Virus record (IMG/VR): IMGVR_UViG_3300006874_000073
Coordinates: 1-31,503 of that record
DNA: 31,503 bases
Source of the DNA: a virus
Reading direction: 5' to 3' (one strand)
Part shown: in pieces, positions 1-31,503 of the stretch
How the letters are laid out: every line of letters begins with the position of its first letter
Position numbering within the stretch: the stretch's first letter is position 1
Notes under the pieces: model-generated
What the model was told of the DNA's origin: nothing
What the model saw: the letters and a program-made list of their open reading frames with translations, nothing else
Databases searched by the model: none
Translations under genes and position numbers: made by a program

Positions 1-150
1 GGTAACTCAGGATCTTCTGGATCTTCTGGAACCTCAGGTTCTTCAGGATCATCAGGATCTTCAGGTAACTCAGGATCTTCTGGATCTTCAGGTAACTCAG
101 GTTCTTCAGGATCTTCTGGATCCTCTGGGTCTTCGGGTTCATCTGGAACA
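1..150 (+). repeat. Gly-X-Y collagen-like triplet repeat region
   Basis: Nine-base units of the type ggN-tcN-tcN repeat in frame, encoding GSS with occasional GNS or GTS. Third positions vary between units, so selection appears to act on the protein. The repeat continues upstream of the window edge. Confidence 0.85.
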
Positions 151-750
151 GCTACTATTAACAACAACTCTAACAACAGAGTAATCACGGGTAGCAATAC
201 TACGGGTGAATTAAACGGAGAGACAAATCTCCTATTTACTGGCTCGCTACTACAGGTTACTGGAGCTTTGGATGTCTCACAGAATGCCACTATTGATTCG
301 CTCTTAAGTGTCGCGAAGAATACACAGACAGGAATAGTACAAACAAAACCTACCGTAACTACAGCGGGATATGTTGGATCCGGATCGATAATTGCGGATC
401 AATGGGGATTACAGAATTCAACAACTGCTGGATTTATCTATGCATGGCAGGGTAACTGGAACGCCGCTGCTCAGGCTAATAACGGAAGTACTACCGCGTC
501 GGATTTGCTAGGTGTTTCACTTGATGGTGCTGCCGGTAAAGCTATCCTTCTTAGAGGGTTGGTTAATCTAGGATTTAATATATCAGGTAACGCGGGTGAT
601 ATTCTATACCTAAACGATTCATTTGCTGGACGTTGTAGTACCACAATCCCATCAGGAACTGGCGAAATTGTGAGGATAGTTGGGTATATCGTGGACGCAA
701 GCACGGAGCTCATTTACTTCTGTCCCGATAACACCTTTGTTAAGCTATAA
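1..750 (+). CDS. Tail fibre / collagen-like adhesin, C-terminal part (5' truncated)
   Basis: The reading frame is open from the first base, so the N-terminus lies outside the window; 249 residues are visible. The first 50 or so residues are uninterrupted Gly-X-Y triplets (GSS, GNS, GTS), a collagen-like stalk. An Asn/Ser/Thr-rich linker follows (about 51-85). The C-terminal domain (about 100-249) carries the pattern LLGVSLD...GKAILLRGLVNL...GDILYLND...GEIVRIVGYIVD...IYFCPDNTFV, a beta-rich module I associate with phage fibres and other virion surface proteins. It is followed 4 nt later by a methyltransferase gene and then a second fibre-like gene, so it heads a fibre and modification block. 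The Ser-rich repeats could be glycosylated by the transferases encoded at 2955-5185 (inference). Fibre assignment is likely; receptor and exact position on the virion are unknown. Confidence 0.75.
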   Translation, partial: GNSGSSGSSGTSGSSGSSGSSGNSGSSGSSGNSGSSGSSGSSGSSGSSGTATINNNSNNRVITGSNTTGELNGETNLLFTGSLLQVTGALDVSQNATIDSLLSVAKNTQTGIVQTKPTVTTAGYVGSGSIIADQWGLQNSTTAGFIYAWQGNWNAAAQANNGSTTASDLLGVSLDGAAGKAILLRGLVNLGFNISGNAGDILYLNDSFAGRCSTTIPSGTGEIVRIVGYIVDASTELIYFCPDNTFVKL

Positions 751-754
751 GATT

Positions 755-1324
755 ATGAGGTATATTGAGAGAAACCTTAGTTTTTATGACGATAGAATAG
801 TTTATTACTCAGACCTGGACGGGGAAATGGAAGTAATGATGGACTGGGAGGATGAGCTAATGAAGGCTTCTGCTGATTACATTTGTCAGAGAGGTGGTGA
901 TATATTGGAGATTGGATTCGGTATGGGCATATCTGCTAATTACATACAATCACATCCAATAAGATCTCATACCATCGTGGAGAATCATCCCGAGGTTATC
1001 CCAAGGTTGAATGAATGGGCTTTGGATAAACCTAATGTGATTGTGGTAAGCGATGGGTGGTATCAGAGTCTTCAAAGTTTATCCACTTATGATGGTGTTC
1101 TTTATGATACCTTCGGGGATGAGGATAATCAGTTTTTTGGGGAGGTTCTCCCGAGTCTTGTGAAGCCCTCTGGCCTTGCTACTTGGTGGAACGCAATTAA
1201 CGGACGGGATAATGTGTGGAAATTATCGGGTGTTACCTACGATAAATATGAGATCAATCCCCCACCAAATAAATACTTTAATCACACAACATATTATTTA
1301 CCTAAATGGCAACAGCAACAGTAA
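755..1324 (+). CDS. Guanidinoacetate N-methyltransferase-like SAM-dependent methyltransferase
   Basis: A 189-aa class I methyltransferase. The SAM-binding motif EIGFGMG is at residues 52-58, and LYDTFGDED (Asp118) follows the beta-4 position. The sequence follows guanidinoacetate methyltransferase (GAMT) and the related RMT2-type arginine methyltransferases: an M-x-x-W-E stretch (Trp31-Glu32) lies just before the motif, then VLE-like (I50-E52), then LYDT. From memory, the Glu in W-E and the Asp in LYDT bind the guanidino group in GAMT, and both are present here. The substrate may therefore be a guanidino compound or a protein arginine. I chose ATG 755, 4 nt after the fibre stop; earlier in-frame starts lie inside the fibre gene. 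It overlaps the next fibre-like gene by 19 nt, so translation may be coupled, and modification of a fibre arginine is one possible role. Family is fairly sure; substrate is unknown. Confidence 0.75.
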   Translation: MRYIERNLSFYDDRIVYYSDLDGEMEVMMDWEDELMKASADYICQRGGDILEIGFGMGISANYIQSHPIRSHTIVENHPEVIPRLNEWALDKPNVIVVSDGWYQSLQSLSTYDGVLYDTFGDEDNQFFGEVLPSLVKPSGLATWWNAINGRDNVWKLSGVTYDKYEINPPPNKYFNHTTYYLPKWQQQQ

Positions 1325-1980
1325 ATTCGAGCGGAAGGGGAAGTATACGCACAGGAGCACATGCAGCATGGTACGATACACGCTGGGCGACATCGGGTTT
1401 GGTGCAAACTACTACTGTGTCGAGCCAGATTGATGTAGGTAATAGGGTGATCATAGCTAGAGCAGGAAACCAGTATTACTTGGGTAGAACTTATTATTGG
1501 TATGATACCTCGGCTTACGCTGGAAGTATTACAGGCATAACTCTTAACTTTTTTACCGGCAACAATAATGGTATAGGAGACATTGTTGTGTGCGAGAGTT
1601 TCGCTTTTGCCAACGCTACAACTACCGTTCTCGCCTCTACTGACTTTGAAATAGAAGCGAAGTGGGATCCAGCTAACACCTTATGTAGCCCCGTGCCGTT
1701 TAGTGCCAATACTGGTATGAGTTTCGCTCTAAATGCTAATGCGGTTACTCTGGCTAATACGGGGGCATTAAATTTGGTAATAGTAGAAAAAGACCATGAC
1801 TTGGACGATGTTAGTCCTGGTACATCAAGCTATTGGGGATCTATCACTGTGGGGTCTGCTTCCTCCATAACTGTAACCTATAATGCTTGGGGTCATGACA
1901 TTAACTGGGTTGCGAACAGCGATATTGCTCAGGTAAACAATGTTAATCTGGCTAATATAACTACCGTGAATAATTCTTAA
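1306..1980 (+). CDS. Putative virion fibre/adhesin-like protein
   Basis: This 224-aa protein is rich in Asn, Thr, Ser and Ala with alternating beta-type patterning and no catalytic motifs, signal peptide or membrane segment. Its C-terminus has a repeated IxxVNxVxxxNI pattern (about residues 208-222: IAQVNNVNLANITTVN). I recall this kind of short repeat at the ends of phage tail and surface proteins. It starts inside the end of the methyltransferase gene (19-nt overlap) without a Shine-Dalgarno sequence. A place among fibre and modification genes suggests a small fibre or fibre-tip protein. I do not recognise a specific family. Confidence 0.5.
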   Translation: MATATVNSSGRGSIRTGAHAAWYDTRWATSGLVQTTTVSSQIDVGNRVIIARAGNQYYLGRTYYWYDTSAYAGSITGITLNFFTGNNNGIGDIVVCESFAFANATTTVLASTDFEIEAKWDPANTLCSPVPFSANTGMSFALNANAVTLANTGALNLVIVEKDHDLDDVSPGTSSYWGSITVGSASSITVTYNAWGHDINWVANSDIAQVNNVNLANITTVNNS

Positions 1981-2052
1981 TAGCGATTTATAATTGGATT
2001 CGGTGTGAAATATTTAACCCTTATTACAGTATAACATCTGAATTTTTTTACT

Positions 2053-2628
2053 ATGAGAGTTAAATCCATTATTGTAGAGGATTTTTATAAGAACCCCGGA
2101 GATGTAAGAAATTTTGCTCTATCCCAGGAGTATTCCAAAAATCTGGATTTAGGTAGGGCTGAATCCTCCCCGTTTCTTGCTAATTCCATCAAGGAATCTA
2201 TTGCTGGAATTATGATGTCCACTGCGGGTGAGATAACTGGGTGGGAACCAGGGAGTGGAAGATTTACCCTTTCTGTATCTGCAGATCCGGTAGTGGTATC
2301 CAATACGGAATATCCTGACTGGACCGCAATTATATTCCTTACCCCAAATGCACCCCTCGAGGGTGGAATTTCCATCCTGAGACACAAAGAGACCGGACTT
2401 AATAAATGGGAAGATTCACAATTCCCTCCTGATATCTCCGAGACCTCTCCGGTTAATCTGGATAAATCCGATCTAACTAAATGGCATACTGTGGATAGCT
2501 TTTCTAATCTGTATAATAGGATGGTTATTTATCAGAGTGACACATTTAATAGAATAACAAATAATTTCGGACAGTCCATGGAGGATGGTAGGTTGTGTCA
2601 GGTTTTTGGTTTCAATACGGAAAAATAG
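2053..2628 (+). CDS. DUF6445-like (2OG-Fe(II) oxygenase-related) protein
   Basis: The 191-aa sequence has the hallmarks I associate with DUF6445 proteins: an N-terminal VEDFYKNPGDVRNFALSQEY block, the central YPDWTAIIFLTPNAPLEGGISILRHKETG region (split here for reading; His111) and the C-terminal NLYNRMVIYQ...NNFG...RLCQVFGFNTE block. These are double-stranded beta-helix proteins related to 2-oxoglutarate/Fe(II) oxygenases and are common in large phages. Where the family normally has a second His after the strand ending in the NRLVLF-like motif, this copy has Asn166 (TFNRIT). The iron site may be altered, or the protein may be non-catalytic. The start at 2053 follows a T-rich leader with no Shine-Dalgarno sequence. 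Modification of a virion or host protein is possible but not shown. Confidence 0.65.
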   Translation: MRVKSIIVEDFYKNPGDVRNFALSQEYSKNLDLGRAESSPFLANSIKESIAGIMMSTAGEITGWEPGSGRFTLSVSADPVVVSNTEYPDWTAIIFLTPNAPLEGGISILRHKETGLNKWEDSQFPPDISETSPVNLDKSDLTKWHTVDSFSNLYNRMVIYQSDTFNRITNNFGQSMEDGRLCQVFGFNTEK

Positions 2629-2669
2629 GGAATAAAAGGAAAAACGATTCTATAAAATAGAAAAAGTAT

Positions 2670-2945
2670 ATGAGCACTGAAGAAATAAAACTGCAGGATG
2701 ATGAGTTTAACGAAATAGTTGACCTCAGAAATAAAATAAGAGAGAATGTGGAATTGCTTGGGCGTATCTCCATCAAAAAACATTTTCTGGAGGTCGATTT
2801 ATCAGATCTGAATACTGAGATGTCTCTGGGACTAAAGGAATCCGAAGATCTTAATGTCAAAGAGAGGGAGCTAACGGAGAAGATCGTTCAGAAATATGGT
2901 GAGGGTAAATTAGATTTTTCCACTGGGGTTTATACGAAATCTTAA
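2670..2945 (+). CDS. Small coiled-coil protein
   Basis: A 91-aa acidic protein, mostly helical by eye, with heptad-like spacing of Leu/Ile between residues 15 and 70. It ends in a short conserved-looking tail, KYGEGKLDFSTGVYTKS. I recall similar tails in small coiled-coil proteins encoded near fibre and glycosyltransferase genes of marine T4-like phages, but cannot name the family. It sits between the DUF6445-like gene and the glycosyltransferase, whose first possible start codon follows its stop directly. Function is unknown; oligomeric scaffold or chaperone roles would be guesses. Confidence 0.55.
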   Translation: MSTEEIKLQDDEFNEIVDLRNKIRENVELLGRISIKKHFLEVDLSDLNTEMSLGLKESEDLNVKERELTEKIVQKYGEGKLDFSTGVYTKS

Positions 2946-2954
2946 TTGGATCTT

Positions 2955-3995
2955 ATGCTTGCCTCGACTGAACTAAGAAAGGTTAAATATGAGTTAATCC
3001 GCACTGTAAATGGACTGGATAGCAGGATACGTGAGATAACTGGGGGTAAACCAAGGATATTATTTGTTGCTCCCCATTTGTCCACTGGAGGTATGCCCCA
3101 GTACCTTTATAAGAAGATAGAATGCTTATATGAGGATGCTGAGATATACTGTATACAATATAGCAATACATCGGAGGCTTATGTGGTTCAGAGGGATAGG
3201 ATTTCTGAAAAATTGGGTGATAGATTTTATTGCTTGGGCGAGGATAAGAGTGAGATACTAGGACTCATTGACGATATCTGTCCCGATGTTATACACTTTG
3301 ATGATTTCGTGGAGTTCTTTGTTGATGAGGATATCTGTGAGAAGATTTTTTCCTTAGATAGACCTTATTTTATATACGAAACCTGCCACAGCTCTAATAT
3401 TTCCCCCGATGATAAATTATGGGTTCCTGATAAGCTTGTCATGGTTAACCAGTGGATGGTTGAAAGGTTCTCCCCCCTCGGTACTCCAATTGATATACTG
3501 GAATATCCGATCGAAAAAAAAGAAAGACCTCCAAGGAAAGGAGCTCTTGAAAAATTGGGGTTAAATCCAGATCTGAAACACGTGATAAACGTGGGTCTGT
3601 TTACACCTGGTAAAAATCAGGGACTCCTTATAGAATTTGCAAGGATGATGGTTGATTATCCGGTGCAGTTCCATTTTATAGGAAATCAAGCTCCTAACTT
3701 CCAATCTTATTGGGAACCCCTAATGGAGGATCTACCGGTCAACTGTAAAATATGGGGTGAAAGGAATGATACTGATGATTTTTATGCAGCTGCGGATCTA
3801 TTTGTTTTCACATCTAACTGGGAATTAAACCCCATAGTTATCAAGGAAACCCTATCGTGGCAGCTCCCTATCTTGATGAAAAGACTGGATCCTTATATGG
3901 ATTCATACGACGAGGACCCGCTAGTTTCCTATTTGAGTCCTGACTCTGTAAGTGCAGATATAGATAAGATAAAGGAAATACTTGAACTTTCATGA
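2955..3995 (+). CDS. Glycosyltransferase, GT4-type (GT-B fold)
   Basis: This 346-aa protein has both halves of a GT-B glycosyltransferase. The N-terminal Rossmann domain opens with ILFVAPHLSTGGMPQY, with the Gly45-Gly46 loop that contacts the donor phosphate in GT4 enzymes. The C-terminal domain starts near NVGLFTPGKNQGLLIEFA and contains the E-x7-E nucleotide-sugar motif (Glu290 and Glu298 in NWELNPIVIKETLSW). It probably transfers a sugar from an activated donor to a protein, glycan or cell-wall target. I preferred ATG 2955; a TTG at 2946 in the same frame adds three residues. Its stop overlaps the next start in an ATGA, so it is likely co-translated with the heptosyltransferase-like gene and may act in the same pathway, for example by extending the first sugar (inference). 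Confidence 0.8.
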   Translation: MLASTELRKVKYELIRTVNGLDSRIREITGGKPRILFVAPHLSTGGMPQYLYKKIECLYEDAEIYCIQYSNTSEAYVVQRDRISEKLGDRFYCLGEDKSEILGLIDDICPDVIHFDDFVEFFVDEDICEKIFSLDRPYFIYETCHSSNISPDDKLWVPDKLVMVNQWMVERFSPLGTPIDILEYPIEKKERPPRKGALEKLGLNPDLKHVINVGLFTPGKNQGLLIEFARMMVDYPVQFHFIGNQAPNFQSYWEPLMEDLPVNCKIWGERNDTDDFYAAADLFVFTSNWELNPIVIKETLSWQLPILMKRLDPYMDSYDEDPLVSYLSPDSVSADIDKIKEILELS

Positions 3996-5185
3996 AAGAC
4001 AGAGGAATAGAAGTATATCTGAACAATACTAAAGCTTCCAAAAAGCAGTATGATAGGCCCTTTAAATTTAGATTTAATTTCGATCGTGGACCTAAGATAG
4101 ACACGCTGAGCGGAACTGGTACCGCGATTGTTAAATTCAAGGAGGGGGATAATTCTCCTTATATTTATACGGGAGAGACTAAGAAAGGTCTTTATACTAA
4201 ACTTTTTAGGAAATGGCTTTCCCCGTGGATGGTCGAGGTTTACCAGGAGGACGAATTAATTTACTCTGCTGACTTGGATCGTGATGTTTTAATGGGATCT
4301 AAAATTAACGTCCATCTAGATAGCTCTTCTTTGGGTGATACAATAGCTTGGATCCCTGTAATCCACATGTTGATAGAGAAGTATGATTGTGATCTATATG
4401 TAAATTCATGGTGGAACGAGCTTTTATCTATTTTTTATCCCGACATCAGATTCCATCCTCCTGTCTACAGAGAAAAAAATACAAGTGCTTATATCGGAGT
4501 AGGGTGGTATGAGGAGGATAATGTGGACTATCACAAAAGGGATCCAAGGACTATCTCTTTACAGCAAGTTGCTGGAGATCAACTGGGTATTAATGTTGAT
4601 GGTGATGTATTATTCCCAGATACACCTGGAATAATTTCTAATTCTTCCCCTTCAATAGATGGAAAGTATGTTTGTATTGCTTTAGATTCCACAGCAAATG
4701 CTAAGCATTGGCACTATCCGGGAGGATGGCAATCTATCATTGATTATCTTAATAGTATTGGATATAAAGTAGTAGTCGTGCAGAAGCAGGAGGTTCAGCT
4801 GGAAGGTATTGTGGATAAAACCGGTGATGTTAGTATATTGGATAGGGCAGTCGATATCTACCACTCCGATTTTTTTATTGGTATAGGGTCAGGTCTTAGT
4901 TGGTTGGCCTGGGCTTTAAAAAAACCGGTTGTAATGATATCTGGTTTCTCCCTTCCGTCTTGTGAATTTGAGCACTTAAATTATAGGGTTATAAACAGGG
5001 GTGTTTGTCACGGATGCTTCAATGACCCTGGACATAAATTCGATAAGGGTGACTGGAACTGGTGCCCTAGATTGAAGGAAACCCCGGATAGGTTCATTTG
5101 CACTACTTCCATAACTCCTGAGATGGTTATCGATAAGATCGATCTTCTTATGCAGGAAAATAATATAACTCCAAATCTGGAGTAA
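3992..5185 (+). CDS. TibC/Aah-like protein O-heptosyltransferase
   Basis: The 397-aa sequence matches the autotransporter strand-loop-strand O-heptosyltransferase family (bacterial TibC and Aah, which put heptose from ADP-heptose on serines of adhesins). Visible family features are: an N-terminal beta-rich domain ending VEVYQEDELIYS; the SLGDTIAW block (Asp116); GVGWYE...DPRTISLQQVAGDQLGI; the donor-site block IGIGSGLSWLAWALKKPVVM; and the C-terminal cysteine cluster Cys339-x2-Cys342, Cys358 and Cys370 around FDKGDWNWCP. In TibC four such cysteines bind iron. Length is close to that of the bacterial enzymes. It overlaps the GT4-type gene by 4 nt. The context of fibre genes, plus a partial HldE-like gene at the window end, suggests heptosylation of a virion protein. 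Family is strong; acceptor and donor are inferred. Confidence 0.85.
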   Translation: MKDRGIEVYLNNTKASKKQYDRPFKFRFNFDRGPKIDTLSGTGTAIVKFKEGDNSPYIYTGETKKGLYTKLFRKWLSPWMVEVYQEDELIYSADLDRDVLMGSKINVHLDSSSLGDTIAWIPVIHMLIEKYDCDLYVNSWWNELLSIFYPDIRFHPPVYREKNTSAYIGVGWYEEDNVDYHKRDPRTISLQQVAGDQLGINVDGDVLFPDTPGIISNSSPSIDGKYVCIALDSTANAKHWHYPGGWQSIIDYLNSIGYKVVVVQKQEVQLEGIVDKTGDVSILDRAVDIYHSDFFIGIGSGLSWLAWALKKPVVMISGFSLPSCEFEHLNYRVINRGVCHGCFNDPGHKFDKGDWNWCPRLKETPDRFICTTSITPEMVIDKIDLLMQENNITPNLE

Positions 5186-5201
5186 GAGCTTTTAAAAATC
5201 G

Positions 5202-5210
5202 GATATATAA
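5202..5210 (+). promoter_or_regulatory. Candidate late promoter element GATATATAA
   Basis: GATATATAA lies in the 66-nt gap before the neck gene, 41 nt from its ATG. The same core recurs upstream of several other genes here (10421, 10474, 16321, 21119, 23592). It resembles a variant of the T4 late promoter TATAAATA; the assignment is inference from recurrence and position. Confidence 0.5.
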
Positions 5211-5212
5211 AC

Positions 5213-5231
5213 AGGGAAGATAGCTTTCCCT
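5213..5231 (+). promoter_or_regulatory. 5' leader hairpin of the neck gene
   Basis: AGGGAA and TTCCCT form a 6-bp stem with a 7-nt loop, 3 nt after the GATATATAA element. If transcription starts just downstream of that element, the mRNA would begin with this hairpin, as stabilising leaders do. No U-tract follows, so it is unlikely to be a terminator. Confidence 0.4.
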
Positions 5232-5251
5232 AAATAATTAGATCCGATTGA

Positions 5252-7795
5252 ATGAGTTTTACACCAGAAAATAGACCTCCGAAGAAGGGATTACCAGTTT
5301 ATGATGGTAACGGAGATCAGAGGAATCTTTCAGACCCTAGATATAGGTACCAGGATGACCTTGCAAATACGACGAAAATTCCGGAATCTTCAACTGGTAA
5401 TTACTATGGGACTACTGGGGCTGCTTTGGCAAGAGCAGAGCAGATAGGATGTAACGGATATCATACTGCTTTAGCCTCCGATGGTGATTATTATTATGTC
5501 CCTTGTGAAACTCCCGAATGGTATGCACAAAGGATAGAGCAACTGGAGAGTGCACTTAATTTTACCTATATAGGGAATTACAGGGTACTTTCTTGGGACA
5601 CACCCTTTCAATATGTAAAAGAGCTGAAGGGTTGGATAATAGATACTGCGGGAGCTGTAGTTTCTAATTCTATTATACTCGACGGTCAGGCGGATTCTGT
5701 GATACCCAACGACATAGCCATAGACTTCAGATATTCCGTCGACGGTAAAAGTTGGTCTTTGTGGTCTAATGTAGGAACTGCTCTAACCGGACTTTCTCAA
5801 AACTATACATCGAACCTAGATTCGGATATTTTTATTGTGAATCTTGATCCGGAAAAACCATTTTATCCTGAATTCCGGTTTACCTCTGTAATGGTCAATC
5901 CTGATGGATCTATCGCGTATGAATCCAGGGAGCCGATTGATCCCTCGGTAGTAATCGTAGATTTTGATCTTGACCTGGTTTATGCTACTGGTCCAAGCGG
6001 TCCTTCCGATGTTATTATAAGAAAACCCGTTCCTAGCTGCTCTGACGAGAAGTCAAACAGACCTGTGGTTTTCGATGATTGCAATTATACCTTTGATCCT
6101 TATGCAATCAACAAGGCGGTTAATCTATATCAGGATTTAAGTCTCGTCGTTAATAAGATTTTTGGGTTTGAAACTAATTACTATTCGGTTCAACCACAAG
6201 CCAGAGGAAAGGATGTAGTCTTGAAGGAATATACACTATTTGACGTTGTTGATGAGAAATGTGTAAAAGTTGTGGTTCCATCAAACCAATTTCCTGATAA
6301 CAAGGTTAATTACGACCCTTTTGGAATACAGTTTGAAGAACCTTTTGAAATTCACATAGATAAGGCATATTTTGAGAGCATATTCGGGAGAGGATCCCAA
6401 CCCAGAAAGAGAGACATCATATACTTTCCTCTGACTAATAGGATCTATGAAATTAATTCAACATATCTTTTTAGGGATTTCATGTACTCACCCGTTTATT
6501 TTAAGATAGAACTTAAGAAGTACAGCCAGAAATCAAATACCTATTTTAGAGATCCTGCTTATAAAGAGGAGCTAGATGGAATTGTAGTTAATACTGAGAA
6601 GCTCTTCGGTGCTGAGGTTACTGACGAGGAGGAAAAGATCACAAAACCCCAGCAGTATGTAACCTCCAGCCAGAGGAGGGAAGAAGACCCAACAAGATCT
6701 TACATATATGAGAAGTTACCCATAGTTGGATATGATTTGAATAACAACTGGACCATAGTGTTTAATAACTACTATGATATGGCAGACGCTTTTGTTACTG
6801 ACAGTGAGTTTGTGTTTGAACCTAATAAATACAGAAATGCTGTAAGGTACAAGAATAGACCTTATTTGGGCGAGGACGGGGAGATATCTTACACTTGCTG
6901 GTTTAGTCTCAAGAATTATGTAAACGAAAACAGTCTTGCTAAAAAACCATTCTCCCCTGCTCCGATAACAAAGGTTTCTGAAAATTCTTCTCAGATAACT
7001 TTCTCAACGTACCCCTATAAGCATGGTCTTTCTCCGTTCTATAATTTTGCGGGTAATCCGGAGGGATATGTTTCCGTTAGAATTGATGACAACCATTCGG
7101 GAGGATATAAGGTTCTTTCTACCCCCGACGATTACAAATTTAGCATTTCTAATACCAACTTACCATATAGGGATAACACTCCAGCATGGAAAATGCAAAA
7201 AGCTCAGGCTAGAAACCTAATAGATGGAACATATCTCGACTTAAATTCGGAATTGAAAGGTTTGAGAATTGACCTGGTCCACTCCGGAACTAATGAACCC
7301 GCGAATAGCAATTACATAGAGCAGGGTAGTATAGAAATAATACTGAACGATCTGACCTACGACTCGAGATTACAATTTGTGCCGGAGCAGGGTGAGTGGT
7401 ATGGCCTTGTTGTTAATGTATCTAATCGATACAAGCAAATGGGAATAAACATTTGGAAAATGTCTTACGACCCAACGAATCCATCACAGCAATCAAGCGA
7501 TCTAGTTAAGGTTCACGAGGATTATAGGGCTTTAACCAAATCCTATACCTTTAACGCTCCTCGTGACGAGGAAACTAATTATGATAATCCCTTATACGGA
7601 ACTGATAACAATTCATACAAGATATGGACTTCTCCGATACTATTGAGCAACGTTAGACTGTTTAAAAACATGATAGATATAGATAAGCAATCCATAGTCC
7701 TTAACCAGAATGTGGTTAGAGACGAGCAACTTGCTTATATAATAGACAATGCAAAACCTAAGCTGATATTACCAAAATTTGCTAGAAATCGGTAA
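5252..7795 (+). CDS. Neck protein gp14-like, with LamG/concanavalin-like C-terminus
   Basis: This large 847-aa protein appears to be modular. Residues 1-95 hold a GATG-like stretch (TTGAALARAEQIGCNGYHTA). Residues about 95-250 look like a beta-sandwich. Residues about 265-480 contain the block RKRDIIYFPLTNRIYEI followed by VYFKIELKKYSQKSNTYF, which I match to the T4 gp14 neck family (pattern: a P-x(n)-yFPl-n-YEI strand pair, then a y-f-k-ELkky-ye segment). Residues about 510-847 look like a LamG/concanavalin-type domain (GEWYGLVVNVSNRYKQMGINIWKM). T4 gp14 is only about 256 aa, so this is a much expanded version. Position just before terminase genes fits the T4 order 13-14-15-16-17. The neck role is moderately supported; the lectin-like domain suggests a decoration or glycan-binding function. 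Confidence 0.6.
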   Translation: MSFTPENRPPKKGLPVYDGNGDQRNLSDPRYRYQDDLANTTKIPESSTGNYYGTTGAALARAEQIGCNGYHTALASDGDYYYVPCETPEWYAQRIEQLESALNFTYIGNYRVLSWDTPFQYVKELKGWIIDTAGAVVSNSIILDGQADSVIPNDIAIDFRYSVDGKSWSLWSNVGTALTGLSQNYTSNLDSDIFIVNLDPEKPFYPEFRFTSVMVNPDGSIAYESREPIDPSVVIVDFDLDLVYATGPSGPSDVIIRKPVPSCSDEKSNRPVVFDDCNYTFDPYAINKAVNLYQDLSLVVNKIFGFETNYYSVQPQARGKDVVLKEYTLFDVVDEKCVKVVVPSNQFPDNKVNYDPFGIQFEEPFEIHIDKAYFESIFGRGSQPRKRDIIYFPLTNRIYEINSTYLFRDFMYSPVYFKIELKKYSQKSNTYFRDPAYKEELDGIVVNTEKLFGAEVTDEEEKITKPQQYVTSSQRREEDPTRSYIYEKLPIVGYDLNNNWTIVFNNYYDMADAFVTDSEFVFEPNKYRNAVRYKNRPYLGEDGEISYTCWFSLKNYVNENSLAKKPFSPAPITKVSENSSQITFSTYPYKHGLSPFYNFAGNPEGYVSVRIDDNHSGGYKVLSTPDDYKFSISNTNLPYRDNTPAWKMQKAQARNLIDGTYLDLNSELKGLRIDLVHSGTNEPANSNYIEQGSIEIILNDLTYDSRLQFVPEQGEWYGLVVNVSNRYKQMGINIWKMSYDPTNPSQQSSDLVKVHEDYRALTKSYTFNAPRDEETNYDNPLYGTDNNSYKIWTSPILLSNVRLFKNMIDIDKQSIVLNQNVVRDEQLAYIIDNAKPKLILPKFARNR

Positions 7796-7819
7796 GTCAG
7801 ATATTAGAAACTTATAAGG

Positions 7820-8599
7820 ATGCCTAGAAGAAAACCGAAACCAGAAAGGGTTGTACAGGAGCAGATAAAAGCTTCTCTAGATTCTATATTGAATGACGAG
7901 AACTTGGGGATAGAATCGGTTAAACCCGACGAGCTACCAAGGTTGAAGTCCACCGAAATGATGGATTTTAAGGAAGCATCGTTAACTACAGGAAGCGATG
8001 CTAAAGCATTGATGGATTCGGTTGTTAAGTTCTATTTGGATGAGAATTACATAGAGCAAACTGAATATGTCGAGTATAAGAAGAAGATAGATTCCATGAA
8101 CTTGGCATCTATGATGCTTCAAACAAAAACCGCCCAACACGCTATAACGAAGCTGCTGGAAGAGATCGATCTCGGTAATGCTAACCCTCGGATGTTTGAG
8201 GTTCTAGCTCAGCTGCAATCCCAAATCATGCAAATGCCAAAGGATTACCAGACATATCTTAATAAGATGGAGGAGGGATATAAGAGAATTCAAGATCAAA
8301 TGGAGCAGGATGCAGACAAGGGATCTTTGGAGATAGAGGTCGGGCAGTCCGGCGATAATATTTACAATCCAAAAAGGGTAGAAACTGGTGGAATAAAAGT
8401 CAGAGGAACTAAGGGATTGATGGAGGGACTCCGGGATATAATTGGTGCCGAGATAGAGGACGTAACTATTGATGACGAGATAGAGGATAATGCTATAGTC
8501 AATGCTAAGAAGAAAGCTGAAATCGACTCCGGCAGACATATTGAATTGGATGGTAATGACGACTCCAATTTGGAGGTTGATGACGACCTGTTTAATTAA
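7820..8599 (+). CDS. Terminase small subunit, gp16-like
   Basis: A 259-aa, mostly helical and highly charged protein placed 11 nt before the large terminase. The central part (about residues 110-160: HAITKLLEEIDLGNANPRMFEVLAQLQSQI, here read in two halves) matches the T4 gp16 pattern in which a helix is followed by n-PRa-yEVla-L and another helix. T4 gp16 forms ring oligomers that regulate the gp17 motor and recognise DNA for packaging. This copy is longer than T4 gp16 (164 aa), with a basic N-terminus (PRRKPKPER) and an acidic C-terminal tail (after about 200). Neighbour position and central motif agree, so the call is fairly confident although overall similarity is low. Confidence 0.7.
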   Translation: MPRRKPKPERVVQEQIKASLDSILNDENLGIESVKPDELPRLKSTEMMDFKEASLTTGSDAKALMDSVVKFYLDENYIEQTEYVEYKKKIDSMNLASMMLQTKTAQHAITKLLEEIDLGNANPRMFEVLAQLQSQIMQMPKDYQTYLNKMEEGYKRIQDQMEQDADKGSLEIEVGQSGDNIYNPKRVETGGIKVRGTKGLMEGLRDIIGAEIEDVTIDDEIEDNAIVNAKKKAEIDSGRHIELDGNDDSNLEVDDDLFN

Positions 8600-8610
8600 T
8601 CCCGCTTTTT

Positions 8611-10404
8611 ATGGAGGATAATAAAGAGAAAGATTCTAACTATTGGACTACTAAAAGGGTAGAGGATCTACTGTTTAAGGTAGAGGAGGAAGGACTAGAT
8701 TATAAATCGGTTGATAACCCATTTCATGATGGAGACCCAGAGCTTAAGAGATCCAATTTACTCTGGGAATATACGGAGGACGAAATATTAGAAATGCAGA
8801 AATGCGCTAAGGATGTCGTTTATTTTTCCAAGTATTGTAGGGTTATGACGGACAATGGGCTTTTTTACGTGAAGCTTAGAGATTACCAGGAGTCTGTTCT
8901 CCGCGAATACCAGTCCAATCGATTTAATATCTTCCTAGCCCCTAGACAGGTAGGTAAATCAATAACCTCCGCTATTGTGCTGGTTTGGTACCTACTCTTC
9001 AATCACGATAAAAATGCCATGATATTGGCCAACGTAGGTTCTACTGCGGAGGAGCTGATGGATAAAATAAAGGCAATAGTTAAAGGGCTTCCCTGGTTTT
9101 TAAAACCTGGTATGGTTGTGAATAACGTGATGTCTATGAAATTTGACAATGGATGTAGAGCTATTGCTAAGACAACAACCAAAACATCTGCGATCGGTTT
9201 TACCATACACTTTCTGTATATGGATGAATTTGCACATATTCACCCAAATTTTATAGAATCCTTCTTTAGGTCCACATATCCAACTGTCTCGTCCTCCCAG
9301 GTATCGAGGATAATAATTACCTCCACCCCTAATGGGATGAATAAATTTTATGATCTCTACCAGGGTGCTGTATCCGGAGAAAATAGCTTTAACCCAATCC
9401 GTGTAGATTGGTGGCAAGTTCCAGGGAGGGACGAAAATTGGAAGGAGCAGGAAATAGCTAATCTTGGCTCTATAGAGCTTTTTAATCAAGAGTATGGTAA
9501 TCAATTTCTAAGCTCGTCTACTCTTCTTTTAGGATCCAACGAGCTAAAGAAAATAAAGGGGAACCAGGTGGAGTATGAGTGGAGAGAACTTGATTTTTTA
9601 GATGACCTAGGGATTAGCTATGATAAGTTTAGATGGCATCCCAAATTCAATTTGGATGACGAGGTCTTGAAGAGTAATAGATTCGTTTTATCCGTGGACC
9701 TGGCCGGCGGTGGCAAGGGGGATTTTACTGTACTAAATATATTTAAAGTAATTCCACTACCTAAGAAGGTCATAGAATCTATGGATGACTATATGGACGA
9801 ATCTGATTTTTTTGGTCTTCTGCAGGTCGGGGTTTATCGGGATAATGAGATAGAGGTTGAAGATTTTAAAAAAATACTGGAAGCTTTAATAGTAAGTGCA
9901 TTCGATCCGGAGAAAATAAGGGTTCTTCTAGAGATTAACTTTAAGGGTGAACTTCTGATAGACAAGCTTTTTAACAACGAAGAGATCTCACCAGAAGTCA
10001 TATTACACACTAAACACACTGAATCTGCTAGAACTCTGAAACCTGGTATAAAATATAACGAGAAAAACAAACTTAAGTATTGTGAATTGCTCAGATCTCT
10101 CGTCAGACAGAATCGAATTATACTTAATGAGCAAGATTGGACCGTGCCTGAACTTTTCTCTTTTGGACTTAACACAAGAGGTACTTATTCTAGCCAATCG
10201 GGCCATGACGACGTTGCTATGACAGTCGTCAATCTCAGTGGTATATTTAATTCGAGCTCTTTTTATGATCTGGTTGGTGAGATGTATGACGATCTGGACG
10301 ATGTTTATCGGGATCTAATAGATCTGAAGATGGATGAAGCGAGTAATGGCGATTCAGGTACAAAGGAAGGTGGATTTTACTCCTCGTTTAGCCAGCTCCT
10401 CTAA
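8611..10404 (+). CDS. Terminase large subunit, gp17-like
   Basis: The 597-aa protein is the packaging motor. The N-terminal ATPase has an adenine-binding LRDYQ motif (Q motif, about 90-94), a Walker A loop APRQVGKS (Pro111 to Ser117) and a Walker B block FLYMDEFAH (Asp205, Glu206); the ITSTPNG coupling motif follows. The C-terminal RNase H-like nuclease shows the first metal-binding Asp in LSVDLAGGGKGDFTV (Asp363) and an acidic GHDDVAM motif (Asp533, Asp534). Length is close to T4 gp17 (610 aa). It would bind the portal (28086-31314) during packaging and cut concatemers. The ATG at 8611 follows a T-rich leader and no Shine-Dalgarno sequence. The stop codon is inside a small inverted repeat (10401-10417). 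Confidence 0.97.
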   Translation: MEDNKEKDSNYWTTKRVEDLLFKVEEEGLDYKSVDNPFHDGDPELKRSNLLWEYTEDEILEMQKCAKDVVYFSKYCRVMTDNGLFYVKLRDYQESVLREYQSNRFNIFLAPRQVGKSITSAIVLVWYLLFNHDKNAMILANVGSTAEELMDKIKAIVKGLPWFLKPGMVVNNVMSMKFDNGCRAIAKTTTKTSAIGFTIHFLYMDEFAHIHPNFIESFFRSTYPTVSSSQVSRIIITSTPNGMNKFYDLYQGAVSGENSFNPIRVDWWQVPGRDENWKEQEIANLGSIELFNQEYGNQFLSSSTLLLGSNELKKIKGNQVEYEWRELDFLDDLGISYDKFRWHPKFNLDDEVLKSNRFVLSVDLAGGGKGDFTVLNIFKVIPLPKKVIESMDDYMDESDFFGLLQVGVYRDNEIEVEDFKKILEALIVSAFDPEKIRVLLEINFKGELLIDKLFNNEEISPEVILHTKHTESARTLKPGIKYNEKNKLKYCELLRSLVRQNRIILNEQDWTVPELFSFGLNTRGTYSSQSGHDDVAMTVVNLSGIFNSSSFYDLVGEMYDDLDDVYRDLIDLKMDEASNGDSGTKEGGFYSSFSQLL

Positions 10405-10417
10405 AAGCTCCTTTTAG
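10401..10417 (+). other. Inverted repeat spanning the terminase stop codon
   Basis: CTAAAAG and CTTTTAG form a perfect 7-bp stem with a CTC loop and contain the TAA stop. There is no following U-run, so this could be a processing or weak attenuation signal rather than a standard terminator. Confidence 0.4.
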
Positions 10418-10420
10418 TCA

Positions 10421-10430
10421 GATATATAAA
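10421..10430 (+). promoter_or_regulatory. Candidate late promoter element GATATATAAA (sheath, distal)
   Basis: GATATATAAA begins 16 nt after the terminase stop and is one of two copies of the recurrent motif in the 104-nt gap before the sheath gene. Confidence 0.5.
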
Positions 10431-10436
10431 AGTAGA

Positions 10437-10472
10437 AATCGGGTAGCAACTGCTTTTTAGTGAAGCCCGGTT
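10437..10472 (+). other. Stem-loop between the two sheath promoter elements
   Basis: AATCGGG pairs with CCCGGTT (one T-G wobble) and the interior holds a smaller AGCA/TGCT hairpin. It would form in a transcript from the upstream element. Possible roles are RNA stability or processing; this is inference. Confidence 0.4.
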
Positions 10473-10473
10473 A

Positions 10474-10481
10474 GATATATA
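10474..10481 (+). promoter_or_regulatory. Candidate late promoter element GATATATA (sheath, proximal)
   Basis: The second GATATATA copy ends 27 nt before the sheath ATG. Doubling the element would suit one of the most abundant late products; the promoter role is inferred. Confidence 0.5.
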
Positions 10482-10508
10482 CTAAGCAAAAATATCTCTT
10501 GAATAATA

Positions 10509-13500
10509 ATGGCAAAGAAAATCAAACTTGATTTATCACAATTCAAAGCCTCGGGTGTTTATACACTGGAGTTTGATGCATCGGAGAATATTATTCTAAC
10601 CTCACAGACGATCAGATTGGTTGTTGGGTTTTCGAATAAAGGACCTTTTAACGCTCCCGTATATTTACCAGATGTCACTACTGCAGTAGCAATCTTTGGA
10701 GATATAGACAAGACTTTAGAAGCAAAGGGCTCTTATTTCCATAGATCTATATTCTCTTGTTTATCTACTGGACCCGTATTTGCTCTGAATTTGTTAAGTC
10801 TAAATAACGACGAAAGCAGCTCTAACGCTGATAAGGTTAACTACTTCGGATATTCTATTGATACTGAACAACCTAACGGGGTATTAACTTCCAGGCTTTA
10901 CTCATCATTCTATAATAAGGAGAGATTCTGGTTTGCTGATACTAACTACTTCTTAGCTACTCTTTCTACTGTTGATACTGGTAGACTCTTTAACCTGGTT
11001 AACTTAGGTAAGGAGCCAATGAGTGTGATTGTTAGAAAATCAACCGATGCCAATCCACCCCTACAAGGATTTGATGTTTTTGCAATTGACTGGTATGGTG
11101 CAGATAACGTTCCTAGTTTCATGCACCCGTATGACTATATTTCGGACTATTTTGTGGATGTTATATCGGTCTCCGGAGATTGGACTGACTATGAAACTCT
11201 TGCTCTTGACCCCAAATGGAGTTCTTACTTTACCAACAACGGATTTGTTAAGAGCCAGATAAATAGCTTCTTATCTCAGCCGGATGTGAATATAGTAACT
11301 CAGCAAACTGGATGTTTGATTCCCGATTTTGTTGATCTGAACGGTAATAATCAGTATATCCAAACCCTGATTAATAACAACACCCCTTCTACTGGACTTT
11401 TCTGTGCAGTCGACGAAGATGCGATGGAGTCATTATGTACAAATCCATACAAGATAGATTTGGTTGGACATCACCTTATTGATGAACTGACCGCTGATAG
11501 AGATATAGTTGATGCTAGATTGGACTTCCTTAGCTATGATCAGAATCTGACCGCTGATTACCTATATGCAAAGAATTCCAATTCACTAGCTGACGGTGCA
11601 ACGGGTGCAACCGGTACTATAAAAACAGGTACTCTATTCTCGCTTTACGATACAGCAGGAGCAACTGCGGGTATTACAAAGGACGGTTTTGATGCTTATG
11701 ACTCATCACTAACCTACGGGGGATTACACTATCTAAAGACAAACAGCGGTGTCACTGGAGCTTCTCTAACATCTGCTCAGAAAACAACACTTGTTGATTT
11801 CGCACAACCTTCGGCTACAAGCTCTCCCTATATTATAGGTAAGGTTACCGGGGTTAGTGGCTTAACCGGCTCTGTTATAAACCAATTCTCTGAAAACGAC
11901 CTAGTTAAACTTAAGATATCTGGAGCTATACAGAGTGGAGGAGAGGTATTGTTGACGTGGACACACCCGTTAGATACTGCTTCATATGCTGCTCAGGGTA
12001 TTTCAGTAAGTCCATATAGCGATATAGAAGGAGCTACGGGAGCGGTTGTTGCTGATTACTACCAGGTAGTAGCATCTGACTATCTTGATATAGATAGCGT
12101 AAACTCTGTTACTGGTGGTACTGCATCTAATGCTCTTAACGGGCAACTCTCTACCCAATTCTACCAGGATTTATTTTACGATGAATTAGCAGACGGGGAT
12201 CAACTTTGGTTGAACTCTGCTGGTACTAGCCTGAACTACATAACTTACGAAAACACGATAGACAGAGATCAGTACAAGGTATCTTACGCTAGGGCTTTCA
12301 ATAACACGGCGAGACAGAATCCTTCCCAACTGGAAGACTATCCTGCTTTTGGTACAGTGTATGCTTCGGATAATATAGGATCCAGTGTTTCTTCAAATAG
12401 AACTGATATAGTTTCCTCTGTTGGTTCAATCAATGAGTTCGTAAATGTTATTACCAATATAGATCCAACGAACTTCACTATATCTTCTTCACCGTCATCT
12501 CCTATCTCGGTTGGTGACTTGCTAGTATCAACGGATTTGGATATTTGTGAAACTGTAGGACAGAATAGACAAAACAGATTAACTAGAGTAACAGCAGTTG
12601 CACAAACTGCTACTGCAGGGGTTGTTAAAGTGACGACTGCTAGACCAGTTTACTACTATGCTGGCTCACCTATCCAAGTACAGAAGTTTAAATCGATCCC
12701 TCAGTTTACTAGGTCTTTCGATTTCACTTACTTGAATGGATTCACGATGAATAACAGCCATAGACCCAATGGGACAGACGCTCGAGTTTCTGAACTGTTG
12801 GATGTTATGTATGATACAAATATCGCTGCTACCCTTGCTACTAAGGATGTGATATCATTCAGATATATTGTTGATACGTTCAGTGGTCAAATTTTGCCTA
12901 ACTCTAAGTATCAGCTTAGCAAACTTGCAATGATGAGGCAGAAGGCTCTTGCTTTGATTAATGCACCTTCAATGGAGCAATTCAGGAACTCTACAGATCC
13001 TAGATTTACTGATGCACCAACAGCAACTAATCCTTATCCTCCTCTAAAGTCTCAGTATATTGCTGAAGGTGGTAATTTATCTCTTAACCCATCATATACT
13101 TTCAGCTTACCTACTGAGGATCAGGGAGCTAAGTTCGCGGCTTATTACACCCCATATTTGACTGTTAGGGAGAACAATAAGAATATAAACGTTCCCCCTG
13201 CGGCATACATCTCCAACAACTTTGTGAGGAAATTTGCTAACGGCGAGCCTTATAATATCATAGCTGGACAGAAAAGAGGGGTTATTTCAGGTAATAACCT
13301 AGTAGGTGTTGAATATGACTTCACCGATGCTGATAGAGGCTGGTTGGAGCCTGTTGGACTTAACCCTCTGATAAAGAAAAGAGGGATAGGCGTAGTTATC
13401 TTTGGTAACCAGACAGCATATCAAACAGTAAATTCTGCCTTTAATCTCGTACATGTTAGGGACCTTCTCATTAGCTTAGAAAGCGACGTAGAGGAAATCC

Positions 13501-13778
13501 TATCAAATTACCTATTTGATTTCAATGAGGATTCAATTAGACTTGAGATAAAAACCCTCGTTGATAATTATCTGGATGGGGTAAGAGCTGGCGGAGGAAT
13601 TTATGCTTACCAAGTTATAATGGACTCTTCGAATAATACCCCTGCTATAATAGACCAAAATATGGGAATTATAGACGTGATAATAGAACCTGCTAGAGGA
13701 ATACAGAAGTTCATAAACAGAATAACTGTAACAAGAACTGGCGGTATTTCTGCGGGAGGATTCATACAATTCGTTTAA
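10509..13778 (+). CDS. Tail sheath protein, gp18-like
   Basis: This 1089-aa protein has the N-terminal contractile-sheath pattern (LVVGFSNKGPFNAPVYLPDV, then FGDIDKTLEAKGSYFHRSIF). Its C-terminal region is the conserved sheath core that interlocks neighbouring subunits: LVHVRDLLISLESDVEEILS, then a domain ending VDVIIEPARGIQKFINRITV or similar (read as IIEPARGIQKFINRITVTRT). T4 gp18 is 659 aa, so about 400 extra residues lie between the ends; that middle part (about 350-800) is Gly/Thr/Ser-rich and contains ATGATG-type stretches, consistent with surface-exposed insertion domains. It is followed by two tail tube genes, the T4 order. It would surround the tube and contract to drive it through the host envelope. 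Two candidate promoters precede it. Confidence 0.93.
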   Translation: MAKKIKLDLSQFKASGVYTLEFDASENIILTSQTIRLVVGFSNKGPFNAPVYLPDVTTAVAIFGDIDKTLEAKGSYFHRSIFSCLSTGPVFALNLLSLNNDESSSNADKVNYFGYSIDTEQPNGVLTSRLYSSFYNKERFWFADTNYFLATLSTVDTGRLFNLVNLGKEPMSVIVRKSTDANPPLQGFDVFAIDWYGADNVPSFMHPYDYISDYFVDVISVSGDWTDYETLALDPKWSSYFTNNGFVKSQINSFLSQPDVNIVTQQTGCLIPDFVDLNGNNQYIQTLINNNTPSTGLFCAVDEDAMESLCTNPYKIDLVGHHLIDELTADRDIVDARLDFLSYDQNLTADYLYAKNSNSLADGATGATGTIKTGTLFSLYDTAGATAGITKDGFDAYDSSLTYGGLHYLKTNSGVTGASLTSAQKTTLVDFAQPSATSSPYIIGKVTGVSGLTGSVINQFSENDLVKLKISGAIQSGGEVLLTWTHPLDTASYAAQGISVSPYSDIEGATGAVVADYYQVVASDYLDIDSVNSVTGGTASNALNGQLSTQFYQDLFYDELADGDQLWLNSAGTSLNYITYENTIDRDQYKVSYARAFNNTARQNPSQLEDYPAFGTVYASDNIGSSVSSNRTDIVSSVGSINEFVNVITNIDPTNFTISSSPSSPISVGDLLVSTDLDICETVGQNRQNRLTRVTAVAQTATAGVVKVTTARPVYYYAGSPIQVQKFKSIPQFTRSFDFTYLNGFTMNNSHRPNGTDARVSELLDVMYDTNIAATLATKDVISFRYIVDTFSGQILPNSKYQLSKLAMMRQKALALINAPSMEQFRNSTDPRFTDAPTATNPYPPLKSQYIAEGGNLSLNPSYTFSLPTEDQGAKFAAYYTPYLTVRENNKNINVPPAAYISNNFVRKFANGEPYNIIAGQKRGVISGNNLVGVEYDFTDADRGWLEPVGLNPLIKKRGIGVVIFGNQTAYQTVNSAFNLVHVRDLLISLESDVEEILSNYLFDFNEDSIRLEIKTLVDNYLDGVRAGGGIYAYQVIMDSSNNTPAIIDQNMGIIDVIIEPARGIQKFINRITVTRTGGISAGGFIQFV

Positions 13779-13827
13779 TTTAGACTTTAGTAGGAATCCA
13801 GATAAATATAAAAAAGAAACTAACTAG

Positions 13828-14382
13828 ATGGCTGGTTTATCACATTATCAAAATTCGCTAAATGCAGTAAATAAATTCGAGCCGGTATTCCTCAATCAAT
13901 TTGAGGTAACGGTAGTTCCTCCTGCTGCAGTAGCGGGTGGTCCTGTTTTATTGGAACATGTGGTCTCAGTTGCTGGCTTGGATGTTGATAAAAATCCTGG
14001 GTTTGTTTCTCAGAAGTATAAATTTGCTAAAAGGAACTATGCCGGGGGTAAGCCAGACACTACTACCTTGGACTTGGGTGTGAAGTTTACGGTAAACCTT
14101 GACGAGGCTAATTCGATGTATGTCTTTAAAACCCTAAGACAATGGACGGATCTTATCTATAATCCTATAACGGGTGCCCAGGGGATAAAGGCTGATTATA
14201 CTGGAACTATAGTTATATCGGTATTTAATAAGAATGGTGATGTTTTTAGAAGAATTACCTGTAAGGATTGCTTTCCGCTAAAAGCTATAGATCCTATGGA
14301 ACTTGAGTACATTAATGGTACTAATCTCTACGAGATAAATATGACTTGGGCAGTTGATTACTGGCAGGATCTATTCCTATAA
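13828..14382 (+). CDS. Tail tube protein, gp19-like (copy 1)
   Basis: A 184-aa tube subunit. Features shared with T4 gp19 and its relatives are the start (FEPVFLNQFEVTVVPP), a central KYKFAKRNYAGGKPDT turn, the LRQWTDLIYNPITGAQGIKADYTG block and the closing FRRITCKDCFPLKAIDPMEL segment that packs hexameric rings. It follows the sheath by 49 nt, with an A/T-rich leader containing GATAAATATAAA (13801). Size is close to T4 gp19 (163 aa). A paralogue follows 16 nt downstream. The tube carries DNA and the tape measure inside the sheath. Confidence 0.9.
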   Translation: MAGLSHYQNSLNAVNKFEPVFLNQFEVTVVPPAAVAGGPVLLEHVVSVAGLDVDKNPGFVSQKYKFAKRNYAGGKPDTTTLDLGVKFTVNLDEANSMYVFKTLRQWTDLIYNPITGAQGIKADYTGTIVISVFNKNGDVFRRITCKDCFPLKAIDPMELEYINGTNLYEINMTWAVDYWQDLFL

Positions 14383-14398
14383 AAAAACAGAAGTATAG

Positions 14399-14977
14399 AT
14401 GGCAGGTTTACCACATTTTAATAATTCAAAAGCAGCTAGAAATAACTACGAACCAGTATTTCTAAATCAGTTTGAGGTTTTAATCACTCCTCCTGCTGCT
14501 ATAACTGCTGCGAATACCACTTTTAACGGTGAGAGCATTCTGACTCAGCAAGTTAAGAATATAAGTGGTTTGTTGGTAGACATCCAGCCTAGTGCTCCGG
14601 TAACCCAATACTACAAGTTTGCTGAAAGAAGGTACGCAGGTGGTGAGCCATCTACGTCGGATGTTCAGTTTACTGCATCCTTCGAGGTAAACCTGAGCGA
14701 CAGCAACTCTATGACCATTTACAAGATACTAAGACAGTGGTCAGATCTTATTTACAACCCACTGACTGGTGCTATGGGTCTAAAGAGAGATTACGTGGGT
14801 ACGATGGTCGTCTCCATCTTTAACAAGCAGGGAGACGTATTTAGAAGGATCACTTTGAATAACTGCTTCCCAGTAGAGCCTATAAACCCAATGAATCTAA
14901 GTTATGACAGTGGTGATGCACTTTACACCATTGATACTACTTGGAAGTCCGACTATTGGAAGGACCTGTTCTTATAA
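14399..14977 (+). CDS. Tail tube protein, gp19-like (copy 2)
   Basis: The 192-aa protein is a clear tandem paralogue of the preceding gene: both open MAGL-HF/HY-NS, both have NQFEV, KFA-R-YAGG-P, LRQW-DLIYNP-TGA and FNK-GDVFRRIT, and both end DYW-DLFL. It is 8 residues longer, mainly from an insertion around residues 40-52. Both copies look intact, so each is probably used. One may form the main tube, and the other a terminal ring, a baseplate-proximal ring or an alternate subunit. In T4 those adapter roles belong to gp54/gp48 and gp3, which differ from gp19. Confidence 0.88.
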   Translation: MAGLPHFNNSKAARNNYEPVFLNQFEVLITPPAAITAANTTFNGESILTQQVKNISGLLVDIQPSAPVTQYYKFAERRYAGGEPSTSDVQFTASFEVNLSDSNSMTIYKILRQWSDLIYNPLTGAMGLKRDYVGTMVVSIFNKQGDVFRRITLNNCFPVEPINPMNLSYDSGDALYTIDTTWKSDYWKDLFL

Positions 14978-15026
14978 TCTGGAACTCATTCACTCCAACA
15001 TTCTATAATAGATAGCCCGGAATTTC

Positions 15027-15038
15027 TGGAATATTCCA
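15027..15038. promoter_or_regulatory. 12-bp perfect palindrome TGGAATATTCCA
   Basis: TGGAATATTCCA is a perfect palindrome in the gap before the gp26-like gene, 8 nt upstream of an A/T-rich TTATATAAAATA stretch that could be a promoter. It could be an operator, but chance cannot be excluded for a single 12-mer. Confidence 0.3.
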
Positions 15039-15069
15039 TGGTGTGTTATATAAAATAAAAAAGAGGAGA

Positions 15070-16137
15070 ATGAAAGATTCTTTATCCCCTGAGGATATTT
15101 TAAGGCAGAAGGAAATAGCGGGTGGTGTTAAATACGACCATCCTACAGATGCCCCAGTTACAGATATAGCGGATTCAGATATGCCTAGTAACGTATATCA
15201 GGAAAGCAAACAACCTACTGAAAGTAATACTACAGCGGATCTTGGCAAATCTAAGCTTACTCAAGATAAGGCACCAATAGAGACCCAGATAAATTCGATG
15301 GATTTGGGCTGGAAGAATCTTCCAGTTTCCATGCTTCCTTCTGCTGGGATGTTTTACCCGGAGGGAACTAAGATAGCGATTAGGCCTGCGGAAGTTCGCG
15401 AGATTAGACTTTTTTCTACTATAGATGATGGAGATATGGTAGATCTAGACACTAAGCTAAATTTTATACTTGAATCGTGCTCTAGAGTTAAGTTTAGCAC
15501 TAATGATGTGGTTAGCTATTTGGATTTGAAGAAGGAGGATAGGTTTTTTATCATTATGGCGATTAGAGATCTTACCTTCGTGAAGGGTGAGAATCGAATT
15601 ATAATAAAACCTAGACGGAAATGCACAACTGATGGCTGCGAGGGAATAGAAGCTATAGAGTTAAGAACAGGTGTTCTGAGCAGCTATGAATTGGACCAGA
15701 GGCTGATGAAATACTATTCTCAAGAGGAAAGATCATTCGTATTCCATATAAGAAAGCTGAATAAGAAAATCCGCATGTCCATACCTTCCATCGGGGTTTC
15801 TAATATTTTGTCTGATTGGATTACCAGGATGGTGAAAGAAGGTAGGGAAGTAGATGAGAGCTTCATTAAAATAGCCCCCTTTTATTTCACTGAGTGGAGA
15901 ACACTGAGTGATTCGGTCATAAGCGAGGCTATGATAGAATCTAACAATTGGAGTAAGGAGGAATTCTCGATTTACTTCCAGTTGGCCGATATGATAAAGG
16001 TCGGAACAGATTTGAATGTTAAAATAAAATGTGATAAGTGCAGTGATGGGGAGGTCACTGCTCCCATATACTTTCCCGGAGGGTTTAGATCTCTTTTCGT
16101 TATTTCAGATATCTTTGGAGAACTACTTGGATCTTAA
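15070..16137 (+). CDS. Baseplate hub protein, gp26-like
   Basis: The 355-aa protein carries the signature I associate with the T4 gp26 baseplate family: LPVSMLPSAGMFYPEGTKIAIRPAEVREI, a stretch split here between residues about 80-108, followed by KLNFILESCSRVKF. Four cysteines (Cys185 and Cys190, Cys321 and Cys324) flank the central part and could bind zinc; paired CxxC-like motifs are common in the family. T4 gp26 is 208 aa. The N-terminal 75 residues are polar and look disordered. I chose ATG 15070, which has a purine-rich GAGGAG just upstream, over the in-frame GTG at 15043. Its 3' end overlaps a gp51-like frame. In T4, gp26 is a central baseplate hub protein. Confidence 0.75.
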   Translation: MKDSLSPEDILRQKEIAGGVKYDHPTDAPVTDIADSDMPSNVYQESKQPTESNTTADLGKSKLTQDKAPIETQINSMDLGWKNLPVSMLPSAGMFYPEGTKIAIRPAEVREIRLFSTIDDGDMVDLDTKLNFILESCSRVKFSTNDVVSYLDLKKEDRFFIIMAIRDLTFVKGENRIIIKPRRKCTTDGCEGIEAIELRTGVLSSYELDQRLMKYYSQEERSFVFHIRKLNKKIRMSIPSIGVSNILSDWITRMVKEGREVDESFIKIAPFYFTEWRTLSDSVISEAMIESNNWSKEEFSIYFQLADMIKVGTDLNVKIKCDKCSDGEVTAPIYFPGGFRSLFVISDIFGELLGS

Positions 16138-16306
16138 GTTTAGATTATGGAAGGAACACGGTCTTGATCCAGGCTGGATAGAAAGCATACCATTTTACGA
16201 GTACCAGATTTGGATAGAGAAGCTTAATCTCTATATAGAAAAGGAGAATAAGAAAGCTATGGAGGAATCCGGAAAGTCTGAACTGTTTAGTTTTTCTAAT
16301 GGCTAG
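16115..16306 (+). CDS. Baseplate hub assembly protein, gp51-like (start uncertain)
   Basis: A 63-aa frame beginning at TTG 16115 encodes ENYLDLKFRLWKEHGLDP, then WIESIPFYEYQIWIEKLNLY. The helix - P-(F/Y)-YE - helix pattern is the one I recall for the small proteins encoded directly after gp26 in marine T4-like phages, named gp51 or hub assembly catalyst. The frame is +1 relative to the upstream gene and overlaps its end by 23 nt. Frame 2 has no ATG close to the overlap; the first ATG (16031) would give a 107-nt overlap and an unlikely N-terminus. The product could start at TTG 16115, at TTG 16127, or arise as a +1 frameshift fusion to the gp26-like protein. The domain is fairly clear; the start is not. 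Confidence 0.6.
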   Translation: MENYLDLKFRLWKEHGLDPGWIESIPFYEYQIWIEKLNLYIEKENKKAMEESGKSELFSFSNG

Positions 16307-16320
16307 ATCTTCGGGTTTAT

Positions 16321-16329
16321 GATATATAG
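16321..16329 (+). promoter_or_regulatory. Candidate late promoter element GATATATAG
   Basis: GATATATAG ends 20 nt before the TTG start at 16349, in a 42-nt gap, and matches the motif at 21119 and 23592 exactly. Confidence 0.5.
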
Positions 16330-16348
16330 ATGAAATATGTCTTAATAA

Positions 16349-17908
16349 TTGGCTCAGCAGGATACAAATAAGATTCTTAAAGAAATGTCCGACCTAACAA
16401 GGAATATGGACGGGCTTTTTCGTGAACTAAAGGAAAGTAATGCTAATACTAAGAAAATAACAGATAGCGTAAGCGATGTTGTAAAGGGGATTACTGAGAG
16501 GGATGATAATTCCAAAAAGGAAACCGAGAAATTGTTCGAGGGATTTTCTGAGAGCTTTATGAAATCTATAGAGGATAAGAATTCAGACATTATAAGCACA
16601 CTAACTAAAAGTCTAGGTGATAGCGTTAGCGAATTTGCTAATAGCATACCTGGACAAATAGCTTCCGTTAAGAGTAATGTCCCTATTGATTACGGATCCT
16701 TGCTTGGTGGTGATTCTGTGAAGGGGATTATCTCTGGCGTAGCTTCTAAAATACCCGGGCTTAAATCAGGTGGTATATTTAAGAAAAAAGGACTTGCGGT
16801 GGTTGGTGAGGACGGACCTGAATTAGCTTCTTTCGATGAGGGAGATCAGATCATATCTAAGGAGAAGCTGGAGTCAGTTGTCTCAGGTGGGAATTCGTCC
16901 CTTGATTCTTTAACCCAGCAGATATCTGATGCTGAAAAAAGCAGAGACGAAAGACAAGCTTCTATAGAGGAAGCCATAATTGCTGGAGCTAATAGGGATA
17001 CTGAGAGAGAAAGCCAAATCCCATTAGCAAAACAGGCAACTAAGTTAATCTCTGATGATTCTCTAAGAAGTGAGTTCTTATCCTATGCGAGGGAGGAGCT
17101 GGAAAGGGCTGACAGGGAAGAATTAGCGAATGACGAGGATTCTTTCATGGACGAATTCAATTACTGGAAGGATCAAGTAAAAGATGCGTCTTACTTTACT
17201 CCCGAGGAGATGAAGAACTTCGAACTCTATGGTACCATGTATCCTAAAAATACTGAGGATATCGGTGCTGAAAAATCGTCTGAGGTTTCCTCTGATGTTA
17301 TGGGTCCTAAACCTGGCCTCCTTGAAAGGATGTTTAGCAAAAAAGTTGGATCTGATGAGCAAGACTTAGAGAGATCCACACCTAATAGCGAAGTAAGCTC
17401 TGTAACTGAAGTGATTAAATCTAGGGTAGATACAGCATCTGAAAATACTTCGGAAACCCCCGGTGGAACTGTCGAGTCAGCTCCCTCTAGTGTGACTACG
17501 CTGAAAAAAGAAATGCCCGAGCCTGCTGAATCTCAGGGAGAGAGTATGAAAACCCCAGATAGCTTAAAAGTAAGTGAAATATCATCTCTAACGGAAAGAC
17601 TAAAAGCTAAGTTGGCAGAAAAGGAAGGTAAAAGCAGTAAACCTCAATCCGATGCTAGCGCTGCTAAACCCGCTTCCTCCCCTGCTGACACTGGAAGCAC
17701 TGTTACCACCACATCCAGAGATAGCAAGGAAACTCCAAAATCTGCTGTTTCCGATCTAAAGGAAGCACTCTCTTCCATTTCACCACAGGACCAAACTAAG
17801 GATCTTAATGATATAAAGTCACTCCTTGCCAATATCTATAGTGTGCTAAAAGGTCCAATGAGTGCCAGTAGGGACCAGCCATACAGGCCTCATTCGAATC
17901 AGTTCTAA
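16349..17908 (+). CDS. Tail-associated protein with tape-measure-type motif
   Basis: This 519-aa protein starts with TTG 16349 (an in-frame ATG at 16385 would drop 12 residues). Residues about 1-100 are charged and helical, probably coiled-coil. Around 140-170 it carries KSGGIFKKKGLAVVGEDGPE followed by LASFDEGDQIISKEKL. This GG...GLAVVGE-GPEL...G--IIs pattern is widespread in phage tail tape-measure and tail-associated proteins. From about 195 to 300 there are acidic helices; from 300 to 480 the sequence is Ser/Thr/Glu/Lys/Pro-rich and low-complexity. T4-like tape measures (gp29, 590 aa) do not normally have this motif, so I do not claim it is gp29. It follows baseplate genes, which supports a tail role. 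Confidence 0.5.
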   Translation: MAQQDTNKILKEMSDLTRNMDGLFRELKESNANTKKITDSVSDVVKGITERDDNSKKETEKLFEGFSESFMKSIEDKNSDIISTLTKSLGDSVSEFANSIPGQIASVKSNVPIDYGSLLGGDSVKGIISGVASKIPGLKSGGIFKKKGLAVVGEDGPELASFDEGDQIISKEKLESVVSGGNSSLDSLTQQISDAEKSRDERQASIEEAIIAGANRDTERESQIPLAKQATKLISDDSLRSEFLSYAREELERADREELANDEDSFMDEFNYWKDQVKDASYFTPEEMKNFELYGTMYPKNTEDIGAEKSSEVSSDVMGPKPGLLERMFSKKVGSDEQDLERSTPNSEVSSVTEVIKSRVDTASENTSETPGGTVESAPSSVTTLKKEMPEPAESQGESMKTPDSLKVSEISSLTERLKAKLAEKEGKSSKPQSDASAAKPASSPADTGSTVTTTSRDSKETPKSAVSDLKEALSSISPQDQTKDLNDIKSLLANIYSVLKGPMSASRDQPYRPHSNQF

Positions 17909-17948
17909 TAACTTTTTTGAAAAACATTTTTTATGTTCGGAACGGATG

Positions 17949-17957
17949 GATATATTT
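17949..17957 (+). promoter_or_regulatory. Candidate promoter element GATATATTT
   Basis: GATATATTT (in the context GGATATATTTG) ends 32 nt before the dCMP deaminase start. It shares the first seven bases with the recurrent motif. TATATTTG also resembles the Bacteroidota -7 element TAnnTTTG, so it may be read by host sigma. Confidence 0.4.
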
Positions 17958-17989
17958 GTTTCGAGAATTTCTCATCCTGATAAATCGCT

Positions 17990-18562
17990 ATGACAAGTTT
18001 CGAATCATCTTTGGCTATTCTGGATTCTGCTGAATTCTTCAGCAACATCGATAAGTACGACAGCCTCTCTTGGATTTCAAAACCCGATTCTGGCGAGGTC
18101 TACATTGACCAGTCAAAATTTTCAAAAATAGACGAAACAATATATTCTGCCAAGGATAAGAAGATGGATCTTGTCTATCTAGAAATGGCAGAAGTCTGGT
18201 CTAAAAATTCCCATTGCAATCGTATGAAGGTGGGGAGTTTGATTGTCAAGGGTAAGTCTATTATTTCGGATGGATATAACGGATCTCCCACGGGGTTTTC
18301 TAACCAGTGTGAGAACGAGGAAAACGTTACGCTGCCATACGTCTTACATGCGGAGGCTAATGCGATAACGAAGTTAGCAAAGAGCACGCAAAGTTCGGAC
18401 GGGTCTACTCTTTATGTTACTGTCTCTCCTTGCTTTGAATGCTCCAAATTAATAATTCAATCAGGCGTTAAGCGTATGATTTTTAGAGACCTGTACAGAA
18501 AGACTGATTCTCTTCAATTCTTACATGACGCAGGGATAGAGATAGTAAGGATAAGAGAATAA
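17990..18562 (+). CDS. Deoxycytidylate (dCMP) deaminase
   Basis: The 190-aa protein has the zinc-dependent cytidine/dCMP deaminase active site: HAEANA (His120, Glu122) and SPCFECSK (Cys148, Cys151). Preceding blocks MKVGSLIVKGKSIISDGYNG and GF-NQCE are typical of dCMP deaminases, which also resemble the T4 cd gene product (193 aa). It converts dCMP to dUMP and so feeds thymidylate synthesis for phage DNA replication. An N-terminal extension of about 45 residues without a clear motif precedes the catalytic domain. It lies at the start of a group of small nucleic-acid genes (sigma factor, nuclease). CMP deaminase activity cannot be excluded from sequence alone. Confidence 0.88.
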   Translation: MTSFESSLAILDSAEFFSNIDKYDSLSWISKPDSGEVYIDQSKFSKIDETIYSAKDKKMDLVYLEMAEVWSKNSHCNRMKVGSLIVKGKSIISDGYNGSPTGFSNQCENEENVTLPYVLHAEANAITKLAKSTQSSDGSTLYVTVSPCFECSKLIIQSGVKRMIFRDLYRKTDSLQFLHDAGIEIVRIRE

Positions 18563-18583
18563 AAAAGGGGAAATAAAGGGCAA

Positions 18584-19201
18584 ATGGCAAAAGAAAAAAA
18601 TATACAGGTACTAGCAGAAGAATTCATAAGGACAAAGGGAGAAAGGGAGTTTAAACCACTATATGATCGGGTACAACCGGGTATTCTGAATCATTGTTAT
18701 ACCATACTTAAAGATTTTGAATTAGCTGAGGATGCATTCCTTAATGCTATGTCAAAGGTTTGGCAAAAGATAGATCAATACGATAGCGACAGAGGTAATT
18801 TTTCGACTTGGTGTTACAATATTGCTCGGAACGAGTCTTTACTCCTTCTGAAGAGTAGGAAGAGATACATCTCCCAGACCTCAGAGGAGATGGAATACAC
18901 CTCAGCAAAAGCAGAAGAAAGGAATCCGACCTATGATTTGGAAGATGATCCGCTCTGGGACTTTTTATCTGGTGGATCGGATATAGACGACATCTATGAA
19001 CAAGTTATAGATGAGATCAAGGGATTGGATGCTTTATACCGGGATATCATGATCGATCGCGAGATCAATGGTATGAAGTACAAGGATATCGCGGATAAAT
19101 ATGGGCTGAAGAAAAGATCGGTTGCTACCCGAATTAGAAGGGCTAGAACAAAGATCAGGAAAAAAATGGAGGATGCAGAAAAAGAGAGGAAATTGCAATG
19201 A
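18584..19201 (+). CDS. ECF-like RNA polymerase sigma factor
   Basis: This 205-aa protein has the two-domain architecture of an ECF-type sigma-70 factor. Region 2 (about residues 20-95) contains LYDRVQPGILNHCYTILKDF, then AEDAFLNAMSKVWQKIDQYD and the GNFSTWCYNIARNESLLLLK -10 recognition helix. Region 4 (about 145-200) contains LDALYRDIMIDREINGMKYK and the DIADKYGLKKRSVATRIRRA helix-turn-helix, followed by basic residues. An acidic linker of about 40 residues joins them. It could redirect host RNA polymerase to phage promoters. It is distinct from the gp55-like factor at 26597. Stop overlaps the next start in ATGATG. Confidence 0.85.
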   Translation: MAKEKNIQVLAEEFIRTKGEREFKPLYDRVQPGILNHCYTILKDFELAEDAFLNAMSKVWQKIDQYDSDRGNFSTWCYNIARNESLLLLKSRKRYISQTSEEMEYTSAKAEERNPTYDLEDDPLWDFLSGGSDIDDIYEQVIDEIKGLDALYRDIMIDREINGMKYKDIADKYGLKKRSVATRIRRARTKIRKKMEDAEKERKLQ

Positions 19202-19656
19202 TGGGTAGACTTTTGGCCATATTTAGAATTTTTAAGGTTCTCAAGGAATTGAGAACTTATTCCCAATACAGAGGGATTATCAGGAAGGAATCTCAGGATT
19301 CTCCTGAATGGCTTAAGCTCAAGTTGAGGTATGATTGGATAGGTCGCGTATATACCGTTGTTAATCTCCCGCCGGAGGTTACGATGTCCCGGGATTTCCC
19401 TGTCGACGCTAGGCCAGCATACGTATTTGAGGACATCAAGCCTGTAAACGAATACTTGACTAGGCTGAATCTCCAGGAAGTTTTAACACCAGTTCTAAAA
19501 CCAATACCCGAAACGAACGGGGACTCGTATTTGGTCATCTACTATTACTTCTTCAGACATGTTAGCTGGATTTGGATTCTTAGATTTTTTGGTGAATTAT
19601 TCCTTCTATCCCTTCTATATTTTAAGTGGGATTATGTCATTTCCGTTTTTTCTTAA
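19198..19656 (+). CDS. Conserved-looking membrane protein, function unknown
   Basis: A 152-aa protein starting at ATG 19198, overlapping the sigma gene by 4 nt. The N-terminal part is amphipathic (RLLAIFRIFKVLKELRTYSQ); a middle soluble region contains LKLRYDWIGRVYTVVNLPPE and an RLNLQEVLTPVLKP stretch; the C-terminus (about 118-150) holds two closely spaced hydrophobic segments, YLVIYYYFFRHVSWIWILRF and FGELFLLSLLYF. I have a sense that proteins with this DWIGRVYTVVNLPPE motif occur in T4-like marine phages but cannot name a function. Coupling with the sigma gene suggests co-expression rather than shared activity. Confidence 0.6.
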   Translation: MMGRLLAIFRIFKVLKELRTYSQYRGIIRKESQDSPEWLKLKLRYDWIGRVYTVVNLPPEVTMSRDFPVDARPAYVFEDIKPVNEYLTRLNLQEVLTPVLKPIPETNGDSYLVIYYYFFRHVSWIWILRFFGELFLLSLLYFKWDYVISVFS

Positions 19657-19669
19657 ATCTTAAAGTTAT

Positions 19670-20473
19670 ATGGATTTAAGAAAAACCAAAGAAGAGTATC
19701 AGAGGAAGCTCGACATATTTAAGGACCCTTCCTTCATATTTAATGAATCTGAACACACATATCACTTTGAAGGTATCAAGTATGATTCAGTTACAACTTT
19801 CCTGAAAAGGTTTAAAACTCCCTTTGACCGGATGTACTGGGCTAAGAGGAAGGCGAACGAGAGAGGAGTCGAAGTCGATGAGATCTTAAACGAGTGGCAG
19901 GAGAAGGCTAATGTTGCTAATTCGCTGGGAACTAAGGTTCATAAATGGATCGAGGACTACTGGACGGGATTAGATCCAGAGATACCCAGTGATGAGGAGG
20001 TTAAAAATAGGGTTGAGAAATTTTTGCTTCTTCGAGAAGAAAGGTTTGAGAATCTAGTTCCCCTTGAATCCGAGCTTAAGGTTTTTTCTAAAAAATGGAG
20101 ATTGGCAGGAACTGTTGATCAGCCCTTTATCATGTGGGATAAGAAACAGAACCGGTTGTTATTTCTAATTGGGGATTGGAAAACTAATAAGGAGTTTAAG
20201 GACGATAACCATTCTAAGGGCAGGTATAAGAAGCTGCTACATCCATTCTCAGATCTCTATGAGAATTCCCATAATGAATATTCTATACAGATAAGTCTTT
20301 ATCGACTTATCATAGAAGAGGAGACCGGGTTAGAGACACATGGGGGATTTTTGTGTCATTTAGGTCCGCAAGAGACCCCTAAATTATACCCGGTAAAGGA
20401 TCTTCGGGAGAGACTTAAGGTGTATCTCCAGCACAACCGGGAGGAATTCGACATATTTGATATTTCCGGGTGA
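19670..20473 (+). CDS. PD-(D/E)XK superfamily nuclease (RecB/Cas4-like)
   Basis: The 267-aa protein has the PD-(D/E)XK core of RecB-like nucleases: an N-terminal helix with GTKVHKWIED (the conserved His of motif I), the LAGTVDQPF strand (Asp150) and IGDWKTNKEF (Asp169, Lys171), followed by QISLYRLIIEEETG, the Q-x(n)-Y motif in which Gln and Tyr bind DNA. The N-terminal block SEHTYHFEGIKYDSVTTFLK is typical of phage members. A 5'-exonuclease or recombination role in replication is likely; exact activity is unknown. It starts 13 nt after the membrane protein gene. Confidence 0.8.
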   Translation: MDLRKTKEEYQRKLDIFKDPSFIFNESEHTYHFEGIKYDSVTTFLKRFKTPFDRMYWAKRKANERGVEVDEILNEWQEKANVANSLGTKVHKWIEDYWTGLDPEIPSDEEVKNRVEKFLLLREERFENLVPLESELKVFSKKWRLAGTVDQPFIMWDKKQNRLLFLIGDWKTNKEFKDDNHSKGRYKKLLHPFSDLYENSHNEYSIQISLYRLIIEEETGLETHGGFLCHLGPQETPKLYPVKDLRERLKVYLQHNREEFDIFDISG

Positions 20474-20522
20474 AACAAAAATTAGTTTTAGAGTAAAGTA
20501 TAAAATAAAAGCATTATAAAAA

Positions 20523-21047
20523 ATGGCAAAAAGCAGTAAATCGAAACCATCCGGAAAAACTCTATCCGTTGATGCATCAGAATTAGCGGGATCTATGCCT
20601 GAGGATATGGTAGGTAAGTTGGATCAGAATAGAATTAAACAAGCCCAAAAGGCATTGGATGAATCTAGAGAAAAACTGAAGACGAAAGTGTATGCGGTTC
20701 AATTCGATTCCGCCGAGGATATTGATGCTTTCCAGTCCTTTATGGAGAATGATGCAGAGTGGAAAGAAAAAGAAGCCTTGGGTGTGATGGAAATCTGTAA
20801 AATATTAAGCGACCTGAAAAAGAAGGGTGTAAAGGAAAACATCCTCTATATGACCGCATTACCGCTTGAAGCTAGTCACTACTTCTTGTCTAAGAGTAGC
20901 GGAAGGGGATTAGAACAGGCCCGTAAATTTATTTCGCTGCTTAAGCCTTTGGAAAGCTCTCTACAATTAGCTAAAGCTGATGCTCAGGAATACCAAGACC
21001 TGGAAAAAGAGCTTGCTGCTGCACAGCAGGGTATAGCTCTAGCGTAA
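20523..21047 (+). CDS. Hypothetical protein, helical
   Basis: This 174-aa protein begins with a basic, Ser/Lys-rich tail (KSSKSKPSGK) and is otherwise helical. The C-terminus (about 135-174) is an Ala/Leu/Glu-rich coiled-coil-like segment ending EKELAAAQQGIALA. I see no catalytic or membrane motif and do not recognise a family. It is preceded by an A/T-rich leader with TATAAAATA and a poly-A stretch before its ATG, and followed 22 nt later by a strong intrinsic terminator, so it ends a transcription unit. A virion or DNA-associated role is possible from the charged N-terminus, but unsupported. Confidence 0.55.
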   Translation: MAKSSKSKPSGKTLSVDASELAGSMPEDMVGKLDQNRIKQAQKALDESREKLKTKVYAVQFDSAEDIDAFQSFMENDAEWKEKEALGVMEICKILSDLKKKGVKENILYMTALPLEASHYFLSKSSGRGLEQARKFISLLKPLESSLQLAKADAQEYQDLEKELAAAQQGIALA

Positions 21048-21069
21048 GTAATCCATATCATTTGAAAGG

Positions 21070-21096
21070 AGCATCCCAACATGGGATGCTTTTTTT
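21070..21096 (+). terminator. Rho-independent terminator
   Basis: AGCATCCCA and TGGGATGCT form a perfect 9-bp stem with an ACA loop, followed directly by a run of T (seven T counting the last stem base). It ends the unit that includes the gene at 20523 and is the only canonical intrinsic terminator I see in the window. Confidence 0.92.
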
Positions 21097-21118
21097 GTTG
21101 ATTAGGTTTTATCTTCTG

Positions 21119-21127
21119 GATATATAG
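21119..21127 (+). promoter_or_regulatory. Candidate late promoter element GATATATAG
   Basis: GATATATAG begins 23 nt after the terminator and ends 25 nt before the next ATG (21153). Being placed between a terminator and a gene gives the best single support that this element is a promoter. Confidence 0.6.
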
Positions 21128-21152
21128 AGTGATAAACTTTAAAACATAAGAT

Positions 21153-21449
21153 ATGTTACAGAAAATTAAAGACAACTTTCAGTACATCGTACTTGCATTT
21201 CTCGTACTTGTTTTCTTTAGACAGTGCGGAGTGAATAGTGAGATCTCCAAGATTAAGAAGGAGGCTAGAGCTTACAATCAGGAGGTTGTAACTAAGCTAG
21301 ATTCAATCAATACACTGACTAAGGATGAAATGAGGCATGAAATGGAGCAGGTAATGTTCCAGTTTCTGATCTACGAGGATGATTTCGACAAAAAGAGAGT
21401 ATCATTATCTGAGATTAAAAATAAAATAGAGTCTCGTGGCGACAAATAA
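21153..21449 (+). CDS. Small single-span membrane protein with coiled coil
   Basis: A 98-aa protein with one N-terminal hydrophobic segment (about residues 10-24, FQYIVLAFLVLVFF) preceded by a basic residue pair, then a polar, helical, heptad-like region (about 30-95). The layout resembles phage spanin or holin-associated proteins or membrane anchors, but no specific family is evident. It is the first gene after the terminator and overlaps the next membrane protein gene by 14 nt, so the two are probably co-translated. Function unknown. Confidence 0.6.
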   Translation: MLQKIKDNFQYIVLAFLVLVFFRQCGVNSEISKIKKEARAYNQEVVTKLDSINTLTKDEMRHEMEQVMFQFLIYEDDFDKKRVSLSEIKNKIESRGDK

Positions 21450-22305
21450 GAAATCAAAGCTGGTTAGTGGATTTATAATAGGTACCTTCGTCTCTCTATA
21501 TTTGATGGTATCTGTCATATCCACTATCCACGTGATAGACTTTTTCAAGCTATCAAATCCTACTTGGTTAGCTGTTTCACTGGCAATAGCTTTTGAAGTT
21601 GGTGCTGCAGCTTCTCTGGCATCTATAGTTGCTATGGAAAAGATGAACAAGTCTCTAGTTTGGATGCTTTTCTTCCTCCTTACCTTTATGCAAGCTATGG
21701 GTAACACATATTATGCATATGTGAACATCGAAAATTTCTCTAGCTGGAGTGAACTGTTTGGATTGATGGAGGAAGAGGTCATTTATCAAAAGAGAATACT
21801 CTCTGTCGTTAGTGGAGCGATACTTCCTATAGTGGCTTTGGGCTTTATAAAATCCCTAGTCGATTATATCAAACCTGAAGATATCGGGGATGATTCAAGG
21901 ATTGAGACGGATAATGAGGAGGAAGATGACATGGACGACCAGGCTAATTATTATTATGACCTTCAGGATAGTTCTATATCTGACGATAATGACATTAGTG
22001 AACCGATTATACATGACCTTGGTAATGCTGAATTGATTACCGATAAATCAGCCACCGGAGCAAGGGTAGCTGCTGATTATGTCCCGGTTGAGGTTTCCGA
22101 TGAATCTCCGGACATCCTGACAGTATCGGGACAGTCTGACTTACCAAACTACGAATCTTCTTCAAAATCTGGGAATAAGCCTTTAATACATGCGAACGAA
22201 GAGATAGTCAATGTTAACCAAAATAAGGGAAGTTTAGACCAGAAGGATAAACCTGCATCAAAGGAGGTTCCGATTTCTCTGGATGCAAATCCCACTAGAT
22301 TATAA
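21436..22305 (+). CDS. Four-span membrane protein with acidic C-terminal tail
   Basis: The 289-aa protein starts at GTG 21436 within the end of the preceding gene. Four hydrophobic segments are visible at about residues 9-32 (SGFIIGTFVSLYLMVSVIST), 42-64, 70-90 (LVWMLFFLLTFMQAMGNTYY) and 115-138 (SGAILPIVALGFIKSLVDYI). The remaining 145 residues are soluble and strongly acidic (EEEDDMDDQ). I do not recognise a family. Its paired arrangement with the small single-span protein could mean a two-component membrane complex (lysis, superinfection exclusion or sensing), but nothing in the sequence decides this. Confidence 0.6.
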   Translation: MATNKKSKLVSGFIIGTFVSLYLMVSVISTIHVIDFFKLSNPTWLAVSLAIAFEVGAAASLASIVAMEKMNKSLVWMLFFLLTFMQAMGNTYYAYVNIENFSSWSELFGLMEEEVIYQKRILSVVSGAILPIVALGFIKSLVDYIKPEDIGDDSRIETDNEEEDDMDDQANYYYDLQDSSISDDNDISEPIIHDLGNAELITDKSATGARVAADYVPVEVSDESPDILTVSGQSDLPNYESSSKSGNKPLIHANEEIVNVNQNKGSLDQKDKPASKEVPISLDANPTRL

Positions 22306-22311
22306 ACTAGA

Positions 22312-22986
22312 ATGAGTTCTGTAACAGGAGATAGCTTTGAAATATTTGGCGGAGGATCATCCGCTGGTGGTACTGGGAGCGGCACTCTTTTTGGTGTCGG
22401 AAGTAGTGTAAAGGGACTTTATCCGGGACAAACCGGAGATTTCAAGACCGATTATACCCTTATAGCCAATACCCCTGGTTCGATGAGGAGGGTTAATCTG
22501 ACCTTTACCAATTACAACGACCCTAAGGAGGTAAGACTTTTCAACACATCATTAAATGTTACGTACCATGCTGCTACAGAAGAAAAATTAGACCTGAGTG
22601 AATATTTCCACCCCCTGCAGTCTTTCTCCGGATATCAGAGGCAAACCTTCGTGATTGCCCCTGATACATCGATTAACCTGGATCCTGGCGATTTTGATAC
22701 TACTCTGGGAGAGGTTAGTTTACTCCTAGCCAAAGCTGAATATTATGCTGATGCCACGGACGATCAGAGGTTGCTTTACTGGCACTATAACGGCATAAGG
22801 AGATATGTCATGGGCGACATGATGATGCTTACTGGCCAAGTGAAGGAGGATGCTTCGTGGAAGGGATGGGAAGTTAGAGCAGATGTGGAAAACCAGGTTG
22901 GTTATACAGGTGCTGCTACTGGCGGATTTGTTTTTTCTAATCCTACTGAATATTCAGTAAAGCTAACAATATTAACGGCTAACTAA
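22312..22986 (+). CDS. Structural-looking protein, paralogue A
   Basis: This 224-aa protein has a Gly/Ser-rich N-terminus (about residues 10-35), then beta-rich sequence. Its C-terminal 60 residues share a pattern with the next gene: YWHYNGIRRYVMGDMMMLTG...GW...GGFVFSNP...VKLTIL. It has no signal peptide or catalytic motif. The two genes overlap by 1 nt (TAATG). I suspect a virion decoration or tail accessory pair because of beta-rich content and lack of enzyme features, but this is inference. Confidence 0.55.
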   Translation: MSSVTGDSFEIFGGGSSAGGTGSGTLFGVGSSVKGLYPGQTGDFKTDYTLIANTPGSMRRVNLTFTNYNDPKEVRLFNTSLNVTYHAATEEKLDLSEYFHPLQSFSGYQRQTFVIAPDTSINLDPGDFDTTLGEVSLLLAKAEYYADATDDQRLLYWHYNGIRRYVMGDMMMLTGQVKEDASWKGWEVRADVENQVGYTGAATGGFVFSNPTEYSVKLTILTAN

Positions 22987-23531
22987 TGGCAACTAGACCC
23001 ATAATATGTCCCCCCGTTCCAGCTAATGGATTCATCTTCTACAAGGATAAGTTTGTTCTAGAGGAAGACTATAATAAGACTACGTTCATCGATTTTAGTG
23101 ATATGCTAGATGATGTAGTTGCTTATTCTAGGATGAGAATTACGCTGAAGTCAGGTAAATCTGTCAAGGTAAGTCAAACTGACCTGGGTGATGATAATGG
23201 TTATGTTAGATGGATAGCAGTAAAGGTCAAATATCCAGAACCAAAAAACCCTATTCTATACGGAGCCCAAACCCCAATAATACCAGGAGTACCTACACCA
23301 ACTAACGGCACCCCGCAGGTGAGAAAATATATAGAATGGACTTATCAAGGGGTTACATACAACATAGGTGAGCTCATGATACTCACTGGTAATAAGTTAG
23401 GATCAACCAATTCTGCCAAGAGCGGATGGAACTTAAGCGAAGCCACCATGCCCTACAATAATGGGGGTATAGTTTTTTCCAATCCTCATACTAATATAGA
23501 TGTTAAGCTAGAATTGCTCATAGCTAGATAA
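22986..23531 (+). CDS. Structural-looking protein, paralogue B
   Basis: The 181-aa protein shares its C-terminal pattern with the upstream gene: WTYQGVTYNIGELMILTGNK, then GW..., NNGGIVFSNP and VKLELLIAR. The N-terminal half differs (a PPVPANGFIFYKDKFVLEED opening and a Pro-rich stretch PEPKNPILYGAQTPIIPG around residue 83). This looks like a duplicated C-terminal domain joined to different N-terminal modules. The pair is followed by a 91-nt gap with two candidate promoters. No family recognised. Confidence 0.55.
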   Translation: MATRPIICPPVPANGFIFYKDKFVLEEDYNKTTFIDFSDMLDDVVAYSRMRITLKSGKSVKVSQTDLGDDNGYVRWIAVKVKYPEPKNPILYGAQTPIIPGVPTPTNGTPQVRKYIEWTYQGVTYNIGELMILTGNKLGSTNSAKSGWNLSEATMPYNNGGIVFSNPHTNIDVKLELLIAR

Positions 23532-23555
23532 TCTCCGTTTTTTCTGGTTGGGGTA

Positions 23556-23565
23556 GAATATATAA
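23556..23565 (+). promoter_or_regulatory. Variant candidate promoter element GAATATATAA
   Basis: GAATATATAA, a one-base-longer variant of the recurrent motif, lies 26 nt upstream of a perfect GATATATAG copy in the same gap. Confidence 0.3.
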
Positions 23566-23591
23566 TTGTAAAGTTTCTACATCTACGGAAA

Positions 23592-23600
23592 GATATATAG
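23592..23600 (+). promoter_or_regulatory. Candidate late promoter element GATATATAG
   Basis: GATATATAG ends 22 nt before the ATG of the 911-aa protein and is identical to the copies at 16321 and 21119. The spacing to the start codon is similar in all three. Confidence 0.55.
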
Positions 23601-23622
23601 AAAGTAAAAAAACTAAAGTAAA

Positions 23623-26358
23623 ATGGATTTACTCAATCAATTGAAAGCTCTTAGGGACACTACCACTTCACCTGAGGTAAAATCAATCTGTGAGTCACAT
23701 ATACACAAGATTGAATCTGGAGGAGTCTCTAATTTAAATGAAAATGAAATATTGGAGTCTGTGAAGGATGCGGAAGCTGCTTCTCAAGAGCCTGTTAACA
23801 GTCCTCTCGATATGATAAGATCTGAACAGCTAGATAGATCAAAGGCTGCTGCACAGAGGCTAATGGAGTCTTGGGGAGGAGTTGGTTCCTTAAGATCTTC
23901 TACTGCGGGATCTTATGTTGACGGTAAAAAAGAAGATAAGTCTGCCAGCAATGTTCAGGACATATCAGAGAGCCTAAAGGAGGTAGCTAAAAAAGATCCA
24001 GCTGCAAAAGCATTTGTTGACTCGCAGAGAGTTAACAATATGGGAATATATGAATCCATTTTAGAAATAAAGGGCTCTGGAATTTATGAGCACCCCAATG
24101 TAAAAATCCTTTGTGAGAAATATTACAATCTAATTAAGGATAGAGGAATTCCTGAATTCTTGATCGCGGAATCTTTCCTATCAGAGCTTTCTAATTTTAC
24201 TTGGGATGATAAGGTTAAGAAATTTTACGAGTCTATAAAGAATGTGGTAGATTCTTTAAGACCTGAGATTGAGGTTTCTAAGGCAATCCATTCAATTAAG
24301 AATAGCTCAGGGTCTGATTTTTACTCCCCTGTTCTTGAGTCGTTGAATCAGTGGATGATATCTGAGAATAAATCAGTTTCTCTTCTTTCTAAGGAAATCT
24401 CTAGATGGTCTTTTAACCCGGCGGTAAGAAATCTGGTTAATACTCTGTCTTTGATGGAGAGTAACGAGGAGAAGCTTTCTATCCCGGTAAGCTCAGGTAA
24501 CTCTTCTGTAGGTAGGATTTTCTCGCCCGTTCATGTAGGGGGAGGAAAGACCGTCTTTACTATAGGGAGCAATATCTTTGAAGGTTCTAGTGAGGGTCTG
24601 AGAAGATTGAATAAAACTGAATACCAGAACTTACCTGAAGACTACAAATCTTTGCTTGAGTCTTTCTATTCTAAATATGTTAAGGTCAATGAGCAGGGTT
24701 TAAATGTTTATGTTGGCGATAAGGTGTTTAAGATAGTCGAGGAGAATGAGCAAGTTAATCTTTACAATAAGTCTTCCAAAATGAATACTTCTGATAAAGG
24801 AAATCTTGCTAAACAAATAGCATTGGAAATATCCGGAAGTTTTGGTGTAAATGAGTCTAAGGTAGTTTCCGACATCATCAGACTATTCGAGAATTACAAT
24901 AGCATAGTGGAGCTTGATTTTGCTAAGAAGATAGATTCTAAAGTATTTGAAGGAGCTTCGGTCAACTTGATAAAATGGAGCGGCAAGATATTCTTAAACA
25001 GAATAAACACCGCTATGAATGAGAATTCCGTATATGAAGTAAACGGAACCCAGGCAACTAAGATGGTTAAGGAATTCCTTAAATATGATATTTCTGAGGG
25101 ATTAACTGAATTCTTAGAAGGTGAAGCCAGAGTTAAATCTATTATGCTGAATGATAGAAAGCAGATCATGGAGAATATAGCAATTATAGAGGCTCAAATC
25201 TCTAAACTCCAGGATCTTATGGAGAACAATCCTCTCTATTCTAATTCGGAGGAAATTGAAAGAGCTCATCATCTTCTAGAGACTGAATTGAAGTCACTTA
25301 GAAAGAAATGGCAAACAGTAAATGAGGAGATTGAGAAAATAGAGAATGGACAGGCTGAGCAGGTAGAGGATATTAGCGAGGAGGCTCAATTTACTGTAGG
25401 TGACTATGTTAAGGTCAAGGAATCTGGAAATACTGGTAAGGTGATATCAGTTGATAGCACTACGGGTTCATACACTGTCCTGATGGATAATGGAAGAACC
25501 GGGGATTTTAGACTCGACGAGATAGTTAACATAGAAGATGCCCTTAAAGATGCTGGTGAAGAAAATCAGGAAGCTGCAGATTCGCAGGAGGAGGAAATCA
25601 AAGAAAATGAATCTAAAGAGACACTAGATGAAGCTGCTACTCCAGCTGCTACCCTAAAGGCTAATACTTCAGAAGCACCATACGATAAGAAGGAGCAGGA
25701 AGAAACTAGCAAGAAGGACATAGAGAATGAAAAACATGCTAATTTAGAGGAGGCTCCGGAAGGGACTGAGAAGGAGACAAAATTTGAAGTTAAGCTGAAG
25801 GATTCATTGGTTGATAAGATTGGTTATAACGTAAATGAAAATGACGAGGTTCCTAATGAGGGACAAGAAGCGATGGCCTCAGCTCCGGTTGATGCAGATA
25901 ACGAAGTTTCTGAGGCTGACATAGAAAACGTTGATCAAAACTTGGCAGAAGCACCAGGGGGTAGACAACACGCAGACTATGACGTCAAGGTAGTTAAGGC
26001 AGAGGAGAAAGGAAAGGCTGATATAGTTAAGACTGATCCTGAGTTCGCTTCAGCTCCTGGCGACGGAACTGATAAAGAGTTACATCACGAAATTAAGGGT
26101 GAAATGGGATATAACCTGGATGAAGCCGCTGATATTGAAAAAGTTGACCAAAATCTAGCGGAAGCACCAGGTGGAAGAACAGAAGCTGATTATGATGTTG
26201 AAGTAGTTAAAGCTGAGAAGAAAGCAGCCGAGATTATGAAGACTAACCAGGAATTAGCAGAAGCACCTTCAGCTGGTACAGAAGCGGAGACTGACGTGGA
26301 AGTTAACCAGGAGATGGGATATAATCTAGACGAAAGCGAGGAGTCAAAAAAAAACTAA
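23623..26358 (+). CDS. Large acidic protein, possible internal head/scaffold protein
   Basis: A 911-aa protein of unrecognised family. Residues 1-500 are mostly helical (with a beta-rich patch near 285-370); 505-585 is coiled-coil (IAIIEAQISKLQDLMENN and following). Residues about 590-640 form a KOW-like small beta-barrel (FTVGDYVKVKESGNTGKVIS, then YTVLMDNGRTGDFRLDEI). The rest is acidic and repetitive. Seven Leu-x-Glu sites mark this tail (Glu670, 710, 776, 834, 847, 880 and 904; six are followed by Ala). T4 prohead protease gp21 cuts after (Leu/Ile)-x-Glu, so maturation into small acidic peptides, as for T4 gp22, is a reasonable hypothesis. The 0-frame stop follows an A-run and the -1 frame continues the same kind of sequence. 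A virion core role is inferred. Confidence 0.6.
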   Translation: MDLLNQLKALRDTTTSPEVKSICESHIHKIESGGVSNLNENEILESVKDAEAASQEPVNSPLDMIRSEQLDRSKAAAQRLMESWGGVGSLRSSTAGSYVDGKKEDKSASNVQDISESLKEVAKKDPAAKAFVDSQRVNNMGIYESILEIKGSGIYEHPNVKILCEKYYNLIKDRGIPEFLIAESFLSELSNFTWDDKVKKFYESIKNVVDSLRPEIEVSKAIHSIKNSSGSDFYSPVLESLNQWMISENKSVSLLSKEISRWSFNPAVRNLVNTLSLMESNEEKLSIPVSSGNSSVGRIFSPVHVGGGKTVFTIGSNIFEGSSEGLRRLNKTEYQNLPEDYKSLLESFYSKYVKVNEQGLNVYVGDKVFKIVEENEQVNLYNKSSKMNTSDKGNLAKQIALEISGSFGVNESKVVSDIIRLFENYNSIVELDFAKKIDSKVFEGASVNLIKWSGKIFLNRINTAMNENSVYEVNGTQATKMVKEFLKYDISEGLTEFLEGEARVKSIMLNDRKQIMENIAIIEAQISKLQDLMENNPLYSNSEEIERAHHLLETELKSLRKKWQTVNEEIEKIENGQAEQVEDISEEAQFTVGDYVKVKESGNTGKVISVDSTTGSYTVLMDNGRTGDFRLDEIVNIEDALKDAGEENQEAADSQEEEIKENESKETLDEAATPAATLKANTSEAPYDKKEQEETSKKDIENEKHANLEEAPEGTEKETKFEVKLKDSLVDKIGYNVNENDEVPNEGQEAMASAPVDADNEVSEADIENVDQNLAEAPGGRQHADYDVKVVKAEEKGKADIVKTDPEFASAPGDGTDKELHHEIKGEMGYNLDEAADIEKVDQNLAEAPGGRTEADYDVEVVKAEKKAAEIMKTNQELAEAPSAGTEAETDVEVNQEMGYNLDESEESKKN
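25930..26340 (+). repeat. Tandem ~70-residue acidic repeat, two copies
   Basis: Residues about 770-838 and 841-907 are copies: VDQNLAEAPGGR...ADYDV-VVKAE, then a degenerate AP-x-GT segment, then EMGYNLDE. Matching Leu residues are 71 (774 to 845) and 70 (832 to 902) positions apart, so the unit is about 210 nt. A weaker related unit (NLEEAPEGTEKET... IGYNVNE) lies upstream at about residues 707-742. Confidence 0.8.
26349..26355 (+). promoter_or_regulatory. Slippery heptamer A AAA AAC (candidate -1 frameshift site)
   Basis: The 0-frame codons AAA AAA AAC TAA contain the canonical X-XXY-YYZ heptamer A-AAA-AAC directly before the stop codon, inside a run of nine A. The -1 frame stays open for 60 codons past this point. 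Confidence 0.6.
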
Positions 26359-26537
26359 AAAAAATCCTAAGTAGGGTTTGGGCTTTTGCTCCTACCGGTA
26401 AAGATCAGAATAAAAAACCGGAGGCTTTTGTAGACGATATACAAGATAAAATGAGCGTAGCTCCAGACGGTAAGCAAAAACCATCTGAGGCTTCGCTCAT
26501 TTCTGTTGTTGATGACGGAGAGGAGGAGAAGGTTTAA
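26355..26537 (+). CDS. -1 frame extension of the 911-aa protein
   Basis: After the A-run the -1 frame reads LKKILSRVWAFAPTGKDQNK, then KPEAFVDDIQDKMSVAPDGK and finally QKPSEASLISVVDDGEEEKV before a TAA at 26535. Its FAPTGK and VAPDGK motifs echo the EAP-x-G units of the upstream tail, which is what a true C-terminal continuation would show. A ribosomal -1 slip at A-AAA-AAC would make a product of about 971 aa. A homopolymer length error, or polymerase slippage on nine A, would give the same pattern. There is no separate upstream start in this frame; an internal ATG at 26451 would give only 28 residues. Confidence 0.6.
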   Translation, partial: LKKILSRVWAFAPTGKDQNKKPEAFVDDIQDKMSVAPDGKQKPSEASLISVVDDGEEEKV

Positions 26538-26546
26538 CCTGAAACT

Positions 26547-26558
26547 AACCTCGAGGTT
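26547..26558. other. 12-bp perfect palindrome AACCTCGAGGTT
   Basis: AACCTCGAGGTT lies in the 59-nt gap between the -1 frame stop and the gp55-like gene. It could be an operator for the sigma gene or a chance palindrome; there is no U-run to make it a terminator. Confidence 0.3.
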
Positions 26559-26596
26559 TATACTAAAAATAAAAACATCTATCTCAGATTATAGTT

Positions 26597-26953
26597 ATGG
26601 CTAATTATGTAAAAAATGCGGATCTCATGAAGGCTATTTTAGAGTCCAAGGAGAAAGGCGAGCTTACACCTGCCACTGTAGAGATGTTTTCACTGATGGT
26701 TCAAGGAATATCTAAAAAAATGGCTTATAGGGATCCTGATGACAAGGAGGATTGTATGGCTTTTGCGATGGAGGATCTCTGTAAATATTGGAATAGATTT
26801 AACCCGGAGAAATCCAACAATCCATTTGCTTATTACACCCAGATAGCCAAGAATGGGTTTGCCAAGGGGTGGAAAAAAATACACCCGCCCAAAGCCCCTA
26901 AAATGATACCTTTCTCTTATATCACTGGTGATGACAATTCTTACAACGTGTAG
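26597..26953 (+). CDS. Late-transcription sigma factor, gp55-like
   Basis: The 118-aa protein follows the T4 gp55 pattern closely: NYVKNADLMKAILESKEKGE (T4 has YVNNKELLQAI at this place), then MVQGISKKMAYRD, then DCMAFAMEDLCKYWNRFNPE and NNPFAYYTQIAKNGFAKGWK (T4: [20 protein letters not shown]). This is the sigma region 2 core that binds RNA polymerase and melts the late promoter. T4 gp55 is 185 aa; this copy ends soon after that helix and lacks the long C-terminal tail that in T4 bears the sliding-clamp-binding motif. Late promoters for it could be the GATATATA elements. Downstream is the gp4-like gene, 9 nt away. Confidence 0.82.
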   Translation: MANYVKNADLMKAILESKEKGELTPATVEMFSLMVQGISKKMAYRDPDDKEDCMAFAMEDLCKYWNRFNPEKSNNPFAYYTQIAKNGFAKGWKKIHPPKAPKMIPFSYITGDDNSYNV

Positions 26954-26962
26954 GATTTTTTA

Positions 26963-27448
26963 ATGACTGATATAAAGAAAATAAAACCCAATGGGGATTA
27001 TAAATCCGGATTGTACGTCCCTCAGAATCCGGAGAAATATATCGGTGACATACACAATATAATATGCAGATCCTCTTGGGAATTTAGATTCTGTCGCTAC
27101 TGTGATACTAACGAGAGAATTTTGAAATGGAGTTCCGAGCCCATAAAGATCCCATACTATAATCCTCTTGATAAAAAAGAACACCAATATAATGTGGACT
27201 TTTATATCATGACACTTAAGGACGATGGGGAGACTCAGGAGTGGATAATCGAAGTAAAGCCTGAGTCGCAGTTTAAAAAACCCATATTAGAAGGCAATTC
27301 TACCCTCAAGAAACTAAAGTCCTACAACCATAAAATGCAGGTATGGATTACTAACCAAGCCAAATTTAAGTATGCTAAACAATGGGCTGATGCCAGGGGA
27401 TACAAATTTGGGGTGGTTGATGAAAATTTCCTTTTTAGAAGTAAGTGA
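26963..27448 (+). CDS. Head completion nuclease, gp4-like
   Basis: This 161-aa protein matches the T4 gp4 (gp50/gp65) head completion family, common in T4-like phages: VPQNPEKYIGDIHNIICRSS, then WEFRFCRYCD, ILKWSSEPIKIPYYNPLDKK and VDFYIMTL. The core carries a PD-(D/E)XK-type nuclease site, with Asp79 in VDFY and Glu97-x-Lys99 in IIEVKPE, and ends with QAKFKYAKQWADARGYKFGV. T4 gp4 is about 150 aa. It acts at the end of head filling, before tail attachment. It overlaps the next gene by 4 nt (GTGA). Confidence 0.88.
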   Translation: MTDIKKIKPNGDYKSGLYVPQNPEKYIGDIHNIICRSSWEFRFCRYCDTNERILKWSSEPIKIPYYNPLDKKEHQYNVDFYIMTLKDDGETQEWIIEVKPESQFKKPILEGNSTLKKLKSYNHKMQVWITNQAKFKYAKQWADARGYKFGVVDENFLFRSK

Positions 27449-28050
27449 AAACCTTTGAAGAACAGGTAAAAGAATATAGGAATACTGCTAGTTCTATATC
27501 GTTGTTGTCTGCCAACTCGGATTCATACTTTTCTGAAACCTATGGTATATCAGGTAGTGGAGGAGATGAGCCATTTCTAGATAATTACTTAAACGGGAAA
27601 ATATACACCGGTGAATACCTGACAGACTCTAAGATTGGTAAGAAACATAAGTATATTAACAGGTATCCTCTGTTTTTGTTCATCGATCAGCAAAGGGTCG
27701 GTGACACCACGATTTTAAGATCTATAGATCTTAATATAATCCCCCCAGATTATAGAGGACAGATATTAATGAGAATCTTCAATCAGTTTTATCAATTGAT
27801 TAAGGAGAACCGGGAAAATATACCAAACTCTCAACAGCCCCTAAGGCTTACCCTTTCATCTTTGCCAGCATTTCTCAACGGAACTGGATACTCCTATGCT
27901 TTAACTGGATTTAAGAAGACTTACCTGAGGGGTGTGAAAGTTGTTGATTATGATGACTGGTGTAAAATCCCATATTTATCTGAGGCTTTGGTACAGGGAC
28001 TTCCTCTTAACTCGATATATAATGATTATAGATCGAAATTAAATCTTTAG
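27445..28050 (+). CDS. Conserved phage protein, function unknown
   Basis: A 201-aa protein starting with GTG 27445 inside the gp4-like gene's end. The middle reads NRYPLFLFIDQQRVGDTTIL, then RSIDLNIIPPDYRGQILMRI. A fairly common group of T4-like phage proteins has an FPL...l-LN-h-lPP-lR-q motif of this kind; I cannot give its function. The C-terminus (about 145-200) is FKKTYLRGVKVVDYDDWCKI then PYLSEALVQGLPLN. In T4 the gene after gp4 is gp53, but this sequence does not look like T4 gp53. A virion or assembly role is possible from its position between gp4 and the portals. Confidence 0.6.
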   Translation: MKTFEEQVKEYRNTASSISLLSANSDSYFSETYGISGSGGDEPFLDNYLNGKIYTGEYLTDSKIGKKHKYINRYPLFLFIDQQRVGDTTILRSIDLNIIPPDYRGQILMRIFNQFYQLIKENRENIPNSQQPLRLTLSSLPAFLNGTGYSYALTGFKKTYLRGVKVVDYDDWCKIPYLSEALVQGLPLNSIYNDYRSKLNL

Positions 28051-28085
28051 TGAGGTCTAGAAAAAACAAGTAATAAAACTATTCT

Positions 28086-29708
28086 ATGGCAGGATTTACT
28101 GAAAGTCCACAGGGAAATCCCATATTTCAAAGGATTCGTGACTCCGTAAAGGGGCTGAGTAACTTTGGTATGCGCTATGGTGATATGGTTATTAAGAACT
28201 CTCAAGCCATAGGACAGACCGAGGCTGAGTTCATGAAGAAGGGCAATATAGAGGATGAAACGATGCTCTATTCCCTCGGGAGGCAGGACACCTCTACCCG
28301 GCAGTTTATTGGATATTACGATAAGGACTATGTCGGTAAGAGGGATTACCTCCGGAAGTTTTCACTCAATCCTGAGATTGAGTATATTATCGACACTGTT
28401 TGTGATGAGTCCATTACATATGACTCTTACAATTTCTTTGCTTACCCTGCTTTTCTAAATCTTACTGATGTTAAAGATAAGGTTAAAGACAGAATAGAAT
28501 CGAATTACAAGAAGCTCTATGATATGTTCGGCTTCAGTGATGATATAACTGCGTGGCAGTATTTCAGACAGCTGATTATAGATGGATTCCTTGCATTCGA
28601 GATTGTTTATGATGATAGCGGTAAGGAGATAATTGGATTTAAGGAATTAGATTCTACCACATTAATGCCTTCGGTTGAAAAACAGAAGGATGGAACTTGG
28701 TTGAATGTTTGGTACCAATATCCAAAGGATCAGAACAAGAGGAGAATGCTATACGATTCTCAAGTCATATACATCTCCTATGCGAAGGGTAATTCAGTTT
28801 CGAGGGTAAGTTATACGGAGAGATTGATAAGGCCTTATAACGTGCTAAGAATAATCGAATACACAAGGGTTATATGGTCTGTTATGAATGCTTCATTCAG
28901 GATGAAGATGACAGTTCCTATTGGCTCTAGGTCTCCTCAGAAGTCTATGCAGACATTAGGAGAATTAATGAGTATCTACAAGGAGGATATAAGATTCAAT
29001 GACGAAAGTGGGGAATTGACCATAGACGGAAGACCTAAGATTCAATTTTATAAGAATTACCTTATGCCTTCAGGTGTAAACGGTACACCTACTATAGAAC
29101 CACTTAACAATGCTGGACCAAACCTAAATGATCCTCAACCGCTGGCTTATTTCTTCGATAAACTTGTGCAGGAATCTAAAATACCATTCTCTAGATTCCA
29201 GGGGCCTGATGGTGGATCGATTGGAAATTATAGCAATGGAGCTGAGGGACTCGACAAGGAAGAAATAAGATTCTCCAAATTTATTAGCAGGTTGAGATCT
29301 ATTTTTCAGGATATACTGGTTAAACCACTCTGGATTCAGATGTGTAGAGATTTCCCAGAGCTGGAAAAAGACTACTTATTCAAAAGTCAGCTTGGTCTAA
29401 ATTTTGTTTCAGATAATCCTTTTAAGATCAACCAGGAGATAGAGATTATGACAAAGAAGAAGGAATCGATCGATTCCCTCTATGGTCTTACTGATGATGA
29501 CGAGAAACCTTTCTTTTCTTTGGCTTATCTGATAGAAAACTATCTCGGCATGAACGAAGACGATATAAAAGCTAACAAAGAGGCTAAGGAAAAGAGAGCA
29601 GAGGAGAAGAAAAAAGAGGAAGAAAGTAAAAAAGAGGAAGAGGGTGGAGAAGAAACACCAGAGGAAACCACAGAAGAAACCCCGGAGGGTACTGAGGGGG
29701 AAACCTAA
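28086..29708 (+). CDS. Portal vertex protein, gp20-like (copy 1)
   Basis: This 540-aa portal has the T4 gp20-family blocks: YDKDYVGKRDYLRKFSLNPE, LIIDGFLAFEIVYDDSGKE, IGFKELDSTTLMPSVEKQ, VIYISYAKGNSVSRVSYTER, the GRPKIQFYKNYLMP stretch and the C-terminal EEIRFSKFISRLRSIFQDIL followed by VKPLWIQMC. Size is close to T4 gp20 (524 aa). The end is a Lys/Glu-rich tail (about residues 495-540). Portals form the 12-subunit ring at one vertex through which gp17 packs DNA. A second intact paralogue follows 10 nt downstream, which is unusual. Confidence 0.92.
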   Translation: MAGFTESPQGNPIFQRIRDSVKGLSNFGMRYGDMVIKNSQAIGQTEAEFMKKGNIEDETMLYSLGRQDTSTRQFIGYYDKDYVGKRDYLRKFSLNPEIEYIIDTVCDESITYDSYNFFAYPAFLNLTDVKDKVKDRIESNYKKLYDMFGFSDDITAWQYFRQLIIDGFLAFEIVYDDSGKEIIGFKELDSTTLMPSVEKQKDGTWLNVWYQYPKDQNKRRMLYDSQVIYISYAKGNSVSRVSYTERLIRPYNVLRIIEYTRVIWSVMNASFRMKMTVPIGSRSPQKSMQTLGELMSIYKEDIRFNDESGELTIDGRPKIQFYKNYLMPSGVNGTPTIEPLNNAGPNLNDPQPLAYFFDKLVQESKIPFSRFQGPDGGSIGNYSNGAEGLDKEEIRFSKFISRLRSIFQDILVKPLWIQMCRDFPELEKDYLFKSQLGLNFVSDNPFKINQEIEIMTKKKESIDSLYGLTDDDEKPFFSLAYLIENYLGMNEDDIKANKEAKEKRAEEKKKEEESKKEEEGGEETPEETTEETPEGTEGET

Positions 29709-29718
29709 GAATAATTAA

Positions 29719-31314
29719 ATGGCAGGATTTCTAGATAACATACAGGAAAGGACCTTCTTAGGTAACTTATATCGTAACCTTAGTAGAATCGGGAGGTTTG
29801 GTATGAAGTATGAGGATATGGTAATCCGTAATTCTCAGGCTATCGGACAGACCGAGTCCAATTTTTTTGACCAGCAGGGAACGGGATTTACTGAAAACTC
29901 GGCTTTTAGGTGGACACTCGGGTATCAGGATACCAAGATAAGAAAGTACATAGCATATTTCGACAAGGACTATGTGGGTAAGAGGGATTTTCTAAGGAAG
30001 TTCTCCCTTAATGGAGAGATAGATTTCATCCTAGATACGCTTACTGATGATGCAATAAATTATGATGATAAGAATTTCTTTGCATACTCGAAGGTAGCTA
30101 ACATGGAGCTAAAGGATGAGGTTTTGGATAGTATGGACAGTAGATTCAGGAGTCTCTATATGATGTTCGGGTTCCAACAATCGATATTGGCTTGGCAATA
30201 CTTCAGACAATTCTTGATTGATGGATTTTTGGCCTTTGAGATAGTATACTCAACTGATGGTAAAAAAATAGTGGGTTTCAAAGAACTCGATCCAACCTCA
30301 CTTCAGCCTGCTACTGAGCCACAAGAAAATGGCGAGTATAAGCAGATCTGGATACAATACCCGGAGGATAACAAAATGACCAGAAAGCTCAGGGATGAGC
30401 AAATAATTTACTTATCCTATGCTAAGGGAAATACTATTTCTAGAGTTAGCTATATCGAAAGACTCATAAGATCCTACAATATACTCCGAATAATGGAGAA
30501 TACTAGGGTTATATGGAATGTGATGAATGCCTCTTATAGACTCAAGTTCGTTATTCCTGTTGGGACCCAGTCACCTCAGAAAGCTATGAATACCTTGGGT
30601 CAATTGATGTCCATTTATAAGGAAGAGATTGAACTTAACGATTTTTCAGGAGAACTTACTGTTAACGGAAGGCCAAAGGTGCAATTCTATAAGAACTATC
30701 TTTTCCCTGAGAAGGATGGGCAATCTCCTGAAATCTCCACATTGGATCCTGCAGGGCCGGATTTTAATGTAATGGAAAACGTGGTATATTTCTACAATAA
30801 ACTCAAGCTTGATTCTAAGATACCATATGCTAGATTTTCTTTCCGTGGTGGAACTCCGGCTAATTACCAAATAAGCATAGATCAATTGGAGAGGGATGAA
30901 ATAAGGTATGAGAAATTTTTGACGAGACTGAGATCGATATTCCAGGAGATACTAGTTAAACCACTTTATATACAGATGTGCCTGGACTACCCTCATCTTG
31001 CTAAAGATAGGTCTTTCAAAGTTAATCTTGGTCTTGAATTTACAAGGGAGAATATCTTTGAACAATTCATACAGCTTCAGAACTATACCAAGAGGGCAGC
31101 TTTTGTGAATGATCTTGGTGAAATGAAGCAGAAGATTGGTGAGGAGGAGGTTCCTTATTTTGATAAGGAATTCTTGATAAAGAGATGGCTTGGACTAACC
31201 GTGGACGAGTATAAGAAAAACGAGAAGTACAAAGAGAGGGAGGAGAAAGAGGCCGAGGAAAAGGCTAAGGAAGCTGGGGGTGAGGAGGAATCTTCAGCTG
31301 ATTTTACACTATAA
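29719..31314 (+). CDS. Portal vertex protein, gp20-like (copy 2)
   Basis: The 531-aa protein aligns with copy 1 throughout: DMVIRNSQAIGQTES, DKDYVGKRDFLRKFSLNGEI, QFLIDGFLAFEIVYSTDGK, IVGFKELDPTSLQP, IIYLSYAKGNTISRVSYIER, NGRPKVQFYKNYLFPEK and DEIRYEKFLTRLRSIFQEIL. It also ends in a charged tail. Differences cluster near the region after YFYNKLKLDSKIPYARFSF, where copy 1 has a distinct FQGPDGG loop, and in the C-terminal 90 residues. No stop or frameshift breaks it, so both copies look functional. A mixed or alternative portal ring, or a non-portal role for one copy, would need testing. Confidence 0.9.
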   Translation: MAGFLDNIQERTFLGNLYRNLSRIGRFGMKYEDMVIRNSQAIGQTESNFFDQQGTGFTENSAFRWTLGYQDTKIRKYIAYFDKDYVGKRDFLRKFSLNGEIDFILDTLTDDAINYDDKNFFAYSKVANMELKDEVLDSMDSRFRSLYMMFGFQQSILAWQYFRQFLIDGFLAFEIVYSTDGKKIVGFKELDPTSLQPATEPQENGEYKQIWIQYPEDNKMTRKLRDEQIIYLSYAKGNTISRVSYIERLIRSYNILRIMENTRVIWNVMNASYRLKFVIPVGTQSPQKAMNTLGQLMSIYKEEIELNDFSGELTVNGRPKVQFYKNYLFPEKDGQSPEISTLDPAGPDFNVMENVVYFYNKLKLDSKIPYARFSFRGGTPANYQISIDQLERDEIRYEKFLTRLRSIFQEILVKPLYIQMCLDYPHLAKDRSFKVNLGLEFTRENIFEQFIQLQNYTKRAAFVNDLGEMKQKIGEEEVPYFDKEFLIKRWLGLTVDEYKKNEKYKEREEKEAEEKAKEAGGEEESSADFTL

Positions 31315-31345
31315 ATGAGAAAGTAAGGTTCTTAAATTAATTTTT

Positions 31346-31503
31346 ATGTTAAAGGTTTTAGTAGTAGGTGAGCTCTGCATAGATCGGTTTGTTTACGGGA
31401 AGGTAAGTAGAATGTGCCCGGAAGCGCCAGTTCCTGTTTTGAACCCAATCGAAATTGTAGAAAACAATGGGATGGCGGGGAACGTCGTGGATAACCTGAA
31501 TTC
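31346..31503 (+). CDS. HldE/RfaE-like heptose-phosphate kinase, N-terminus (3' truncated)
   Basis: Only the first 52 codons are in the window. They read LKVLVVGELCIDRFVYGKVS, then RMCPEAPVPVLNPIEIVENN and GMAGNVVDNL. This is the start of a PfkB-type (ribokinase family) sugar kinase, with the SR-x-x-PEAPVPV block characteristic of the HldE/RfaE kinase domain, which phosphorylates D-glycero-D-manno-heptose 7-phosphate on the way to ADP-heptose. The usual GGAANVA motif is NNGMAGNVV here, so one glycine is changed. Start ATG 31346 follows a T-rich leader 31 nt after the portal stop. The nucleotidyltransferase domain, if any, lies outside the window. It may supply donor for the TibC-like transferase at 3992. 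Confidence 0.8.
   Translation, partial: MLKVLVVGELCIDRFVYGKVSRMCPEAPVPVLNPIEIVENNGMAGNVVDNLN

Follow-up and report, generated by a model that had tools for sequence, protein, structure and literature searches.

The closest described relatives of the enzyme studied here are the canonical autotransporter (BAHT) enzymes TibC and AAH. In TibC, Asp110 is the catalytic base, Thr226, Lys230, Arg286 and Trp305 contact the donor, four cysteines (339, 342, 358 and 370) make up the iron-finger, and both the dodecamer and activity depend on a thumb formed by a beta-hairpin (F265, V266) (PMC4358343). TibC modified Ser, not Thr, in tested peptides, and the sites in TibA are N-S-G-G and T-S-A-A (PMC4358343). 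TibC domains in phages are not new to databases; UniProt A0A6J5SVC1, from an uncultured Caudovirales phage, is already named 'Glycosyltransferase Aah/TibC'. Among the papers covered by a literature search for phage TibC enzymes, none dealt with their function or acceptor.

The window analyzed here is a 31,503-nucleotide stretch of viral DNA (IMG/VR record IMGVR_UViG_3300006874_000073). It is a T4-like phage fragment with genes for a terminase, a tail sheath and two tail tubes as well as portal-like genes. A previous sequence-only reading had described a phage-encoded enzyme in a T4-like phage with fibre genes adjoining it, and both points held, as the window carries these structural genes and opens on the end of a fibre gene (Table 1). 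Because the portal is nearest to those of huge, Lak and other Bacteroidota phages, the host may belong to the Bacteroidota. We rejected a mis-binned bacterial gene as the source of the tibC-like gene, since dozens of viral contigs carry it in synteny amid genes for structural proteins. Among the other genes of the window, two adjacent ones (28086-29708 and 29719-31314) both match phrog_213 (portal protein), the tail-tube paralogues lie in tandem (13828-14382 and 14399-14977), and the tail sheath (10509-13778) is unusually long at 1089 aa. A small SAM-methyltransferase-like protein (752-1324) is followed by a Thr/Asn/Ala-rich protein (1306-1980), and L093, a contig from a Flavobacteriales bin that resembles a phage, has a comparable pair upstream of its GT4-TibC genes.

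Table 1. Features of the window that bear on the predicted glycosylation cassette and its proposed acceptor.
Position	Strand	Feature	Evidence
1..750	+	C terminus of a fibre protein, in which residues 1-49 (1-147) close a Gly-X-Ser array, the proposed acceptor	PF01391 collagen, tail-fibre PHROGs
2670..2945	+	Small conserved gene, upstream cassette edge	Synteny
2946..3995	+	GT4-family retaining GT-B glycosyltransferase; likely start TTG 2946 or ATG 2955	PF00534, synteny, fusions, fold search
3992..5185	+	Predicted short-thumb TibC-like O-glycosyltransferase, 397 aa	TIGR04414, TibC PDB match, AF2/Foldseek, tree
4337..4339	+	Asp116 codon, equivalent of TibC catalytic Asp110	TibC alignment, 126/126; role from PMC4358343
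4691..4705	+	Thr234 and Lys238, equivalents of TibC Thr226/Lys230 (beta-phosphate contacts)	Alignment; PMC4358343
4766..4843	+	TibC thumb region, cut to 26 residues (259-284)	Alignment, AF2 model
4844..4846	+	Arg285, equivalent of TibC Arg286 (adenine contact)	Alignment
4880..4903	+	Donor block GIGSGLSW; Trp304 is the equivalent of TibC Trp305	Alignment; PMC4358343
5006..5101	+	Four-Cys cluster C339, C342, C358, C370, iron-finger equivalent	Invariant in alignments, 126/126 homologs
5252..7795	+	Neck/head-closure gene, downstream cassette edge	PF11649, phrog_679, synteny

The tibC-like gene opens with ATG and shares 4 nt with the end of the GT4 gene that precedes it. Its product comprises an N-terminal beta-barrel, a GT-B/GT9-like core and a putative four-Cys iron-finger. 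The NCBIfam model TIGR04414 (hepto_Aah_TibC) matched it with 249.9 bits (E 3.7e-74), above the curated cut-off of 200 bits, and TibC (4rap/4rb4) was its sole PDB relative by sequence (E 4.6e-46). The AlphaFold2 model (pLDDT 93.9), which has barrel strands at residues 25-94 in addition to the GT-B core, retrieved TibC 4rap as the top PDB match in Foldseek (TM 0.84 over the full length). A PHROG profile search gave no match to the protein. We considered and rejected an LPS heptosyltransferase (WaaC/WaaF/WaaQ), as TIGR02193 scored 27.1 against a cut-off of 185, RfaQ scored 15.3 against 467, and the folds of WaaC/F gave a TM of only about 0.5. The sequence-only reading had assigned the gene to the TibC/Aah superfamily from a SLGDTIAW block, a donor block (GSGLSWLAW) and a four-cysteine cluster; all three are present in the protein, and the profile search and fold comparison with TibC that it had proposed both bear the assignment out. 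It had also called this an unusual way for a phage to glycosylate its own fibre, which is true only in part, since relatives are encoded by 189 stretches in IMG/VR, many large phages carry the gene, and one phage protein already bears the Aah/TibC name in UniProt. A decaying gene was rejected because dN is 0.12-0.36 with dS saturated or 2.8. The tibC-like gene is thus phage-encoded, conserved and under purifying selection, and its sequence suggests that it probably represents a subfamily of TibC/Aah protein O-glycosyltransferases found in phages.

TibC was compared in one alignment with 126 unique homologs, taken from viral contigs and from genome contigs. The catalytic Asp, the Lys, the Trp and the four Cys were kept in 126/126, and the Thr226 position was occupied by Thr or Ser in every homolog except one. 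The window protein retains all of the TibC donor residues, Arg included (D116, T234, K238, R285 and W304), and its cysteines are spaced C-x2-C-x15-C-x11-C. The Arg286 equivalent is missing from most fused-type viral enzymes. At the stereoselectivity position, which is Pro300 in TibC and Ser294 in AAH, the window protein has Gly299. The thumb segment is 26 residues long in the window protein versus 35 in canonical enzymes; the thumb tip F265/V266 has no counterpart in the alignment, and there is no hairpin in this region of the AF2 model. A short thumb is typical of the second branch of the family (see below) and not universal, with segments of 31-37 residues in a few members (L040, L079, L082, L105, L093, L094 and L099).

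The phylogenetic tree contained 86 rows and was built by a quick search with the thumb columns removed and SH-aLRT support, with no bootstrap. It split (SH-aLRT 99) into two sets. One holds TibC and the other canonical cellular enzymes, 39 rows in all; the remaining 47 rows comprise 36 viral ones, 8 short-thumb cellular ones, and L093, L094 and L099. L093 and L094 resemble phage contigs placed in Flavobacteriales bins. The window protein fell within a 13-row viral clade (support 100). No autotransporter partner was found among the annotated neighbours of the window gene, where there is a Gly-Ser fibre instead; as controls, the two long-thumb loci checked, L117 and L157, are adjoined by autotransporters, matching the published pattern. 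Judged by sequence, the window gene is in a separate sister branch and is not a canonical autotransporter (BAHT) enzyme. The earlier identification as an adhesin-type heptosyltransferase was therefore right as to superfamily and not as to the canonical type, given the sister branch, the lack of a thumb and the lack of an autotransporter partner. In the tree with TibC and phage members that it had called for, the window enzyme and TibC are on opposite sides of the split. If the fibre-glycosylation model proposed below is right, the TibC family has two branches that differ in their partner protein and in whether the ring-forming thumb is present, so that automatic names such as 'autotransporter strand-loop-strand O-heptosyltransferase' say more about the sister branch than is known. 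In L066, L067, L068, L078 and L080, a shorter second TibC-like gene (288-331 aa) directly adjoins the main one.

The GT4 partner of the enzyme was absent from the sequence-only reading. In close relatives, which were located via the terminase, the gene order small gene - GT4 - tibC - neck - g8 - terminase is near-universal. Fusions of a GT4 to a TibC domain occur in 14 distant viral ORFs, and GT4-type domains come ahead of the TibC domain in Microcystis phage Mel-JY01 and others. The GT4 model matched the folds of retaining GT-B enzymes (BshA, HepE-like and WaaG), with no donor indicated. Because the GT4 partner is syntenic or fused, an extended glycan is expected rather than a lone heptose, and we infer that the GT4-tibC cassette is a protein O-glycan pathway in which TibC would act first and GT4 second. 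Variable neighbours of the cassette in relatives encode GT2, sulfotransferase, FkbM methyltransferase and pyruvyl transferase proteins. GT2 or sulfotransferase genes were also seen upstream of the cassette in L172 (1580-4062), L189 (1502-4037) and L220 (1276-2097), and this position is likely a site of glycan variation.

The Gly-Ser-Ser array at the fibre end (1-147 in the window) is seen at greater length in a sister contig (G001), where the equivalent fibre ORF contains at least 610 G-X-S/A triplets and no Pro. The Y position of this array is Ser in 587 of 610 triplets and Ala in 23, while the X position is Ser (488), Thr (99) or Asn (19). The resulting context, G-[S/T/N]-S-G, can be set beside the N-S-G-G and T-S-A-A sites of TibC, and because the peptides tested with TibC were modified at Ser and not at Thr (PMC4358343), we limited the acceptor prediction to Ser.

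To compare viral contigs of at least 20 kb, we used a DNA pattern for Gly-[Ser/Thr]-Ser to pick 50 and, as controls, picked 36 with a Gly-[Ala/Pro]-[Gln/Glu] pattern and 26 with a random 15-mer. In these samples, which follow scan order and are not strictly random, and in which the array was verified in some but not all of the chosen contigs, a TibC domain was present in 19/50 of the Gly-[Ser/Thr]-Ser contigs versus 2/36 of the non-Ser collagen-like contigs (Fisher p=7e-4) and 0/26 of the random contigs (p=1.4e-4). The effect comes from contigs of at least 60 kb (15/23 versus 1/14, p=6e-4, and 0/7 random), and there was no significant enrichment among those of 20-60 kb (4/27 versus 1/22). Nearly all of the 31 Gly-[Ser/Thr]-Ser contigs without a visible TibC gene are fragments. 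One relative, G065, has the array, and a TibC domain was not found in its fragment. In the distant viral branch, 22 representative loci were examined over fetched flanks of 8 kb, and 13 of them have Gly-Ser/Thr arrays; the Gly-Ser pattern occurs in 21 of 34 TibC-positive records of the near clade, the 13 others being nearly all fragments. In some close relatives the collagen near the cassette is of the GAQ type instead, and two such records had no Gly-Ser match. Six relatives lack the cassette at its usual place, and two of these have a TibC domain elsewhere. Common descent can account for part of the association.

A similar association was found in bacteria. Within the fetched flanks of bacterial genome contigs (up to 6 kb), Gly-Ser/Thr arrays lay near 7/9 short-thumb enzymes versus 1/71 long-thumb enzymes (p=9e-8), and the sole long-thumb case, L094, is probably a phage contig. 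Because six of the seven array-positive short-thumb enzymes form one gammaproteobacterial clade (the seventh is L105), enzyme and array may have become coupled independently only a few times. The arrays at the six gammaproteobacterial loci are in small lipoprotein-like proteins. These loci (L087-L092) pair the enzyme with proteins ending in GSS/GTS arrays, several of them acidic-tailed, and at the loci checked a DUF6502 gene is close by, adjoining the enzyme in L088, L090 and L091. The suggestion that the Ser-rich GSS repeat at 1-150 of the window is the acceptor thus gains independent comparative support from both viruses and bacteria.

Taken together, these data suggest that the enzyme probably O-glycosylates the Gly-X-Ser fibre of its own phage on serine, with heptose as the probable sugar. 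The computed support consists of homology, the conserved active site and cysteines, the separate branch, the missing thumb, the GT4 coupling and the array association in viruses and bacteria; the activity, heptose donor, acceptor, oligomeric state and purpose of the window enzyme are what we infer. During infection the enzyme would work in the host cytoplasm, where it would place a sugar on the array serines; this sugar is most likely heptose, taken from ADP-heptose of the host. Its GT4 neighbour would probably extend this first sugar, and the GT2, sulfotransferase or methyltransferase genes found nearby in relatives could modify the glycan further. As to a virus-encoded ADP-heptose pathway, which records that are fragments may fail to show, heptose adenylyltransferase gave only weak matches, in 4/51 viral records and in none of the close relatives. 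Since most viral records have no recognizable heptose adenylyltransferase, the donor would have to be supplied by the host. Weak TIGR02199 (heptose adenylyltransferase-like) genes occur in the TibC-positive viral records L083-L086. Because the last triplet position is nearly always Ser and proline is absent, the sugar may stabilize or rigidify the array. The passage of PMC11766948 that cites Mann 1996 describes Riftia cuticle collagen as stabilized by glycosylated Thr in place of hydroxyproline, and by analogy the proline-free Gly-X-Ser array could be stabilized by glycans, with any triple helix being hypothetical. It may instead be that the glycan shields the fibre from proteases or host factors.

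The absence from the window enzyme of the thumb that TibC needs for activity counts against fibre glycosylation, and other explanations were weighed. A variant in which the enzyme modifies Ser of the Gly-Ser array with a nucleotide sugar other than heptose would fit both the loss of the adenine-contact Arg286 from most fused-type viral relatives and the lack of a heptose adenylyltransferase in most viral records. The window clade, however, keeps the Arg, Thr, Lys and Trp donor contacts, and we regard this variant as rather unlikely. The cassette could also alter host surface glycans (LPS/O-antigen) against superinfection, as has been proposed for the glycosyltransferases of the pelagimyophage host-recognition cluster, which occupy the matching genomic position by fibre and neck genes (PMC7029224). 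GT4, GT2 and sulfotransferase neighbours could assemble such glycans, but the enzyme is of the TibC type, with a beta-barrel and iron-finger, and is far from LPS heptosyltransferases in both profile scores and fold. In addition, no membrane or flippase genes were seen adjoining it, and its association is with Ser arrays, in bacteria as well, which makes host-surface modification quite improbable.

A target elsewhere in the virion (neck, sheath, head fibre or the Thr/Asn-rich protein at 1306-1980), with the Gly-Ser array as a passenger of large phages, would explain why the gene adjoins the neck and terminase genes in nearly all relatives and why several TibC-positive records have no visible array. 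We consider this distinctly improbable, because the enrichment is specific to Ser arrays over other collagen-like arrays and because the gammaproteobacterial enzymes are paired with lipoproteins where phage proteins are absent. The TIGR04414 equivalog match would be expected of a captured canonical enzyme that acts on autotransporter adhesins of the host, but the sister branch, the missing thumb, the lack of a nearby autotransporter and the long persistence within a structural-gene cassette leave this scarcely credible.

Glycosylation of the phage's own fibre, if true, would give a function to common uncharacterized glycosyltransferases of T4-like and huge phages, which are usually read as host LPS modifiers, and would make virion glycosylation testable. 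We give about even chances to a broader proposal, in which TibC enzymes of an undescribed non-autotransporter branch, present both in large phages and in Gammaproteobacteria, attach glycans to Gly-X-Ser arrays that lack proline, and phage fibres of hundreds of triplets depend for their stability or shape on O-linked glycans (probably heptose-based and extended by GT4) and not on proline or hydroxyproline. Such glycosylated arrays would be a new way of building a long fibre.

Several known systems resemble this locus in part. Riftia cuticle collagen, as described in the passage cited above, likewise has a glycosylated hydroxy residue in place of hydroxyproline in Gly-X-Y repeats, but it is an animal protein modified on Thr by another enzyme, and the analogy is functional only. 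The pelagimyophage host-recognition cluster also has glycosyltransferases by fibre genes and next to a neck gene, although these were read as LPS-modifying and heptosyltransferase is unmentioned (PMC7029224). Mel-JY01 WWT39291.1 (annotated as an FkbM methyltransferase) combines a C-terminal TibC-like domain and GT4 in the same protein; it differs in being a fused protein of 1226 aa, in a record where a Gly-Ser array was not found. The viral proteins A0A6J5SVC1 and A0A7S9XE01 (Virus NIOZ-UU157) contain a TibC-like domain with a TM of 0.82-0.84 to the query, although within larger proteins of 924 and 985 aa. With TibC and AAH (BAHT, TIGR04414), the window enzyme shares the fold, N-terminal beta-barrel, catalytic Asp, donor residues and four-Cys cluster. 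It differs from them in its separate branch (SH-aLRT 99) and in having neither a thumb nor an autotransporter partner, and it has instead a GT4 partner, a probable Gly-X-Ser acceptor and Gly at the Pro300/Ser294 position.
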